A stretch of DNA of 64,000 bases, taken from positions 310,001 to 374,000 of the forward strand of contig NZ_RQJO01000011.1 of the NCBI RefSeq assembly GCF_003858635.1, read 5' to 3'. The position numbers and the translations under genes are program-made. The number at the start of each line of letters is the position of its first letter. The stretch's first letter is position 1. Below the pieces are notes generated by a model, which saw only the letters and a program-made list of their open reading frames with translations, did no database searches and was not told where the DNA came from. This stretch comes from Larkinella rosea (GTDB lineage: Bacteria; Bacteroidota; Bacteroidia; Cytophagales; Spirosomataceae). Shown in pieces: positions 1 through 64,000 of this stretch.

Positions 1-64
1 AACCGCCAAACCCCGTTTGCCAGTACCTTTAGGGCGACCAAAAACCGGCTTGCCGACGGGGCTT

Positions 65-2464
65 ATGTTACAGAACTACTTCAAAATTGCCTGGCGGAAT
101 TTAACCACCCACCGGAGTTACACCCTGCTGAATATCCTCGGCCTGTCCGTCGGCATGGCGGGTGGCCTGCTCATTTTTCTGTTCGTTCGCTATCACCTCA
201 GTACCGACCGCCATCATGCCAAATTTGACCGGATTTTTCGGGTCGTGACGGACATGCACCTCGACGACGGTTCCGTGGAGTATTACCCCGAAGCGCCCTT
301 GCCGATGGCCCGGGTGTTGCGGACGGATTTTTCGCAGGTCGAACAGGCGGCTTTTTTGATGATGAACCGCGAGCTGACCGTCAGTTACCAGAAAAACGGA
401 AAACCGGTTCGGTTTATGGAACACAAAGGAACGGCCTTTGTTGAACCGGAACTGTTTGATATTCTGGATTATCATTGGCTACGTGGCAATCCAAAAACCG
501 CCCTCCGCGAACCCAACAGCGTCGTTCTGACCGAGTCGTGGGCCAAAAAATACTTCGGCGATGCCGACCCGATGGGGCAGACGCTGAACCTGAAACCGCT
601 CATCGAGGTCAAAGTAACCGGTGTGCTGGCCGATCCGCCCAAAACGACCGACACCGACATCCGCCTGTTTATTTCCATCGCAACGCTTAAAAAATTCAGT
701 CCGGACTTTAATCAAACCGATTGGGGCTGGCTCAACAGCAATTACCGGCTTTTTGTTACATTGAAAGATCCCGGCTTGCTCGGTAGCCTGAATGCCGCCA
801 TGCCTGCTCTGGCTAAAAAGCATCTGGGCGAGAGTGCGAAAGTTCTTCAATTTCACGCCCAGCCGCTTCGGGAAAGCCATTTTGATGTCAAGCGTGTGAT
901 GGGGGGCGCCACCGCCATTCGGCCGTCGTTGCTCTGGTCGCTGGGATTAGTCGGGCTGTTTCTGGTGTTGACGGCCTGCATCAATTTCGTTAATCTGGCG
1001 ACGGCACAGGCTTTACGGCGCAGCAAGGAAGTCGGGATTCGCAAAACGCTCGGTAGCACGCGCGGCCAACTGGTCCGGCAGTTTTTGCTCGAAACCGCGC
1101 TGATCGTTCTGGCCGCGACCGGTTTTGCGCTGTTGATTGCCGTATTGAGCTTACCGGTTTTCAACCAGTGGGTCAACGTGAGTCTGTCGTTGCGGCTAGA
1201 TGGCCTGACCAGCGGTTTTACCGTCTTATTAATCTTCGTCGTTATTTTATTGGCGGGTGGTTATCCGGCGGCCGTTTTATCCGGCTTTAGTCCCTGGGCG
1301 GCTTTGAAAGGAAAGTTGTCGGCCAGATCCGGCGGCAGTTATTCCGTTCGTCAATCGCTGATTGTCATGCAGTTTGTGATTTGTCAGGCCCTGATCATCG
1401 GGTCGCTGGTGGTGGCGACGCAGGTTCGTTACATTCAGACTACCGATGTAGGATTTACGAAAGACAATGTTGTGATCGTCCGCCTGCCCAATCCACTGCG
1501 GGCGTCGCGGGAAACATTTAAGAATGAACTGCTTCAGTATCCTGAAATCAAATCAATCAGCGCCAGTCACCGTCCGCCGTCCGCATTGATCATGAACGGA
1601 GGTTCGTTTAAGTACGGCGATAAGGCCGAATGGACGCCTTTTCCGATTCGGGAACGGTTGGCCGATGCCGATTACCTGAAAACCTACGGCTTACAACTTG
1701 TGGCGGGTCGTAATATTTCCGACAGTGATACGATTCGGGAGTATTTGATCAACGAAGCGCTTTTGCGGAAAATGAATATCCGCGATCCACAGCAAGTGCT
1801 GGGTCGCAAAATGCAGTATTACCTGTCGCCGGTTGCGCTGCCGATTGTGGGGGTGGTGAAAGACTTTCATTTACGGTCGTTGCGCGATGAAATAGCCCCC
1901 TGTTTTATTGCCAGTTATTTTAAAATGTATGAGCGGCTGGGAGTCCGGATTTCGGGTCGCAATCCGCAGCAAACCGTTCAGCGCATTCGGAAAGTCTGGG
2001 AGAAAATTTATCCCGATGCGGTTTTTGAATACGAATTTCTGGACGAACAACTGGCGCAGTTTTACGAAACGGAAAACCTCATTTTCCGGCTGGTCAACAC
2101 CTTTGCCGGTATCGCCATCCTGATTTGCGGACTCGGTTTATACGGTCTGGTGTCGCTGGTGGTGGTTCAGCGGACAAAAGAAATCGGCGTCCGGAAAGTC
2201 CTGGGCGCGTCGGTCGCCAGCATTGTTGCCCTGCTCTCGAAAGACTTCCTGAAATTGGTCCTGATCGCGCTGCTCATTGCCGCGCCGATTGCCGGTTATG
2301 CCATGCACCAGTGGTTGCAGGATTTTGCCTACAAGATCGACATCGAATGGTGGATGTTTGCGCTGGCGGGCGGTTTGGCGGTGGTGGTCGCACTGGCGAC
2401 GGTTTCGTTCCAATCGATCAAAGCCGCGTTGATGAATCCGGTGAAGAGTTTGCGGACGGAATGA
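65..2464 (+). CDS. MacB/FtsX-type ABC transporter permease, copy 1
   Basis: Inner-membrane permease of the MacB/LolC-FtsX (type VII ABC) class; these couple a cytoplasmic ATPase to work in the periplasm. Substrate unknown. It has 799 residues from the ATG at 65. An in-frame ATG at 17 would add 16 residues not shared with the paralogs, whereas MLQNYFKIAWRN is the common family start. Visible layout: TM1 about 20-42, periplasmic MacB-like domain about 50-285, FtsX helix bundle from about 290 with coupling motif SKEVGIRKTLGS near 320, a second TM and periplasmic domain about 430-660, and a second FtsX bundle with RTKEIGVRKVLGAS near 703. It ends NPVKSLRTE. The FVNLATAQA motif places it in a subgroup with copies 6, 7, 11 and 19 (subgroup A). 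A weak CCCCGT/ACGGGG hairpin lies at 11-61. No ATPase gene adjoins it. Confidence 0.95.
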   Translation: MLQNYFKIAWRNLTTHRSYTLLNILGLSVGMAGGLLIFLFVRYHLSTDRHHAKFDRIFRVVTDMHLDDGSVEYYPEAPLPMARVLRTDFSQVEQAAFLMMNRELTVSYQKNGKPVRFMEHKGTAFVEPELFDILDYHWLRGNPKTALREPNSVVLTESWAKKYFGDADPMGQTLNLKPLIEVKVTGVLADPPKTTDTDIRLFISIATLKKFSPDFNQTDWGWLNSNYRLFVTLKDPGLLGSLNAAMPALAKKHLGESAKVLQFHAQPLRESHFDVKRVMGGATAIRPSLLWSLGLVGLFLVLTACINFVNLATAQALRRSKEVGIRKTLGSTRGQLVRQFLLETALIVLAATGFALLIAVLSLPVFNQWVNVSLSLRLDGLTSGFTVLLIFVVILLAGGYPAAVLSGFSPWAALKGKLSARSGGSYSVRQSLIVMQFVICQALIIGSLVVATQVRYIQTTDVGFTKDNVVIVRLPNPLRASRETFKNELLQYPEIKSISASHRPPSALIMNGGSFKYGDKAEWTPFPIRERLADADYLKTYGLQLVAGRNISDSDTIREYLINEALLRKMNIRDPQQVLGRKMQYYLSPVALPIVGVVKDFHLRSLRDEIAPCFIASYFKMYERLGVRISGRNPQQTVQRIRKVWEKIYPDAVFEYEFLDEQLAQFYETENLIFRLVNTFAGIAILICGLGLYGLVSLVVVQRTKEIGVRKVLGASVASIVALLSKDFLKLVLIALLIAAPIAGYAMHQWLQDFAYKIDIEWWMFALAGGLAVVVALATVSFQSIKAALMNPVKSLRTE

Positions 2465-2542
2465 GATAGGAACACGGATGGAACAGATTAACGGAAAAAA
2501 TCAGTTCTAATCCGCTGAATCCGTTCGATCCGCGTTCCTATC
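2465..2542. repeat. Intergenic imperfect inverted repeat (GATAGGAAC family)
   Basis: The arm begins directly after the stop codon of copy 1 with GATAGGAACACGGATGGAAC and is matched by a reverse-complement arm ending GCGTTCCTATC at 2542, with several mismatches. A short relative lies at 22762-22792, and a single-arm relic (GCGTTCCTATC) lies near 10862-10872. It probably forms a hairpin at the 3' end of the mRNA. Function is inferred only. Confidence 0.7.
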
Positions 2543-2584
2543 AATGCAGTAAACGAACCCTTTTAATCATACCATACTAGATCG

Positions 2585-4939
2585 ATGCTGAGCAACTACC
2601 TGAAAATCGCCCTGCGCAACCTCTGGCGCAACAAGTTTTATACCGGTTTGAACGTCGGTGGACTGGCCGTCGGGCTGGCGGCCTGCCTGCTGATGGCCCT
2701 GTATGTCGATCACGAGTTTTCGTACGACGGTTTTCACGCCAACGCTGACCGGATTGTGCGCGTGACAACCGAAATGAAAACGCCGGAATCGCCCCTGTCG
2801 ATTGCGTCCAGCCCGCTGCCCCTGGCGACGGTTTTGAAACAGGATTACCCGGAAGTCGAAACGGCGGTGCGGTTATTGCCTTCGTCGGCGGTGGTGCGGC
2901 ATCAGGGCAAGTTGCTGAAAGAACCGGATGTCTATTTTGCGGACAAAGAGGTCTTTGCGGTTTTTTCGTATTCGTTTCTGGCGGGCAACCCGGCTTCGGC
3001 CCTGGCTAACCCCAACAGCGCGGTTGTTGGGGAGCGGTTTGCCAGAAAGTATTTCGGACAAACCGATGTGCTGGGAAAAACCGTCGAACTCAACAAACAG
3101 CTGTACCAGATCACGGGCGTTGTCGCCGACGCGCCCAGCAATACCGACTTGCCCGTTACGGCCCTGTTGTCCAAAACGTTTGCCGGCACTCGGTCGTGGG
3201 TGGAAGACGATTTTCCGTGTTATACCTATGTACTTTTCCGGGACGAACCCAATCTGGCGGTTTTCAGTAAAAAGCTGGCGCAGATCGCGGAAAAATACGC
3301 CAATCCCGAACTGAAGAAAATGGGCGCGGAAGGCTATTCACTCGTTTTTCCGGTCGAGCGGCTGCGCGACGTGCATTACAGCACGGGCAAGCTAGCCGAC
3401 ACGCCGAAAGGGAATAAACAATACGGCTATCTCTTCGCGTTTCTGTCGGTTTTTGTGCTGGCCATTGCGCTGCTGAATTACATCAATCTGCTGACGGCCA
3501 AGGCCGCCGAACGGGCGAAAGAGGTCGGAATTCGGAAAGCCAACGGTGCCCAGCGCGGCCAGTTGATCCGGCAGTTTTTGTTTGAATCGTTTTTGCTGAG
3601 CGGTTTATCGGTTGGTTTGGCTGTGGTGCTGGTGTGCTCCGCCATTCCTTTTTTCAATGAACTGTTACAAATCCGGTTGTCGATCGTCTTGTCAGAAGCT
3701 GTTCCATTGACCGGTTTTACGTGGGTCCTGATCACGCTGGCGGGTGGCTTGTATCCGGCTTTTGTATTATCCAATTACCGCCCGGTCGAGGTATTGAAAG
3801 GGCGCATGGGTAGCTTCGGAAAAGGAGCGTGGCTGCGGAAGTCGGTCATTGTTTTTCAGTTTATGCTGGCCGTGGGCATGATAACGGGCGTTCTGGTGAT
3901 TCGTCGGCAAATGAACTTTATGCAACATCACGATCTGGGTTTCCGAAAAGAAGGCATTCTGAGCGTCTATTTGCCGGAGGATTCAACGGCGCGGGTGGCG
4001 GCCCCGGCGTTTATAACCAGTCTGAAAAACCGCAGCGAAGTGGGCGAGGTCACGATGGGCTCCGGTTTGCAGCCGAGCGGTTTATTACCGATGGCTTCCA
4101 CCACCATCCGGACCAACGGGAAAAAGCGGGAAATCATGAGCAATTACCAGTTCATCGACGACCAGTTTCTGCCGTTGCTGAACATTAAACTCAAAACCGG
4201 TCGGAACCTGTCGGCCAATATCAAATCCGACTTGAACAGCGGTTTTATCGTCAATGAAGCATTTGTCAAAATGGCGGGCTGGAAAGACGGGATCGGGCAG
4301 ACGATCGACGGGTTTAACCACAAGGGCAAAGTGGTGGGCGTGGTTCGGAATTTTCATTACCGCTCGCTGCACAATCTGGTGGAACCGCTCGTGCTGGTTT
4401 ACAACACCTTTCCTGCCAGCAGCATTATGCTGAAGGTAAAAGCCGATGATTTGCCAGCCGTGAAAGCAGTTTGGGAGCGGCACTACCCGCTCTATCCGTT
4501 CGATTACGCGTTTCTGGAGCAATCCTTTGAAAGCCAATACCAGAAAGATCGGACGTTGGCAACAATTTTTAATGGTTTCACGTCATTAACCATTCTGGTC
4601 TCTTGTTTAGGACTATTCGGTTTCGTTACCTTTACAACCGGGCAACGAACAAAAGAGATCGGCATACGCAAGATTTTAGGTGCATCGGTCGTTAACGTGG
4701 TGTTATTGCTCTCCAAAGACTTTCTCAAGTTAGTTATAATTGCCTTTGTCATTGCTGCTCCGGTTGCCTGGTTTGCGCTGGATCACTGGTTGCAGGATTT
4801 CGCGTATCGTGTTGGATTGGAAGGTTGGATTTTCGCCCTGGCAGGCAGTCTGGTGATCCTGATTGCGTTGCTGACCGTGTCGTTCCAGTCCATCAAAGCC
4901 GCGTTGGTAAATCCGGTGAATACATTGAAACATTCCTGA
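2585..4939 (+). CDS. MacB/FtsX-type ABC transporter permease, copy 2
   Basis: A 784-residue two-half permease like copy 1, starting MLSNYLKIALRNLWRNKFY. TM1 is about 20-42 (GLAVGLAACLLMALYV). The first FtsX bundle is divergent: NYINLLTAKAAERAKEVG near residue 300 replaces the usual INFMNL(A/S)TA, and the following motif reads IRKANGAQRGQL. The second bundle has the standard QRTKEIGIRKILGAS near 698. The tail is NPVNTLKHS rather than the NPVKSLRSE of almost all neighbours. From about 4555 to 4770 the DNA is visibly more AT-rich than the rest of the gene, which may mark a converted segment. It belongs to the mixed group with copies 3, 8, 14, 15 and 17. Substrate is unknown. Confidence 0.94.
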   Translation: MLSNYLKIALRNLWRNKFYTGLNVGGLAVGLAACLLMALYVDHEFSYDGFHANADRIVRVTTEMKTPESPLSIASSPLPLATVLKQDYPEVETAVRLLPSSAVVRHQGKLLKEPDVYFADKEVFAVFSYSFLAGNPASALANPNSAVVGERFARKYFGQTDVLGKTVELNKQLYQITGVVADAPSNTDLPVTALLSKTFAGTRSWVEDDFPCYTYVLFRDEPNLAVFSKKLAQIAEKYANPELKKMGAEGYSLVFPVERLRDVHYSTGKLADTPKGNKQYGYLFAFLSVFVLAIALLNYINLLTAKAAERAKEVGIRKANGAQRGQLIRQFLFESFLLSGLSVGLAVVLVCSAIPFFNELLQIRLSIVLSEAVPLTGFTWVLITLAGGLYPAFVLSNYRPVEVLKGRMGSFGKGAWLRKSVIVFQFMLAVGMITGVLVIRRQMNFMQHHDLGFRKEGILSVYLPEDSTARVAAPAFITSLKNRSEVGEVTMGSGLQPSGLLPMASTTIRTNGKKREIMSNYQFIDDQFLPLLNIKLKTGRNLSANIKSDLNSGFIVNEAFVKMAGWKDGIGQTIDGFNHKGKVVGVVRNFHYRSLHNLVEPLVLVYNTFPASSIMLKVKADDLPAVKAVWERHYPLYPFDYAFLEQSFESQYQKDRTLATIFNGFTSLTILVSCLGLFGFVTFTTGQRTKEIGIRKILGASVVNVVLLLSKDFLKLVIIAFVIAAPVAWFALDHWLQDFAYRVGLEGWIFALAGSLVILIALLTVSFQSIKAALVNPVNTLKHS

Positions 4940-5024
4940 ACCGGGATTACGCGGATTCAAGGATTAAGAGGATTGGTTACCCCTCTTTTATTCCTCTCCC
5001 TGAATCCGCGTAATCCCAGTTCAG
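4936..5024. repeat. Inverted repeat, GGATTACGCGGATT family, locus a
   Basis: The left arm overlaps the stop codon of copy 2 (CTGAACCGGGATTACGCGG...). The right arm (...CCGCGTAATCCCAGTTCAG) ends at 5024, 27 bases before the next gene. Both arms carry TTCA/TGAA where other loci have TTAA/TTAA, so the substitution is paired. The loop is about 41 bases. One of eight loci of this family in the window. Confidence 0.85.
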
Positions 5025-5051
5025 ACATCCCCTACAAACCAGTAAACACAC

Positions 5052-5657
5052 ATGAAAACAGCAATTACTCTTGCACTCTTAGGAATCAGTGTCGCGGCCA
5101 TCGGACAGGACCGCTCGACGATTAGCCGGAGCATTAACGACAACGGCAAAACGGTACGGATCAAAATCGACGTGGAACAACCCAGCCGTACGATTCATTA
5201 CGACCAGGAATTTGATGCATCGGGCATGAGCAAGGAGGAAAAGGAATCGCTGATCAGCTCGATTCAGGATTCGCTGGGCGTGCATGTCGTCGTCAGTCCG
5301 CCCCGCGCGCCCAAACCGCCGGTTGCGCCCCGTGGCGTGGTCAGAACCTCGCGCTACGAGTCGGGTGAGGTGACCGTTGCCGCCAAAGGAACCGGGCATT
5401 CCGGCAACCGCTCGAAAAATGAAGACAGTAACCTGCCGAAAAACGTCATCGTAGCCCCGGACGGAACACCGTATACCAAAACCGTGATCGAAGATGCCGA
5501 AAATAACCGCGTTAAACTGAAGTATGAATACAAGCTCGACGGCGAAGAACACGTCTTCGAGCGGACCCTCAACTTACAGGGCAAAAGCGAATCCGAACGC
5601 CAGCAGATTATCGCCGAAACCGAGCGCGGGCTGGGGTTGTCGAACGCGCGGAAATAA
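5052..5657 (+). CDS. Secreted hypothetical protein
   Basis: A 201-residue protein I do not recognise. It begins with a classical signal peptide (MKTAITLALLGISVAAIGQ; cleavage probably after about residue 18-19), so it is exported to the periplasm or cell surface. The mature part is hydrophilic, with a Pro-rich stretch (PPRAPKPPVAPRG) near residues 83-95 and a C-terminal half rich in charged residues. I see no catalytic motif, transmembrane segment or sorting domain. It lies between permease copy 2 and a convergent Uma2-type gene and has its own strong terminator-like hairpin. It may be a lineage-specific envelope protein. Confidence 0.75.
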   Translation: MKTAITLALLGISVAAIGQDRSTISRSINDNGKTVRIKIDVEQPSRTIHYDQEFDASGMSKEEKESLISSIQDSLGVHVVVSPPRAPKPPVAPRGVVRTSRYESGEVTVAAKGTGHSGNRSKNEDSNLPKNVIVAPDGTPYTKTVIEDAENNRVKLKYEYKLDGEEHVFERTLNLQGKSESERQQIIAETERGLGLSNARK

Positions 5658-5673
5658 TTGCGTTGCAGAGTTG

Positions 5674-5709
5674 AAAGGGCATCGGGCAGTTTGCAACCCG
5701 ATGCCCTTT
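5674..5709 (+). terminator. Rho-independent terminator-like hairpin
   Basis: Perfect 13-bp stem AAAGGGCATCGGG / CCCGATGCCCTTT with a 10-base loop, followed on the plus strand by further T residues (TTTATTG). It lies 16 bases after the stop of the secreted protein and abuts the stop codon (5711) of the convergent minus-strand gene, so it can end both transcripts. The U-tract is better for the plus strand. Confidence 0.85.
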
Positions 5710-5710
5710 T

Positions 5711-6190
5711 TTATTGTTCGAAAATTTCAGAAAGATTCAATTGAATGCCAGTTTCTGGATCGGCCACGATTCCTTCCGTGAAATTGATTTGCTTCCGGTT
5801 TGGTAGAAAAATAGAAACAATTTGCAGTGCGGGAACGATCAGCCAGACGGTCTTGACACCGGCGGGAAAGTGCTTTTTATAAATCCGGTCGAGCAGACTG
5901 TTCAGGCTTTGTTCGGGAGATAAAATTTCCAGTGTCGTCAGCGGGACATCTTGTACAACAATTTCATCAGTTAGCCAATCCGACGTTTGTTTGGGAAAAA
6001 TACAGAGATCAGGCCGGGTTTTACCAGAAGCAAAGTCGAGATCTAATTCTGTCAACACATTGTATTGGTTGCGGTAGGCAGTAAGAAGCAAAAAAGCCAA
6101 TTGGCTTTGAAGTTTGGAATGGTTACGGCTTGACATTTTTTCCTCGTCAGGTTCCTGATTACTCAGTTGTGGTTCGGCAACGGCTTCCAT
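5711..6190 (-). CDS. Uma2-family putative endonuclease
   Basis: A 159-residue protein of the Uma2 (DUF820) type, a PD-(D/E)XK nuclease-fold family whose biological role is not established. Visible signature: RPDLCIF with Asp61 and TTLEILSP with Glu88, then DRIYKKHFPAGVKTVWLIVP, the K...Y..GV...W pattern of the family. I start at the ATG at 6190 because the paralog at 49730-50197 then aligns from its first residue (MSSRNHS versus MSVNHS). An upstream start at 6247 would add 19 unsupported residues. It is transcribed against the surrounding permeases and convergent with the secreted gene. Confidence 0.8.
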   Translation of the reverse strand: MEAVAEPQLSNQEPDEEKMSSRNHSKLQSQLAFLLLTAYRNQYNVLTELDLDFASGKTRPDLCIFPKQTSDWLTDEIVVQDVPLTTLEILSPEQSLNSLLDRIYKKHFPAGVKTVWLIVPALQIVSIFLPNRKQINFTEGIVADPETGIQLNLSEIFEQ

Positions 6191-6306
6191 ACGCATTGAG
6201 GTTTTTTCAAATATACCTTTATTTGAGCTTAACAAAAAAACGCTCAAGCGATTCTGTCCTTCGGTAGAAAAACAATAAATCTTTTCCGGGCGTAAACTTT
6301 AACGCT

Positions 6307-6314
6307 TACTTTAG
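6307..6314 (+). promoter_or_regulatory. Candidate -7 promoter element of the thi operon
   Basis: TACTTTAG resembles the Bacteroidota -7 consensus TAnnTTTG and lies about 12 bases before the TPP aptamer. A T-rich -33-like stretch (TTTTCC) is about 20 bases upstream. The match is imperfect and the assignment rests mainly on position. Confidence 0.35.
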
Positions 6315-6325
6315 CGGTCTGAATG

Positions 6326-6401
6326 GCTTTGGGGGTGTCCCTTGCGGACTGAGATTAGACCCTTCGAACCTGACACAGTTGAGACTGTCGTAGGGAAAAG
6401 C
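6326..6401 (+). promoter_or_regulatory. TPP riboswitch (THI element)
   Basis: Thiamin-pyrophosphate aptamer recognised by its conserved pieces in order: GGGGGTGTCC, the THI-box CTGAGA at 6349-6354, GAACCTGA at 6366-6373 and CGTAGGGAA at 6389-6397. GCTTT (6326-6330) can pair with AAAGC (6397-6401) to close the P1 helix. It leads directly into thiM and so should lower expression of the salvage operon when TPP is abundant. I cannot decide from sequence alone whether it acts on transcription or translation. No clear terminator follows, and the start region lies close downstream. Confidence 0.93.
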
Positions 6402-6495
6402 TGGAGAGAACACCGCTTCTTTCTGTTTGATTTCCGTACCGGAAACGCACCCACGCGTCCATTCAACTTTTTCTCACGTCAAAAACCGGTACGTT

Positions 6496-7284
6496 GTGAA
6501 TAGCCTTGAAACTGATTTGAATGCCTTGCGGGCGTCGGCTCCGCTCGTGCACAACATCACGAATTACGTGGTGATGAATTTTTCGGCCAACGCCCTGCTG
6601 GCCGTTGGCGCATCGCCGGTGATGGCGCACGCCGTTGAGGAAGTGGAAGACATGGTGGGCATTGCCGGGGCTTTGGTCATCAACATCGGAACGCTTTCGG
6701 CACCCTGGGTACAGGCCATGAAACTCGCCCTGAAAAAAGCCGCCGATCTGAAGAAACCCATCGTTCTGGACCCCGTCGGCGCGGGTGCGACGAATTATCG
6801 CAATGTCGTTTTGGCCGAATTATTAGAAACCGCCCCGCCTTCGCTGATTCGCGGAAATGCGTCGGAAATTCTGGCGCTGGCCGGTTTGGGCGGACAGACC
6901 AAAGGCGTCGATAGCACCGCGTCGTCCATGAACAGCCTGGAAGCCGCCCAATCCCTCAGCGAACGGTTTGGCAGTGTGGTCAGCGTGAGCGGGGCCGTTG
7001 ATGTTATTGTGCAGCAAAACCGGGTAGCGTATATCGAGAACGGACATCCGCTCATGACCCGAGTGACGGGCATGGGTTGCTCGGCTTCGGCCATCGCCGG
7101 CGCGTTTTGCGCGGTTCAGCAGGACGCTTTTCAGGCGGCTGTTACGGCGGCAACCACGATGGGGGTTTGTGGCGAAATCGCCTTCCGCAAAGCAACCGCA
7201 CCCGGCAGTTTCCAGATCGCTTTCCTGGATGCATTGTCCGAATTGACTTCTGAAAAGCTTACTGAATTGGCGCGGATTAGGTAA
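6496..7284 (+). CDS. thiM: Hydroxyethylthiazole kinase
   Basis: Phosphorylates 4-methyl-5-(2-hydroxyethyl)thiazole with ATP, the thiazole salvage step of thiamin synthesis in the cytoplasm. Family motifs are complete: PLVHNITNYVVMNFSANALL at the N terminus, DPVGAGATNYRN, IRGNASEI, and MTRVTGMGCSASAIAGAF with the catalytic Cys. There is no in-frame ATG near the N terminus. I take the GTG at 6496 (262 aa, the usual length, MNSLETDLNALRASAPLVHN). A TTG at 6427 would give 285 aa with a non-conserved leader lying very close to the aptamer. It is the first gene of thiM-thiE-thiD-tenA behind the TPP riboswitch. Confidence 0.93.
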   Translation: MNSLETDLNALRASAPLVHNITNYVVMNFSANALLAVGASPVMAHAVEEVEDMVGIAGALVINIGTLSAPWVQAMKLALKKAADLKKPIVLDPVGAGATNYRNVVLAELLETAPPSLIRGNASEILALAGLGGQTKGVDSTASSMNSLEAAQSLSERFGSVVSVSGAVDVIVQQNRVAYIENGHPLMTRVTGMGCSASAIAGAFCAVQQDAFQAAVTAATTMGVCGEIAFRKATAPGSFQIAFLDALSELTSEKLTELARIR

Positions 7285-7285
7285 A

Positions 7286-7397
7286 AGAAAGTAGACAAGA
7301 GATAGGAGACAAGAGAACAAAGACCGGCCAGTTGCTGACTGTCACTTTCAGTTCCTATTCCCGTCTCTACTCTCTTGTCTCACCTCTAACTTCTAAC
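7286..7397. repeat. Imperfect purine/pyrimidine inverted repeat inside the thi operon
   Basis: A purine-rich arm (AGTAGACAAGAGATAGGAG...) just after the thiM stop is matched by a pyrimidine-rich arm (...CTACTCTCTTGTCTCACC) just before thiE. The repeat can form a long imperfect hairpin in the thiM-thiE intercistronic mRNA. There is no T-tract that would make it an obvious terminator. It is similar in style, but not in sequence, to the repeats between permeases. Confidence 0.65.
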
Positions 7398-7401
7398 AAA
7401 A

Positions 7402-8031
7402 ATGGAGCTTTATCTAGTAACCGACGAAGCCGCATGTCTGGGCCGGGATTTGTTCTGGGTCGTTGAAGAAGCCGTAAAAGGTGGGGTGACGATGGTGCAG
7501 CTGCGGGAAAAATCCCTCGACACGCGGGCTTTTGTGGAGCGCGCCAAGCGCCTGAAAGAACTGCTGAAACCGTATCAGGTTCCGCTCATTATCAACGACC
7601 GCGTCGATGTGGTGCTGGCGAGCGATGCCGACGGTGTTCACATCGGCCAGAGCGACATGCCCTACGAAACCGTTCGCGCGCTGTTACCGCCCGGAAAAAT
7701 CATCGGTTTATCAGCCGAAACACCGGAACACGTTGTCGAAGCGGAACAATGGGATTTGGCTTATCTGGCCTTAAGTCCTTTGTATGCGACGCCTTCCAAA
7801 ACCGATCATGCCGAGCCCTGGGGTTTGACCGGTTTGCATTGGGTTCGGGCCAACAGTCGCCACCCGCTGGTGGTCATCGGCGGGCTGAACCAGCAAAATA
7901 CAACTGAAGCCATCGAAAACGGAGCCAATGGCATTGCGGTTATTTCGGCGATTTGCAGCGCCGAATCGCCCCGGACGGCGGCTGCGCAACTAAAAAACCG
8001 GATACAGGCCGGACAAGCTAAAACCGTATGA
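7402..8031 (+). CDS. thiE: Thiamine-phosphate synthase
   Basis: Joins HMP-pyrophosphate and thiazole phosphate to thiamin monophosphate (TIM-barrel enzyme). The 209 residues carry the family motifs: MVQLREKSLDTR near 33-44, INDRVDVVLASDADGVHIGQ near 63-82, GLSAETPE, SPLYATPSKTDHA near 127-139 with the Ser/Thr phosphate-binding loop, VVIGGLN and NGIAVISAI. The ATG at 7402 is the only sensible start. Its last four bases (ATGA) overlap the start of thiD, which indicates translational coupling. It is separated from thiM by an inverted-repeat spacer of 117 bases. Confidence 0.96.
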   Translation: MELYLVTDEAACLGRDLFWVVEEAVKGGVTMVQLREKSLDTRAFVERAKRLKELLKPYQVPLIINDRVDVVLASDADGVHIGQSDMPYETVRALLPPGKIIGLSAETPEHVVEAEQWDLAYLALSPLYATPSKTDHAEPWGLTGLHWVRANSRHPLVVIGGLNQQNTTEAIENGANGIAVISAICSAESPRTAAAQLKNRIQAGQAKTV

Positions 8032-8849
8032 AACGATACCCAACCGTGTTAACCATCGCCGGGTCGGACAGTGGCGGAGGAGCTGGCATTCAGGCTGATT
8101 TGAAAACGATTGCGGCCCTGGGAGCCTACGGAACCTCGGCCATTACGGCCCTGACTGCCCAGAACACGCAGGGCGTGCGGGCGATTCACGCCGTTCCGGC
8201 CGGTTTTCTGCGCGAACAACTGGAAGCGGTTTTCGAAGACATCACCATCGACGCCGTCAAAATCGGAATGATCAATACCGTTGAAGTGGTGGAGGTCATT
8301 GCCAACGCGCTGGACCGGTTTCAACCCCCATTCGTGGTGTTCGATCCGGTAATGGTAGCAACGAGCGGTGCGAAACTGATTCACGACGAAACGGTCGACG
8401 TGCTGAAAAACCGCCTTTTTCCGCGGGCCACGCTCATTACGCCCAATCTGGATGAAGCCCGAATTCTGCTCCGGAAACCCATCGAATCGGTTGACCAGAT
8501 GCGGGAAGCCGCCGAAGAACTGATTGCGCAGGGTTGTCCGGCGGTTTTGCTGAAAGGTGGACATCTCGTCGCGGCCCGGCTGTACGATGTGCTGGCGGTG
8601 CGCGGAGAACAGGTACAGGTGTTTGAGTCGGACTACATCGACAGCCAAAATGTTCATGGAACGGGCTGCACGCTTTCGTCGGCCATTGCTACGCATCTGG
8701 CGTTGGGACACGCGTTAAATGATTCGATTTCGCTGGCCAAAAAATACGTTTCGGAGGCTATTCTGGCCGGAAAAGACGTCACGACCGGCCACGGCTCCGG
8801 CCCTCTCAATCATTCTTATTCGCAAAAAACAATGGTAATCCGGTCATGA
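8028..8849 (+). CDS. thiD: Hydroxymethylpyrimidine/phosphomethylpyrimidine kinase
   Basis: Performs two successive phosphorylations of HMP to HMP-PP, supplying ThiE. The 273-residue ribokinase-fold protein shows TIAGSDSGGGAGIQADLKT near 9-27, AVKIGM, VVFDPVMVATSG, LITPNLDEA, AVLLKGGH and NVHGTGCTLSSAIATHLALG near 208-227, which contains the anion hole and catalytic base. It overlaps thiE by four bases upstream and tenA by four bases downstream (ATGA both times), so the last three genes form a tight translational unit. Confidence 0.96.
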   Translation: MKRYPTVLTIAGSDSGGGAGIQADLKTIAALGAYGTSAITALTAQNTQGVRAIHAVPAGFLREQLEAVFEDITIDAVKIGMINTVEVVEVIANALDRFQPPFVVFDPVMVATSGAKLIHDETVDVLKNRLFPRATLITPNLDEARILLRKPIESVDQMREAAEELIAQGCPAVLLKGGHLVAARLYDVLAVRGEQVQVFESDYIDSQNVHGTGCTLSSAIATHLALGHALNDSISLAKKYVSEAILAGKDVTTGHGSGPLNHSYSQKTMVIRS

Positions 8850-9496
8850 CCTTCACCGAACATTTGTGGAAAACCGCGCTGCCGGTTTACGAAAAAATTC
8901 AGGCGCATCCGTTCAATCAGGAGTTGAAAACCGGAACCTTGCCGGTCGAGACCTTTAAATTTTACATCTACCAGGATTCGCTGTATCTGGCGGATTTCGC
9001 GCGGGCGCTGGCCGTTGCCGGAACCCGCGCCGGAACGAGTGAGGAGCTGCTGGCATTCCTGCAATTTGCGCAAAATGCCATTCTCGTGGAGCGCGCCCTG
9101 CACGAAAGCTACTTTTCGGAATACAAGATTGACTTCAGCAGCTGCAAAGCGCCGGGGTGTTTTGCGTACACGAATTACCTGTTAGCTGCCAGCGCTTACG
9201 AATCCTACGAAGTAGCCGTGGCCGCACTTTTGCCCTGTTTCTGGATATACAAAAAGGTCGGCGATTTTGTTTATGCCCATCAAACCGCCCCCAATCCGTA
9301 CCAGAACTGGATCGATGCCTACGCCGGAGAAGAATTTGCGGTCGCTGTTACCAAAATCCTTGCCATTGTCGATCGGTTGGGCGAACAGGCTTCCGAATCC
9401 GTCAGAAACCGCATGACCGAAGCCTATCTGACTTCGTCGCGGCTGGAATACATTTTCTGGGACAGCGCCTACCGCCGGGAATCGTGGCCGGTCTGA
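8846..9496 (+). CDS. tenA: TenA-family thiaminase II / aminopyrimidine aminohydrolase
   Basis: Hydrolyses aminopyrimidine breakdown products of thiamin (amino-HMP) to HMP, feeding ThiD. The 216 residues include YIYQDSLYLADFAR near 32-45 (the pocket Asp/Tyr of the family), LLPCFWIYKKVGD near 128-140 with the nucleophilic Cys that marks the TenA_C type, and SRLEYIFWD near the C terminus with the conserved Glu. It starts within the thiD stop and ends 5 bases from the convergent M20 peptidase. No thiC, thiG, thiH or thiS is present, so the operon reads as salvage only. Confidence 0.94.
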   Translation: MTFTEHLWKTALPVYEKIQAHPFNQELKTGTLPVETFKFYIYQDSLYLADFARALAVAGTRAGTSEELLAFLQFAQNAILVERALHESYFSEYKIDFSSCKAPGCFAYTNYLLAASAYESYEVAVAALLPCFWIYKKVGDFVYAHQTAPNPYQNWIDAYAGEEFAVAVTKILAIVDRLGEQASESVRNRMTEAYLTSSRLEYIFWDSAYRRESWPV

Positions 9497-9501
9497 ACTG
9501 C

Positions 9502-10791
9502 CTATTTGGCAATTCCCGCTTCGGCCAGCAACACCAGCAGCGCGTTTTGCAGGCCCAGAACGCCTTTGTCGTTCAGCCACCATTCGTTCAGGGCGTGAAC
9601 GTTGCCGCCAACACCCCCGCTGCCAATCGTGATCGCCGGAACGCCGAGTGAAATCGGTGTGTTGGCGTTGGTCGAAGAAACGTCCAGTTTCGGAACTGCC
9701 CCCAGAAAGGTCGAAACCGCCATGGCCCGCTGCACCAGCGGAACGGTTGGCTCGGTTTTGCCGGACGGGCGATCGCCGATTTTTTTAACATCAACCGTCA
9801 AGTCGGGACCGCTGCGTTTCAGGCTGTTTTCTTCTTTCAACGCCCGCTGAACAGCGGTTTGCAACAACTGATCGATGCCCTTGAGTCGCTCCGGACTCTC
9901 GGAACGCATATCAATTTCCATCCACGATTCGTACGGGATGGCGTTCACCGACGTTCCTCCGCCGATCACGCTGACGCTGTAGGTGGTTTTGACGCCCTGC
10001 CGCGTGAATTTGTCGGCTTCACCCGTAAAGTAATAAATGGCCTTTCCGAGCGCGCTGTGCGGGTTGACGATGCCAAATGCCCCGTAGGAATGGCCGCCCG
10101 ACCCCTTGAACGTGATCCGGTAACGGTACGAACCCAGACCCCGGTGGACAATTTCGCTGATGCCGTCGCCATCGACCGCGATGTACGAATTGATTTTCGA
10201 ACCGTGGGTCTTGAACAAATGCTTGACGCCCCGCAAATCGCCCAGCCCTTCTTCGCCCACGGCACCAACAAACCAGACGTCGGCATCGGTTTCGATCTTC
10301 GCTTTTTCCAGTCCTTTCAAAACCGTCAGAATGGCGACCAGTCCGCGGGTATCGTCGCCCACGCCGGGCGCGTAAAGCGTGTCGCCTTTCTGCCTGACTT
10401 TCACGTCGGTTCCTTCCGGGAAAACCGTATCCAGATGCGCTTCGACCACCACGGTTTTCCGGCTGGAACGCCCTTTGCGTTTCGCGATCACGTTGCCGAT
10501 TTCATCGATCCAGACCGAATCCGCCCCGGCTTCTTTCAGCATCGCGGCATATTTCTTCGCTTTGGCGGTTTCTTTGAACGGCGGAGCGGGGGTTTCCGTG
10601 AGCGCAATCAGGTCCTGTTTTGTCTGGGGTTCCCAGTCCGCAAAGTGTTGAAAAACCGCTTTCACCACCGAACGATTCGCGAGTGATTTAATCTCATCCG
10701 TGTAGCGTTTTTCTACGGCGACGGATTCCTGAGCGTGCAGAAAAGAAGGGAATGTAAAAAGAAGGAAGCAACAAAAAAACGCTGATTTCAT
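9502..10791 (-). CDS. Secreted M20-family metallopeptidase
   Basis: A 429-residue dizinc exopeptidase of the M20 family (dipeptidase/PepT-like), probably periplasmic: the signal peptide is MKSAFFCCFLLFTFPSFLHA. Metal and catalytic residues are visible: HLDT (His119, Asp121), GVGDDTRG (Asp146), the GEEGLGD pair (Glu180 catalytic, Glu181 metal), VDGDG (Asp207) and NVHALNEW (His399). The dimerisation 'lid' domain lies between, with GGHSYGAFG at about 232-240. The exact substrate cannot be read from sequence. It is convergent with tenA (5-base gap) and faces away from permease copy 3. Confidence 0.93.
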   Translation of the reverse strand: MKSAFFCCFLLFTFPSFLHAQESVAVEKRYTDEIKSLANRSVVKAVFQHFADWEPQTKQDLIALTETPAPPFKETAKAKKYAAMLKEAGADSVWIDEIGNVIAKRKGRSSRKTVVVEAHLDTVFPEGTDVKVRQKGDTLYAPGVGDDTRGLVAILTVLKGLEKAKIETDADVWFVGAVGEEGLGDLRGVKHLFKTHGSKINSYIAVDGDGISEIVHRGLGSYRYRITFKGSGGHSYGAFGIVNPHSALGKAIYYFTGEADKFTRQGVKTTYSVSVIGGGTSVNAIPYESWMEIDMRSESPERLKGIDQLLQTAVQRALKEENSLKRSGPDLTVDVKKIGDRPSGKTEPTVPLVQRAMAVSTFLGAVPKLDVSSTNANTPISLGVPAITIGSGGVGGNVHALNEWWLNDKGVLGLQNALLVLLAEAGIAK

Positions 10792-10883
10792 GGATTTGTG
10801 ATGAAGAAAAACCTAAAATAGTGATTTAAACGAATTGTTTGATCGCGACGGCGACCCGGCCGCGTTCCTATCAAAATCACGAA

Positions 10884-10923
10884 TTGTCCGAAACCGACAA
10901 ACCCAACCGTCCATTTGCGGACA
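10884..10923 (+). promoter_or_regulatory. Paired palindromic operator candidates upstream of permease copy 3
   Basis: Two sites: TTGTCCGAAACCGACAA (10884-10900) and CCGTCCATTTGCGGACA (10907-10923). The second is nearly identical to CCGTCCGTTTGCGGACA at 17773-17789 upstream of copy 5. The pair recurs in reverse orientation at 35607-35645 next to the PadR gene. Spacing from the second site to the shared promoter-like block is 31 bases here and 32 at copy 5. This suggests binding sites of one regulator, perhaps the PadR protein, which is inference. Confidence 0.6.
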
Positions 10924-10954
10924 TATCAATAAAAGGCCGTTAAATAAGCGCCTT

Positions 10955-10996
10955 ACAGTCAATAGATTAGTCTTTCTGGTACACCATTTGGGATAG
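10955..10996 (+). promoter_or_regulatory. Conserved promoter-like block upstream of permease copy 3
   Basis: A 42-base block matching 17822-17863 at most positions without gaps, including the core TTTCTGGTAYACCRTTTGGG and a leading ACAGTYAATAGRTT. It lies 29 bases before the ATG of copy 3. It could hold the promoter (Bacteroidota -33/-7 type), but the exact boxes are unclear. Confidence 0.55.
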
Positions 10997-11025
10997 TTGT
11001 GAACACAGTAGTAACCTAAACAGCC

Positions 11026-13464
11026 ATGTACAAAAACTACCTCAAAATTGCGCTCCGGAATTTGTTGAAAAACAAGGTATTTTCGGGCGTCAACATTGCC
11101 GGGCTGGCGCTCGGGATTGCCGCTTTTGTCCTGATCCTGGAATACATCAGTTTTGAGAAAAGTGTCAACGGTTTTCATAAGAACCTGCCGACGCTGTACC
11201 GGATGTTGTGGCAGAACAAAACCGGCGACATCTGGCCGGACATGCCGCCGGCGGTGGCGACCTTGATGAAGCAGAAATTTCCGGAAGTGACCGATTTTTG
11301 CCGGGTAGTCGACAGTTCCATTTCCGGCATCGTAACCTCCGCCACCGGGCAAAACCGCCAGTCGCCCCGGGCATTTCGGGAAACGGAAATTGCGTATGCC
11401 GACGCCAGTTTTTTCTCCCTTTTTAGTTTCCCGATTCTGCAGGGCGATGCCGCTACGGCGCTGACCCGCCCCAATACGGTGGCCGTTTCGGAGTCGTATG
11501 CCCGGAAATATTTTGGCAATGCAAAGGCACTGGGACAGGTGTTGACCTTCAATAACCAGTTTGGCGAAGCGCTTTACACCGTGACGGCGGTCTATGCCGA
11601 CATGCCCCAGAATTCGGATTTGCAGTTCGGCATGGTGTTTTCGCTGCAAACATTTGCGAATCCGGCCAACCTCAACGGCAACGACTGGGCGCGGCTCGAC
11701 AGCTTCGACGGTGCCTATCTGATCACCTATCTGCAGTTGCCCGAAGGGGCGGATTATCGGAAACTGGAGGACAAATTCGATCAGCTGAAAAAGAAGCTCC
11801 GGCCCGAAGACGCCAACCGGATGGTGCTGCAACCGGCCAAAAACATCCACCTGGGCGCGTCGCTGAGCGATCCGTTTCCAACCACCGGCAACCTGGGTTT
11901 TGTTTATTTACTGGGCGGAATAGCGGTTCTGATTCTGGTCATTGCCTGGTTCAATTACATCAACCTCTCGACCGCCGGAGCCTTGAAACGAGCGAAGGAA
12001 GTGGGCGTTCGGAAGGTGATCGGAGCGGGGCAGCGGCAGTTGATCGGGCAGTTTCTGGGCGAATCGTTTCTGCTGAATCTGCTCGGTTTCGGGCTGGCAC
12101 TGATGGTGGTGATGACCTTGCAGCCTGTATTTAATGAATTGATTAAGAAAGAGTTATCGCTGGATCTGCTGACTTCCGATACGTTCTGGCTGACCGGTTT
12201 GGGGCTGCTGCTTTTCGGTGCAATGGCATCGGGCGGTTATACAGCTTTTGCGCTGGCGTCGTTCCGACCGCTTCAGACGCTGAAAGGAGCTTTTGGGACG
12301 AGTGCAAAGGGCGGTTCGTTGCGGAAAACGCTGGTGGTTTTCCAATTCAGCGTATCCGTGGTGCTCATCATTTGCACGTTCGTGCTGTACCGCCAGTTGC
12401 GGTTTATGCAGAACCAGAATCTGGGCGTCAAACTGGATCAGCGCGTGGTGATTCACGGGCCGGAAGTGGGAAAAGATTCGACGTTTACGGCCCGGACGGC
12501 GGCTTTGGAACACGAACTGGACCAATTGCCATACATCAAAAATTTTTCCAGTTCGGGCACCGTACCCGGGAATTACTACAATTTCTCGACCAACGGCATC
12601 ACCCGCCAGAATCCGGATTTGGGCGATGATAAGAAAACGTATTCGATGGGATTCATCGATCCGAAATTTTTAGCGACTTACGGAATCGCTCTGGCTGCTG
12701 GCCGGAATTTTACGGCAACGGAATGCGAAGCGGGTTACGTGAAAAGTGGTAAATTGATGGTCAATGAGAAGGGAGCCAGGTGGTTAGGTTTCAAATCGGC
12801 GGCTGATGCGGTGGGCAGGATCATTAACTGGGGAAAACCGTTCGAAATTGTCGGCGTGGTGAAGGATTACCACCATCAGTCGCTTCAGAGAGCGATCGAT
12901 CCGATCATTTTCATGCCCCAGAACCACGGCAACTGGCTAACGATCCAGCTTTCTACCGACCGCATTCAGACCAAAATAGCGGACCTGCAACGGCTTTACA
13001 AAGCGAGTTATCCGGGCAATCCGTTCGAATTCTTTTTCGTGGATGAAAATTACAACAAGCAATACCAGACGGAGCAGCAATACGGCCGGATTTTCATCAC
13101 GGCCTCGCTGCTGGCGATTTTCATTGCCTGCCTGGGTCTGTTCGGTCTGGCGACTTTCCTGACCGAGCAGCGGACCAAGGAAATCGGCGTGCGGAAAGTG
13201 CTGGGCGCGTCGGTGGGCAGCATCGTGTCACTGCTTTCGAAAGATTTTATGAAGCTGGTTTTGGTGGCGTTTGTGATTGCTGCGCCCATTGCCTGGTACG
13301 CAGCCCGGTATTGGTTACAGAATTTCGAATACAAAATTGAGCTGGAGTGGTGGCTGTTCGGCCTGGCGGGCGGCCTGGCCGTGCTGATTGCCCTGGCGAC
13401 GATTTCCTTCCAAAGCATCAAAGCCGCCCTGACGAACCCAGTTTCCTCGCTGCGCTCGGAGTAG
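11026..13464 (+). CDS. MacB/FtsX-type ABC transporter permease, copy 3
   Basis: An 812-residue two-half permease starting MYKNYLKIALRNLLKNKVF. TM1 (NIAGLALGIAAFVLIL) is about 23-40 and is followed by EYISFEKSVNGFHKN in place of the usual D-E-x-S-x-D motif. The first FtsX bundle reads FNYINLSTAGALKRAKEVG near 308-326, the second EQRTKEIGVRKVLGAS near 713. It ends NPVSSLRSE. It has one of the clearest private regulatory regions in the array (sites at 10884-10923, block at 10955-10996), so it probably starts its own transcript. An AT-rich inverted repeat follows its stop. Mixed subgroup with copies 2, 8, 14, 15 and 17. Confidence 0.95.
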   Translation: MYKNYLKIALRNLLKNKVFSGVNIAGLALGIAAFVLILEYISFEKSVNGFHKNLPTLYRMLWQNKTGDIWPDMPPAVATLMKQKFPEVTDFCRVVDSSISGIVTSATGQNRQSPRAFRETEIAYADASFFSLFSFPILQGDAATALTRPNTVAVSESYARKYFGNAKALGQVLTFNNQFGEALYTVTAVYADMPQNSDLQFGMVFSLQTFANPANLNGNDWARLDSFDGAYLITYLQLPEGADYRKLEDKFDQLKKKLRPEDANRMVLQPAKNIHLGASLSDPFPTTGNLGFVYLLGGIAVLILVIAWFNYINLSTAGALKRAKEVGVRKVIGAGQRQLIGQFLGESFLLNLLGFGLALMVVMTLQPVFNELIKKELSLDLLTSDTFWLTGLGLLLFGAMASGGYTAFALASFRPLQTLKGAFGTSAKGGSLRKTLVVFQFSVSVVLIICTFVLYRQLRFMQNQNLGVKLDQRVVIHGPEVGKDSTFTARTAALEHELDQLPYIKNFSSSGTVPGNYYNFSTNGITRQNPDLGDDKKTYSMGFIDPKFLATYGIALAAGRNFTATECEAGYVKSGKLMVNEKGARWLGFKSAADAVGRIINWGKPFEIVGVVKDYHHQSLQRAIDPIIFMPQNHGNWLTIQLSTDRIQTKIADLQRLYKASYPGNPFEFFFVDENYNKQYQTEQQYGRIFITASLLAIFIACLGLFGLATFLTEQRTKEIGVRKVLGASVGSIVSLLSKDFMKLVLVAFVIAAPIAWYAARYWLQNFEYKIELEWWLFGLAGGLAVLIALATISFQSIKAALTNPVSSLRSE

Positions 13465-13477
13465 GTAGGTACTTGAT

Positions 13478-13569
13478 AATGAACAATTAACAATTAATAA
13501 TGAAATTGTCCGGGCACGATGCTTGTCTTAGAGGATGTTACTTTCATTATTCATTGTTAATTGTTCATT
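13478..13569. repeat. AT-rich inverted repeat (AATGAACAATTAAC family)
   Basis: A 28-base arm AATGAACAATTAACAATTAA... (13478-13505) is matched by its reverse complement at 13542-13569 with one mismatch. The loop is 36 bases. Relatives lie at 20239-20331, 33731-33793 and 36083-36154, always in intergenic gaps. It is likely an mRNA hairpin or a small palindromic mobile repeat. Confidence 0.85.
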
Positions 13570-13617
13570 TGAAACAAATGAAACAAACTTAACTTTTTTT
13601 AACGTCCCCATCTTCCG

Positions 13618-13657
13618 GGTTGTCCGTACCTTGAGCCGCAATCAATGACGGACAACC
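13618..13657 (+). promoter_or_regulatory. Inverted repeat abutting the start codon of permease copy 4
   Basis: GGTTGTCCGT (13618-13627) and ACGGACAACC (13648-13657) form perfect 10-base arms around a 20-base centre, and the second arm touches the ATG at 13658. The half-site TTGTCCG is the same as in the operator-like sites at 10884 and 35628. It could be a protein-binding site or an mRNA hairpin masking the start. Confidence 0.55.
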
Positions 13658-16036
13658 ATGCTACAGAATTACCTCAAAATTGCCTGGCGCGGGCTGCGAA
13701 AAAACCGGGGATTCAGCTTTATCAACATCCTCGGTCTGGCCGTCGGAATGGCGGTGGCCATGCTGATTGGCATTTGGGTCTGGGATGAACTGACCTTCGA
13801 CCGGTTTTATCAGAATGAAGCCAATCTGTACCGGGTGATGCTCAACCGGACGGCCAATGGCGAAACGACAACCCAGCCCAACGGTCCCCTGCCACTGGGT
13901 GATGTGCTCCGCAACGAAATACCGGAAATCAGGCGCGTAACCGAATCCCTCAACACCAACATGCGGGCCGAAGCCGGTCTGAAAGTCGGCGACAAAAAAC
14001 TGGTTCGTAAAGGGCAAAATGTGGGGAGTGAATTTTTCAGTATGTTCGACTTGCCAATGGTGTATGGAAGCCCGGCGACGGCGCTGAAGGAGTTGAATTC
14101 GATCATTCTGACCGAGCAAACTGCCGAGTCTTTGTTCGGAAAAACCGATCCGCTGGGAAAAACCGTTCGGCTGAACGACAATTTTGACCTGAACGTGACC
14201 GCAGTACTGAAAAAACTACCCGGAAACACCGCCTGGGATTTTGACTTTATCGTGCCGTTCAGCCATCTGGAAGCCAATACGCCCTGGATGCAAAGCAGCC
14301 GGACGAACTGGAACAACAACATCATTGAATATTTAGTCGAACTGCATCCGAATGCCAACCGGGCTGCCGTCGATTCCAAGCTGAAAGGAATCATCAAGCG
14401 GCACAATCCGGAGTCGATTTTTGAGGCTTTTCTGCATCCGGTCGAGCGCTGGCATCTATACGGCGAGTTTAAAAACGGCAAAAATACCGGTGGTTTTATT
14501 CGCTACGTGCGGCTTTTTGCCATGGTCGGTTTAGCGGTTTTGCTGATTGCCTGCATCAATTTCATGAACCTGGCCACGGCCCGATCCGAAAAACGGGCGA
14601 AGGAAGTGGGCGTCCGGAAGGCGGTGGGCTCGTTTCGGTCGCAGCTCATTGGCCAGTTTCTGAGCGAGTCGATGCTGATTGCCGGTCTGGCGCTTGTTCT
14701 GGCGTTGGCGCTGGTACTGGTTTTTCTGCCGGTTTTCAACGGAATTACCCAAAAACAACTTACGTTTCCGTGGCAACTTTCCGGTTTCTGGTTGCTGACG
14801 CTGGGTTTTACGGTCATTACCGGCGCGTTGGCGGGAAGTTATCCGGCTTTTTACCTATCGTCGTTTAACGCTGTGCGGGTGTTGAAGGGCAGCGTTCGGG
14901 TTGGCCGGAATGCGAACTGGCCGCGCAAGGTGCTGGTGGTGGTCCAATTTACGGGCTGTATTGCCTTCATCATCAGTGCTATTCTGGTTTATCAGCAAAT
15001 TCAGTACGCCAAAAACCGCCCTGTGGGCTACAACCCCGATCGGTTATTGACGGTAGCGCTGACGAACGATCTAAACCGGAACTACGACGCGGTTCGCAAT
15101 GAACTGCTTCGGTCGGGCGCGGTCGAAAATGTGACCAAAGCCTCCAGCCCGGCGACCACCATTACGGGCGATACGCGGGTGGACTGGGCGGGTAAGGCTC
15201 CCGACGAAATCATGCGGCTCAACCTGATCGGCGCATCACCGGATTACCTGGAAACGATGGGCATCAAGCTGAAAAGTGGCCGCAATTTTTATCCCAATAA
15301 TGCCGATTCCACGGCGGTGATTCTGAACGAAGCCGCCGTTCGGGCCATGCGGCTGAAGGAACCGCTGAATCAGGAAATGACGATGGTCTGGAATCCGGGC
15401 CGGAAGCTGCACGTGATTGGGGTGGTCGAAAACTCAATCATCGAATCGCCGTATACGCCCGTCAATCCGCTGATGTTACTCCCGAGTCAACCCTTTGAGA
15501 GCTACCTGATTTTTCGATTGGCTCCCCACCTGAATTCGGCGGAGGCCTTGGCGCGCATCGAACCGGTTTTTCAGCAATTCAATCCGGCGTATCCATTTGA
15601 CTATCAGTTTGTCAACGATGACTATAACCGCAAGTTTAAGCAGGAAGAACTGGTTGGGAAACTGGCGGGGGTGTTTGCGGTTCTGGCGGTTTTCATTGCC
15701 TGCCTCGGCCTGTTTGGACTGGCGGCTTCCCTCGCCGAACAGCGTACCAAAGAAGTTGGGATTCGCAAAGTACTGGGTGCCAGTGTGGTAAGTCTTTGGG
15801 GATTACTTTCCCGCGAATTTGTGGGGCTGGTGCTCATCGCCTGTCTGCTGGCGTCGCCCGTTGCAGCTTATGTCCTGAGCAACTGGCTCAATCAGTTTGA
15901 CTACCGCATCGGCCTGAAAATCTGGGTGTTTGCCCTGTCGGGCGGTTTAGCCATTCTGATTGCCCTACTAACCGTGAGTTTCCAAAGTATCAAAGCCGCC
16001 CTCATGAATCCGGTGAAAAGCCTGCGTTCGGAGTGA
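13658..16036 (+). CDS. MacB/FtsX-type ABC transporter permease, copy 4
   Basis: A 792-residue two-half permease, MLQNYLKIAWRGLRKNRGF. It is the first member of subgroup C (with copies 12, 16 and 18), marked by TM1 GMAVAMLIGIWVWDELTFD (about 30-48), a conserved HPVERWHLYGEFKNG before TM2, and INFMNLATARSEKRAKEVG near 300-318 followed by VRKAVGSFRSQL. The second bundle reads EQRTKEVGIRKVLGAS near 695, then a Trp-containing SLWGLLSREF typical of this subgroup. It ends NPVKSLRSE. The start is fixed by the inverted repeat touching it and by paralog alignment. Transport substrate unknown. Confidence 0.95.
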   Translation: MLQNYLKIAWRGLRKNRGFSFINILGLAVGMAVAMLIGIWVWDELTFDRFYQNEANLYRVMLNRTANGETTTQPNGPLPLGDVLRNEIPEIRRVTESLNTNMRAEAGLKVGDKKLVRKGQNVGSEFFSMFDLPMVYGSPATALKELNSIILTEQTAESLFGKTDPLGKTVRLNDNFDLNVTAVLKKLPGNTAWDFDFIVPFSHLEANTPWMQSSRTNWNNNIIEYLVELHPNANRAAVDSKLKGIIKRHNPESIFEAFLHPVERWHLYGEFKNGKNTGGFIRYVRLFAMVGLAVLLIACINFMNLATARSEKRAKEVGVRKAVGSFRSQLIGQFLSESMLIAGLALVLALALVLVFLPVFNGITQKQLTFPWQLSGFWLLTLGFTVITGALAGSYPAFYLSSFNAVRVLKGSVRVGRNANWPRKVLVVVQFTGCIAFIISAILVYQQIQYAKNRPVGYNPDRLLTVALTNDLNRNYDAVRNELLRSGAVENVTKASSPATTITGDTRVDWAGKAPDEIMRLNLIGASPDYLETMGIKLKSGRNFYPNNADSTAVILNEAAVRAMRLKEPLNQEMTMVWNPGRKLHVIGVVENSIIESPYTPVNPLMLLPSQPFESYLIFRLAPHLNSAEALARIEPVFQQFNPAYPFDYQFVNDDYNRKFKQEELVGKLAGVFAVLAVFIACLGLFGLAASLAEQRTKEVGIRKVLGASVVSLWGLLSREFVGLVLIACLLASPVAAYVLSNWLNQFDYRIGLKIWVFALSGGLAILIALLTVSFQSIKAALMNPVKSLRSE

Positions 16037-16038
16037 AA

Positions 16039-16153
16039 AGCATAGGGCATGGGGCAGAGGGGTTTGGGCAACGGGTCGTTCCAGTTCAGGCACTTACTTT
16101 TCTCTCCATGTCCTTCTCCTTTGCTTTAAACCCTCTGCCCTCTGCTTTTAAAT
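16039..16153. repeat. Imperfect inverted repeat after permease copy 4
   Basis: A left arm around AAAAGCATAGGGCATGGGGC is matched imperfectly by a right arm around AAACCCTCTGCCCTCTGCTT. It is G-rich on one side and C-rich on the other, about 115 bases in all. The sequence is distinct from the other repeat families but sits in the same position, between stop and next start. Confidence 0.5.
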
Positions 16154-16192
16154 TCGTATCTTTCGTTTATCCGGAACTCAACTGCAAAAGCT

Positions 16193-17164
16193 ATGGATGC
16201 GCGGGGTTTGATTTGGTGGGTACTGGGGCTGGCCGTCTGGCAAAACGCAGCCGGGCAGTCGAAGGTAGCGAGTGTCAGGGGATTGAAAGGAGACTATTTC
16301 GTTGGGACCAATTACGAACGCAAAGTATTTTCCCGAATCGATCCAGAAGTCAATTTTGACTGGGAATACGGAACTACGCCGGGGCCCGGAATCGGCCACT
16401 CGTACTACTCGATTCGCTGGACCGGGAAATTATACGCGCCGAAAACCGGCATTTATAAATTTATGGCGACCGTCGACGATGGCATCCGGCTTTGGGTGAA
16501 CGGCAAAAAGGTTATTGACGTCTGGGAGCTAAATGATAATAAGACGTTCCGGGGTGAAATCCGGCTGGCTGCGGGGCGGTATTACGACCTACGGGTCGAT
16601 TTCTTCAACGCCCAGCACGGCGGAAGTATCAGCCTGTACTGGATACCGCCCAACCAGACCGGCCTGACGAGCCTGACCCGCGACTTTTTGTTCAGAACGG
16701 AACCGCTCAAACCCCTGGTCTCAAAAAGCATTGAAAAACCAGTGCCGGTTTTTCGGAAAAAAGTAGAGCCCATTGCGGCTGTTAAAGTCCCGAAAAAAAC
16801 GGATCATTTCGAGAACCTGAAAACTGGTGATAAACTGGTGCTCAACCAGGTTTTTTTCGTGCAAAGTGAATACCGTCTCCTGCCGGAATCATATGGGGAA
16901 CTGGACAAGCTGGTTCAGGCTTTGAGTCGAAATCCCGCGTTGCGCATTGAAATCAGCGGGCATACGGATAACGTGGGTGATCCGCGACTGAATTTGGTGT
17001 TATCCGAAAACCGGGCCAGCGTAATTTCGACGTACCTGGTCCGCAACGGCATTGATGGCCAGCGGATTGAGGCCAAAGGCTACGGCGGCTCACGGCCGAT
17101 TGCCGATAATGAGACCGAAGCGGGCCGGTCGAAAAACCGCCGGGTCGAGTTTATCGTAAAATAA
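16193..17164 (+). CDS. PA14 domain / OmpA-like C-terminal domain protein
   Basis: A 323-residue envelope protein. A signal peptide (about 1-21, ending NAAGQ) is followed by a PA14-type beta-barrel carbohydrate-binding domain about 28-165 (GLKGDYFVG, YYSIRWTGKLYAPKTGIYKF, VDDGIRLWVNGKKVID, GRYYDLRVDFFN). A basic linker follows, then an OmpA peptidoglycan-binding domain about 205-322 with ISGHTDNVGDPRLN, LSENRASVISTYLV and GRSKNRRVEFIVK, which contain the Asp and Arg that hold diaminopimelate. It probably anchors to peptidoglycan from the periplasm and binds glycan. It is a single gene between permease copy 4 and a repeat-bounded GxxExxY gene. Confidence 0.9.
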   Translation: MDARGLIWWVLGLAVWQNAAGQSKVASVRGLKGDYFVGTNYERKVFSRIDPEVNFDWEYGTTPGPGIGHSYYSIRWTGKLYAPKTGIYKFMATVDDGIRLWVNGKKVIDVWELNDNKTFRGEIRLAAGRYYDLRVDFFNAQHGGSISLYWIPPNQTGLTSLTRDFLFRTEPLKPLVSKSIEKPVPVFRKKVEPIAAVKVPKKTDHFENLKTGDKLVLNQVFFVQSEYRLLPESYGELDKLVQALSRNPALRIEISGHTDNVGDPRLNLVLSENRASVISTYLVRNGIDGQRIEAKGYGGSRPIADNETEAGRSKNRRVEFIVK

Positions 17165-17169
17165 CCGTC

Positions 17170-17742
17170 TTGAACCGCCGGGCGGCCCCGTGGGATTACA
17201 CGGATTGAAGGATTAAGAGGATACCGATTAAAGAAATTTGTTATTAAACAGTCGGCGGAATTCCAGGCTTTTCGAACCAAAATTAATAAGTAATCCCACC
17301 CGCAGTCGATAAGCCTCCAAGTAATTGATTGCCTGAGCCATGTGTACATTTTCGAGAAGAATAATTGCTTTTAATTCAACGGATACCACGTTTTGAATTA
17401 AGAAATCTACCCGACGCGTGCCTATTTTTTGACCTTTATAGAAAATAGACATTTCAACTTCCCGTTCAAATTCAACACCGGAGGTTTCCAACTCAATGGC
17501 TAATGCTCGTTGATAGATAACTTCCTGAAATCCATTTCCAAGCTGCCGGTGAACTTCCATCGCACAACCAATCACTCGACCCGTCAAGTCTTTATATTGA
17601 TTATCAGGATAGTGGGATTGATTCATTCCAAAAGCAATGATTTCCCTTTAGAAGTAAAACCATCCGTTTTGTCACTCAATCTCAGAAAATCTTTTGCTCA
17701 TTCGCTCTTCTTAATCCTTTAATCCGCGTAATCCCAGTTCAA
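17170..17742. mobile_element. Inverted-repeat-bounded unit carrying a GxxExxY gene (repeat locus b)
   Basis: The left arm (17170-17222) and right arm (17707-17742) are the GGATTACGCGGATT-family repeat seen elsewhere with short loops. Here they enclose the 132-residue GxxExxY gene (17228-17626) and little else. The left arm has a 14-15 base GC-rich insert (CGCCGGGCGGCCCCG) between GAAC and TGGGATTAC, also found at 41501-41515 and, in the right arm, near 32574-32587. The layout suggests a small mobile unit whose gene-less derivatives are the other loci. I see no target-site duplication, and mobility is inference. Confidence 0.5.
17228..17626 (-). CDS. GxxExxY-family protein, PD-(D/E)XK nuclease-like
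   Basis: A 132-residue protein of the GxxExxY family, named for the motif seen here as GFQEVIY (Gly32, Glu35, Tyr38). RRVDFLIQ (Asp74) and SVELKAI (Glu84, Lys86) give the order E...D...ExK expected of a PD-(D/E)XK nuclease core. Activity in vivo is not established for the family. It ends with a conserved LLINFGSKSLEFRRL tail. The coding DNA is more AT-rich than the flanking permease genes. It lies wholly inside a repeat-bounded unit on the strand opposite the permeases, which suggests acquisition as cargo or as the repeat's own enzyme. Confidence 0.85.
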   Translation of the reverse strand: MNQSHYPDNQYKDLTGRVIGCAMEVHRQLGNGFQEVIYQRALAIELETSGVEFEREVEMSIFYKGQKIGTRRVDFLIQNVVSVELKAIILLENVHMAQAINYLEAYRLRVGLLINFGSKSLEFRRLFNNKFL

Positions 17743-17751
17743 AAAACTATC

Positions 17752-17789
17752 TGTCCGCAAATGGCCGGAAAACCGTCCGTTTGCGGACA
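17752..17789 (+). promoter_or_regulatory. Paired operator candidates upstream of permease copy 5
   Basis: TGTCCGCAAATGGCCGG (17752-17768) and CCGTCCGTTTGCGGACA (17773-17789) are near-perfect inverted copies of one site and together form a large palindrome. The second is the same site as 10907-10923 and is related to 35607-35623. The position relative to the promoter-like block (32 bases) matches copy 3. Confidence 0.6.
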
Positions 17790-17821
17790 TTTTATTTGAT
17801 CAACGGGAATGTAAGATATTG

Positions 17822-17863
17822 ACAGTTAATAGGTTGTTTTTTCTGGTATACCGTTTGGGAGAG
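17822..17863 (+). promoter_or_regulatory. Conserved promoter-like block upstream of permease copy 5
   Basis: A gap-free counterpart of 10955-10996 with the core TTTCTGGTATACCGTTTGGG, 31 bases before the ATG. Conservation between two otherwise different upstream regions argues for a function such as a promoter or a transcript leader. Confidence 0.55.
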
Positions 17864-17894
17864 AATGGGAACGATTGACCATCCTTCTTAACCC

Positions 17895-20243
17895 ATGCTA
17901 CGAAATTACATCAAGATTGCCTGGCGGAGCCTGCTCAAAAACCGTCTTTACTCGTTTATCAACATTTTCGGGCTGGCGCTGGGCATGTCGTGCAGCCTGC
18001 TGATTGGCCTGTGGGTGAACGACGAGCTCAGCTATGACCGGTTTTTGCCGCATCTCGATGACATCTACTTTGTGCGGACGAACAGTGTCAGCGAAGGCAA
18101 AACGTACACCGGCACGCTGACGCCGGGTCCGGTGGTTGGCGCCCTGAAGCGCGATGTTCCGGAAGTTCAGTACGCGACCAAAGTGCAGTTCCCCGAAGAA
18201 AAACTCGTCAAGGTGGGCGAAAAATCGACGAAGGAAAAGGGTTTTTTCGCGACCAAAGACTTCTTTCTGGTATTCGATTTTCCGGCGATTGCGGGCAGCC
18301 CGCTGATGGCGCATTCCAAGCCGGATCAGATCATCATTACCCGCAAGATCGCCGAAAAATTCTTCGGAACGACCCACGCTGTGGGCAAGCGGTTGCATTT
18401 CGACAACACGACGTATTACACCGTGGGAGCGGTTCTCGAAGACATTCCGAGCAATTCGACGGTGCGGTTCGACTGGCTGATCAATTACGATGTACAGGAA
18501 CAGGACTGGAAAAAAACCTGGGGGAATTTTTCGTTCCTGACCTACGTGCGACTGGATAATAAGGCGACACCGGCCAAGGCCGAAGCCAACATGAAAACGA
18601 TTTTCCGGCGGAATACCGACTGGAAAGAAGCGCCGACGCTGATTCTCCAGCCCATGAAGGAGGTATATCTCTACGCTGACTACGAAGATGGGAAAGCAGT
18701 GGGCGGACGCATCGAGTACGTCCGGATTTTTGCGCTGGTGGCCGTGTTCATTCTCCTGATTGCCTGCGTGAATTTCATGAACCTGGCAACGGCCCGTTCG
18801 GCCGTGCGGGCGAAGGAAGTAGGGGTTCGGAAGGTGGTTGGGGCGCTGCGCTCGTCGCTGATCGGGCAATTTATCAGTGAGTCGGTGCTGACGAGCCTGC
18901 TGGCGGTTTTGCTGGCGGTGGCATTTGTGGTGCTGGTGCTGCCCACATTCAATGCGGTTTTTGCCAAACAGCTCGTCCTGGATCTACGGAACCCGATGCT
19001 GTGGGCAGGTATGCTGGTGCTGGTGCTGATCACCGGTTTCGTATCGGGCAGTTATCCAGCCCTGTTTCTTTCGTCGCTCCAGCCGATCCGCATTCTGAAA
19101 GGAACCCTGAAATTTGGCGTTGGGGCGGCTCTTTTCCGCCGGGCGCTGGTTATTTTTCAATTTACGTTGTCCATTTTTCTGATCATCGGCATGCTGGCCG
19201 TGGAATACCAGATGGACTATATCCGCACCATTAACCTGGGGCTCGATCGCGAAAACGTGGTGTATGTGCCGCTGGAAAACGAAACGTACAAGCGGATGGA
19301 AACCTTTCGGCAGGAATTGATCCGGTCGCCTTTCATTGCATCGGCATCGGCAAGTATGAGCCTGCCCATGAACATTGAAGCGACTTCCGGGGATCTGACC
19401 TGGCCCGGTAAAAAGCCGGATCAGAACTCCAACGTGTCGACCATGTCGGTGGGGTACGATTTCCTGAAAACCATGAACATCAGGCTGGCCGACGGGCGGG
19501 ATTTTTCGAGCAACCGGAAAGCCGATTCGGCCTCGTACATCATCAACGAAGCCGCTGCCAAAATGATGGGCATGAAAAACCCGGTGGGGCAACAGGTGGG
19601 GTTCTGGATGGGCAAAGGACCGATCATTGGCGTCATGAAAGACTTCCACCTCCAATCGCTGCACAGCCCGATTACGCCCCTGGTGCTGACGCTGATTCCG
19701 GTGAATACGAGCTACCTGCTGGTGCGCCCCGAAAAAGGCAAAACCGCCGAAGCCATCGCCGAACTGGAACGGGCGACGAAAGAGTTCAACCCCGATTATC
19801 CATTTGAATACCATTTTCTGGACGATGCCTACGAGCGCATGTACCGCAGTGAGCAGCAGGTCAATACGCTGATCAACTACTTCGGAACGCTGGCGATCCT
19901 GATCTCATGCCTGGGTCTGTTTGCGCTGGCGGCTTTTACGGCGGAGCAGCGGAAAAAGGAAATTGGCGTCCGGAAAGTGCTGGGCGCGTCGGTGGGTAGT
20001 CTGGTTGCGCTGACCTCGAAAGACTTCATGAAACTGGTGATGGTGGCAATGGCGCTGGCGTCTCCGCTGGCGTGGTGGGCGGTTTCGAAATGGCTCGAGA
20101 CGTTTCAGTACAGCGTCCAATTATCCTGGTGGCTCTTCGTAACGGCGGGTCTACTGGCCTGCGTAATTGCCTTTTTAACGGTTAGTTATCAGTCGGTCAA
20201 AGCCGCTTTAACGAATCCAGTGACCTCACTTCGGTCGGAATGA
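17895..20243 (+). CDS. MacB/FtsX-type ABC transporter permease, copy 5
   Basis: A 782-residue two-half permease, MLRNYIKIAWRSLLKNRLY. Subgroup B (with copies 9, 10 and 13): TM1 GMSCSLLIGLWVNDELSYD about 30-48, a GTLTPGPVVGALKRDVPE stretch in the first periplasmic domain, and VNFMNLATARSAVRAKEVG near 293-311 followed by VRKVVGALRSSL. The second bundle reads EQRKKEIGVRKVLGAS near 683, with Lys where most paralogs have Thr. It ends NPVTSLRSE. A strong candidate for its own promoter, because the shared operator sites and 42-base block precede it. An AT-rich repeat overlaps its stop codon. Confidence 0.95.
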   Translation: MLRNYIKIAWRSLLKNRLYSFINIFGLALGMSCSLLIGLWVNDELSYDRFLPHLDDIYFVRTNSVSEGKTYTGTLTPGPVVGALKRDVPEVQYATKVQFPEEKLVKVGEKSTKEKGFFATKDFFLVFDFPAIAGSPLMAHSKPDQIIITRKIAEKFFGTTHAVGKRLHFDNTTYYTVGAVLEDIPSNSTVRFDWLINYDVQEQDWKKTWGNFSFLTYVRLDNKATPAKAEANMKTIFRRNTDWKEAPTLILQPMKEVYLYADYEDGKAVGGRIEYVRIFALVAVFILLIACVNFMNLATARSAVRAKEVGVRKVVGALRSSLIGQFISESVLTSLLAVLLAVAFVVLVLPTFNAVFAKQLVLDLRNPMLWAGMLVLVLITGFVSGSYPALFLSSLQPIRILKGTLKFGVGAALFRRALVIFQFTLSIFLIIGMLAVEYQMDYIRTINLGLDRENVVYVPLENETYKRMETFRQELIRSPFIASASASMSLPMNIEATSGDLTWPGKKPDQNSNVSTMSVGYDFLKTMNIRLADGRDFSSNRKADSASYIINEAAAKMMGMKNPVGQQVGFWMGKGPIIGVMKDFHLQSLHSPITPLVLTLIPVNTSYLLVRPEKGKTAEAIAELERATKEFNPDYPFEYHFLDDAYERMYRSEQQVNTLINYFGTLAILISCLGLFALAAFTAEQRKKEIGVRKVLGASVGSLVALTSKDFMKLVMVAMALASPLAWWAVSKWLETFQYSVQLSWWLFVTAGLLACVIAFLTVSYQSVKAALTNPVTSLRSE

Positions 20244-20331
20244 ACAATGAACAAGTAATAATTAATAACGGGCAATTAATCGTGACTGTCAGCAGGTTAT
20301 CCTGTTCATTGTTCATTATTAATTGTTCATT
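20239..20331. repeat. AT-rich inverted repeat overlapping the stop of permease copy 5
   Basis: The left arm AATGAACAATGAACAAGTAA... includes the TGA stop codon of copy 5. The right arm (...GTTCATTATTAATTGTTCATT) ends 12 bases before the ATG of copy 6. Same family as 13478-13569, with several indels between the arms. Confidence 0.8.
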
Positions 20332-20343
20332 CTTACAACAACA

Positions 20344-22761
20344 ATGCTAAAAAACTATCTTCTCACCGCCTTCCGCGCATTTCAGCGCAACTGGAACTAT
20401 TCCGTTATCAACGTTATTGGACTGACGCTCAGCCTGGCGTGCTGCCTGCTGTTGTTCATTGTGATTCGGTACGAGTTGAGTTTTGATCGACACCACGCCA
20501 ACGCGGACCGGACGTACCGGCTGGTGCGGCACTTCACCAAACCGCGGGACGGGTATAATGTGGGAATCCCGCTTCCGCTGCTGGCGGCCCTGCGCAATGA
20601 TTTCCCGGAATTAAAACACCAGGTGACGTTTATCCACGATCTCCATGGGCCGCTGGTAGCCGCTGAAGACGTTCGGGCGAAGGGAACGATGCGCCGGTTT
20701 CAGGAAGCGAGCGGAGTTGCTGCTTTTGCCGAACCGGAATATTTCCGTCTGTTTGATTACCAGTGGATCAGCGGTAATCCGGCCACTGCATTGAATCGCC
20801 CCGGCACGGTGGTGCTGTCGGAGCAACTGGCGCACAAGTATTTTGGCGAGGCCGACCCAATGGGTAAAAAGCTGAAGATCAATAATAAACTGGATGTACT
20901 GGTGTCGGGCGTGGTGCAAAATCCGCCGGTGACCAGCAGCATTCCGTTTCAGATGCTGGTGTCGTTTGCCTCATTGAAGCAATACGGTGCCAACACCAAT
21001 TGGGACGATTGGGGCTCCTCCTACAGCGGGGCGCAACTTTACCTGATGTTGCCCGAAAACACCTCGGCGGAGGCTATGGAACGCAAACTGGTTCCCTTTC
21101 TTCACAAATACGTGAAAGGGGATGATGCCAAAAACCAGCTTTATGAACTGGACCCGCTGACGGAAATTCACTACAGCACCGAATTGAGTAACTACAGCGA
21201 ACGGACGATCGGCAAGGAGATGATCTGGGCCATGGCCCTGATTGGTCTTTTTCTGCTGATCACAGCCTGCGTTAACTTCGTCAATCTGGCCACGGCACAG
21301 GCCATCCGGCGGTCGAAAGAAGTGGGCGTGCGGAAAGTGCTCGGAAGTTCGCGCTTGCAACTGGTGCGGCAATTTCTGGGCGAAACCGGTTTTCTGACCG
21401 GTGTGGCGGTTTTGCTGGCCCTGCTGATTGCCAATTTTTCGTTGGCACCCGTTGCCGAACTGCTGAATGTGAAATTACAAGCCACGCTGTTCAACGATCC
21501 GACGGTTTTGATTTTCGTCGTTGTGCTGGCGGTTTTTACAACGATTCTGGCGGGTTTCTATCCCGCACTGGTGTTGTCGGGTTATCAGCCGGTTTTGGCG
21601 TTGAAAGGCAAAATGCGAGGGTCGGGGAGTGGGCAACTGGCGCTGCGCCGGAGCCTGATCGTGCTTCAGTTTACGATTTCGCAAACCCTGATCATCGGTA
21701 CGGTGATCGTCTACAATCAGATGGATTATTTCCGGAACGCCGATCTGGGTTTCCGCAAGGATGCCATTGTGATGGTGCCAATCCCGGAGAAAAATCCGGG
21801 GCAACTGGAAGCATTGCGGGCCAAACTAACGGGACTGCCCGGCATTGGTTCGATGAGTTTCGGGATTTCATCGCCCTCGGCCCGGGGCAACTGGTGGACC
21901 GGTTTCCGCTACGAAAACCGCGAAAAATACGAGGATTACAGCGTTGTCATGCGGCCAGCGGATACATCCTATGTTCGGACATTCGGCTTGAAACTGATGG
22001 CCGGGAGGGTCAATTTACCGGCAGATACCATGCGGGAAGCCGTTGTCAATGAGAAGTTTATGACGAAACTGGGCCTGAAAAAACCGGACCAGATTCTGGG
22101 TAAACTGATTGAGCTAAACGGTCGGCGAATTCCGGTGGTGGGTGTGGTCAAAAACTTTAACACCAATTCGCTGCATCAGGATACCGAACCGTGCATCATC
22201 ACAACGCACCGGGATGCTTATGGAAATCTGGGCATTCAGGTGTCCGGCAATTCGGCGCAGGTGAGCGAGACGATGGCGAAAGTGGGGGCGGCCTGGTCGG
22301 AAACCTTTCCGGAATTCCTGTTCAAATACGATTACCTGGACAAAACGATTGCCGATTTCTACGCGGCCGAAGAACGGCAGTATGCGCTGTTCCGCCTGCT
22401 GGCCGGTATCGCCATTTTTATCGGTTGTCTGGGGTTATATGGGGTAGTCGCCTTCATGGCCGAATCGCGGACGAAGGAAATCGGCATCCGGAAAGTCCTG
22501 GGGGCTTCTGTCTCGCACATTTTCGGGTTGTTCTCGTTCCAGTTTCTGAAACTGGTCTTCCTTGCTTTGGTGATTGCCGCGCCCATTGCCTGGTATTTTA
22601 CCGACAAGTGGTTGCAGGATTTTGCGTATAAGATTGAGATTCAGTGGTGGATGTTTGCCATAGCGGGCGTGATGGCGGGTGCCATTGCCTTAGTGACGGT
22701 GAGTTTCCAAAGCATCAAAGCCGCGTTGATGAACCCGGTGAAGAGTTTAAGAACGGAGTGA
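20344..22761 (+). CDS. MacB/FtsX-type ABC transporter permease, copy 6
   Basis: An 805-residue two-half permease. The ATG at 20344 (MLKNYLLTAFRAFQRNWNY) matches the paralog start, and an upstream ATG at 20323 adds only seven repeat-derived residues. Subgroup A: TM1 (GLTLSLACCLLLFIVIRY) about 25-43, then ELSFDRHHANADRTYRLV, and FVNLATAQAIRRSKEVG near 310-326 followed by VRKVLGSSRLQLVRQFLGET. The second bundle reads ESRTKEIGIRKVLGAS near 706 (Ser for Gln) with a distinctive SHIFGLFSFQFLKLV. It ends NPVKSLRTE like copy 1, which suggests these two are close relatives. Confidence 0.95.
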   Translation: MLKNYLLTAFRAFQRNWNYSVINVIGLTLSLACCLLLFIVIRYELSFDRHHANADRTYRLVRHFTKPRDGYNVGIPLPLLAALRNDFPELKHQVTFIHDLHGPLVAAEDVRAKGTMRRFQEASGVAAFAEPEYFRLFDYQWISGNPATALNRPGTVVLSEQLAHKYFGEADPMGKKLKINNKLDVLVSGVVQNPPVTSSIPFQMLVSFASLKQYGANTNWDDWGSSYSGAQLYLMLPENTSAEAMERKLVPFLHKYVKGDDAKNQLYELDPLTEIHYSTELSNYSERTIGKEMIWAMALIGLFLLITACVNFVNLATAQAIRRSKEVGVRKVLGSSRLQLVRQFLGETGFLTGVAVLLALLIANFSLAPVAELLNVKLQATLFNDPTVLIFVVVLAVFTTILAGFYPALVLSGYQPVLALKGKMRGSGSGQLALRRSLIVLQFTISQTLIIGTVIVYNQMDYFRNADLGFRKDAIVMVPIPEKNPGQLEALRAKLTGLPGIGSMSFGISSPSARGNWWTGFRYENREKYEDYSVVMRPADTSYVRTFGLKLMAGRVNLPADTMREAVVNEKFMTKLGLKKPDQILGKLIELNGRRIPVVGVVKNFNTNSLHQDTEPCIITTHRDAYGNLGIQVSGNSAQVSETMAKVGAAWSETFPEFLFKYDYLDKTIADFYAAEERQYALFRLLAGIAIFIGCLGLYGVVAFMAESRTKEIGIRKVLGASVSHIFGLFSFQFLKLVFLALVIAAPIAWYFTDKWLQDFAYKIEIQWWMFAIAGVMAGAIALVTVSFQSIKAALMNPVKSLRTE

Positions 22762-22792
22762 GATAGGAATGCGACCTGGGCTGCGTTCCTAT
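22762..22792. repeat. Short inverted repeat (GATAGGAAC family)
   Basis: ATAGGAATGC... and ...GCGTTCCTAT flank a short loop directly after the stop of copy 6. This is a shortened relative of the repeat at 2465-2542. It lies between the convergent permease and the minus-strand Uma2-like gene. Confidence 0.5.
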
Positions 22793-22795
22793 AAA

Positions 22796-23242
22796 TCAAT
22801 TCAAAAAGGAATTCAAATCGAGTTGGAGGATTTCGGAGAAGGACGAATTTTCGGTCAGGCTGCCGTCACCTTTGCGGTAGCGGAGCCATTGATAAGTTCT
22901 GTAATCGTAAATGAATCCTTCGAGGATGCCATAGAAACCGTCATCAATTAACTGGATAACTTTGTGTAAATCAGCTTTTAATCCATTGGTATGACATATT
23001 TCGATGATGATGGGTGTCTGGGCGGTTTCATTGTCACGTAGCAGAATGTCCGGAACCAGGCTCACTTTGCCTTCATCGAGCATGGTTTCGGGAAGCGGTT
23101 CCAGATGAATGGTTTTTTCGCGGTGGAAGAGGACACCCAAACCCATCGTTAACTTGGCAATAACCCGCTGGTGATCGACAGGAGCCCAAACGCCCTGGTC
23201 TTCCTGAACCATTGATAGCGGATTGGTGGATGGGAAATACAT
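22796..23242 (-). CDS. Uma2-like putative nuclease-fold protein, tandem copy 1
   Basis: A 148-residue protein I cannot place in a named family with certainty. VPDILLRDN (Asp65) and PIIIEICHT (Glu81) give a PD...(hydrophobic)3-E-x pattern like that of Uma2/PD-(D/E)XK proteins. GDGSLTENSSFSEILQLDLN closes the chain. It is clearly paralogous to the next gene (shared DHQR, LEPLPETM, GLK.DL.K and WFRYRKGDG/WLRYRKGDG motifs), with D65 and E81 at identical positions, which supports both starts. Transcribed against the permeases. Confidence 0.7.
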   Translation of the reverse strand: MYFPSTNPLSMVQEDQGVWAPVDHQRVIAKLTMGLGVLFHREKTIHLEPLPETMLDEGKVSLVPDILLRDNETAQTPIIIEICHTNGLKADLHKVIQLIDDGFYGILEGFIYDYRTYQWLRYRKGDGSLTENSSFSEILQLDLNSFLN

Positions 23243-23260
23243 AAAGCAGATTCTAAAAGA

Positions 23261-23704
23261 TTATAAAAAGGAATTCAAATCGAGTTGCAGGATTTCGGAA
23301 AAGGAAGAAGATTCCGCTAAACCGCCGTCGCCTTTGCGATAGCGAAACCATTCGGCGGTTTTGTAATTGAAGACGAAGCCTTCGAGAATGTCGTACTGAT
23401 CGTTTTCGATCATTGAATAAATCTTTTGAAGGTCTCTTTTTAAACCAATGGTATGGCAAATTTCAATGACGATGAGAACGCGATCGATCTGGTTATCGTA
23501 AAGGAGCAGGTCGGGGGTAGGACTGGTGCGATCCGGATCAATCATGGTTTCGGGTAGTGGCTCAAGCGAGATGGTCTTGTCGTAGTAAAAGAGTTTGCCA
23601 AGACCGGCGTTCAGTTTGCTAATGATTCGTTGATGATCCATTGGTGCGTTAACACCCATTTCATCTTTGTGCACCATTGAAAGATCGTATTTTATAGTAT
23701 ACAT
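23261..23704 (-). CDS. Uma2-like putative nuclease-fold protein, tandem copy 2
   Basis: A 147-residue paralog of the preceding gene, 18 bases from it on the same strand. TPDLLLYDN holds Asp65 and LIVIEICHT Glu81. The tail FSEILQLDLNSFL is nearly the same as its neighbour's. I start at the ATG at 23704 (MYTIKYDLSMVHKDEMGVNA), which aligns with the neighbour's first residue; the ATG at 23734 would add ten residues. It is divergent from permease copy 7, with 47 bases between the start codons. A recent tandem duplication; function unknown. Confidence 0.7.
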   Translation of the reverse strand: MYTIKYDLSMVHKDEMGVNAPMDHQRIISKLNAGLGKLFYYDKTISLEPLPETMIDPDRTSPTPDLLLYDNQIDRVLIVIEICHTIGLKRDLQKIYSMIENDQYDILEGFVFNYKTAEWFRYRKGDGGLAESSSFSEILQLDLNSFL

Positions 23705-23751
23705 GGCTGTACAATTAACAAAGTCATTTACCAAATCTACTGTATTTTTTT

Positions 23752-26133
23752 ATGCTTCGCAATTACCTCAAAACCACCTGGCGCAGCCTGATTCGGAACC
23801 GGAATTACGCGCTGATCAACCTCGTCGGACTGACGCTGGGGCTGGGCGTGGCCATCGTTTTGTTCTGGATTGTGCGATTTGAATACAGCTTTGACCGGTA
23901 TCACGCGAAGGCTGACCGGCTGTATCGGATCATTGCGAAGGACAAGTTTGGTGAGAAGGGAACGTCCGTTCCGCATGGCGTCATCAAGGCGCTCAATGAG
24001 CGAGTGCCGGGGGTTGAGAATGCGGCCAATGCTTACGGGTTCGATTCGGATGGACTACGGGTAGGGCAGACGGTTTTTAATCTTAAACACGTTTTCTTCG
24101 TACCTCCGCAGTTTCTGGACATGATCGACCTGGAGTGGGTCCAGGGCTCGGCGCGGCAATCGCTCAGTCAGCCGTTTCAGGTCGTGCTGGACGAGCCAAC
24201 AGCCCGGCGGTTTTTCAAAAATAGCGATCCTATTGGCAAAACCATCCGCTACAATAACCAGTTTGATCTGGTCGTGTCGGGCATTATTCGAAAAGCACCG
24301 GCCAACTCGGAGTTTCAATTCCAGCTTTTGGCGTCCCGCGAAACGCTGAAACGCATCCAGCACGAATACAACAACGAGGAATACTGGGGCGGGGGCGATT
24401 CGATGCACCACGGCTATGTCGTCCTGAAACCGGGCGTTTCACCCTCGACTGTAGAAGCGGTTTTGAAAAAACTGGCCTTGCAACACCAGAATGAATCCGC
24501 GACGATTGCCTACGAATTGCTGCCGATCACGGAAGTGCATCGCAACACGGAATCCGATCCCGATCCGTTCAATTACGTCATTCCACAGTGGATGCTCAAT
24601 ACCCTGGTCGCTATCGGTTTATTCCTGATTGTGATTGCCTGCATCAATTTTATCAATCTGGCCACGGTGCAGGCCGTTCAGCGTAGCCGCGAAATTGCGG
24701 TTCGGAAAGTGTTGGGCAGCAGCCGGAACCAGTTAATGCAGCAGTTTTTCGGAGAAACGGCTTTTCTGGTTTTTGCCGCCATCGGTTTGGGAGCGTTGCT
24801 GGCTACCCAGCTCATTCCGTATGCCAACCAGTTGCTGAACACGCAGGTCGCGCAGTCGCCGATTTGGGATGGCGGGACTATTGCGTTTCTACTGCTCCTG
24901 AGCCTTATCGTTACTTTTTTGGCGGGTTTATATCCGGCTTTGGTGCTGTCCGGTTTTCAACCGGTGAAGGTGTTGCGGGGACGGTTTTTTCTGGCCCGGC
25001 CCAACGGTATTTCGCTGCGTTCGTCGCTGGTTGTCACCCAGTTTGTTATCGCGCAGGTGCTGGTTATCTGCACCTTGATTGGCACGAAGCAGATCCGGTA
25101 TTTCTACGAAACCGACCTGGGGTTCGATAAAAAAGCGATTGTTACGGTCAACATGCCGGATCGGGGCAATGTGGTTTTACGGGAACGGTTCCGGCGGCAA
25201 TTGCTTGATCACCCGGAAGTGAAAGATGTGGCTTTTGCCTTGACCACCCCCTCGAGTGACCACAACTGGTGGTGGCGAACCATTCATCATCGCAACCTGC
25301 CCAATGGCGAGCAGACCTTCCGCATGCAATATGTGGATACGAATTACTTCCATTTCTTCAAAATTCCGCTGGTAGCGGGCCGCTCATGGACGCGGGCTGA
25401 TACGAACGCTGTTGCCATCATCAATGAAAAAACCGCTCGGGATTTGGGTTATCAAAATCCGGAAAAAGCGATTGGCGAACGAATTGATCTCGACGGAAAT
25501 CAGCCGTTTACGGTGATGGGCGTGGTGAAAGATTACCATTCGCAGAGCCTGCGATCGACCATCGTGCCGCACATTTTCCTGTATGCCGACTGGAATTTTC
25601 AACTGGCCAGCATCCGGATCGACCCGAAGCAGCAGCCGAAGGCGTTGCAACACATTGAACAACACTGGAAAGCGGTTTTCCCCAACTACTATTTTGAAGC
25701 CAGCTTTCTGGATCAGGATTTGAAGAATTTCTATGACGACGAACGCAAAATGACCAACTTTCTGACACTCTTTGCCGTCGTTGGCATTCTGATCGGCTGT
25801 CTGGGTTTGTTCGGTCTGGTCTCGTTTGTGGTTACGCAACGTACGAAAGAGATTGGTGTCCGCAAGGTGCTTGGAGCGACGGTTGCGAGCATCATCTCCT
25901 TGTTGTCGAAGGATTTTCTGAAGCTCCTGCTGGTCGCTTTTGCCATTGCCGCACCAATTGGCTGGTACGTCATGAATCGCTTTTTACAGGATTATGAATA
26001 CAAAATTACCATTGGCTGGGGAACGTTTGCGTTGGCGGGCGGGCTGGCCGGGCTGGTCGCTCTGCTGACGGTTTCGGCGCAATCCATCAAAGCCGCGTTG
26101 ACGAATCCGGTTACCTCACTTCGAAATGAATAA
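23752..26133 (+). CDS. MacB/FtsX-type ABC transporter permease, copy 7
   Basis: A 793-residue two-half permease, MLRNYLKTTWRSLIRNRNY. Subgroup A: TM1 GLTLGLGVAIVLFWIVRF about 25-42, then EYSFDRYHAKADRLYRII, and INFINLATVQAVQRSREIA near 296-314, where EIAVRK replaces the usual EVG(V/I)RK. The second bundle is standard (TQRTKEIGVRKVLGAT near 700). The tail reads SAQSIKAALTNPVTSLRNE, one of the few departures from the array-wide S-F-Q-S-I-K ending. It is divergent from the Uma2-like pair with only 47 bases between, so the two promoters must overlap. Confidence 0.95.
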   Translation: MLRNYLKTTWRSLIRNRNYALINLVGLTLGLGVAIVLFWIVRFEYSFDRYHAKADRLYRIIAKDKFGEKGTSVPHGVIKALNERVPGVENAANAYGFDSDGLRVGQTVFNLKHVFFVPPQFLDMIDLEWVQGSARQSLSQPFQVVLDEPTARRFFKNSDPIGKTIRYNNQFDLVVSGIIRKAPANSEFQFQLLASRETLKRIQHEYNNEEYWGGGDSMHHGYVVLKPGVSPSTVEAVLKKLALQHQNESATIAYELLPITEVHRNTESDPDPFNYVIPQWMLNTLVAIGLFLIVIACINFINLATVQAVQRSREIAVRKVLGSSRNQLMQQFFGETAFLVFAAIGLGALLATQLIPYANQLLNTQVAQSPIWDGGTIAFLLLLSLIVTFLAGLYPALVLSGFQPVKVLRGRFFLARPNGISLRSSLVVTQFVIAQVLVICTLIGTKQIRYFYETDLGFDKKAIVTVNMPDRGNVVLRERFRRQLLDHPEVKDVAFALTTPSSDHNWWWRTIHHRNLPNGEQTFRMQYVDTNYFHFFKIPLVAGRSWTRADTNAVAIINEKTARDLGYQNPEKAIGERIDLDGNQPFTVMGVVKDYHSQSLRSTIVPHIFLYADWNFQLASIRIDPKQQPKALQHIEQHWKAVFPNYYFEASFLDQDLKNFYDDERKMTNFLTLFAVVGILIGCLGLFGLVSFVVTQRTKEIGVRKVLGATVASIISLLSKDFLKLLLVAFAIAAPIGWYVMNRFLQDYEYKITIGWGTFALAGGLAGLVALLTVSAQSIKAALTNPVTSLRNE

Positions 26134-26136
26134 ATC

Positions 26137-26233
26137 TGAACTGGGATTACGCGGATTAAAGGATTAAGAGGATATAAAAATAAGATTGCGGCAGCCATCC
26201 TCTTAATCCTTTAATCCGCGTAATCCCAGTTCA
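26137..26233. repeat. Perfect 37-bp inverted repeat, GGATTACGCGGATT family, locus c
   Basis: The arms 26137-26173 and 26197-26233 are exact reverse complements over 37 bases around a 23-base AT-rich loop. The left arm begins 3 bases after the stop of copy 7 and the right arm ends 14 bases before the start of copy 8. This is the cleanest copy of the family and serves as its reference. Confidence 0.95.
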
Positions 26234-26247
26234 AGACGTTTACAACT

Positions 26248-28656
26248 ATGCTACAGAACTATCTAAAAATCGCCTGGCGGAATTTGTGGAAAAACAAGGT
26301 TTTTTCAGCCATTAACATCGTTGGTCTGGCCATTGGAATGGCGGCCTGTATCATGATCCTGCTGTTCGTGAATTACGAGCGAAGTTTCGATGGTATGCAC
26401 AAAAAGAACATTTACCGGCTCGACGAAGTGCAGAAATTTCCGGGCATGGTAGCACCGCAGAATGTGGCGTTGTCCATGTTCCCGATGGGGCCGACGCTGA
26501 AGAAAGAATACCCGCAGATTCGCAATTTCGTCCGGGTTCGACCCCAGAAAAAAGTGGCCCTGACGTATAACAGTAAAAAGATCGTCATTCCCGACATGTT
26601 ATGGGCCGATTCGACCTTTCTGGATCTATTCGATTTTAAACTGGTGAAAGGCGATCCGAAAACGATTCTGAAAGACCCGAACAGCGTCGTATTGACGGAA
26701 GAAAGTGCGGCTCGTTTTTTTGGAAATGACGATCCAATCGGAAAAACGCTGGTTCGGTATGATTCCGATACGATCAGTTTTAAAGTGACCGGTATTCTCG
26801 AAAATACGCCCAAAAATTCGCATTTGCAGTTCGACGGATTATTCTCGTTTAATTCGTTTGTCAAAGCCGATGCCATGAATAACTGGGGTGGAAACTGGCT
26901 GGTGACGTACCTGGAATTGGCGAAGGATACCGACGTTGAGGCCCTGGAGAAAAAATTTCCGGTATTCCTCAAAAGCCACATGAATGGCGAAGGCTGGAAA
27001 TTTTACGTCCTGTTTCTCCAGCCGTTGAGCGAGGTGCATAATAACTCGGTGGATATCACCCACGATTACATCAATTTTCATAAATTCGACAAGAATTACA
27101 CGTACGTTTTTTCGGTCATTGCGATCATTGTTTTGCTGATTGCCTGCATCAATTTCATGAATCTGTCGACGGCAAAATCGTCCGGGCGGGCGAAAGAAGT
27201 GGGCATTCGGAAATCGGTGGGTGCCGAACGACCGCAACTGGCGGCTCAGTTTATCGGTGAATCGATTTTGCTGTCATTTATTGCCCTGGCTTTTGCGGTT
27301 TTACTGGTTCAATTATTTCTTCCTTTTGTCATCCAATTAAGCCAGCGGGAACTGACGTTATCGTTGCTGAGTAGTCCGGGATTGCTGCTTTTATTGACTG
27401 GCTTTGCGGTTTTAATCGGACTCATTTCCGGAATTTATCCGGCCTTTTTTCTGTCGGCCTACCAACCCACCAAAGTGCTCAAAGGCAATTTAGAAATCGG
27501 CAGAAACAAAGGTTCTTTCCGGAATATGCTGGTCATCGGGCAATTTACCGGAGCGGTTTTTCTGATCATTGCGACGGCTTTTGTGGTGAAACAATTGCGG
27601 TTTATGCAGGACCAGGACCCCGGCTTCATTCGTGATCAGGTAATGGTTATTCCGCTCAATTCGCTGACCAATCCGAAATACGACGCGCTGAAACAGGAAT
27701 TACTGACCAACTCACTCGTATCGGGTGTAACGGCGTCACAACAGCGGCTTGGAAATAACCTGCACCAGACCGGCGTTAAATTCCACGGCGACGGGCCGGT
27801 TCGGGAAATGGCAACCTCACAAGTGATTGTCGATCCCGACTACCTGACGCTGTATAAAATTAAGATTATTGCCGGTCGGAATTTTTTAAAAGACAGCAAA
27901 ACCGACAACGGAAAGGCGTATATCATCAACGAAACGCTGGCTAAAGAACTCCTGAAAGAGCAGCCCAAAGCCACGATGCAATCGCTGATTGGCCGTAATT
28001 TTGGCTTCGGCGGAATGGATTCAACGGGACGAATTGTCGGCGTAGCGAAAGACTTCAATTTCAACTCATTGCACCACAAAATCGAAACGCTTTGCATTTT
28101 TGATCAGAAAGATTGGGGATTCAGTGAAATGTCGGTGAAGATCAGTGGAAAAAACGCTTCGGCCGCCATTGCGTACGTGAAATCGGTCTGGACGAAACTC
28201 GCGCCCGATCAACCGTTCGACTATACATTTCTGGACGAACATTTCGCGGAAATGTACCGGGCCGACAGCCAGGTGAGCGAAATTGTGGGTATTCTGGCTT
28301 CGCTGGCCATCATTATTTCCTGTCTCGGTTTGTTCGGGTTGGCCTCATTTTCGGCCGAACGGCGCATCAAGGAAATCGGCATTCGCAAAGTGCTGGGCGC
28401 TTCCGTATCCGGTATTATTGCGCTGCTTTCCCGCGATTTCCTGAAACTCGTCCTGATCGCCATTGTCATTGCCTCGCCCATTGCCTGGTACGCCATCAGC
28501 CGGTGGTTGCAGGATTTCGCCTACCGCATCGATATCGAATGGTGGGTATTTGTGCTGGCAGGAGCGTTGGCGATTCTGATCGCTTTGGCGACGGTTTCGT
28601 TCCAGTCGTTGAAAGCTGCTTTGTCGAACCCGGTGAAGAGTCTGAAAAGCGAATGA
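26248..28656 (+). CDS. MacB/FtsX-type ABC transporter permease, copy 8
   Basis: An 802-residue two-half permease, MLQNYLKIAWRNLWKNKVF. TM1 GLAIGMAACIMILLFVNY is about 25-42. The first periplasmic domain is short on the D-E-x-S motif (ERSFDGMHKKNIYRLDE). First coupling region INFMNLSTAKSSGRAKEVG near 301-319 then IRKSVGAERPQL; the second is AERRIKEIGIRKVLGAS near 708, where R-I replaces the usual Q-R-T. It ends SLKAALSNPVKSLKSE. Codon use is somewhat more AT-rich than in neighbours. Closest in style to copy 15 (STAKASGR). Followed by a perfect palindrome that probably ends transcription. Confidence 0.95.
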   Translation: MLQNYLKIAWRNLWKNKVFSAINIVGLAIGMAACIMILLFVNYERSFDGMHKKNIYRLDEVQKFPGMVAPQNVALSMFPMGPTLKKEYPQIRNFVRVRPQKKVALTYNSKKIVIPDMLWADSTFLDLFDFKLVKGDPKTILKDPNSVVLTEESAARFFGNDDPIGKTLVRYDSDTISFKVTGILENTPKNSHLQFDGLFSFNSFVKADAMNNWGGNWLVTYLELAKDTDVEALEKKFPVFLKSHMNGEGWKFYVLFLQPLSEVHNNSVDITHDYINFHKFDKNYTYVFSVIAIIVLLIACINFMNLSTAKSSGRAKEVGIRKSVGAERPQLAAQFIGESILLSFIALAFAVLLVQLFLPFVIQLSQRELTLSLLSSPGLLLLLTGFAVLIGLISGIYPAFFLSAYQPTKVLKGNLEIGRNKGSFRNMLVIGQFTGAVFLIIATAFVVKQLRFMQDQDPGFIRDQVMVIPLNSLTNPKYDALKQELLTNSLVSGVTASQQRLGNNLHQTGVKFHGDGPVREMATSQVIVDPDYLTLYKIKIIAGRNFLKDSKTDNGKAYIINETLAKELLKEQPKATMQSLIGRNFGFGGMDSTGRIVGVAKDFNFNSLHHKIETLCIFDQKDWGFSEMSVKISGKNASAAIAYVKSVWTKLAPDQPFDYTFLDEHFAEMYRADSQVSEIVGILASLAIIISCLGLFGLASFSAERRIKEIGIRKVLGASVSGIIALLSRDFLKLVLIAIVIASPIAWYAISRWLQDFAYRIDIEWWVFVLAGALAILIALATVSFQSLKAALSNPVKSLKSE

Positions 28657-28696
28657 CCTGTTACAGGGTCGCTAAAAATGAATTGCCGTTCGTGCG

Positions 28697-28735
28697 GTTT
28701 TTACTTTTCTGCCGAATCGGCAGAAAAGTAAAAAC
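28697..28735. terminator. Perfect 19-bp palindrome after permease copy 8
   Basis: Arms 28697-28715 and 28717-28735 are exact reverse complements around a single central base, with a core of TTTTCTGCCGA / TCGGCAGAAAA. The T-rich and A-rich flanks give a terminator-like hairpin in either direction. It lies 40 bases past the stop of copy 8 and 108 bases before the GntR-type gene, so it probably insulates the regulator from read-through. Confidence 0.7.
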
Positions 28736-28761
28736 TTAATCCGTGAATTATCTCTCTACTG

Positions 28762-28822
28762 TGCTCTACTCTATCTATTTTTGTGTAAAACCGTATGGAT
28801 TGTTACGGGACAACGTAGAGCA
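28762..28822 (+). promoter_or_regulatory. Candidate promoter and operator of the GntR-type regulator
   Basis: TATTTTTG at 28776-28783 matches the Bacteroidota -7 consensus TAnnTTTG exactly. It is flanked by the inverted half-sites TGCTCTAC (28762-28769) and GTAGAGCA (28815-28822). A further direct CTCTACT copy precedes them. Such half-sites around its own promoter would suit autoregulation by the GntR-type protein. A clear -33 box is not visible. Confidence 0.5.
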
Positions 28823-28842
28823 GGTAAAATTGATAGTTCCGA

Positions 28843-29865
28843 ATGGAAGACATTTCGCTGGCCTGGCCAACCATTACGAAAGATGGGATTCCTAAATACC
28901 AGCAACTGATTGATTCCGTTTTGGCGGCAATCGAAAAAGGGACATTGGGGCATGGCCAGCAACTGCCTTCGATTAGCGAATTGGCTGATAAACAAGGAGT
29001 TGGTAAGGTTACCGTCGCCAAAGCGTACGAAGAACTCCGGCAACGCGGAGTCATTCGGTCGCAGCACGGGAAGGGTTTTTACGTGGCCAGCACCGACGTG
29101 CGGACATCGCTGAATGTCCTCGTCATTTTTGATACACTGAACGCATTCAAGGAAATGCTCTACGAAGCCCTGAAAGCGGCACTGCCAGCCGATGCGGCAC
29201 TGAGCATCTTTTTTCATCACTATAATCCGCAGGTGTTTGAAAGCCTGATCCGGAATGGGCTAGGGCGTTACAATGCCTACGTCATTATGCCGCATTTTGA
29301 AGCTGATGTATCGGACATTGTGAGTCAGATTCCCCGCGATAAACTCCTGCTGATCGATCAGGCGATGCCGGATTTAACGGGCGATTATGCTGCTGTTTAT
29401 CAGGACTTTGAAAAAGATATTTACGAAGCACTGAAGGCCGGTTTGCCAAAGCTGCGACGGTATCGGAAAGTAACGCTGGTGCAGTCCAAAGCGCATTTTC
29501 AATACATTCCGCCGGGTACGCTGGCCGGTTTTCGACGGTTTGGGGAAGAAAGCGGTATGGCGTGCGTCGTTGTCGATAATTACCACGATGAACTTATTCA
29601 GCCGGGCGAAGCCTACTTGCTGTATGCCGACCGCGACATGATTCAGTTTATCAAACACGCTAACCGGATGAACTGGCAACTCGGACAGGATGTCGGGTTG
29701 ATTTCCTACGATGAAACGCCGGTGAAAGAAATTCTGGCGGGCGGAATTACAGTCATTTCAACCGATTTTGCCCAAATGGGCCAAACCGCCGGGCAGTTGC
29801 TGACCGAACGGAGCCGGGTAAAAATTGCGAATCCGGGCCGGTTGATTCTGCGGCAATCGCTGTAA
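28843..29865 (+). CDS. GntR-family regulator with LacI-like sensor domain
   Basis: A 340-residue transcription regulator. Residues 1-85 form a GntR winged helix (PKYQQLIDSVLAAIEKGTL, QLPSISELADKQGVGKVTVA, AYEELRQRGVIRSQHGKGFY). From about 88 a periplasmic-binding-protein/LacI-type effector domain follows (LNVLVIFDTLNAFKEMLYEA, YNAYVIMPHF, PRDKLLLIDQ, GLISYDETPVKEILAGGITV). That combination is typical of sugar-responsive repressors. The nearest plausible target other than itself is the mannonate dehydratase-like and esterase region downstream. Its own promoter with inverted half-sites lies directly upstream. Confidence 0.93.
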   Translation: MEDISLAWPTITKDGIPKYQQLIDSVLAAIEKGTLGHGQQLPSISELADKQGVGKVTVAKAYEELRQRGVIRSQHGKGFYVASTDVRTSLNVLVIFDTLNAFKEMLYEALKAALPADAALSIFFHHYNPQVFESLIRNGLGRYNAYVIMPHFEADVSDIVSQIPRDKLLLIDQAMPDLTGDYAAVYQDFEKDIYEALKAGLPKLRRYRKVTLVQSKAHFQYIPPGTLAGFRRFGEESGMACVVVDNYHDELIQPGEAYLLYADRDMIQFIKHANRMNWQLGQDVGLISYDETPVKEILAGGITVISTDFAQMGQTAGQLLTERSRVKIANPGRLILRQSL

Positions 29866-30026
29866 TCGCCCCGAAAACCGACGCAGGTAAATCCGCGACG
29901 GCAGTCAACGACCATTCGGCAGAGATTCGTAAGTTTTTGAAAATGAAAGCGCTGGCATGCAACGAATACCGGACGAAATTCATCCTTACAGTGCTTTCCC
30001 GGTTTTTTGCTAACTTCCAACAGCCT

Positions 30027-32393
30027 ATGTTCCGCAACTACCTCAAAATTGCCTGGCGTAATCTGCAGCGCAACAAAACGTTTTCTTTAATCAACATCCT
30101 CGGTCTGGCACTGGGCATGGCCTGTAGCCTGATTATCCTGCTGTGGGTGCAGGATGAGCTCGCGATGGACCAGTTTCACGCGAACGACGAGCGGATTTTT
30201 CGGGTGATGGAAAATCAGGCCTGGGCCGGGCAGGACGTCAGCACGACTCCTTCGACACCCGGTATTCTGGCCGAAAACCTGAAAAAAGATTTCCCCGAGG
30301 TCGAAAAAGCCGCCATGATGACCTGGGAACAGAACATGCTGCTGACGGTGGGCAATACGTTTGGTAAGGAAAAAGGCCGGTTTGCCAGCGGTGATTTCCT
30401 GACCATTTTTTCGTTCCCGCTCAAGCAGGGCGACGCCCGAACCGCCCTGGCGCGCCCCGACGCCATTGTGATTTCCGAAAAACTGGCGCAGAAATACTTT
30501 CCCCATCAGGATGCGCTTGGAAAAGTGATTCGCGTCGATAATACCGACGACATGATGGTGACCGGCGTAGTCGGCGAATTGCCCGAACATACGTCCCTGA
30601 AATTCGATTACCTGATGTCGTGGGAGCGGTTTGTCAAATACAATGCCTGGGTGAAAGAGTGGGGGAACAACGGTCCACGGGCGTTCGTGTTGCTCAATAA
30701 AAAAGCGGATTCGGAGAAAGTTTCGGCCAAAATCAAGGATTACATCAAGCAGAAAACCAATAAGCAGACCAACAACATTGAGCTGTTTCTGCAAAAAAAC
30801 AGCGACGCGTACCTGCATTCCAATTTTAAGAACGGAAAGCTCGATGGCGGACGGATCGAGTACGTGCGGTTATTCATCATCGTAGCGGTTTTTATTCTGG
30901 TCATTGCCTGCATCAATTTCATGAACCTGGCCACGGCGCGGTCGGTCAAACGGGCGAAGGAAGTGGGCGTCCGGAAGGTAGTGGGTGCCATGCGGCAGTC
31001 GCTGATGGGCCAGTTTGTGGGTGAGTCGCTGCTGATTTCGTTTCTGGCACTATTCGTCGCCATACTGGTCGTGGCGATGGTACTCCCGGTTTTTAACGAG
31101 TTGACGGAGAAACACCTGACGTTCCGGTTTGCCGATCCGTTTTTCTGGCTGGTTTTACTGGCACTGACGCTTTTGACCGGTTTGGTATCAGGCAGTTACC
31201 CCGCCTTATTCCTTTCCTCGTTAAAACCGGTCGTCGTGTTGAAAGGTGTTCTGAAATTCAAACCAAGCGCGACGTTTTTCCGCAAAGGACTGGTGGTTTT
31301 TCAATTTTCGCTGTCCATTATGCTGATTGTCGGCATGATCATCATTTACCGGCAGATTCATTACATTCAGACCAAAAACCTGGGCTTTGACAAAGAAAAC
31401 CTGGTGTATATGCCGTTGGAAGGGGATTTGAAAAAGAATTACCCGACGTTCCGCAGCGAACTGCTGACACAGCCGGGGATCAAATCGGTTTCGGCATCGT
31501 GGTCGGACCCGCTGGAAGTCGGTAGCTCGACGATTGGCGTCAACTGGCGTGGCAAAGATACCACGCAGCGGATTTTGTTCAACCAGACCGCCGTGCATTA
31601 CGATTACCTCAAGGCAATGGACATCCGGCTCAAGGAAGGCCGGGAGTTTTCGCCCGACTACGGAACCGATACCACCAATTACATCATCAACGAAGAGTCG
31701 GCGCGGAAGATTGGCTACAAGAATCCGATTGGTCAGGAGCTGACGTTCTGGGGGCGCAAAGGCATCATCGTGGGCGTCGTGAAAAACTACCACATCAATT
31801 CGCTGCACGTCGCCATCGAACCGCTCATTTTGCACATGCAGCGGAAAGAATTCGACGGCGTGGTGCTGATTCGGGCCGAAAAAGGCCGCACGAAAGAGGC
31901 ACTGGAAAATCTGGAAAGCACGTTCCGGAAGTTTAATCCCCGGTATCCGTTCGAATACAAATTCACGGATCAGGAGTTTGGCAACAACTACAAGAGCGAG
32001 AACATCATCAGCAAACTGGCGAACTACTTCGCGTTTCTGGCCATCTTTATCTCCTGTCTGGGCCTGTTCGGGCTGGCGGCTTTCACGGCCGAGCAGCGCA
32101 CCAAGGAAATTGGCATCCGAAAAGTGCTGGGGGCCAGCATTACCAACATCGTGCTGATGCTCTCCAAAGATTTCCTGGTGCTGGTTCTGCTGTCGTCGGT
32201 GGTGGCGCTGCCGGTGGCCTGGTGGGCGATGGATAGCTGGCTGGAAAAGTTTGCGACGAACCGCATCGACATCGAATGGTGGATGCTGGCCGTTGCCGTA
32301 CTGGCGTCGCTCGCCATTGCGCTGTTTACTATCAGTTTCCAGAGCATCAAAGCCGCGCTGATGAATCCGGTGAAGAGTTTGAAGACGGAATAA
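30027..32393 (+). CDS. MacB/FtsX-type ABC transporter permease, copy 9
   Basis: A 788-residue two-half permease. The ATG at 30027 (MFRNYLKIAWRNLQRNKTF) is the paralog-supported start; one at 29937 would add 30 unrelated residues. Subgroup B: TM1 GMACSLIILLWVQDELAMD about 30-48, STPGILAENLKKDFPEVE in the first periplasmic domain, and INFMNLATARSVKRAKEVG near 294-312 then VRKVVGAMRQSL. The second bundle reads EQRTKEIGIRKVLGAS near 689, then ITNIVLMLSKDF. It ends NPVKSLKTE. It is the last body-only copy before the PadR gene, and its body is very close to copies 10 and 13, which carry the prefix. Confidence 0.95.
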   Translation: MFRNYLKIAWRNLQRNKTFSLINILGLALGMACSLIILLWVQDELAMDQFHANDERIFRVMENQAWAGQDVSTTPSTPGILAENLKKDFPEVEKAAMMTWEQNMLLTVGNTFGKEKGRFASGDFLTIFSFPLKQGDARTALARPDAIVISEKLAQKYFPHQDALGKVIRVDNTDDMMVTGVVGELPEHTSLKFDYLMSWERFVKYNAWVKEWGNNGPRAFVLLNKKADSEKVSAKIKDYIKQKTNKQTNNIELFLQKNSDAYLHSNFKNGKLDGGRIEYVRLFIIVAVFILVIACINFMNLATARSVKRAKEVGVRKVVGAMRQSLMGQFVGESLLISFLALFVAILVVAMVLPVFNELTEKHLTFRFADPFFWLVLLALTLLTGLVSGSYPALFLSSLKPVVVLKGVLKFKPSATFFRKGLVVFQFSLSIMLIVGMIIIYRQIHYIQTKNLGFDKENLVYMPLEGDLKKNYPTFRSELLTQPGIKSVSASWSDPLEVGSSTIGVNWRGKDTTQRILFNQTAVHYDYLKAMDIRLKEGREFSPDYGTDTTNYIINEESARKIGYKNPIGQELTFWGRKGIIVGVVKNYHINSLHVAIEPLILHMQRKEFDGVVLIRAEKGRTKEALENLESTFRKFNPRYPFEYKFTDQEFGNNYKSENIISKLANYFAFLAIFISCLGLFGLAAFTAEQRTKEIGIRKVLGASITNIVLMLSKDFLVLVLLSSVVALPVAWWAMDSWLEKFATNRIDIEWWMLAVAVLASLAIALFTISFQSIKAALMNPVKSLKTE

Positions 32394-32395
32394 AT

Positions 32396-32595
32396 CTGAA
32401 CCGGGATTACGCGGATTAAAGGATTAACAGGATGTTTGTGGGGTCGCTTCTTTGCGTTTATATCTTTTAAATGTCTTGATCGAACCGCTGACACAGCTTA
32501 GAGTATGCGGATTAAAAAGGAATAAGTTGGAGTATTTTTACATCCTCTTAATCCTTTAATCCGCGTAATCCCACGGGGCCGCCCGGCAGTTCAAG
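32396..32595. repeat. Inverted repeat, GGATTACGCGGATT family, locus d
   Basis: The left arm 32396-32433 begins 2 bases after the stop of copy 9. The right arm 32542-32595 carries the GC-rich insert (CGGGGCCGCCCGGC) and ends exactly at the base before the ATG of the next gene. The 108-base spacer contains a further degraded arm-like piece (GCGGATTAAAAAGGAATAAG). Confidence 0.85.
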
Positions 32596-33723
32596 ATGAA
32601 AAACTCCCGCAGAACCTTCCTCAAAAAAACTACTTCCCTCGCTGCCCTGACGGTGGGCGGAATCCCGGCTGCACAGGCCGCAGCGTCTTCGCAATGGGTG
32701 GAGAAAAACCGCCCGCGTACTCTCGTCCGGGATGCGGGGATGCAACTATGCGAAGCGTATTTCAGCGGGATGAATGCGCAGAAAATCGCCCTCACGAAGC
32801 AAATGGACGTGCTCGGGGCCGTGGGCGGAATCAGCCCGGCCATGGTTGGCCTGAAGGACGTCAAGCCCTGGGAACACCAGGCGGTTTTGGCCGTGAAAGA
32901 AGCCTGGGACAAGGTGGGATTGAAACTGCGTGTGATCGAAGGGCCTCCTTCGCTGGGCGAAAAAACCAAGCTGGGACTGCCGGGTCGGGATGAGGAAATC
33001 GCGAATTTTATCACACTGATGAAAAACCTGACGCAGGTCGGAATCGATACGATTTGCTACAACTGGATGCCGGTAATTGGCTGGTACCGAACGCAGAACG
33101 ACCGACCGGGCCGGGGTGGGGCGCTGGTGACGGCCTTCGATTACGAAGCGATCATGAATCTGCCGCCAACCCCATACGGCGAAGTGTCGAAAGAAACGCT
33201 CTGGAAAAATCTGGCGTATTTTCTGAAAGCCGTCGTGCCGGAAGCGGAGAAAGTCGGCATGAAACTGGCGATGCACCCGGACGATCCGCAGGTGGACAGC
33301 GTGCGGGGCATTTCGCGCATCATGAATACCGTCGATTCCTTCAAAAAGCTATTGGAACTCTACCCCAGTCCGAGCAACGGCATTACGATGTGTCAGGGCA
33401 ATTTTGCGTTGATGGGCGACGATATTCCGACGCTGATCGAATACTTCGGAAAACGGAAGAAAATACACTTCGTTCACTTCCGAAACGTCCGGGGCGGCAA
33501 GTTTGCCTTTGAAGAAACCTTCCACGACGAGGGCATCATCGACATGTATCAGGCCATGAAAGCCTATTACGACATCGGTTTCAAGGGCGCCATCCGACCC
33601 GACCACGTCCCGACGATGTACGGCGACAGCAACGAACACCCCGGTTACAGCACCATCGGCACCCTCTACGCCCTCGGCTACACGCGGGGACTCATGGATG
33701 CGGTGAGCAAGCGAAAGGGTTAA
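32596..33723 (+). CDS. Tat-exported mannonate dehydratase-like protein
   Basis: A 375-residue TIM-barrel protein resembling mannonate dehydratase (UxuA), which converts D-mannonate to 2-keto-3-deoxygluconate in hexuronate breakdown. UxuA-like blocks: CYNWMPVIGWYRTQND about 154-169, AMHPDDPQ with His227, MCQGN with Cys266, VHFRNVRGG with His294, and RPDH with His337. Unlike cytoplasmic UxuA it begins with a twin-arginine-type leader (RRTFLKK at 5-11, then a hydrophobic stretch ending AAQAAA), so export is predicted. The canonical RPDHGR is RPDHVPT here, so the reaction may differ. The start codon directly abuts a repeat arm. Confidence 0.85.
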   Translation: MKNSRRTFLKKTTSLAALTVGGIPAAQAAASSQWVEKNRPRTLVRDAGMQLCEAYFSGMNAQKIALTKQMDVLGAVGGISPAMVGLKDVKPWEHQAVLAVKEAWDKVGLKLRVIEGPPSLGEKTKLGLPGRDEEIANFITLMKNLTQVGIDTICYNWMPVIGWYRTQNDRPGRGGALVTAFDYEAIMNLPPTPYGEVSKETLWKNLAYFLKAVVPEAEKVGMKLAMHPDDPQVDSVRGISRIMNTVDSFKKLLELYPSPSNGITMCQGNFALMGDDIPTLIEYFGKRKKIHFVHFRNVRGGKFAFEETFHDEGIIDMYQAMKAYYDIGFKGAIRPDHVPTMYGDSNEHPGYSTIGTLYALGYTRGLMDAVSKRKG

Positions 33724-33730
33724 AATTTAA

Positions 33731-33793
33731 AATGAACAATTAATAATGAATAGTGTAAAGTGTGAGTCAGCTATTTATTATTAATTGTTCATT
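33731..33793. repeat. AT-rich inverted repeat between convergent genes
   Basis: The arms AATGAACAATTAATAATGAA... (33731-33753) and ...TTATTAATTGTTCATT (33771-33793) match over 23 bases with one mismatch around a 17-base loop. It separates the convergent mannonate dehydratase-like and membrane-protein genes, so it can serve as a terminator hairpin for both. Confidence 0.85.
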
Positions 33794-33794
33794 G

Positions 33795-34265
33795 TTAATT
33801 ATCCATCCGAACCGCAATCGCGGTTGCAATGCTGGCAATGAGCAGGTTAAAGTGCGTGTTTGATAAACCGGGCATTTCGTAGGCCAGGAAAAACTCGTCG
33901 GAGAGAAGGAAAGCCGCCCATAAGCCAATCAAAGCGGTCAGGGCCCGAACGGCAGCGGTTTTATGACCAGGCTTTTGCCGCATGTCGGCGACAAACGCTT
34001 GCCAGAGCAGAATACTACCGGCGGTTTGCCAGCCGAGAACCCCCGCGTACAGCAACCCGGCCAGCCAGCCCGGCGAATGATAAATGCTGACCACCTTCTG
34101 AATCAGGTCGAAATTCCCCGACACGAAAACCGCATCCGACGATAAAATGCCCAGCGCCTTCAGCGCGTCGGCGGTGTTACTCACCAGAACCAGCGAGAGA
34201 TACAGTGCCCAAAAAAGCAGTAAAACCGACGGAATGCGACGGTTTATTACTTGTTCATTTTTCAT
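33795..34265 (-). CDS. Small integral membrane protein
   Basis: A 156-residue protein with about four predicted membrane helices: SVLLLFWALYLSLVLVS (13-29), LLYAGVLGWQTAGSILLWQAF (about 71-91), ALTALIGLWAAFLLSDEFF (about 109-127) and FNLLIASIATAIAV near the end. The arrangement is reminiscent of DUF2165-type membrane proteins, but I cannot confirm that. Its first codons (MKNEQVIN) are read from DNA of the AT-rich repeat family (ATGAACAAGTAATAA), so the start is repeat-derived. It lies 10 bases downstream of the esterase gene and is probably cotranscribed with it. Confidence 0.65.
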   Translation of the reverse strand: MKNEQVINRRIPSVLLLFWALYLSLVLVSNTADALKALGILSSDAVFVSGNFDLIQKVVSIYHSPGWLAGLLYAGVLGWQTAGSILLWQAFVADMRQKPGHKTAAVRALTALIGLWAAFLLSDEFFLAYEMPGLSNTHFNLLIASIATAIAVRMDN

Positions 34266-34281
34266 TATTACTTGTTCATTT
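34244..34281. repeat. Tandem direct pair from the AT-rich repeat family
   Basis: TTATTACTTGTTCATTT occurs at 34244-34260 and again at 34265-34281. These are single arms of the AATGAACAATTAAC family arranged head to tail rather than inverted. They span the junction of two minus-strand genes and supply the start codon of the membrane-protein gene. Confidence 0.7.
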
Positions 34282-35517
34282 AATTAAAAAAGTGCTCGAA
34301 ACCCCCACATTCCGGTGGTCTTTCAGGTAGAAAAAACCGTATTTGAATCCTTCTTTTGGCCGTGTGCTCGAAATCGTCCGGTTTTTCGGATCAACGATTC
34401 CTTTTTGTTTCGACCAGACCCGCTGTTCGTTTAGCGAGGTGGTGTCGTTGGAATAATAAAACTCCGCACTTAATACCGAAACCGGCGATTGGTACGACAA
34501 ACGCAGCGTAGAGTCCTGCACGGAAACCGGCGAAACCTGCACCAGCGGAACGCGCTCGTTCAGGACGCTTTCGAAGAAATACCGGATTTCGTGCGGAACC
34601 CAGCCCGCTTCGTGGCCGTGTTTCATGTCCGGAATCAGGCACATCGTCCGCCTGGCCGGAGCAATCAGGCTGTAGGTTTTGTGGTAGGGAACGACGTTGT
34701 AAAACCGGTCGGTGTTGCCATTGACGAACAGAAACTGCGGCTGGGCGTACGGCAAATACGTCGAAGGATCGAAAAACTTCATCCACTTCCGCTGGCTACC
34801 CGCCGAAAGCTGCCCGATCGGTTTTTTGAAAATGTCCGATTCGTTGTAAAAACCGCAGCCGTAGACCGGTGCAGCCGCCTTAAACCGATTGTCGAGACTG
34901 GCGACGAGACAGGTCAAATAACCGCCCCAACTGATGCCCGTCACGGCGGTTTTGGTCGCATCGACTTCCGGAAAACTCAACAGCAGCGAATGGGCGAGAA
35001 TGGCGCTGGATACCGCGTGAAACGTCCACATATCCCGGAGATCGGCTTTTTCCAGCTTGGAGAATTTATCGACATCGCCCTGATCGGGACCTGCCTGCGC
35101 GAGTCGTTGGCCGTCGGAGCCTTTCCCGGCCAGATCCATCGCAATGGCGGCATAGCCGTCGGCGGCCCATTTTTCCACCCACTCTTTGAACGCTTTTCCA
35201 CCCCCGCCGTGAATCAATACGACACCCGGATACGTCCGTTTGCCGACCGGTTTTCCCCGAATGAGGTCAGGATTGGAATAGTACGCAAAAACCTGGGTGG
35301 GTTTGCCTTCGTAATCGACACCTTTGTACAGCAGTGAACGCACAGGCCCGGTTTGATTGAGCCACTCGACGGCGGGCGATTTGCTCAGGGCTTTCAAATC
35401 CCACAACAGCGAATCGACTTTGATGACGCTGGCGTCGATGAGGGGGACGGTTTTCTTTTGGTGTTGGGCATGCCCAACAGTTGTGCTCAGGAGCAGGAGT
35501 ACGAGGAACCACTTCAT
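34276..35517 (-). CDS. Secreted acetylxylan esterase / dienelactone-hydrolase-like alpha/beta hydrolase
   Basis: A 413-residue exported hydrolase: signal peptide MKWFLVLLLLSTTVGHAQ, then an alpha/beta-hydrolase core. Visible elements are PGVVLIHGGGG (oxyanion region, about 97-107), nucleophile elbow TGISWGGY with Ser196, FVNGNTDRF with the likely acid Asp270, and DMKHGHEAGW with the likely base His302. A C-terminal beta-rich extension (about 320-413) follows. The overall layout is that of polysaccharide deacetylases and related esterases in Bacteroidota, where the acyl substrate varies. It is divergent from the PadR gene, and operator-like sites at 35607-35645 are oriented towards it. Confidence 0.88.
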   Translation of the reverse strand: MKWFLVLLLLSTTVGHAQHQKKTVPLIDASVIKVDSLLWDLKALSKSPAVEWLNQTGPVRSLLYKGVDYEGKPTQVFAYYSNPDLIRGKPVGKRTYPGVVLIHGGGGKAFKEWVEKWAADGYAAIAMDLAGKGSDGQRLAQAGPDQGDVDKFSKLEKADLRDMWTFHAVSSAILAHSLLLSFPEVDATKTAVTGISWGGYLTCLVASLDNRFKAAAPVYGCGFYNESDIFKKPIGQLSAGSQRKWMKFFDPSTYLPYAQPQFLFVNGNTDRFYNVVPYHKTYSLIAPARRTMCLIPDMKHGHEAGWVPHEIRYFFESVLNERVPLVQVSPVSVQDSTLRLSYQSPVSVLSAEFYYSNDTTSLNEQRVWSKQKGIVDPKNRTISSTRPKEGFKYGFFYLKDHRNVGVSSTFLIK

Positions 35518-35552
35518 GGATGTCGGTTTAGGAGCCGGATTGGAATTTGTCC

Positions 35553-35560
35553 CGAAAGTA
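35553..35560 (-). promoter_or_regulatory. Candidate -7 element for the esterase gene
   Basis: On the minus strand TACTTTCG resembles TAnnTTTG with one mismatch and lies about 36 bases upstream of the start codon. A clear -33 box is not visible. Confidence 0.35.
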
Positions 35561-35606
35561 AGGAATTGCGGGCGGGATTTTGCACGTCCGGCTTATTAAA
35601 TTGGCC

Positions 35607-35645
35607 TGTCCGCAAGTGAACAGGTGGTTGTACGAAATCGGACAA
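35607..35645 (-). promoter_or_regulatory. Paired operator candidates in the esterase/PadR divergent region
   Basis: TGTCCGCAAGTGAACAG (35607-35623) and TTGTACGAAATCGGACAA (35628-35645). Read on the minus strand the order and sequence match the pair upstream of copy 3 (TTGTCCGA...ACAA, then a site ending TTGCGGACA). The pair is oriented towards the esterase gene and lies about 95 bases before the PadR start, so it could serve either gene. Confidence 0.55.
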
Positions 35646-35740
35646 TCCTTGAATCGTCAACCCGCTCAAAACCGCATTTAGGGCCAGTTTTGCAAGTTGG
35701 CAAGGCATTTGATCAGCAAAGATAGAACTAATTGATAGCG

Positions 35741-36079
35741 ATGAAACGAGGCTATTTGGGCGAGTTTGAAGAAATCGTGTTGCTGACCGTGGCCGTCATG
35801 GAAGGCGGAGCGTACGGTGTAGCGATCACGCACGAAATCTGCGAGCAGACCGGGCGCGCGGTGCGGCTGAACCAGGTTCATGCCGCCCTCGAACGGCTGG
35901 AAGACAAAGGCATGCTGAAATCGGAGATGGGCGAGCCTACCGCCGAGCGTGGTGGTCGCCGGAAACGGTTGTTTACGACCACGGCCTACGGTCGGCGGAC
36001 GTTGCAGGAAATTCAGGAAGTGCGCGAAAGCTTCTGGGCTAAATTGCTGAATCCGTTCCGGCCAGCGACGAGCCTTTAA
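35741..36079 (+). CDS. PadR-family transcriptional regulator
   Basis: A 112-residue winged-helix repressor of the PadR type: KRGYLGEFEEIVLLTVAVME, AYGVAITHEICEQTGRAV (helix-turn-helix region about 25-45), RLNQVHAALERLEDKGML and the wing GGRRKRLFTTTAYG, then a short C-terminal helix (the small PadR subclass). The ATG at 35741 is taken; the TTG three codons upstream is unlikely. It stands directly ahead of eight consecutive permeases that carry the PadR-associated N-terminal prefix. Small PadR genes next to such permeases are a known association, so it probably controls part of the array. An AT-rich repeat separates it from copy 10. Confidence 0.93.
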   Translation: MKRGYLGEFEEIVLLTVAVMEGGAYGVAITHEICEQTGRAVRLNQVHAALERLEDKGMLKSEMGEPTAERGGRRKRLFTTTAYGRRTLQEIQEVRESFWAKLLNPFRPATSL

Positions 36080-36082
36080 GGG

Positions 36083-36154
36083 AATTAACAATGAACAATG
36101 AATAACTCGTCCAAATAGTGTGCGTCAGCCCGTTCATTGTTCATTATTCATTAA
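36083..36154. repeat. AT-rich inverted repeat between PadR gene and permease copy 10
   Basis: AATTAACAATGAACAATGAA... (36083-36105) pairs imperfectly with GTTCATTGTTCATTATTCAT... (36132-36154). The right arm ends 3 bases before the ATG of copy 10. Same family as 13478-13569. Confidence 0.8.
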
Positions 36155-36157
36155 ACT

Positions 36158-38767
36158 ATGAAACCGCCCCCACACGCCGACCGCCTTTTGCAACTCTTTT
36201 GCGCTCCGCACCGGCTGGAGGAGGTGCAGGGGGATTTGCACGAGGAGTTTGCGCATCAGCTTCGGCGGGTGGGTAAGCAGAAGGCGCAGTGGTGGTATTG
36301 GTGGGGCGTACTGGGGTTTTTGAAACCTTTTGCCATCAAACGAAAACCGTCCGGGTATTCAACAACGAATCAAATGAACGCAACCATGATCAGTAACTAT
36401 TTCAAAATCGCCCGGCGGAACCTGATTCGCAACAAAGCTTTTTCGGGCCTGAATATCGCTGGCCTGGCCCTGGGCATGGCCTGTAGCCTGCTGATTATGC
36501 TCTGGGTGCAGGACGAACGGAGCGTCGACGGTTTTCACGCCAACGGCAACCGGCTGTATCAGGTCTACGAACGTTCGTCGTACGACGGCAAGGTAGAGGC
36601 TGGTTACATGACGCAGGGTTTGCTGGCCGACGAACTGAAACGGGTCATTCCCGAAATCGAATACGCCAGCGGTTACGAAGGGAATCACCTCTATCGGTCG
36701 ACGTTTGAAGTGGGTGAAAAAATCAATAAAGTGGAAGGAACGTATGCCGGAGCCGATTTTTTCCGGATGTTCAGTTATCCGCTGGTGCAGGGAACGCCCG
36801 AAACGGCCTTGAACACCCCCATCGGCGTGGCGATTTCCCGGAAGGTAGCGGAACAGTTTTTCGGTAATCCGGAAAAAGCCATCGGGAAAGCCATTCGGTA
36901 CGAAAACCGGGAGGATTTGATCGTCACGGCGGTTTTTGAAAACGTTCCGGCCAATTCGTCCCAGCAATTCGATTTTCTGCGCAGTTGGAACGCGTATGTA
37001 AAAGAAAATCAGTGGGTTACTAACTGGTCGAATACGAGCCCGCATACGCTGGTGCAACTGCGTCCGACGGCTGATCCCGCCAGAGTTGAAGCCAAAATCA
37101 AGGATTTCATTTACCGGTATAAACAAAAGGACCAAGGTTCGCTGGTTGAACTGGCCCTGCAATCGTACCCGGAAAAATACCTCCATTCGACGTTTAAAAA
37201 TGGTCAGATCGACGGCGGACGGATCGAATACGTGCGGCTTTTTAGTTTCGTGGCGGTTTTTATTCTACTGATTGCCTGCATCAATTTCATGAATCTGGCC
37301 ACGGCGCGGTCGACGAAACGGGCGAAAGAAGTGGGTGTTCGGAAAGTGGTCGGCGCGGTTCGGACGGCGCTGATGGGGCAATTTCTGGGCGAAGCCCTGC
37401 TGCTCACTTTCTGCTCGATCCTCATTGCCGTTGCGCTGGTTGCGGTGTTGTTGCCCGCTTTTAATTCGCTGACCGGAAAACAGCTGTTTCTGCCGTTCGG
37501 ACAACCGGTTTTCTGGGCCAGTTTGCTGGGATTACTCACCCTGACCGGTTTTGTTGCGGGCAGCTATCCGGCCCTTTTTATGTCGTCCCTGAGTCCGATC
37601 CGGGTATTGAAAGGAAGCCTGAAGTTTAGTGGCGGGGCCACGTTTTTCCGGAAAAGTCTGGTGGTTTTCCAGTTTTCGCTGTCCATTATTCTCATCGTGG
37701 GCATGATTGTGATGTATCGCCAGATGCAGTTCGTCCAGACCAAAAACCTGGGTTACGACCGCGAAAACCTCGTTTACATTCCAATTGAGGGCGATTTGGT
37801 GCAGAAATACAATCTCTTTAAAGAAGAAGCTAGCCGGATGCCGGGCATTCGGGCGGTTTCGCGGATGCGTAATTCGCCGACGGTCAACGATCACGGGGTC
37901 AGCGACATCGGTTGGTCGGGCAAAGACCCTAACCTGTGGGTGTCGTTTTCCGATGAGCTGGTGGGGTTTGATTTCGTGAAAACCATGAATCTGAAACTGA
38001 AGGAAGGACGGGATTTCTCCCGGGAATTTGGTGCCGACACGGTCAGCTATTCCGGTTTTCTGCTGAACGAAACCGCCCTGAAGAAAATCGGGTATCAACA
38101 TCCGATTGGCCAGCCGCTGTGGTGGGGTGGTCGCCAGGGAACGATCATCGGGATTGTGAAAGATTTTCACTTCAATTCGATGCACGAAGCGATTCAGCCG
38201 CTGGTGATCCGGCTGGATGAGAAAAAACCGTACGGTACCATTCTGGTGCGAACCGAAGCCGGAAAAACCCGAGAAGCGCTGGCCGGGCTGGAGAAAATCA
38301 GCAAGGAACTGAATCCCAATTTCCCGTTCACCTACCAGTTTTCCGATCAGGAATACGCCAAGCTGTATAAAAGTGAGCAGGTCGTCAGTCAGTTAGCAAA
38401 CTCCTTTGCGGTGTTGGCCATTTTCATTTCGTGCCTCGGGCTGTTCGGACTGGCGGCTTTTACGGCCGAGCAGCGCACCAAAGAAATCGGCGTTCGGAAA
38501 GCCCTGGGCGCATCGGTTGCCAGCGTGGTTACGCTGCTGTCGCAGGATTTCCTGAAGCTCGTTTTGATCGCCATTCTGATTGCGTCGCCCTTGTCGTGGT
38601 ACGCCATGACCCGCTGGCTCGACGGGTTTGCCTATAAAATCGACATCGGGTGGTGGGTGTTTGCCCTCGCCGGTTTCCTCGCCATCGCCATTGCGTTGCT
38701 GACGGTCAGTTTCCAAAGCATCAAAGCCGCGCTGGTGAATCCGGTGAAGAGTTTAAAATCGGAGTAA
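36158..38767 (+). CDS. Prefix-bearing MacB/FtsX-type ABC permease, copy 10
   Basis: First of eight copies with an N-terminal cytoplasmic prefix. The 869 residues begin MKPPPHADRLLQLFCAPHRL, then EEVQGDLHEEFAHQLRR (about 21-37) and a Trp/Tyr-rich WWYWWGVLGFLKPFAIKRK (about 45-63). The permease body starts at Met77 (MISNYFKIARRN, ATG at 36386), the position where body-only paralogs begin. Such 'permease prefix' regions are known from PadR-linked transporters; their function is not established. The body is subgroup B: GMACSLLIMLWVQDERSVD, INFMNLATARSTKRAKEVG near 375-393, EQRTKEIGVRKALGAS near 772. It ends NPVKSLKSE. Close to copy 13. Confidence 0.95.
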   Translation: MKPPPHADRLLQLFCAPHRLEEVQGDLHEEFAHQLRRVGKQKAQWWYWWGVLGFLKPFAIKRKPSGYSTTNQMNATMISNYFKIARRNLIRNKAFSGLNIAGLALGMACSLLIMLWVQDERSVDGFHANGNRLYQVYERSSYDGKVEAGYMTQGLLADELKRVIPEIEYASGYEGNHLYRSTFEVGEKINKVEGTYAGADFFRMFSYPLVQGTPETALNTPIGVAISRKVAEQFFGNPEKAIGKAIRYENREDLIVTAVFENVPANSSQQFDFLRSWNAYVKENQWVTNWSNTSPHTLVQLRPTADPARVEAKIKDFIYRYKQKDQGSLVELALQSYPEKYLHSTFKNGQIDGGRIEYVRLFSFVAVFILLIACINFMNLATARSTKRAKEVGVRKVVGAVRTALMGQFLGEALLLTFCSILIAVALVAVLLPAFNSLTGKQLFLPFGQPVFWASLLGLLTLTGFVAGSYPALFMSSLSPIRVLKGSLKFSGGATFFRKSLVVFQFSLSIILIVGMIVMYRQMQFVQTKNLGYDRENLVYIPIEGDLVQKYNLFKEEASRMPGIRAVSRMRNSPTVNDHGVSDIGWSGKDPNLWVSFSDELVGFDFVKTMNLKLKEGRDFSREFGADTVSYSGFLLNETALKKIGYQHPIGQPLWWGGRQGTIIGIVKDFHFNSMHEAIQPLVIRLDEKKPYGTILVRTEAGKTREALAGLEKISKELNPNFPFTYQFSDQEYAKLYKSEQVVSQLANSFAVLAIFISCLGLFGLAAFTAEQRTKEIGVRKALGASVASVVTLLSQDFLKLVLIAILIASPLSWYAMTRWLDGFAYKIDIGWWVFALAGFLAIAIALLTVSFQSIKAALVNPVKSLKSE

Positions 38768-38850
38768 AGAAGGAGGAGAGAAAAGGAGGAAAAAAGTAGA
38801 AAACCGTATCCTTTCATCCTTTCATCCTTTCATCCTCTCCTCCCTTCCTC
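38768..38850. repeat. Purine/pyrimidine inverted repeat between copies 10 and 11
   Basis: The purine arm (AGGAGGAGAGAAAAGGAGG) and a pyrimidine arm (TCCTCTCCTCCCTTCCTCC), with TTTCATCC tandem repeats between them (four CCTTTCATCC-like units around 38808-38835). It closely matches the spacer at 44279-44355, so the spacer was copied along with the gene. Confidence 0.75.
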
Positions 38851-38866
38851 CTTTCATCCCTATTTT

Positions 38867-41488
38867 ATGAAACCGCCCCGCTTCGCCGATCGCATCCTGC
38901 AATTCTTCTGCTCTCCCGACCAGCTGGAGGAAGTGTTGGGGGATTTGCACGAGGAGTTTGCGTATCAGCTTCGGCGGGGGAGCGAACGGCGGGCAAGGTG
39001 GCGGTATTGGCGGGATGTGCTGGGGTTTATAAAACCGTTTGCGATGAAACGACAGAAAAGTGACTATTCTTCAAAAACCGTAATGAGTTCTGATATGATC
39101 CTGAATTATTTCAAAATTGCCTGGCGGAATCTGGTTAAAAACCGGGCCTATGCCTTTATAAACGTTACCGGGCTGGCCCTGGGAATTGGCGCGGCACTAC
39201 TGATTTTTGCGCTCGTTCGCTACCATTACAATGTGGATAGACACCATCAGAAATACGATTCCATTTACCGGGTCACGACCCGGTTTGTAACGCCCGAAGG
39301 CAATTTCAACATTGCCGGGGTACCGTATGAGCTGGGGAAAGCCCTCAAAAACGACCACCCGGACATCGAAAATCTGGCGATGATCGATCTCTACCGGGAT
39401 CCGCTGGTGACAATTCCCGTGGCCAACGGACCGGATCGAAAATTCAAGGAAGCCCACCAGATGGGCGCTTTTGTGCAACCCGCGTATTTCAAAATCTTCG
39501 ATTATGCGTGGCTGGCGGGTGGCCCGGCGGAATTGACTCAACCCAATACGGTGGTGATCAGCGCCGAAAACGCCATCAAATACTTTGGTACGACACAGGT
39601 CATCAACAAGATAATCAAGATCAATGCGACCCTCAACACGCGGATTGTCGGCGTCTTTAAAGACTATCGCGATAACACCGATTTCGCCTATCAGATCATG
39701 GCGTCCTGGGCGAGTCTGCCGGCGTTTTATGGTCGGCCGCTGAATACCGACTTTGACAATATCAATGGAGATACGCAGTGCTTTGTGAGTCTGAATAACC
39801 AGTTTACCCAGGCCGACTGGGATCGGCAGATGCTGGCATTTGTGAAGAAGAACAAGCCGCAGGGCGTCAAGGATACCCGGTTTCCGATGCAGCCGCTGCG
39901 GGATATTCATTTCTCGACCGACACCGACGGCGTTAGTCAGGGATTGATCTGGTCGTTGTTTGCCATCGGGATTTTTTTGCTCCTCACGGCGAGCATCAAC
40001 TTCGTCAATCTGGCCACGGCGCAGGCACTCAACCGATCCCGGGAAGTGGGCGTTCGCAAGGTGCTGGGCAGCACGCAGAGCCAGTTGTTCTGGCAATTTA
40101 TTGGTGAAACCGCGCTGCTTACCCTCACGGCCACGGCGATTGCCCTGCTCTTCTTTCAGTTCGGACAACAATTGGTTCAGGAGAATTTGCACGGTGCTTT
40201 CCGGTTTACATTCTATTACGACGTTTCCGTCATTGGCTGGCTGGCCCTGATCGTGGTCGGCGTCATTTTTCTGTCCGGTTTTTATCCGGCACTGGTGCTG
40301 GCGGGCTTCAAACCGGCGCTGGTCCTGGCCGGACGAATGACCAGCCAGCAACTAGGCGGTTTTTCAATCCGGCGCAGTCTGGTCGTCACCCAGTTTGCCA
40401 TTTCACAGATGCTGATTGTGGGGATGATCGTGGTGGCCAATCAACTGCACTACATTCAGACGAAAGACCTCGGTTTCCGGCAAAACGCCATTCTGACCGT
40501 TCGATTGCCCCAGGTTCCGAAGCAGGATGCCGGTAAAATGGAAGCTTTCCGTCATCTGGCGATGGCGATTCCCGAGGTGGAAAAACTGAGCTATTCGATG
40601 AGTGGGCCACCCCAATCAGGCTGGGTCAGCCAGACCATGATCAAATACGACACCCGGCCCGACGTGGAAAAGTTTACGCCCCAGCAAAAATACATCGATG
40701 CCGCTTACGTCGATCTCTATGGCCTGAAGCTGGTGGCCGGGCGTAATCTCCAACCCGCCGACACCTCCCGCGAAGTGCTGGTCAACGAAGCCTTCGTCAA
40801 GCAGCTGGGGATTCAAAAACCGGCGGAGGTATTGGGTAAATTCCTGCACAATGGCCGGGATCTGGAAATTGTGGGCGTCGTGAAAGACTTCAACCAGAAC
40901 AACCTGAGAACCGGCATTGCGCCACTTTTCATGACCACCCGGACAACCAATTATTTCTTCGCGAATCTGCAATTACACAATGGCAATTTTGAGCGCGTCA
41001 TCCGGCAGTTGGAGAAAAACTACAACCAGATTTACCCCGACAGTTATTTCACGGCGCAATTCGTCGATGAGCAATTGCAGGAAAACTACACGCAGGAACA
41101 GACGATGGCCAAACTGGTCAATTTCTTCGCCGGCATTGCGGTTTTGATTGGCTGCCTGGGGCTGTACGGACTGATGTTGTTCATGGCGGCTCAAAAAACC
41201 AAAGAAATCGGGGTTCGGAAGGTGCTGGGAGCCAGCATCGGCAACATTCTCTGGCTGTTTGGCAAGGAGTTCGTCCGGCTGATTGCCGTGGCATTCGTGG
41301 TCGCAACGCCAGTGGCGTGGTGGGTAATGACGCACTGGCTGCAGGATTTTTCCTATAAGATTGAGTTAGGCCCCGGTATTTTTGGAATCGCCCTGCTGGC
41401 AACGGTGATCGTGGCCGCGTTGACGGTGGGTATTCAAAGCATCAAAGCCGCGCTGATGAATCCGGTGAAGTCGTTGCGGAGTGAATAA
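38867..41488 (+). CDS. Prefix-bearing MacB/FtsX-type ABC permease, copy 11
   Basis: An 873-residue protein. Prefix 1-76 (MKPPRFADRILQFFCSPDQL, EEVLGDLHEEFAYQLRRGS), junction Met77 (MILNYFKIAWRN). The body belongs to subgroup A, whose other members here lack the prefix: TM1 GLALGIGAALLIFALVRY, FDRHH-like NVDRHHQKYDSIYRVTT, and INFVNLATAQALNRSREVG near 375-393 followed by VRKVLGSTQSQLFWQFIGET. The second bundle is unusual: AAQKTKEIGVRKVLGAS near 775 followed by IGNILWLFGKEFVRL. It ends VGIQSIKAALMNPVKSLRSE. The prefix DNA is nearly the same as in copies 12 and 13 although the bodies differ, so the prefix behaves as an exchangeable unit. Confidence 0.95.
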   Translation: MKPPRFADRILQFFCSPDQLEEVLGDLHEEFAYQLRRGSERRARWRYWRDVLGFIKPFAMKRQKSDYSSKTVMSSDMILNYFKIAWRNLVKNRAYAFINVTGLALGIGAALLIFALVRYHYNVDRHHQKYDSIYRVTTRFVTPEGNFNIAGVPYELGKALKNDHPDIENLAMIDLYRDPLVTIPVANGPDRKFKEAHQMGAFVQPAYFKIFDYAWLAGGPAELTQPNTVVISAENAIKYFGTTQVINKIIKINATLNTRIVGVFKDYRDNTDFAYQIMASWASLPAFYGRPLNTDFDNINGDTQCFVSLNNQFTQADWDRQMLAFVKKNKPQGVKDTRFPMQPLRDIHFSTDTDGVSQGLIWSLFAIGIFLLLTASINFVNLATAQALNRSREVGVRKVLGSTQSQLFWQFIGETALLTLTATAIALLFFQFGQQLVQENLHGAFRFTFYYDVSVIGWLALIVVGVIFLSGFYPALVLAGFKPALVLAGRMTSQQLGGFSIRRSLVVTQFAISQMLIVGMIVVANQLHYIQTKDLGFRQNAILTVRLPQVPKQDAGKMEAFRHLAMAIPEVEKLSYSMSGPPQSGWVSQTMIKYDTRPDVEKFTPQQKYIDAAYVDLYGLKLVAGRNLQPADTSREVLVNEAFVKQLGIQKPAEVLGKFLHNGRDLEIVGVVKDFNQNNLRTGIAPLFMTTRTTNYFFANLQLHNGNFERVIRQLEKNYNQIYPDSYFTAQFVDEQLQENYTQEQTMAKLVNFFAGIAVLIGCLGLYGLMLFMAAQKTKEIGVRKVLGASIGNILWLFGKEFVRLIAVAFVVATPVAWWVMTHWLQDFSYKIELGPGIFGIALLATVIVAALTVGIQSIKAALMNPVKSLRSE

Positions 41489-41494
41489 AACCGT

Positions 41495-41631
41495 CTTGAA
41501 CCGCCGGGCGGCCCCGTGGGATTACACGGATTAAAAGATTAACTGGGATGGCTACTGCTTTTTTTATTTGTAATCCGAAGAATAGCCTCTAATCCTCTTA
41601 ATCCTTTAATCCGCGTAATCCCAGTTCAGAC
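41495..41631. repeat. Inverted repeat, GGATTACGCGGATT family, locus e
   Basis: The left arm 41495-41549 carries the GC-rich insert (CGCCGGGCGGCCCCG). The right arm 41592-41631 is the standard form and ends one base before the ATG of copy 12. Part of the loop (AATCCGAAGAATA) is shared with locus g (ATTCCGAAGAATA near 55681-55693), so whole units, not just arms, are related. Confidence 0.9.
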
Positions 41632-41632
41632 A

Positions 41633-44278
41633 ATGTCTCCGCCCCGCTTCGCCGACCGCATCCTGCAATTCTTCTGCTCTCCCGACCAGCTGGAGGAGAT
41701 TCAGGGAGACATGCACGAGGAGTTTGCCTGGCAGCTTCGGCGGGTGGGCGAACGGCGGGCGCGGTGGCGGTGTTGGTGGGATGTGCTGGGATTTGTGCTG
41801 TCGTTTGCGCTTAAAAGAAGATCAACTGAGTATTCAACAACGCATCTAACGAACCCGATTATGATCCGGAATTACTTCAAAATCGCTTTCCGAAATCTGG
41901 CAAAAAACAAAGGTTTTTCGGCCATCAACATTGGCGGTTTGGCCGTTGGCATGGCGGTGGCTATGCTGAATGGGCTGTGGATCTGGGACGAACTCTCGTT
42001 CGATACCTACCACCAGAATTATGACCGCATAGCCCAGGTCATGACGAAGGAAACGGAGGAAGGTACTACGTGGACAAATAATTCGATGCCGTATCCGCTG
42101 TCGACTGAACTCAAAACCACTTACCGAAACGAGTTCGTGCGCATCGTGAATGGCTCCTGGATCAGTGAATACATTCTGTCGGCGGGCGACAACAAAATAG
42201 CCCGGAAAGGCCAATTTCTGGACGAGGAAGCACCGGACATGCTGAGCCTGAAGATGATCTATGGTTCACGGGCCGGGTTGCACGACCCCAATTCCATTCT
42301 GCTTTCGGCATCCACCGCCGAGGCTCTTTTTGGAAAAACCGACCCCACGAACCGGGCGATGCGGCTCAATAACAAAATCGATGTGAAAGTGACCGGTGTT
42401 TACGAGGATCTACCCCTGAATACGCAGTTCAACGAGATCAAATTTGTATCACCGTTTGAATTATGGGTCAACCAGAATCCGTGGATCAAGGAGCGGGCAC
42501 TCCACGACTGGAGCAACCACTTTCTGCGGATTTACGCCGAAATAAAGCCGGGCGACACGTTTGATGCCGTTTCGGCCCGGATTAAAGACGCTGAGCTGAA
42601 AAACCTCGCCAATTTCAAGGAACAGGCTGCCCGCACTCCCCAGGCTTTTCTGTTTCCGATGAGCCAGTGGCACCTGCATAAATTCAAACGGGGCATGCCC
42701 GATCCGGAGCCCCTGCGAATGGTCTGGATGGTGGGCGTTATCGGCGGTTTTGTCTTGCTGCTGGCCTGCATCAATTTCATGAATCTCTCGACCGCCCGTT
42801 CCGAGAAACGCGCCAAAGAAGTCGGCATTCGGAAGGCAGTGGGTTCAGTCCGCACCCAGTTGATCAACCAGTTTTTCAGTGAATCCTTTCTGGTAACGAC
42901 GCTGGCCCTGCTGGTGGCACTGGTTCTGGTGACGCTGTCACTGGGCTGGTTCAACAACCTGGCCGCCAAGCAAATGACCATGCCCTGGCGTAATCCGTGG
43001 TTCTGGGCCGCCAGCCTGGGTTTTATCGTTCTGACCGGTTTACTGGCGGGCAGTTACCCGGCTTTGTACCTGTCGTCGTTCCAGCCCGTCAAAGTCCTGA
43101 AAGGGACCTTTCGGGTGGGGCGGTTTGCGTCTGTTCCCCGCAAAGTACTGGTGGTGGTGCAATTTACGGTTTCCATCGCGCTGATTATCAGCACAATTAT
43201 AGTATATCGACAGGTTCAGTACGCGAAAAACCGTCCGGTGGGCTACACGCGGGAAGGGTTGATCACGATGGCGATGAAGTCGAATGATTTTGACGGGAAA
43301 TACGAAGTGCTGCGGGCGGAATTGAAAAACACGGGTGCAGTGGCCGAAATCTCCCAGTCGATGGGGAAAATGACCGAGGTGGTTTCCGGCAACGGCGGTT
43401 TCGATTGGAAAGGCCGCGATCCCCGGCGGGGTGAAGATAATTTCGGAACGCTGGCGGTGAGCCTCAACCACGGAAAAACCGTTGGCTGGCAGTTTGTGCA
43501 GGGACGTGATTTTTCGAGTAAACTGGCTTCGGATTCGGCCGGAATGGTCATCAACGAATCGGCCGCCCGCGACATGGGGCTGAAAAATCCGGTGGGTGAA
43601 ACCGTCCGCTGGACGTGGTCGCGGACGAACAAAGTCTTAACATACCGGATTTTAGGCGTGGTCAGGGACATGGTCATGCAGTCGCCCTATGACCCGATTC
43701 AACCCGCCATTTTCTATTTGAAGGGACACAACGGTGGTGTCAGCAACATCAACATCAAGCTGAATCCGGCGGTCAGCATCCGGGATGCGCTGCCCAAAGT
43801 TGAAGCGGTTTTCAAAAAAATCGTTCCGCTGGTTCCCTTCGAGTACCAGTTTGTCGATCAGGAATATGCGCTCAAATTCGCAGCTGAAGAACGAGTTGGC
43901 AAACTGGCGACCTTCTTTGCGGTGCTGGCCATTTTCATCAGTTGCCTGGGCCTGTTCGGACTGGCGTCGTTCGTGGCCGAGCAGCGGACGAAAGAGATTG
44001 GCATTCGTAAGGTTTTAGGCGCATCGGTTACCAATCTGTGGCGGATGTTATCGAAAGACTTTGTGGTACTGGTGGTGATTGCCTGCCTGATCGCCGGGCC
44101 ACTGGCCGGGTATTTCATGGATCAGTGGTTACAGAAATACACGTACCGCGACGACATTGCCTGGTGGATATTCGCCGTGTCAGGCGCCGGTGCGCTGGTG
44201 CTGACGCTGCTGACGGTGAGTTACCAAGCCATCAAAGCCGCGTTGGTGAATCCGGTGAAGAGTTTAAAATCGGAGTAA
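41633..44278 (+). CDS. Prefix-bearing MacB/FtsX-type ABC permease, copy 12
   Basis: An 881-residue protein. Prefix 1-76 begins MSPPRFADRILQFF, the only copy with Ser rather than Lys at position 2 (or Asn-Pro in copy 15), then EEIQGDMHEEFAWQLRRVGE. Junction Met77 (MIRNYFKIAFRN). The body is subgroup C: GMAVAMLNGLWIWDELSFD (Asn replaces the usual Ile), FPMSQWHLHKFKRG before TM2, INFMNLSTARSEKRAKEVG near 379-397 followed by IRKAVGSVRTQLINQFFSES. The second bundle reads EQRTKEIGIRKVLGAS near 783, then VTNLWRMLSKDF. It ends YQAIKAALVNPVKSLKSE. Prefix DNA matches copy 13 almost base for base up to the junction. Confidence 0.95.
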   Translation: MSPPRFADRILQFFCSPDQLEEIQGDMHEEFAWQLRRVGERRARWRCWWDVLGFVLSFALKRRSTEYSTTHLTNPIMIRNYFKIAFRNLAKNKGFSAINIGGLAVGMAVAMLNGLWIWDELSFDTYHQNYDRIAQVMTKETEEGTTWTNNSMPYPLSTELKTTYRNEFVRIVNGSWISEYILSAGDNKIARKGQFLDEEAPDMLSLKMIYGSRAGLHDPNSILLSASTAEALFGKTDPTNRAMRLNNKIDVKVTGVYEDLPLNTQFNEIKFVSPFELWVNQNPWIKERALHDWSNHFLRIYAEIKPGDTFDAVSARIKDAELKNLANFKEQAARTPQAFLFPMSQWHLHKFKRGMPDPEPLRMVWMVGVIGGFVLLLACINFMNLSTARSEKRAKEVGIRKAVGSVRTQLINQFFSESFLVTTLALLVALVLVTLSLGWFNNLAAKQMTMPWRNPWFWAASLGFIVLTGLLAGSYPALYLSSFQPVKVLKGTFRVGRFASVPRKVLVVVQFTVSIALIISTIIVYRQVQYAKNRPVGYTREGLITMAMKSNDFDGKYEVLRAELKNTGAVAEISQSMGKMTEVVSGNGGFDWKGRDPRRGEDNFGTLAVSLNHGKTVGWQFVQGRDFSSKLASDSAGMVINESAARDMGLKNPVGETVRWTWSRTNKVLTYRILGVVRDMVMQSPYDPIQPAIFYLKGHNGGVSNINIKLNPAVSIRDALPKVEAVFKKIVPLVPFEYQFVDQEYALKFAAEERVGKLATFFAVLAIFISCLGLFGLASFVAEQRTKEIGIRKVLGASVTNLWRMLSKDFVVLVVIACLIAGPLAGYFMDQWLQKYTYRDDIAWWIFAVSGAGALVLTLLTVSYQAIKAALVNPVKSLKSE

Positions 44279-44355
44279 AGGAGGAGGGGAGAAAAGGAGG
44301 AAGAAAATAGAAAACCGTCTCCTTTCAGCCTCTCTTCCCTTCCTCCTTTCATCCC
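44279..44355. repeat. Purine/pyrimidine inverted repeat between copies 12 and 13
   Basis: The arm AGGAGGGGAGAAAAGGAGG and its counterpart CTCTCTTCCCTTCCTCC flank AAAACCGTCTCCTTTC. It is nearly the same as the spacer before copy 11, including the final TTTCATCCCTATTTT before the ATG. Confidence 0.75.
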
Positions 44356-44361
44356 TATTTT

Positions 44362-46992
44362 ATGAAACCACCCCACCTCGCTGACCGCATCCTTCGATTC
44401 TTCTGCTCTCTCGACCAACTGGAGGAGATTCAGGGAGACATGCACGAGGAGTTTGCATATCAGCTTCGGCGGGGGAGCGAACGGCGGGCCAAATGGCGGT
44501 ATTGGCGGGATGTGCTGGGATTTGTGCTGTCGTTTGCGCTTAAAAGAAGGTCAACTGAGTATTCAACAACGTATCTAACGAACCCAACGATGATCCGGAA
44601 TTATTTCAAAATCGCTTTTCGAAACCTCGTCAAGAACAAAACGTTCTCGGCAGTCAATATGCTCGGGCTGGCGTTGGGCCTGGCGTGTAGCCTGATGATC
44701 CTGCTCTGGGTCCAGGACGAGCGGAGCGTGGATGCCTTTCACGCGAACAAGAACCAATTGTACCGGATTTACATGCGCGAATATTTCAGCGGGAAAATGC
44801 AGGGCGTCATCTGGACACCCGGTCCGCTGGCGGAGGAATTAAAGAAATCGATCCCGGAAATTCAGTATGCAACGCCCTACGAGTGGGTCAGCGACCAGAC
44901 GTTTTCGGTGGGCACGAAAGTCCACAAACAGGCCACCAACAGCGTCGGGCCGGATTTCTTCAAGATGTTCAGCTACAAACTCCTGCAGGGAACCGCCGAT
45001 GCGGCCCTGAACGACCGCAATGGGCTGGCGATTTCCCGGCGCATGGCCGAGCTTTTTTTCGGCAGCCCCGAAGCTGCCATTGGCAAACCGATCCGGTTCG
45101 ATAACCGCACGGATTTGCGCATAACGGCGGTTTTTGAAAATGTCCCGGCGAACAGCACCCTGAAATTCGATTGCCTGCGAAACTGGGATGCCTTCGTTGC
45201 AGACGGCAACGACTGGGCGAAAGGCTGGGGCAGTACGGACCCGCTCACGTTTTTCATGCTCCGCGCCGACCGCAACGGCGTACCGGCAGATCCCGCCAAA
45301 GTCGAAGCCAAAATGCAGCATTTGCTCGACAAGTTTAACCGGGATGAGGGAAAGCCGTTTCACACCGAACTGGCCATGCAACCTTTTCACGAATACTACC
45401 TCAACAGTACCATCAAGGATGCCCACATGGACGGCGGGCGGATCGAATACGTGCGGCTGTTCAGTTTCGTAGCGGTTTTTATTCTGCTGATTGCCTGCAT
45501 CAATTTCATGAATCTGGCCACGGCGCGATCGGCGAAACGAGCGAAAGAAGTGGGGGTTCGGAAGGTGGTCGGCGCGATGCGGACGGTGTTGATCGGGCAG
45601 TTTATCGGCGAAGCGATGCTGCTGACGGTCTGCTCCGTTTTGCTGGCGGTTTTATTCGTCGGGTTGTTGCTGCCATCTTTTAATACGCTGACCGGGAAGC
45701 AGATCGAATTACCCATCGGCGGTTTTTCGTTCTGGGGCGTTCTGGTCGGGTTGACATTGCTAACGGGTTTGCTGGCGGGCAGTTATCCGGCTTTTTTCCT
45801 TTCGTCGCTGAGCCCGATTCGGGTCCTGAAAGGAAGCGGTCCGTCGTCGGGGTTGAAAGGGAATACGCAATCGACCTGGTTTCGGCAGGGGCTGGTGGTT
45901 TTTCAGTTTTCGCTGTCGATTATTCTGATTGTCGGCATGATCATCATTTACCGGCAGGTGGAGTATGTGCAGACGAAGAATCTGGGCTACGACCGCGAAA
46001 ACCTGATTTATTTCCCGGTCGAAGGTGATTTGAAGAAGAATTATGAGGTACTGAAAACCGAACTATCGCAACTTCCGGGTGTCCGGCAAGTCTCGCACAT
46101 GACTGCATCCCCGGCGTCGAACGGCTCCGGCACCGAAGGCATCAGCTGGACAGGGAGCGATCCCAACGACAAAGTCCGGTTTACGCCGGTCGGGGTTGGC
46201 TACGATTTCGTAAAAACCATGAATTTAAAACTGGCCGACGGCCGGGATTTTTCAACCGCTTTTCCGACCGATTCAACCGGTTTTCTGATCAACGAAGCGG
46301 CCCTGAAAGTGATGGGTTTTAAACATCCGATCGGGCAAACAATTACCTGGGGCAACCGCAAGGGAACGATCGTTGGGGTGCTGAAAGATTTCCATTTTCA
46401 ATCCCTGCACTCGACCATCCGGCCGCTCATTGCCTACCTGCGCGAAACACGACCCGACGGCAATGTGCTGGTTCGGATCAAGGCGGGCCAAACCGCCGAA
46501 GCCCTCGCACAACTGGAAACGGTTTGCAAAAAACTGAATCCGAATTTTCCGTTTACCTATTCGTTCACCGATCAGGAATACGCCCGTCAATACCAGAGTG
46601 AGCAGGTCGTCAGTCGGTTATCCAATTATTTTGCCTTCCTGGCTATTTTCATTTCGTGTCTGGGATTGTTCGGACTGGCGACGTTCACCGCCGAACAACG
46701 CACGAAAGAAATTGGCATCCGCAAAGTGCTGGGCGCGTCGGTGGTGAGCATTGTTGGGTTGCTTTCGCAGAAATTCCTGAAACCGGTGGCGATTGCGATT
46801 GTCCTTTCGTCGCCCGTCGCGTGGTGGGCCATGAACCAGTGGTTGCAGGGGTTTGCCTACAAAACCGACATCGAGTGGTGGATTTTCGCCCTGGCTGGTG
46901 CGCTGGCGGTTTTGATCGCCCTGCTCACTGTCAGTTTCCAGAGTATTAAAGCAGCTTTGATGAATCCGGTGAAGAGTTTAAAAGCGGAGTAA
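44362..46992 (+). CDS. Prefix-bearing MacB/FtsX-type ABC permease, copy 13
   Basis: An 876-residue protein. Prefix 1-76 (MKPPHLADRILRFFCSLDQL, with CSL for the usual CSP/CAP), junction Met77 (MIRNYFKIAFRN). Subgroup B body very close to copy 10: CSLMILLWVQDERSVDAFHA, a GPLAEELKKSIPEIQYAT stretch, INFMNLATARSAKRAKEVG near 379-397 then VRKVVGAMRTVL. Between the halves it has extra residues (GPSSGLKGNTQSTWF) compared with copies 9 and 10. The second bundle reads EQRTKEIGIRKVLGAS near 779, then VVSIVGLLSQKFLKPV. It ends NPVKSLKAE. The upstream spacer and prefix look copied from the same source as copies 11 and 12. Confidence 0.95.
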   Translation: MKPPHLADRILRFFCSLDQLEEIQGDMHEEFAYQLRRGSERRAKWRYWRDVLGFVLSFALKRRSTEYSTTYLTNPTMIRNYFKIAFRNLVKNKTFSAVNMLGLALGLACSLMILLWVQDERSVDAFHANKNQLYRIYMREYFSGKMQGVIWTPGPLAEELKKSIPEIQYATPYEWVSDQTFSVGTKVHKQATNSVGPDFFKMFSYKLLQGTADAALNDRNGLAISRRMAELFFGSPEAAIGKPIRFDNRTDLRITAVFENVPANSTLKFDCLRNWDAFVADGNDWAKGWGSTDPLTFFMLRADRNGVPADPAKVEAKMQHLLDKFNRDEGKPFHTELAMQPFHEYYLNSTIKDAHMDGGRIEYVRLFSFVAVFILLIACINFMNLATARSAKRAKEVGVRKVVGAMRTVLIGQFIGEAMLLTVCSVLLAVLFVGLLLPSFNTLTGKQIELPIGGFSFWGVLVGLTLLTGLLAGSYPAFFLSSLSPIRVLKGSGPSSGLKGNTQSTWFRQGLVVFQFSLSIILIVGMIIIYRQVEYVQTKNLGYDRENLIYFPVEGDLKKNYEVLKTELSQLPGVRQVSHMTASPASNGSGTEGISWTGSDPNDKVRFTPVGVGYDFVKTMNLKLADGRDFSTAFPTDSTGFLINEAALKVMGFKHPIGQTITWGNRKGTIVGVLKDFHFQSLHSTIRPLIAYLRETRPDGNVLVRIKAGQTAEALAQLETVCKKLNPNFPFTYSFTDQEYARQYQSEQVVSRLSNYFAFLAIFISCLGLFGLATFTAEQRTKEIGIRKVLGASVVSIVGLLSQKFLKPVAIAIVLSSPVAWWAMNQWLQGFAYKTDIEWWIFALAGALAVLIALLTVSFQSIKAALMNPVKSLKAE

Positions 46993-46995
46993 TGG

Positions 46996-47078
46996 AGAGA
47001 GGAAGAAGGGAGGAGAGAAAACGCTCCCTTTCATCCCCTCCTCCCTTCATCCCCTCCTCCTTTCCTCCTTTCTCCCCA
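46996..47078. repeat. Purine/pyrimidine inverted repeat between copies 13 and 14
   Basis: The arm GAGAGGAAGAAGGGAGGAG is matched by pyrimidine tracts such as CCCCTCCTCCTTTCCTCC. It is a looser relative of the spacers at 38768 and 44279, with the same TCCCCATTTT-type run-in to the ATG. Confidence 0.65.
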
Positions 47079-47082
47079 TTTT

Positions 47083-49728
47083 ATGAAACCGCCCCACTTC
47101 GCTGACACTCTGCTCAAATTCTTCTGTTCTCCCCACCGCCTGGAGGAGGTGCAGGGGGATTTACACGAGGAGTTTGCCTGGCGGGTTCGGCAAGTGGGCG
47201 CGCAACGGGCGCGCTGGCAGTACTGGTGGGAAGTGCTGGGGTTTCTGAAGCCCCGATTTTTGATGAAACGAAAAACCGATACGCATTCGACAACTTACGT
47301 AAACCCGATCATGATTCAGAACTATTTAAAAATTGCGTGGCGCAACCTCTGGCGGAAAAAGGCGTTTTCGGCCATTAACATTGCCGGGCTGGCCGTTGGG
47401 CTGGCGACCTGCCTGCTCATTGTGCTGTTTGTGCAACACGAGCTGAGTTACGACCGTTACAACACGAAAGCCGACCGGCTGTTCCGCGTGACGTTGAGCG
47501 TACGCATTGCCGGCAAGGAAATGGACATGGCCTACGCACCCGCCCTGACCGGGGCCTCGCTGGTGCGCGATTATCCGGGCGTTGAAGCCGCCACCCGGCT
47601 GGAATCGGAGGGGAGTTTTGTGATCAAATACGGTACAGAACGGTTCAAGGAAGACCGGGTGGTGTTTGCGGATTCCAATTTCTTTGAGCTGTTCTCGGTT
47701 CCGCTGCTGAAAGGAAACGTCAAAACCGTTTTGAACGAACCCAATACCATCGTTGTCACCCAAACGACGGCCCGGAAGTATTTTGGCGATCAGGACCCGG
47801 TGGGCAAAAGCCTGACGTTGGGGGACAAGCTTTACCGGGTGACGGGCGTGTGCCAGGATGTGCCGTCCAATACGCACTTTCACTACGATTTTTTCGCTTC
47901 GTATACCTCGCTGAAACAGAGTGAAAAGTGGCTGGCCAGCGGGTCACACACGTACGTTTTGCTTCGGGAAAACTACCCGGTAGAGAAACTGCTGGCCCAA
48001 AGCTCCAACTTCATTCGGAAATACGTGGGGCCGGAAATTCCGGAGTTTCTCGGCATGACCTACGATGAGTACATGAAAAAAGGAGACTGGATTGCGTTTG
48101 ATTTTCAGCCCGTTACCGCCATTCACCTCGGCCCCAATCGGGAGAACGAGCTCGAAGCGAACAGCGATCCCAAATACGTCTACATTTTCTCGGCCATTGC
48201 GGTTTTTATCCTGCTGCTGGCGTGCATCAATTTTATGAATCTGTCGACGGCGGGTTCGGCAAACCGGGCCAAGGAGGTCGGGATTCGGAAAGTGCTGGGT
48301 TCGGTACAGCAGCAATTGATTCGTCAGTTCCTGTCCGAATCGGTGCTGATCACGTTTCTGGCGTTGCTGGTGGCCGGTGGGCTGGTGGCGATGGCTTTGC
48401 CGACGTTCAATCAACTGGCGGATAAAGAGTTCGATCTGGGGACTTTATGGAATGCCCGGATGATTTCGTACACGCTGGTGGGCTGTCTGCTGGTGGGGTT
48501 GCTGGCGGGTAGTTATCCGGCCTTTTTTCTGTCATCCTTCCGGCCGGTCAGCGTGTTGAAAGGCCGGATTCAGGCCGGAATGCGGAGTGGCTGGCTGCGC
48601 AATACGCTGGTAACCATTCAGTTTGTGGTATCCATCGGCATGATTATCGGAACGCTGGTGGTCTATCAGCAACTGCGGTTTATTCAGAACAAGAAAGTCG
48701 GTTTCGACAAGGAACAGGTGCTTATCCTCCACGACACCTACGTATTGGGCAATAAACTGAACGCGTTCCGAAATGAGCTGACCAAACAATCGTCCATCGT
48801 CAGCGCCAGTCTGGCGGGCTACCTGCCCGCCGGGAAATCCAACTCCGGCTACGACGGTTTTCGGGATGTGAACGCCCCGACGAAAACGACGCCTTTCCGG
48901 GTGAAAACCTATCGGGTCGACGACCAGTACCTGCCAACGCTGGGCATCCAGGTAGGTCTGGGTCGCAATTTCTCCCGCACTTTTTCGGGCGATACCGCTG
49001 CGGTTTTGGTCAACGAAGCCGCTGTTCGGCAGTTTGGCTGGAAAAACCCGATCGGTCAGCGCATTGCCACGATCGGCGACGGCTCGCCGGGCGACCGGCA
49101 CACGTACACGGTGGTGGGCGTTATGAAGGATTTTCACTTCGAGTCGATGCACCAGCACATTGCCCCGCTGGTCATGTATTACGGCGGAGACTGGTATCAA
49201 CTGGCCCTGCGCATCCGGACGGACAACGTCCCCGCGCTGCTCAAAACGCTGGAGCAGCGCTGGAAAGCCGAAACCGATACGCCGTTCTCGTACTCGTTCC
49301 TGAATGAGCGGTTTAACAAAATGTACCAGGCCGAACAGCGCGTCGGGGAGCTCTTCGGCGTTTTCGCGGGCTTAGCGGTTTTCATTGCCTGCCTGGGCCT
49401 GTTCGGACTGGCGGCTTTCACGACGCTCCAGCGGACGAAGGAAATCGGTGTTCGGAAGGTGCTCGGCGCGTCGGTTGCCAGCATTGTGGCGCTGTTATCC
49501 AGGGATTTTCTGCGGCTGGTCGTCGTTGCCATCCTGATTGCGACGCCCATTGGCTGGTATGCCATGAACGAGTGGCTGGCGGATTTTGCCTACCGCATCG
49601 ACCTCGAATGGTGGGTCTTCGCGCTGGCCGGTTTACTGGCCGTGGGCGTCGCCCTGCTGACGGTGAGTTTCCAAAGCATCAAAGCCGCGTTGGTGAATCC
49701 GGTGAAGAGTTTGAGAAGTAGTGAATGA
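47083..49728 (+). CDS. Prefix-bearing MacB/FtsX-type ABC permease, copy 14
   Basis: An 881-residue protein. Prefix 1-76 is among the most divergent (MKPPHFADTLLKFFCSPHRL, EEVQGDLHEEFAWRVRQVG, VLGFLKPRFLMKRK), yet Met77 is still the junction (MIQNYLKIAWRNLWRKKAF). Mixed-subgroup body: GLAVGLATCLLIVLFVQHE, then LSYDRYNTKADRLFRVTL; INFMNLSTAGSANRAKEVG near 381-399 then IRKVLGSVQQQLIRQFLSES. The second bundle reads TLQRTKEIGVRKVLGAS near 781. It ends NPVKSLRSSE with an extra Ser. Its stop codon lies 1 base from the stop of the convergent Uma2 gene, so there is no room for a terminator between them. Confidence 0.95.
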   Translation: MKPPHFADTLLKFFCSPHRLEEVQGDLHEEFAWRVRQVGAQRARWQYWWEVLGFLKPRFLMKRKTDTHSTTYVNPIMIQNYLKIAWRNLWRKKAFSAINIAGLAVGLATCLLIVLFVQHELSYDRYNTKADRLFRVTLSVRIAGKEMDMAYAPALTGASLVRDYPGVEAATRLESEGSFVIKYGTERFKEDRVVFADSNFFELFSVPLLKGNVKTVLNEPNTIVVTQTTARKYFGDQDPVGKSLTLGDKLYRVTGVCQDVPSNTHFHYDFFASYTSLKQSEKWLASGSHTYVLLRENYPVEKLLAQSSNFIRKYVGPEIPEFLGMTYDEYMKKGDWIAFDFQPVTAIHLGPNRENELEANSDPKYVYIFSAIAVFILLLACINFMNLSTAGSANRAKEVGIRKVLGSVQQQLIRQFLSESVLITFLALLVAGGLVAMALPTFNQLADKEFDLGTLWNARMISYTLVGCLLVGLLAGSYPAFFLSSFRPVSVLKGRIQAGMRSGWLRNTLVTIQFVVSIGMIIGTLVVYQQLRFIQNKKVGFDKEQVLILHDTYVLGNKLNAFRNELTKQSSIVSASLAGYLPAGKSNSGYDGFRDVNAPTKTTPFRVKTYRVDDQYLPTLGIQVGLGRNFSRTFSGDTAAVLVNEAAVRQFGWKNPIGQRIATIGDGSPGDRHTYTVVGVMKDFHFESMHQHIAPLVMYYGGDWYQLALRIRTDNVPALLKTLEQRWKAETDTPFSYSFLNERFNKMYQAEQRVGELFGVFAGLAVFIACLGLFGLAAFTTLQRTKEIGVRKVLGASVASIVALLSRDFLRLVVVAILIATPIGWYAMNEWLADFAYRIDLEWWVFALAGLLAVGVALLTVSFQSIKAALVNPVKSLRSSE

Positions 49729-49729
49729 A

Positions 49730-50197
49730 TTATTTGAACAAACGTGCTAATTCCAATTCTATACCGGTCGCTGGATCAGTTAAAATGCCCGATGAAAAGG
49801 GTTTTTTTGAACCATCTGGCAGCAGAAGATGAATGGTTTGAAGAACCGGAATAATTAGCCAGACACTCTGGACACCCGCCGGAAAATACTGCTTATAAGC
49901 TTTATCAGTCAGGTCATTGATAGCCTGCTTGGGAGAAAGAATTTCAATGGCAGTAATGGGGGGGTGATTGTAGTAAATGATATCATTTAACCAGTCAACC
50001 GGCAGGTTATGATAAATACAGATATCCGGTTTGCATTTTCCGGTTGAAAGCTCCAGTTCGAGTTCCGGTAAAATGTCGAACTGTTCATCATACCGACTAA
50101 AGGCAACACTAATTCGGTGGATGGTGCGGGAATGGTTAACGGACATAATGTCTTCCGATTGATATTCTTCGATCAGATCATGATAAGGCGTTTCCAT
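49730..50197 (-). CDS. Uma2-family putative endonuclease, second copy
   Basis: A 155-residue paralog of the gene at 5711-6190. KPDICIYHN with Asp58 and TAIEILSPK with Glu85 give the Uma2 PD...E core, followed by DKAYKQYFPAGVQSVWLIIP. I start at the ATG at 50197; a longer frame reaching 50338 would run into copy 15, divergently placed at 50243, and adds residues not found in the paralog. Coding sequence is AT-rich compared with the permeases. It lies on the opposite strand between two prefix permeases, the only non-permease gene inside the prefix block. Confidence 0.82.
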   Translation of the reverse strand: METPYHDLIEEYQSEDIMSVNHSRTIHRISVAFSRYDEQFDILPELELELSTGKCKPDICIYHNLPVDWLNDIIYYNHPPITAIEILSPKQAINDLTDKAYKQYFPAGVQSVWLIIPVLQTIHLLLPDGSKKPFSSGILTDPATGIELELARLFK

Positions 50198-50242
50198 AGC
50201 GCAGTGAGTTTTTTCGCGAGTTTTCAAAGATAAACAAATTAA

Positions 50243-52858
50243 ATGAACCCAAAACCAGTTCCGCCCCGTCTGGCCGACCAACTGCTGAAACTCTTCTGCT
50301 CTCCCGACCGACTGGAGGAAGTGCAGGGAGATTTGCACGAGGAGTTTGCCTGGCAGGTTCGGCGCATTGGTGAACGACGGGCGCGGCTGCGGTACTGGCG
50401 CGATGTGCTGGGGTTCTTAAAACCGTTCGCCATTAAAAGGAAATCACCTGATTATTCAACAACTACGCTAACGAACCCCTTTATGCTCCGGAATCACTTG
50501 AAAATCGCCTGGCGGAATCTGGTGAAAGACCGCCAGTTTACGCTGCTGAATCTGATCGGTTTATCGACCGGTTTGGCCTGTACGTTGTTGATTTACCTGT
50601 GGGTAAACGACGAGCTGCACATCGACAAATACAACGAAAAAGACGACCAGCTTTTTCAGGTCATGGCCAATCATTTCCACGAAGACGACATTAAAACGAT
50701 CAACCACACACCCGGTTTGCTGGCAGACGCGCTGGCGGCCGAAATGCCCGAAGTTGAGCACGCCGTGACGGTCGTTCCAGCGTCCTGGTTTTCGAGCAAA
50801 GGGCTCATTTCGTTCGGCGAAAACCACCTGAAAGCGGGGGGGCAATTCGTCGGGAAGGATTATTTCAACGTGTTCACCTGCCCTTTTTTGCAGGGCGATA
50901 AAAACAGCATCTTCGCGGATAATAATACGGTTGCTCTTTCCGAAGAGATGGCGGTAAAACTGTTTGGCAACACGAAAGACGTGCTCGGCAAGGCCATCAA
51001 ATGGGATCTCGGCCAGTTCACCGGGACGTACCGGGTGGGCGGTATTTTCCAGAATAGTCCGGCCAATTCAACCGAGCCGTTTGACCTCCTGTTCAGTTTC
51101 AACGTCTTTTTTGTCCGGCGGCCCGGCATGGAAAACTGGGGAAACAGCGATCCCAGTACCTTCCTGATTTTGCGGAAAGGAACGGATCTGGCCCAATTCA
51201 ATGCCAAAATCCGGGATTTTTTACAGACGAAAGACAAGACGAAAACGCAGCTATTTGCGATTAACTATTCCGATAAATACCTCCACGGACAATTTGAAAA
51301 CGGTGTGCAAACCGGCGGACGAATTGCGTACGTCCGGCTTTTCTCGATCATTGCGGTTTTTATCCTGATCATTGCCTGCATCAATTTCATGAACCTCTCG
51401 ACGGCCAAAGCATCGGGTCGGATCAAGGAAGTGGGCATCAAAAAGGTAGTGGGTGCGTTTCGCAGTTCGCTTGTTGTTCAATACCTCGGCGAATCCATTT
51501 TGATGGCTTTTCTGTCGCTGATCGGGGCGGTTTTTCTGCTGATTCTGCTTCTTCCCCACTTCAATACGATTACCGGAAAACACCTCAGTCTGGAATTTGA
51601 GGCTCCGCTGATCCTGTCCATGTTGGGAATAACGCTGCTGACCGGTTTAATCGCGGGCAGTTATCCGGCCTTGTACCTTTCCGGTTTTAACCCGACGGCG
51701 GTTTTGAAAGGCAAGCTCAAAACGTCGGTCGGCGAATTGCTGGTCCGTAAAGGGCTGGTGGTTTTTCAATTTGCGGTTTCGATTCTCTTCATTGTCTCGG
51801 TGCTGGTGGTTCACCGGCAAATCGACTACATCCAGACCAAGAACCTGGGCTATAACCGGGATAACATCATCCATTTCGAAATTCCGCTCGATAATGATTC
51901 GGTCAAACTGAAATCGGCCGAAGCCTTTCTGGGTGAAATCAAAGCGATTCCGGGCGTGCTCAACGCGACGAGCTACTACCACACGCTGACGGGTGATCAC
52001 GGGGCCATTTCCGGTCTTGAATGGCCGGGCAGACCGGCAGGCAAAGACATCGATTTTGCGAATCTGGAAGTGGGCTACAATTTTATGCAAACTGTCGGGA
52101 TGGAACTGAAGGAAGGTCGCTATTTTTCCAACAACCCGAGTGCGGATAACGAGATCATTTTCAACGAAGCGGCCATCAAAAGCATGGGATTGAAAGACCC
52201 GGTCGGCAAAACGATCAAGTTTTGGGGGCATGAACGGCAGATCGTTGGCGTGGTGAAAAATTTCAATTTCGAATCACTTTACGAAGACGTCAAACCGTGC
52301 TTTTTTCAGGCCGATCCGGTCCTGCCCAACATCATGGTGAAGATACAGGGCGGAACGGAAAAACAGACCATTGACCGCATTCAGAAGACGTTTGAAGTCT
52401 ACAACCAGGGGCTGATTTTTGACTACCAGTTTCTGGACGAAAACTACAAGGCGCTTTATGCCGCCGAACGCCGGATCGGGGTATTGTCCCGGTATTTCGC
52501 CGGACTTACCATCCTGATTTGCTGCCTGGGGTTATTCGGTCTGGCGGCTTTCACGGCCCAACGGCGGCAGAAGGAAATCGGCATCCGGAAAGTGGTAGGC
52601 GCCACCGTGAGCAACGTTGCCGTCATGCTGTCGATGGATTTCCTGAAGCTGTTGGTCATCGCGCTGCTGATCGCTTTTCCCATCATCGGCTGGGCGCTAA
52701 ACCAGTGGCTGCACAACTTCGCTTTCCATGTCGATCTGGGTTGGGGCGTGTTTGTCGTTACCGGCCTGTCGATCCTATTCATTACGTTATTAACGGTTGG
52801 ATATCAAGCCATTAAGGCCGCGCTGACGAATCCAGTGAAATCGCTGCGGAGTGAATAA
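50243..52858 (+). CDS. Prefix-bearing MacB/FtsX-type ABC permease, copy 15
   Basis: An 871-residue protein. It begins MNPKPVPPRLADQLLKLF, four residues longer than the other prefixes, so the junction Met is 81 (MLRNHLKIAWRN). Mixed-subgroup body near copy 8: GLSTGLACTLLIYLWVNDE, then LHIDKYNEKDDQLFQVMA; INFMNLSTAKASGRIKEVG near 379-397, where KEVGIKKVVGA has Lys for the usual Arg. The second bundle reads AQRRQKEIGIRKVVGAT near 772. It ends NPVKSLRSE. It has no inverted repeat immediately upstream, only 45 bases to the divergent Uma2 start, so it probably has its own promoter there. Confidence 0.95.
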   Translation: MNPKPVPPRLADQLLKLFCSPDRLEEVQGDLHEEFAWQVRRIGERRARLRYWRDVLGFLKPFAIKRKSPDYSTTTLTNPFMLRNHLKIAWRNLVKDRQFTLLNLIGLSTGLACTLLIYLWVNDELHIDKYNEKDDQLFQVMANHFHEDDIKTINHTPGLLADALAAEMPEVEHAVTVVPASWFSSKGLISFGENHLKAGGQFVGKDYFNVFTCPFLQGDKNSIFADNNTVALSEEMAVKLFGNTKDVLGKAIKWDLGQFTGTYRVGGIFQNSPANSTEPFDLLFSFNVFFVRRPGMENWGNSDPSTFLILRKGTDLAQFNAKIRDFLQTKDKTKTQLFAINYSDKYLHGQFENGVQTGGRIAYVRLFSIIAVFILIIACINFMNLSTAKASGRIKEVGIKKVVGAFRSSLVVQYLGESILMAFLSLIGAVFLLILLLPHFNTITGKHLSLEFEAPLILSMLGITLLTGLIAGSYPALYLSGFNPTAVLKGKLKTSVGELLVRKGLVVFQFAVSILFIVSVLVVHRQIDYIQTKNLGYNRDNIIHFEIPLDNDSVKLKSAEAFLGEIKAIPGVLNATSYYHTLTGDHGAISGLEWPGRPAGKDIDFANLEVGYNFMQTVGMELKEGRYFSNNPSADNEIIFNEAAIKSMGLKDPVGKTIKFWGHERQIVGVVKNFNFESLYEDVKPCFFQADPVLPNIMVKIQGGTEKQTIDRIQKTFEVYNQGLIFDYQFLDENYKALYAAERRIGVLSRYFAGLTILICCLGLFGLAAFTAQRRQKEIGIRKVVGATVSNVAVMLSMDFLKLLVIALLIAFPIIGWALNQWLHNFAFHVDLGWGVFVVTGLSILFITLLTVGYQAIKAALTNPVKSLRSE

Positions 52859-52865
52859 AACCGTC

Positions 52866-53009
52866 CTGAACTGGGATTACGCGGATTAAAGGATTAAGAG
52901 GATAAAGTTGCCAACAATTAATCCTGGTAAATCTTTCTGTCCTGTGTACTCCGAGATGCATTGTCAAGAATATCCTCTTAATCCTTTAATCCGCGTAATC
53001 CCAGTTCAG
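52866..53009. repeat. Inverted repeat, GGATTACGCGGATT family, locus f
   Basis: Left arm 52866-52903 and right arm 52972-53009 match over 38 bases. The last base of the right arm is the base before the ATG of copy 16. The 68-base loop has no recognisable gene. Confidence 0.93.
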
Positions 53010-55613
53010 ATGAAACCGCCCCGCTTAGCCGACCAACTCCTCAAACTCTTCTGCGCTCCCCACCGTCTGGAGGAGGTGCAGGGGGATTTGCACGAGGAAT
53101 TTGCCTGGCAGGTTCGGCGGGTGGGCGAATGGCGGGCGCGCTGGCGCTATTGGCGGGATGTGCTGGGATTCTTAAAACCGTTTGCCACCAAACGCAAGTC
53201 AACACCTTATTATTCATACTCTTCCTTAAGTCCTGTTATGGTACGTAATTATTTTAAAACCGCCTGGCGGAACCTCCTGAATAACAAGGGGTATTCGGCC
53301 ATCAATATCATTGGCTTATCGGTCGGCATGGCCGTCGCGATGCTGATTGGGCTGTGGATTTACGACGAACTGTCGTTCAACCAATACCACCAGAACCACA
53401 ACCGCATTGCGCAGGTGCTGGAAAACCAGACCCTGGAAGAGGGCATCCAAACCTACGGTGCCCTGCCGTTTCCCCTGAGCCGCGAACTGCGGACCAACTA
53501 CCCGGACGACTTCAAAACCGTCGTGGCAAATTCCTGGGCGGAACAGATTCTGGCGTATCAGGATCAGAAATTTACCCGGCGCGGAAGTTTTGCCGAACCG
53601 GAATTCCCGGAAATGTTCTCCCTGAAAATGCGGAGCGGCTCGCGTTCGGGCCTGAAAGATCCCGCTTCGATTTTACTTTCTGAATCGGTTGCGAAAGCGC
53701 TTTTCGGTGACGCTGATCCACTCCACAAAACGATTAAAGTTGGCAATAAATACAACGTGCAGGTAACGGGCGTCTACGAAGATTTACCCCACAATACGTT
53801 GTTCCAAAATCTGGGTTTCGTAGCACCGATCGAACTGATTTTCTCCGAAGACAAAGACCGGTTGTTTGTTAATAACTGGCGCAGCAGTTCCTTCGAGATT
53901 TTTGCGCAACTGAATCCGAACAGCCGTTTCGACGATGTTTCCCGGAAAATCAGGGACGTTTTTCGCCACCATACGGAAAGTAAATCGAAACCGGCCTTGT
54001 TTTTACACCCCATGAGCCGCTGGCATTTGTATTCGGAGTTTAAAAACGGCGTGAGTACGGGCGGACGCATCCAGTTTGTCTGGTTGTTTGGCATCATTGG
54101 CGGTTTTGTGCTGCTGCTGGCCTGCATCAATTTCATGAATCTGAGCACCGCGCGCTCGCAGAAACGGGCGAAAGAAGTCGGGATTCGGAAGGCGATTGGG
54201 TCGCAGCGAAGCCAGATCATCGGTCAGTTTTTCAGCGAATCGTTTCTGGTGGTGGCCTTGTCTTTTGTATTATCCTTACTCCTGGTGCAAATTGCCCTGC
54301 CGGTTTTTAACGAAGTGGCCGGCAAGCAGATGGCAATGTTGTGGTCGGACGCCCGGTTCTGGTTGCTGAGCATCGGTTTTATTCTCTTCACGGGCCTTGT
54401 AGCGGGCAGTTATCCCGCGCTTTACCTGTCTTCTTTTCAGCCGATTAAAGTCCTGAAAGGAACCTTTAACCTGGGTCGGCTGGCAACGATTCCCCGCAAG
54501 GTGCTGGTGGTGGTGCAGTTTACGGTTTCGGTGACGCTCATCATCGGAACAATCCTTGTTTTCCGGCAGATTCAGTTCGCTAAAAACCGCCCGCTTGGGT
54601 ACAACTACGACGGATTGATCAACATCACGATGAATACGCCCGAACTACAGGGTCGGTATGATCGGCTCCGAAACGAGTTGCTGGCTACCGGCGCCGTTGC
54701 CAACATGGCCGAAGCCTCGAGCCCGGCCACGAATATCTGGTCGTCGGCCAATAACCTGGATTGGCGGGGTAAGAATCCGGAGCAGACTTCGGCATTCGGA
54801 ACCATCTGCGTGACCCCGGAATTTGGCGACGTGGTGGGGTGGAAAATCAAGGAAGGTCGTGGTTTCTCCCGGCAGTTTTCAACGGATTCGATGACGTTTG
54901 TTCTGAACGAAGCGGCTGTGAAACAAACCGGACTCAAAAAACCGGTCGGCGAAACCATCCGCTGGCACGATCAGAACTGGAAAGTGATTGGGGTCGTGAA
55001 AGACATGGTCATGACATCGCCTTTCGATCCGGTGGTGCCAACGGTTTTTATGATGAACACCCGCGAACGGACGCTGAATTTTATCCACATCAAGCTGAAT
55101 CCGGCGATGAGCGCGGGGATGGCGCTGGAAAAACTGGAGACGGTTTTCGAAAAGATCAACCCCGATGCGCCGTTCGAGTACAAGTTTGCCGATCAGGAGT
55201 TTGCGACCAAATTTGCGGCTGAAGAACGCATCGGTAAACTGGCGAGTTTCTTCGCCGGGCTGGCCATTTTTATCAGTTGCCTGGGCATTTTTGGGCTGGC
55301 GTCGTTCATCGCCGAGCAGCGCACCAAAGAAATCGGTGTTCGGAAGGTATTGGGTGCGTCGGTCGCCAACCTCTGGGGCTTGCTGTCGAAAGATTTTGTG
55401 CTGCTGGTCATCATCTCCTGCGTGATTTCGTCGCCGATTGCCTGGTATTTCCTGAACGACTGGCTCCAGAAATACGAATACCGCACGGAAATTAGCTGGT
55501 GGATTTTCGCAGCCGCCGGTTTTGGCTCCCTTTTCATCACCCTGCTGACCGTCAGTTTTCAGTCGATCAAAGCCGCTTTGATGAATCCGGTGAAGTCACT
55601 TCGAAGTGAATAA
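53010..55613 (+). CDS. Prefix-bearing MacB/FtsX-type ABC permease, copy 16
   Basis: An 867-residue protein from the ATG at 53010. A longer frame from 52908 would translate the repeat and is rejected because MKPPRLADQLLKLFCAPHRL is the prefix start. Junction Met77 (MVRNYFKTAWRNLLNNKGY). Subgroup C body: GMAVAMLIGLWIYDELSFN, HPMSRWHLYSEFKNG before TM2, INFMNLSTARSQKRAKEVG near 371-389 then IRKAIGSQRSQIIGQFFSES. The second bundle reads EQRTKEIGVRKVLGAS near 768, then VANLWGLLSKDF. It ends NPVKSLRSE. Closest to copy 18, which lacks the prefix. Confidence 0.95.
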   Translation: MKPPRLADQLLKLFCAPHRLEEVQGDLHEEFAWQVRRVGEWRARWRYWRDVLGFLKPFATKRKSTPYYSYSSLSPVMVRNYFKTAWRNLLNNKGYSAINIIGLSVGMAVAMLIGLWIYDELSFNQYHQNHNRIAQVLENQTLEEGIQTYGALPFPLSRELRTNYPDDFKTVVANSWAEQILAYQDQKFTRRGSFAEPEFPEMFSLKMRSGSRSGLKDPASILLSESVAKALFGDADPLHKTIKVGNKYNVQVTGVYEDLPHNTLFQNLGFVAPIELIFSEDKDRLFVNNWRSSSFEIFAQLNPNSRFDDVSRKIRDVFRHHTESKSKPALFLHPMSRWHLYSEFKNGVSTGGRIQFVWLFGIIGGFVLLLACINFMNLSTARSQKRAKEVGIRKAIGSQRSQIIGQFFSESFLVVALSFVLSLLLVQIALPVFNEVAGKQMAMLWSDARFWLLSIGFILFTGLVAGSYPALYLSSFQPIKVLKGTFNLGRLATIPRKVLVVVQFTVSVTLIIGTILVFRQIQFAKNRPLGYNYDGLINITMNTPELQGRYDRLRNELLATGAVANMAEASSPATNIWSSANNLDWRGKNPEQTSAFGTICVTPEFGDVVGWKIKEGRGFSRQFSTDSMTFVLNEAAVKQTGLKKPVGETIRWHDQNWKVIGVVKDMVMTSPFDPVVPTVFMMNTRERTLNFIHIKLNPAMSAGMALEKLETVFEKINPDAPFEYKFADQEFATKFAAEERIGKLASFFAGLAIFISCLGIFGLASFIAEQRTKEIGVRKVLGASVANLWGLLSKDFVLLVIISCVISSPIAWYFLNDWLQKYEYRTEISWWIFAAAGFGSLFITLLTVSFQSIKAALMNPVKSLRSE

Positions 55614-55621
55614 TCTGAACT

Positions 55622-55733
55622 GTCTTGAACTGGGATTACGCGGATTAAAGGATTAACTGGGATTTCCTGTTTTGCTTTTAATTCCGAAGAATATCCTCTT
55701 AATCCTTTAATCCGCGTAATCCCAGTTCAAGAC
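55622..55733. repeat. Inverted repeat, GGATTACGCGGATT family, locus g
   Basis: The left arm begins GTCTTGAACTGGGATTACG (55622) and the right arm ends CGTAATCCCAGTTCAAGAC (55733), 3 bases before the ATG of copy 17. Left arms of e and g both read ...GATTAACTGGGAT where others read ...GATTAAGAGGAT. An extra CTGAAC just upstream may be the remnant of another arm. Confidence 0.92.
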
Positions 55734-55736
55734 GAT

Positions 55737-58370
55737 ATGAAACCACCCCGCTTCGCTGACCAACTGCTGAAATTCTTCTGCTCGCCCGACCACCTGGAGG
55801 AGGTGCTGGGTGATTTGCACGAGGAGTTTGCGTACCAGCGTCGGCGCATCGGCGAAAACCGGGCGCGTTGGCGGTATTGGTGGGATGTGGTTGGTTTTAT
55901 CTTCTCCTTTGCGCTGAGAAGGAAGTCCCAGAATAATTCGACAACAACGATAACGAACCCGATTATGATCCGAAATTACTTCAAAATCGCCTGGCGGAAT
56001 TTACTTCGCTACCGACTCAACAGCACGCTGACCATTGCCGGATTGGCGCTGGGTCTGGCCTGCGGTTTACTCATCATTCTTCACGTCAGGGAAGAGTTGC
56101 GCTACGATAAAGGCTTCGCGAAAGCCGACCGGATTTACCGGATCAATTCAGAGAATATTGGGGAGAAAACCCGGCGCTGGGCTGCTACATCGCCCATCCT
56201 CGGAATTGAAATGAAGCGGGAGATTCCGGCGATACAAACCGTGATCCGGTTTCATCGACCGTACCCGGACCGGGTATTCAGCTACGCGCCGTCGGGCGGA
56301 GAATCGAAGCAATTTGAGGAAAAAACCGGTTTTTACGCGGATTCGACGGTGGTCGATGTGTTTGACCTGCCGTTTGTCAAGGGAGATTCACGGACAGCTC
56401 TGAAGCAGCAGGACGCCATTGTGCTGACGGAAACGATGGCCAAAAAATACTTTGGCGACGCGGAGCCGCTTGGCAAAATCATTCAGGACGATCTGGACAA
56501 ACGACCGCTGACGGTGACGGGCGTCATCCGGGATTTTGGGTTTCCGACGCACCTGAAATTCGACTACCTCATTTCGATGTCAACCTATTATAAGTACGCC
56601 GACAAAGGATCGTTGGAAAGCCGGACCTGGTCGGGATTTTACAATTATGTATTGCTGAACGCGAATGCGTCGCGTCCGGCGGTGGAATCGAAAATTCCGG
56701 TGTTCATGGTGAAATTTTACGAAGTGAACGGCGAAAACCGGAAGGATATTCTGACCACCCGGAAAACGCTCCTTCAGCCGATTACGGATATTCACCTGCA
56801 CTCGAAACTGGAAAAGGAAATGAGCCCGAACAGCGACATTCTGTACGTCTACGTGTTTTCGGTGGCGGCTTTGTTTATCCTGCTGGTGGCGTCGGTCAAC
56901 TTCATCAACATGGCGACGGCGCAGGCCTTTAACCGAATGAAAGAAGTGGGCGTCCGGAAAGTGCTGGGCGCCCGCAAAGGACAACTGGTCAACCAGTTTC
57001 TGGGCGAATCGTTCCTGCTGACGCTGGGGGGCGCGTTGCTGGCGCTGCTGCTGTTCTGGCAGGCGATTCCGTTTTACAACGATCTGACGGCAAAGGAGCT
57101 TCGTTTTGGGCAGCTGTTTACCGTATCGAATGTCGTCATTATGTTTGGGCTGGCCGGACTGATCAGCCTGATTGCGGGTCTGTATCCCGCGTGGTTCATC
57201 TCGAATTTTGAACCGGTTACGTCGTTGAAAGGGAAAAAAAGTACGGTTTCGTCGGTTACGCTGGTACGCAAAGGCTTGATTGTCTTTCAGTTTGCGGTTT
57301 CCGTTTTCATGATTTTCAGCACGATCGTGGTGTACCGCCAAATGCAGTTTTTCCAGAATAAAAAGTTGGGCTTCGATCAGGAACAGGTCGTGGCCGTTAA
57401 ACTTTACGGACAAAGCATGCACGAAAAAGCGAATACGATTCAGAGTGAGTTGCTGCAAAATTCGGCGATCACGGATGTCGCCCGGATTTCGGTTTTGCCC
57501 GGCGACCGGTTTAGTACCGATATGCTTATCCCGGTAGGAAAAGCCGACGATGCGAGCCAGATGCGGTTTATGTGGGCCGACGAACACATGCTGCCGGTGC
57601 TGAAAATTGGCCTGAAAACCGGTCGCAATTTCGTGCAGCGAAACGTACGTTCTCACTTCGCTTATATTCTGAACGAAGCCGCCGTGAAAGCGCTTAAGTT
57701 GCAGTCGCCCATCGGGCAGAAAATGGTTTCACTGGGCGATACGGGCGAGATTGTGGGCGTTGTCAATGATTTCCATTTTGCTTCCCTTCATAGCGCCGTC
57801 GAACCGCTGGTGATTGTTCAGCACCCCGGTCAGGCCAATTACTTTTTGTTAAAAATCAAAGGGAAAAACCTGCCCGAAACGGTGCAGTTTGCCCGCAACA
57901 CGCTGGCGCGGGTTTCGCCCGAAAGCCTGTTCAGTTACACCTTTCTCGACGAAAAACTGGCCCGGCTCTACGATTCGGAGCAACGCGTGGGCAATGTGTT
58001 GAAAGTCTTTGCGGTTTTTGCTATTTTCATCTCCTGCCTGGGGTTATTCGGCCTGTCGGCCTACGCGGCTCAACTGCGGACCAAGGAGGTCGGCATTCGG
58101 AAAGTGCTGGGTGCCACGGTTTCGGGGGTTGTCGTGCTGCTTTCCAAAGATTTCCTGCGGCTGGTGCTCATGGCCACCCTGCTGGCTTCTCCGCTGGCCG
58201 GATGGGCGATGAGCCGCTGGCTGGAAGGCTTTGCGTACGCCATCGATCTGGAATGGTGGATGTTTGCGCTGACGGCCTTTCTGGCGGTTTTCGTCGCCGT
58301 GCTGACCATCAGTTTCCAGAGCATCAAAGCCGCGCTGATGAATCCCGTGAAGAGTTTGAAAAGCGAGTAG
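55737..58370 (+). CDS. Prefix-bearing MacB/FtsX-type ABC permease, copy 17
   Basis: An 877-residue protein and the last with a prefix (MKPPRFADQLLKFFCSPDHL, EEVLGDLHEEFAYQRRRIG, junction Met77 MIRNYFKIAWRN). The body is the most divergent of the block: TM1 GLALGLACGLLIILHVREE, the first periplasmic domain starting LRYDKGFAKADRIYRINS, then VNFINMATAQAFNRMKEVG near 385-403 followed by VRKVLGARKGQLVNQFLGES. The second bundle reads QLRTKEVGIRKVLGAT near 777, with Leu for Gln. It ends NPVKSLKSE. Mixed subgroup. Followed by a double copy of the GGATTACGCGGATT repeat. Confidence 0.95.
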   Translation: MKPPRFADQLLKFFCSPDHLEEVLGDLHEEFAYQRRRIGENRARWRYWWDVVGFIFSFALRRKSQNNSTTTITNPIMIRNYFKIAWRNLLRYRLNSTLTIAGLALGLACGLLIILHVREELRYDKGFAKADRIYRINSENIGEKTRRWAATSPILGIEMKREIPAIQTVIRFHRPYPDRVFSYAPSGGESKQFEEKTGFYADSTVVDVFDLPFVKGDSRTALKQQDAIVLTETMAKKYFGDAEPLGKIIQDDLDKRPLTVTGVIRDFGFPTHLKFDYLISMSTYYKYADKGSLESRTWSGFYNYVLLNANASRPAVESKIPVFMVKFYEVNGENRKDILTTRKTLLQPITDIHLHSKLEKEMSPNSDILYVYVFSVAALFILLVASVNFINMATAQAFNRMKEVGVRKVLGARKGQLVNQFLGESFLLTLGGALLALLLFWQAIPFYNDLTAKELRFGQLFTVSNVVIMFGLAGLISLIAGLYPAWFISNFEPVTSLKGKKSTVSSVTLVRKGLIVFQFAVSVFMIFSTIVVYRQMQFFQNKKLGFDQEQVVAVKLYGQSMHEKANTIQSELLQNSAITDVARISVLPGDRFSTDMLIPVGKADDASQMRFMWADEHMLPVLKIGLKTGRNFVQRNVRSHFAYILNEAAVKALKLQSPIGQKMVSLGDTGEIVGVVNDFHFASLHSAVEPLVIVQHPGQANYFLLKIKGKNLPETVQFARNTLARVSPESLFSYTFLDEKLARLYDSEQRVGNVLKVFAVFAIFISCLGLFGLSAYAAQLRTKEVGIRKVLGATVSGVVVLLSKDFLRLVLMATLLASPLAGWAMSRWLEGFAYAIDLEWWMFALTAFLAVFVAVLTISFQSIKAALMNPVKSLKSE

Positions 58371-58512
58371 TCTTGAACTCGGATTACGCGGATTAAAGGA
58401 TTAAGAGGATTAGTCTGAACTCGGATTACGCAGATTAAAGGATTAACTAGGATTGATTGGAAATATATTGAATCCTCTTAATCCTTTAATCCGCGTAATC
58501 CGAGTTCAAGAC
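58371..58512. repeat. Compound inverted repeat, GGATTACGCGGATT family, locus h
   Basis: Two left arms (58371-58410 and 58414-58453) face one right arm (58472-58512), and a further CAGTTCAAG remnant lies at 58518-58526. Both left arms read AACTCGGATTACG and the right arm CGTAATCCGAGTT: the G-to-C change relative to the other loci is compensated on the other arm. It begins directly at the stop of copy 17. Confidence 0.9.
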
Positions 58513-58554
58513 AACCTCAGTTCAAGAAACGTTAATCATTCAACCAACCCGAAC

Positions 58555-60948
58555 ATGATCCGGAATTACCTGAAAATCGCTTTCCGCAATCTGACGAAAA
58601 ATAAGGTTTATTCAGCCATCAACATCGGTGGGCTGGCCGTCGGCATGGCCGTGGCTTTGCTGATTGGTTTATGGATTTACGATGAGTTTGCGTTCGATAC
58701 CTACCACCGGAATCATGATCGCATTGCGCAGGTGATGCAGCAGCAGACGCTCAACAGCGAGGTCAAAACCGCATCGGCGGTTCCCATTCCGCTGGCGCGG
58801 GAGTTGCGCAACAGCTTTGATGCGGATTTCAAACACCTTGTGTTATCCTCCTGGACGACCCGACACATTCTGACGTTTGGGGATGCGAAATTTACCCGAA
58901 TGGGCAATTACATGTCGCCCGAAGCACCAGCCGTTTTATCACTGAACATGCGGAAAGGAACGTGGCAGGGATTGAAAGAACCGTCGTCTATTCTGCTCTC
59001 CGAATCAACGGCGAAAGCCCTTTTTGGGGAAACCAATCCGCTGGGCAAAATGGTAAAAATCGACAATAAACTCGATGTGAAAGTCACCGGTGTTTATGAA
59101 GATTTACCGTACAATACCGAGTTGCGTGACCTGCGGTTTATTGCGCCCTGGGAGTTGTACGTAGCCTCGACCGACTGGGTAAAAGCAGCGCAGGACAACA
59201 GTGAATGGGGAAACAATTCCTTTCAGATTTTTGCCCAGATCGCCGACAAGGCCGACATGGAAGCAGTTTCGGCAAAAATTAAAACGATTAAATCGGATCG
59301 GGGCGATAAGGAAGAACTCAAGTTCAAACCCGAAATCTTTCTCCATCCGATGAACCGGTGGCATCTGTATTCGGAATGGAAAAATGGCGTGAGTGCGGGC
59401 GGACGGATTCAGTTTGTCTGGCTGTTCGGGATTATCGGCGGTTTTGTGTTAGTGCTGGCCTGTATCAATTTCATGAATCTGAGCACGGCCCGCTCCGAGA
59501 AACGCGCCAAAGAAGTGGGCATTCGTAAAGCCATTGGTTCGGCCCGAACGCAATTGATCGGCCAGTTTTTCAGCGAATCGTTGCTGGTGGTGGCCATTGC
59601 GTTTGTGTTTTCGTTGGTACTGGCGCAACTCGCGTTGCCGTTTTTCAACGAAATGGCCGACAAGAAAATGGCTATTCCCTGGGCGAGTTCCTGGTTTTGG
59701 GCCGCCGGGCTCGGGTTTAGCTTCCTGACGGGTTTGCTGGCCGGGAGTTATCCCGCCTTTTATCTGTCGTCATTCCAACCGATTAAAACGCTCAAAGGCG
59801 TCCGGTTTCGGGTGGGCCGGAGGGCGGCTCTGCCCCGCAAAGTGCTGGTGGTGTTGCAATTTACGGTTTCGGTCACGCTGATCATCGGAACGGTGGTGGT
59901 TTATCGCCAGATTCTGCACGCTAAAAACCGCCCTATTGGCTACACGCGGGAGGGACTGGTGTCGATGCACGTCAGCACGCCGGATATTCACAATCACCTG
60001 GATGCCGTTCGCAACGATTTGCTGAAGTCGGGAAAGGTGGTCGGCATTACCGAATCGCAAAGCCCCACCACGGACGTCTGGTCGAACAATACCGGTTTTA
60101 CCTGGACGGGTAAAAACCCCGGTTTGCAAGCCGATTTCGCAACCATCGGCGTGTCCTTTGATTTCGGCAGCACGGTGGGCTGGAAATTTATCGACGGAAG
60201 AGATTTTTCCCGGACTTTCTCAAGCGATTCGTCGGGCTTTGTTTTGAACGAAACCGCCGTCCAATTTATGGGTTTGGAACATCCCGTCGGCCAAACCATT
60301 CAGTGGAACGACCGCCGTTTCAAAGTCATTGGGGTGGTGAAAGACATGCTGATGTCGTCGCCGTATGAACCGGTGAAACAAACCATTTACTTCATACCCC
60401 GACGCGCCGGTAATTTCGTTACGATTCGCATCAATCCCGGTTCCAACGCGCCGGAAGCGCTGGCCGCAATCGAAGCGGTTTTCAAAAAATACAGCCCCAC
60501 TTCCCCCTTCGATTACGATTTTGTCGATGCCGAATTCGCGCTCAAATTTGCGGCCGAAGAGCGCATTGGAAAACTGGCTTCGATCATCACGGTGCTTGCC
60601 ATTTTTATCAGTTGTCTGGGACTTTTTGGGCTGGCGTCGTTCATCGCCGAGCAGCGTACCAAAGAAATCGGTATCCGGAAAGTGCTGGGCGCGTCAGTGA
60701 CCCATTTGTGGGGTTTATTATCGATGGATTTTGTCGTGCTGGTCCTGGTTTCGTGCCTGATTTCCAGTCCCATCGCGTATTATTTCCTGGATGACTGGCT
60801 GCAGAACTACCCATACCGCACCGAATTGTCCGGGTGGATTTTCATAGCCGCCGGTTTGGGCGCCTTGCTCATTACGTTGTTGACGGTAAGTTATCAGGCC
60901 ATCAAAGCCGCTTTGATGAATCCGGTGAAATCGCTGCGTTCGGAATGA
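58555..60948 (+). CDS. MacB/FtsX-type ABC transporter permease, copy 18 (prefix absent)
   Basis: A 797-residue protein starting MIRNYLKIAFRNLTKNKVY at the ATG at 58555; a longer frame from 58453 would only translate repeat sequence. Subgroup C, close to copies 12 and 16 which do have the prefix: GMAVALLIGLWIYDEFAFD, HPMNRWHLYSEWKNG, INFMNLSTARSEKRAKEVG near 304-322 then IRKAIGSARTQLIGQFFSES. The second bundle reads EQRTKEIGIRKVLGAS near 698, then VTHLWGLLSMDF. It ends NPVKSLRSE. The DNA just upstream (CATTCAACCAACCCGAAC) resembles the end of the prefix linker (ATTCAACAACG..AACGAACCC), which suggests the prefix was lost. Confidence 0.95.
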   Translation: MIRNYLKIAFRNLTKNKVYSAINIGGLAVGMAVALLIGLWIYDEFAFDTYHRNHDRIAQVMQQQTLNSEVKTASAVPIPLARELRNSFDADFKHLVLSSWTTRHILTFGDAKFTRMGNYMSPEAPAVLSLNMRKGTWQGLKEPSSILLSESTAKALFGETNPLGKMVKIDNKLDVKVTGVYEDLPYNTELRDLRFIAPWELYVASTDWVKAAQDNSEWGNNSFQIFAQIADKADMEAVSAKIKTIKSDRGDKEELKFKPEIFLHPMNRWHLYSEWKNGVSAGGRIQFVWLFGIIGGFVLVLACINFMNLSTARSEKRAKEVGIRKAIGSARTQLIGQFFSESLLVVAIAFVFSLVLAQLALPFFNEMADKKMAIPWASSWFWAAGLGFSFLTGLLAGSYPAFYLSSFQPIKTLKGVRFRVGRRAALPRKVLVVLQFTVSVTLIIGTVVVYRQILHAKNRPIGYTREGLVSMHVSTPDIHNHLDAVRNDLLKSGKVVGITESQSPTTDVWSNNTGFTWTGKNPGLQADFATIGVSFDFGSTVGWKFIDGRDFSRTFSSDSSGFVLNETAVQFMGLEHPVGQTIQWNDRRFKVIGVVKDMLMSSPYEPVKQTIYFIPRRAGNFVTIRINPGSNAPEALAAIEAVFKKYSPTSPFDYDFVDAEFALKFAAEERIGKLASIITVLAIFISCLGLFGLASFIAEQRTKEIGIRKVLGASVTHLWGLLSMDFVVLVLVSCLISSPIAYYFLDDWLQNYPYRTELSGWIFIAAGLGALLITLLTVSYQAIKAALMNPVKSLRSE

Positions 60949-61290
60949 ACAATGAATCGGGAGATTTGAAAATTTGTATAAGCACTTCGACCTTACCTCA
61001 CTTATAAACTTCCCGTTCAAAGCTACCCACCTAAAAGCGGGGATTATTGATTTTTAGCGGTTTTTGCCAATAATGGGGCATAAAGGCATACGCTGGTTGC
61101 CTGGCTAATGAAAATTTTTTTTTCATTTTAATTAATTATATATATTGCTAACCTTTATATTAGTAATTTCTGTAGTAGATCGGTCCAGTTCGATTTTATC
61201 AAAAAAGGTACTTGATCCTGGGATTTTTGAACCCACTTCATTCATGAACAGGCCGGTAAACGATTTTTTCTTATTCCTTAAACCCCAACT
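60949..61290. other. 342-base gene-free gap before permease copy 19
   Basis: No convincing gene. It holds an imperfect inverted repeat (CGGGAGATTTG...TATAAG, about 60958-60982, against CTTATAAACTTCCCG, 61001-61015), the hairpin AATGAAAA/TTTTCATT near 61108-61128 and an AT-rich stretch (TTAATTAATTATATATATTG) around 61140. These fit a transcript end followed by the promoter region of copy 19, but I cannot fix a -33/-7 pair. A 75-codon frame at 61145-61372 overlaps copy 19 and looks spurious. Confidence 0.5.
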
Positions 61291-63690
61291 ATGCTACGCA
61301 ATTACCTCAAAATTTCGCTGCGTAATATCTGGCGCAACCGGCTTTCGAGCGCCATCAGTACCTTTGGATTAGCCGTTGGCCTGGCCAGTGGCCTGCTGAT
61401 TTTTCTATTGGTGAACTGGCTGTTCAGTTTCGATCGCTATCATGATAAAGCCGATCGGACCTACTGGATTGTAACGGATGTGCATCACGATCATGTCGTT
61501 CCGAGTGATGCCACACCGCGGCCGTTGGGGGAGGTTCTGCGCCGGAATTATCCCTTCGTGGAAAGTGCCGTTCGCATGGAGCTGGCTTTCGGCAAAATCA
61601 TCGGTACACCGGACGGCAAAGGTGGTTTGGCGAAGAAATTTGAAGAATCGCGGAATGTTTGTTTTACCGAGCCGCAGTTTTTTGAAGTATTCGATGTTGA
61701 ATGGGCGAAAGGAAATCAAAAAACCGCCCTGAGTGCGTCCAATACCGTCGTTTTATCGGAGCGATATGCCCAAAAATACTTTGACGGTGCCGACCCGATC
61801 GGGCGAACGATCCGGTTTGATAATCAGACCAATCTGACGGTTACGGGTGTGATCAAAAACCCACCCTCCAATACGAAGCTGGGTGTCGAAGTACTTATTT
61901 CCTACGCGACGCTTCCCGGCCTGACCGGTAATCCGCAACTCATGCAGCAGTGGGGCAGCCCCGGCACTTTGTGTTTCGTTGCCCTCCGGGAAGGGACGCC
62001 CGTCGAACGGCTAACCAGCACGTTTTCCATCATCCGCCGGAATTATTTGGCCGCTCAGGAAGCCAAACGACTTGATTTTAAGGCTCTGCCGCTCAGCGAT
62101 TTGAACCATAATCCGCAGTATGGTGGCCATGCACCAAGACCTATTTTGTACGCACTCATCATTGTGGGCGTGTTTCTGGTTGTTGCGGCCTGTATCAACT
62201 TCATTAACGTCGCCACGGCGCGGGCCATCCAACGTTCCAAAGAAGTCGGTATCCGGAAAGCCGTTGGCAGCACGCGCGGGCAATTGATCGGGCAATTTCT
62301 GACGGAAACCACCCTGATTACGTTGGCGGCTGTCGGCCTGGCGCTGGTGCTGACTCACTTCAATCTGCCGTTGCTGAATAACGCGCTGGCGATGCTGAAA
62401 GCGGATCTTTCCGTGCTGGATGTGTTCCGGCCCGATTCGTTGCTGTGGTTTGGCGGATTAAGTCTGGGCGTTGTTCTGCTGGCCGGGTTTTATCCTTCGC
62501 TGGTGCTGTCGCGGTTTAATCCGGTGGCGGCTTTGCGCGGACAACTCACGACGCAGCAGGTCGGAGGCCTGTCGGTCCGGCGGGGACTGGTAGTCGGGCA
62601 GTTTTTCATTACGCAGCTTTTTGTGATCGGCGCCATTGTCATGACGATGCAGGTGCGGCATATGCAGCAGATTGATTTAGGTTTCAATAAAGAGTCGGTT
62701 TTGACGGTTCCCGTGCCGACTACAAACGTGTTGAAGCAACAAACCCTGCGCGAGCGGCTGGGGCAGATTCCCGGCGTCGTACAGGTGGCGTTGGCGGGTG
62801 ATCCACCGGCTTCGTTCCGCCGACCTCCGGTTCCGTTCACGTTCGACAGCCACACTGAACCGGAAAAGTTTCCGATTGCTGTGAAAGTAGGCGACAAAGC
62901 CTATGTTTCGCTGTTCAAACTGAAATTGGTTGCCGGTCGGGATTTTCGCGCCAATGATTCAACGGCGAACGAACTGCTGGTCAATCAGGCCATGATCAAC
63001 CAACTGGGGTTGCGCTCGCCCGCCGATATTCTGGACAAACGACTGACGGTTTTTGGGGCCACCCGAACCATCGTTGGCGTGGTGAATGATTTCCAGTTGG
63101 GCGAGGCCCACGGCCCTATTCCGCCTACGGCTATAATCAATCTTCCGACAGAAATGACCATTGCCGCTCTCAAAGTGGCCCCGGCTAATCTGTCCGCAAC
63201 GGTTCGGGCGGTTGAAAAAGTCTGGAATGAACAGTTTTCGCAGCATGTCTTCAAGGCGGTTTTTGTGGATGATCTGATCGATCAGTTTTACACCACCGAA
63301 AAGATTTTGCTGGGACTGATTCAGGTGTTTTCCCTGATTGCCATTCTGATTGGCAGCCTCGGTGTATACGGTCTGGTAACGTTCATGGCCGAATCGAAAA
63401 CGAAGGAAATTGGTGTGCGGAAGGTGCTGGGGGCCACCCGTTCTCAGCTACTCTGGCTGTTTGGCCGGGAGTTTGGCAAACTGGTTTTGCTCGGGTTTCT
63501 GGTGGCCGCACCGCTGGGCGGGTGGCTGATGAACAACTGGCTCCGGGGCTACGAATACCGGGTTGCGCTCAGCTGGTGGATTTTCGCCCTGACTGTCCTG
63601 CTGACCGGAGGAATTACCTTTTTGACGGTTTCGTATGAATCCATCAAGGCGTCTTTAGTGAATCCGGTGAAATCGTTGCGTTCGGAGTAA
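61291..63690 (+). CDS. MacB/FtsX-type ABC transporter permease, copy 19
   Basis: A 799-residue two-half permease, MLRNYLKISLRNIWRNRLS, without prefix. Subgroup A by layout: TM1 GLAVGLASGLLIFLLVNW, then LFSFDRYHDKADRTYWIV; INFINVATARAIQRSKEVG near 300-318 followed by IRKAVGSTRGQLIGQFLTET. The second bundle reads ESKTKEIGVRKVLGAT near 699, then RSQLLWLFGREFGKLV, most like copy 11. The tail YESIKASLVNPVKSLRSE differs from the array norm (FQSIKAAL). It is the last permease of the array in this window and is preceded by the longest gene-free gap, so it probably has an independent promoter. Confidence 0.95.
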   Translation: MLRNYLKISLRNIWRNRLSSAISTFGLAVGLASGLLIFLLVNWLFSFDRYHDKADRTYWIVTDVHHDHVVPSDATPRPLGEVLRRNYPFVESAVRMELAFGKIIGTPDGKGGLAKKFEESRNVCFTEPQFFEVFDVEWAKGNQKTALSASNTVVLSERYAQKYFDGADPIGRTIRFDNQTNLTVTGVIKNPPSNTKLGVEVLISYATLPGLTGNPQLMQQWGSPGTLCFVALREGTPVERLTSTFSIIRRNYLAAQEAKRLDFKALPLSDLNHNPQYGGHAPRPILYALIIVGVFLVVAACINFINVATARAIQRSKEVGIRKAVGSTRGQLIGQFLTETTLITLAAVGLALVLTHFNLPLLNNALAMLKADLSVLDVFRPDSLLWFGGLSLGVVLLAGFYPSLVLSRFNPVAALRGQLTTQQVGGLSVRRGLVVGQFFITQLFVIGAIVMTMQVRHMQQIDLGFNKESVLTVPVPTTNVLKQQTLRERLGQIPGVVQVALAGDPPASFRRPPVPFTFDSHTEPEKFPIAVKVGDKAYVSLFKLKLVAGRDFRANDSTANELLVNQAMINQLGLRSPADILDKRLTVFGATRTIVGVVNDFQLGEAHGPIPPTAIINLPTEMTIAALKVAPANLSATVRAVEKVWNEQFSQHVFKAVFVDDLIDQFYTTEKILLGLIQVFSLIAILIGSLGVYGLVTFMAESKTKEIGVRKVLGATRSQLLWLFGREFGKLVLLGFLVAAPLGGWLMNNWLRGYEYRVALSWWIFALTVLLTGGITFLTVSYESIKASLVNPVKSLRSE

Positions 63691-63789
63691 ACCGCACGGA
63701 TTTCCATAGTTTACGAAGGGAACATAATTTTTTGATTACCCCGTGTTTTTTATTCTCCTCCTGCCAAAGCATAATAGCCATACAACAAA

Positions 63790-63818
63790 AAAGACGCAGA
63801 TCATCGACCTGCGTCTTT
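63790..63818 (-). terminator. Rho-independent terminator of the right-edge gene
   Basis: A 10-bp stem AAAGACGCAG / CTGCGTCTTT with a 9-base loop. On the minus strand it is followed by TTTTTTGTTG, a good U-tract. It lies 20 bases past the stop of the minus-strand gene at the right edge. Confidence 0.85.
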
Positions 63819-63837
63819 CGAACTAACTTGGTGTATT

Positions 63838-64000
63838 TTATTGCTTCACTATCTTTACCGTAACGCTATTTAGCCCACTACTGACCCGCAGCAATAACAA
63901 CCCCGCCGGGTACGGGCCCACAGATAAAATTTGTTGCTCGATGGCTTTAGCGGCTTCAAGCTGACGCTGGCTGACCAGTCGACCACCGGCGTCAGTCAAC
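63838..64000 (-). CDS. C-terminal end of a T9SS-exported protein (partial)
   Basis: Only the last 53 codons lie in the window, ending K-I-V-K-Q-stop at 63838. The visible segment (LTDAGGRLVSQRQ near its start, then SVGPYPAGLLLLRVSSG and NSVTVKIVKQ) has the pattern of the type A T9SS C-terminal sorting domain: a Gly-x-hydrophobic strand, a GPYPAGLL turn and a terminal basic strand ending VKQ. Proteins with it cross the outer membrane through the type IX system. The N-terminal part, and so the function, lies beyond position 64000. The gene is convergent with permease copy 19. Confidence 0.75.
   Translation of the reverse strand, partial: LTDAGGRLVSQRQLEAAKAIEQQILSVGPYPAGLLLLRVSSGLNSVTVKIVKQ

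Follow-up and report, generated by a model that had tools for sequence, protein, structure and literature searches.

The window, by which we mean the whole stretch of 64,000 nucleotides of Larkinella rosea DNA analysed here, carries a small gene of the GxxExxY family between a PA14/OmpA gene and a MacB/FtsX-type permease gene. The gene lies antisense to both neighbours and, as a preliminary description of this DNA had stated, it is enclosed by an inverted repeat, the arm of which reads GGATT-ACAC-GGATT-GAA-GGATT-AAGA-GGA (Table 1). Profile searches assign its product to PF13366 (E 2.8e-39; 134.5 bits against a curated cut-off of 22) and to TIGR04256 (E 3.3e-40; 137.1 bits against 35). The residues that mark a GxxExxY or PDDEXK_3 protein are all present (G32, E35, Y38, D74, E84, and K86), including the four that had been read as a PD-(D/E)XK core (E35, D74, E84, and K86). 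At E ≤ 0.001 Pfam gives PF13366 alone for this protein, and no known transposase domain is found in it by Pfam and TIGR04256-type profile searches. Rfam likewise finds no known structured RNA at the element, and its sole match in the window at gathering scores is a TPP riboswitch elsewhere (6321–6413). Upstream of the permease gene lies a further inverted repeat, TGTCCGCAAATGG...CCGTCCGTTTGCGGACA at 17752–17790, which is recognisable in all 8 sister genomes read, with its right half almost unchanged, and which is possibly an operator or leader. The genome of the window holds two distinct GxxExxY genes; the second, the sole other one found, is also situated inside an inverted repeat, of a different sequence and with flanking units such as TTTCGCGGAGTTGAGCGGAG.

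Table 1. The GxxExxY element and the gene-less hairpins of its family (positions in the window)
Feature	Position	Strand	Basis or remark
Whole insertion, gene and both arms	17165..17751		587 bp; absent at the orthologous junction of 7 sister genomes
Left outer end CCGTCTTGAACCGCCGGGCGGCCCCG	17165..17190	+	common to the gene-less hairpins at 41517 and 32403
Left inverted arm, units GGATTACAC-GGATTGAA-GGATTAAGA-GGA	17191..17221	+	read from the sequence, arm search
GxxExxY gene, predicted PD-(D/E)XK nuclease of RecB/Cas4 type, 132 aa	17228..17626	-	profiles, alignment, model
Right inverted arm	17706..17736	-	90% complementary to the left arm
Right outer end GTTCAAAAAACTATC, as far as the stem in front of the ABC permease gene	17737..17751		read from the sequence, junction comparison
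Gene-less hairpin, family of the window element	4936..5024		arm search, end comparison
Gene-less hairpin, family of the window element	26137..26233		arm search, end comparison
Gene-less hairpin, family of the window element, extended GCCGGGCGGCCCCG end	32403..32572		arm search, end comparison
Gene-less hairpin, family of the window element, extended GCCGGGCGGCCCCG end	41517..41623		arm search, end comparison
Gene-less hairpin, family of the window element	52866..53009		arm search, end comparison
Gene-less hairpin, family of the window element, loop with a 13-nt run of the gene	55622..55733		arm search, loop comparison
Gene-less hairpin, family of the window element, extra arm copy	58367..58515		arm search, end comparison

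The seven gene-less loci of the same repeat that had been described from the window do exist (Table 1). They have the same arms as the gene-bearing element, with 23–104 nt between them, and at the level of the whole genome the core GGATTACGCGGATTAAAGGATT is found in 73 copies when up to 3 mismatches are allowed, whereas the reversed control is not found at all. Over its first 52 bp the gene-bearing element is identical to the hairpin at 41517 in 50 of 52 positions, an odd GCCGGGCGGCCCCG stretch included, and its bases 4–58 match the end of the hairpin at 32403 in 52 of 55. Gene-bearing and gene-less copies thus share their ends and belong to one family. One hairpin loop (55657–55698) has a run of 13 nt, TTGCTTTTAATTC, in common with the GxxExxY gene, and 4 of 2000 shuffled versions of the loop reach an equal score; the run might be a remnant of the gene, which would be a weak hint of descent. 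The remaining six loops in the window bear no resemblance to the gene in the same comparison.

Empty sites in relatives, for which the preliminary description had asked, were found. The junction of the element is kept in seven of eight same-genus genomes (G071, G100, G043, G082, G058, G091, and G108; in G082 solely the end of the OmpA gene aligns, and G016 is without the OmpA gene there), and all seven are empty, with 5–30 bp between the aligned flanks against 587 bp in the window. By parsimony, the gene and both arms would have entered jointly in the lineage of the window, as a recent insertion. No target-site duplication is obvious at the empty-site junctions of the sister genomes, and the junctions themselves vary between species.

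The association of GxxExxY genes with inverted repeats is by no means confined to this genus. The family is found in many phyla by a scan of GTDB species, and in the host family 88 of 121 genomes have 1–9 copies of the gene. We aligned the upstream flank of each gene with the reverse complement of its downstream flank and treated intervals of equal length elsewhere in the same loci as controls. Repeats scoring above 28 flank 124 of 190 GxxExxY loci against 22 of 3118 control intervals, in a sample that is neither independent nor unbiased because it has many orthologous loci, counts one gene under two entries (L060 and L208), and draws on a GTDB scan with a single conserved peptide pattern, in which 80 of at least 538 relatives were kept. 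By subset, the repeats are seen in 51 of 77 named cross-phylum loci, 72 of 111 host-family loci, and one of two viral contigs, and the other 66 of the 190 loci (score 28 or less) have no clear repeat. The 190 are what is left of 193 loci after three (L067, L122, and L127) were dropped for short flanks. An early host-family sample had given 22 of 32 loci above the 99th percentile of the controls, and a first cross-phylum pass 57 of 78 with enough flank (80 named loci from the GTDB scan and two viral contigs, with L067, L122, L127, and L080 dropped from these 82). Among nine further plasmid and phage loci three exceed the 99th percentile of the controls of that set (33.5), one of them (L383, Gemmatirosa) with a repeat unlike GxxExxY-arm units; some of the others retain decayed but recognisable arm units, and no such units are seen at the phage copy. 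That GxxExxY might be a phage gene was considered and set aside: 41 pattern matches in viral contigs yielded two confirmed relatives, and 50,697 phage records contained a single phage with the gene, present as two records. As a control family we took Uma2, a dispersed PD-(D/E)XK family of the same host family, and none of its 30 loci has such arms at the shared threshold, which was applied because Uma2 provided only eight control intervals of its own.

Each arm is composed of about three or four units, and in 86 of 114 elements an internal period of 9 or 10 fits the arms best. The units can be sorted into an AG type (CACAGAG, CACAAAG, CGCCAAG, CACTAAG, and others) and an AT type (GGATT, ACAGGAT, CGCGGAT, and CACGAAT among them) by counting RAG and RAT triplets in loci scoring at least 24, a rule that gives no decision for 12 of the 149 labelled loci. 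The unit type follows the lineage of the protein. On a FastTree tree of 190 of the 193 proteins (L208 left out), the type changes 7 times over 135 loci, where 1000 shuffles give a mean of 45 and a minimum of 35; in the cross-phylum subset of 48 loci there are 3 changes against a shuffled mean of 16.3 and a minimum of 10. When L208 is again left out, the unit type of a locus can be predicted from the closest protein of another genus in 126 of 136 cases, and within the 16 genomes that hold both types in 38 of 42, so that the base composition of the host is not the cause of the match. One of these 42 is the window copy, the arms of which are undecided by the triplet rule and were set to the AT type by eye from GGATT; the nearest relatives of its protein are of the AT type. 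Part of this covariation of protein and arm could come from joint inheritance. The earlier view that GxxExxY has a repeat as its partner therefore stands in a changed form: the partner is a class of inverted repeats with a 9–10-bp period, the unit of which varies by clade, rather than one particular palindrome.

Gene-less copies tend to accompany a matching gene. We counted ACAGGAT pairs in the 121 host-family genomes with the pattern ACAGGATN{1,4}ACAGGAT, counts that include the own arms of the gene, and the reversed control gave 4 hits in all 121. Six genomes have 13 pairs or more (G055 107, G038 76, G002 55, G106 29, G068 18, and G029 13), and all six carry a GxxExxY gene with ACAGGAT-type arms. 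The correspondence is looser at the low end. Three genomes have a matching gene and few pairs (G088 6, G079 1, and G103 1), two have 7 pairs each with no matching gene seen among the GxxExxY genes inspected (G054 and G067), and four have pairs without any GxxExxY gene (G109 5, G098 3, G008 2, and G090 2). A second and weaker type, CACTAAG, gives 69 hits in 19 genomes, where its reversed control gives 20 hits in 17, and a matching gene was seen in five of the eight genomes with at least 4 hits.

What kind of protein is encoded can be approached from its predicted fold. An AlphaFold2 model of the window protein, built on a 21-row alignment, reaches a pLDDT of 92 and a pTM of 0.85. The best solved match by Foldseek is SSO0001 (4ic1; E 2.7e-4, TM 0.57), which we take to be a Cas4, followed by lambda exonuclease (3slp; E 1.7e-3, TM 0.54), and the overall rmsd is high for most of the chains; weaker E-values are given to MGME1 and AdnAB, and matches to tRNA-splicing endonucleases are weak (E 0.03 or worse). 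By sequence no solved homologue was found, the best hit being a glycosyl hydrolase at E 0.2. In a family alignment of 192 rows (L208 left out here and in the dN/dS counts), D74, E84, and K86 occur in every row and E35 in 190 with 2 gaps, while Q98 and Y102 occur in 187 and H95 in 161; H95, Q98, and Y102 are also invariant in the 21-sequence alignment. This residue set is the one known from RecB-like nucleases, with the motifs named D, ExK, and QxxxY. In 15 pairs chosen among those of at least 75% identity, dN/dS is 0.014–0.080. The protein models as a nuclease of the RecB/Cas4/lambda-exonuclease type, and it has an intact fold under selection, unlike a decaying passenger. A place in a known defence system was also considered and rejected, as PADLOC returned weak Cas4 models alone (E 0.0044 and 0.034).

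The gene itself moves rarely, since among 286 locus pairs in which a flank shows homology, 133 have both flanks in common and equally oriented, some of them across genera (63 AG-AG, 21 AT-AT, 7 AG-AT, and 42 with an unlabelled or undecided locus). Several copies sit at operon junctions: between leuC and a citramalate/isopropylmalate-synthase-like gene (L033), between such a synthase-like gene and leuB (L240), between argD and an acetylornithine carbamoyltransferase gene (L044), between waaA (identified by eye) and rsgA (L203) and, in named records, by radA in Bacteroides and at fabD-fabG in Sphingomonas. The copies L033, L240, L044, and L387 are co-directional inside biosynthetic operons (leu, arg, and fab). 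At the waaA-rsgA locus two genomes (G100 and G058) have a different GxxExxY subtype and different arms than the other five, so that gene and arms differ together. The G058 copy at this locus (L208/L060) is broken by an in-frame TAG while its arms are still highly similar. At another pair of loci (L215 in G002 and L266 in G054) the two flanks appear to be swapped in order with their orientation unchanged. The preliminary description had proposed an autonomous element with miniature relatives. Neither of the two findings that it named as refuting was obtained, as GxxExxY genes elsewhere do have associated inverted repeats and relatives do have empty sites. The shared ends and the empty sites agree with the proposal, but many copies are stable at their loci across species and genera and are under strong purifying selection. 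By analogy with RAYTs, GxxExxY looks more like a gene that stays resident and serves the hairpins in trans.

The comparison with RAYTs can be drawn out further. According to two studies, REPIN-RAYT systems consist of single-copy, vertically inherited genes together with hairpin populations that are richer where the gene is present (PMC8049555, PMC3116915), and REPs are reported to have a GTAG or CGTC tag (PMC3733652). The GxxExxY system likewise appears to have few resident, slow-evolving genes per genome, the recent insertion in the window notwithstanding, and it has many gene-less intergenic hairpins of the same type, built as in REPINs from two inverted repeats that form a hairpin. It also resembles what those sources describe in having repeats beside the gene, a repeat type that follows the gene lineage, and more hairpins with a matching gene (PMC3116915, PMC8049555). 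It differs in that GxxExxY is predicted to be a PD-(D/E)XK nuclease, whereas RAYT is a HuH Y1 (IS200/IS605-like) transposase, so that GxxExxY does not belong to REPIN-RAYT. Moreover, the GxxExxY arms have units of a 9–10-bp period, the gene lies inside the inverted repeat, and the family that occupies a site often changes from one species to another. The best reading, by this analogy, is that nuclease and hairpins may work as a pair in the manner of REPIN-RAYT with an unrelated enzyme.

On balance we lean towards GxxExxY being the enzyme of a widespread nuclease-plus-hairpin system, in which resident genes maintain gene-less hairpins in trans. We infer the binding, the cutting, the copying route, and the mobilisation of the hairpins, and the steps might run as follows. 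The nuclease would recognise its own arms by their unit type, either in duplex form or extruded as a hairpin, and would cut there; host repair or replication would then copy the hairpin, with or without the gene, and the copy would land at a fresh intergenic position or replace a hairpin already present. A genome with one or a few resident genes could in this way keep up a larger population of gene-less hairpins in trans, which is what RAYT transposases do for REPINs. If true, this would give the REPIN-RAYT way of life a second form, unrelated to the first and lacking a recognised transposase. GxxExxY is a curated family without agreed function, and a type-matched DNA repeat offers a substrate to test, while many unexplained intergenic repeats gain a candidate enzyme. 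In the open-access papers searched we found neither a link of GxxExxY to repeats nor a description of such a pair of gene and hairpins.

Other known systems share some of these features. With an insertion sequence and its MITEs, the GxxExxY elements have in common the inverted ends of gene-bearing and gene-less forms and the presence or absence at orthologous sites; unlike them, the protein contains no domain of a known transposase, the junctions show no obvious target-site duplication, and the gene occurs in few copies, often kept at one locus. Cas4, RecB, and lambda exonuclease share with GxxExxY the predicted fold and the residues D, ExK, and QxxxY, but GxxExxY is about 130 aa, is flanked by inverted repeats, and lacks a set of Fe-S cysteines: the window protein has one Cys, none is among the invariant columns of the 21-row alignment, and no column of the 192-row alignment has Cys in more than 86 rows. 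As for neighbouring cas genes, the two genes directly beside the window copy encode PA14/OmpA and MacB/FtsX proteins. Heptamer repeats, such as TAACTGA in Beggiatoaceae and STRR, the short heptamer repeats of cyanobacteria, are comparable as abundant short-period intergenic repeats. TAACTGA differs from the GxxExxY arms in being a 7-nt direct repeat for which the accessible part of its description names no gene, and the author suggests there that a repeat-binding protein might be the mobile element (PMC4679880).

Hairpin sites appear to be more durable than the hairpins that fill them. We surveyed 5 hairpin sites of the window's genome (L004, L006, L008, L023, and L025) in 15 orthologous intervals from three sister genomes (among L351–L366). 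A strong hairpin (score at least 40) stands at the site in 10 of the 15, where the same loci have nine more strong hairpins elsewhere in 53 kb and the genus has a background of some 1 to 2 per 10 kb. Judged by eye, three of these 10 hairpins belong to the same family and 7 to another; at the L008 site the relatives all have the family of the second GxxExxY gene (TTTCGCAGAGTTGAGCGGAG), and these three therefore represent one event. The hairpin sites of the permease array in the window likewise switch, with a prevalent family that by eye differs per species, possibly by gene conversion between paralogous flanks. Two routes would account for this: new elements are drawn to such sites, or one hairpin overwrites another. 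Inserts of other kinds occur as well. At the sites of G071 (contig C6) orthologous to window positions 58367 and 2465 (L198 and L195) there are Uma2 genes (PF05685) of 155–171 aa, and one of these inserts starts, by eye, with a motif like the outer end of the window element. The site of G058 (contig C12) orthologous to 16047 (L200) has a very long imperfect palindrome with a self-alignment score of 427, another kind of repeat, placed between repeats of the 7-nt type.

The main rival to a nuclease that maintains hairpin DNA is that arms and hairpins are RNA or transcription signals (terminators, mRNA stabilisers, or operators), that the nuclease regulates or processes operon mRNAs, and that the repeats spread by gene conversion. 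By a rough longest-ORF method, 103 of 160 genes point the same way as the genes on either side, some of them in leu and arg operons, and a role in mRNA processing would also accommodate the very low dN/dS, the sites kept while the family changes, and the weak fold matches to tRNA-splicing endonucleases. Against this, the window copy is recently inserted and is one of the 18 genes antisense to both neighbours, and among the cross-phylum genes the AG type has no orientation bias (5 co-directional, 5 antisense, and 10 mixed; n = 20), though the AT type is biased (15 of 21 co-directional). In addition, the nearest folds are DNA nucleases and Rfam has nothing at the element. We regard this explanation as unlikely, though to be taken seriously.

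It is more doubtful still that the hairpins are moved by another host enzyme, a RAYT or a transposase, and that GxxExxY is cargo caught between two copies. The hairpins of palindromic interspersed repeats are attributed to RAYTs in one study (PMC3116915), the Uma2 genes at hairpin sites of G071 tell us that genes can occupy such places, and in G058 two complete hairpins flank, by eye, one GxxExxY gene. Cargo would not be expected, however, to have a unit type that tracks its protein tree across phyla and within genomes. Moreover, Uma2, which is dispersed and multi-copy, has no such arms in 30 loci, and the arms of PF05635 genes, described below, have another period.

That the inverted arms make the gene an invertible switch seems very improbable: the element in G002 (L051) is indeed flipped, arms included, relative to its flanks in comparison with G038 (L049) and with G079, but these two inverted pairs go back to a single event, out of 135 locus pairs in which both flanks are conserved, and the arms are probably long enough for ordinary homologous recombination. 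Chance or base composition, by which common hairpins and a short gene would lead one to expect flanking repeats, has a starting point in the 1 to 2 strong hairpins per 10 kb of the host genus and is contradicted by the control intervals and by Uma2, so that we give it next to no credence.

A parallel to the GxxExxY elements is provided by genes of PF05635, the 23S rRNA intervening-sequence protein, a four-helix bundle. These are also small dispersed genes in short-period inverted repeats, which score above 28 in 23 of 30 host-family loci (L145–L174) against 0 of 145 controls. The protein is unrelated to GxxExxY and the period of the arms is a strict 7 nt (autocorrelation of 0.67 at lag 7, and lag 7 best in 17 of 20 elements). 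Two unrelated small proteins with one layout and different periods fit the idea that each protein reads its own repeat. We would tentatively extend this to a general class of short-period palindromes, each with a small protein in its own palindrome and spreading chiefly by overwriting in place, a view we hold to be possible rather than probable. Under such overwriting the nuclease might cut a hairpin and its own family might then be copied into the break, so that sites persist and the family switches; this step we propose with the same reserve. The switching of hairpin families in place and the PF05635 parallel suggest a general rule for the maintenance of bacterial palindromic repeats. The window has further gene-less hairpins with units that are, by eye, of about 7 nt, for example AATGAAC AATTAAC and GGGCATG GGGCAGA (13478–13569, 16047–16145, 20238–20334, 33724–33800, and 44272–44354). 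They are possibly of the PF05635 kind, and at several of their orthologous sites in G071 or G058 another family is found.
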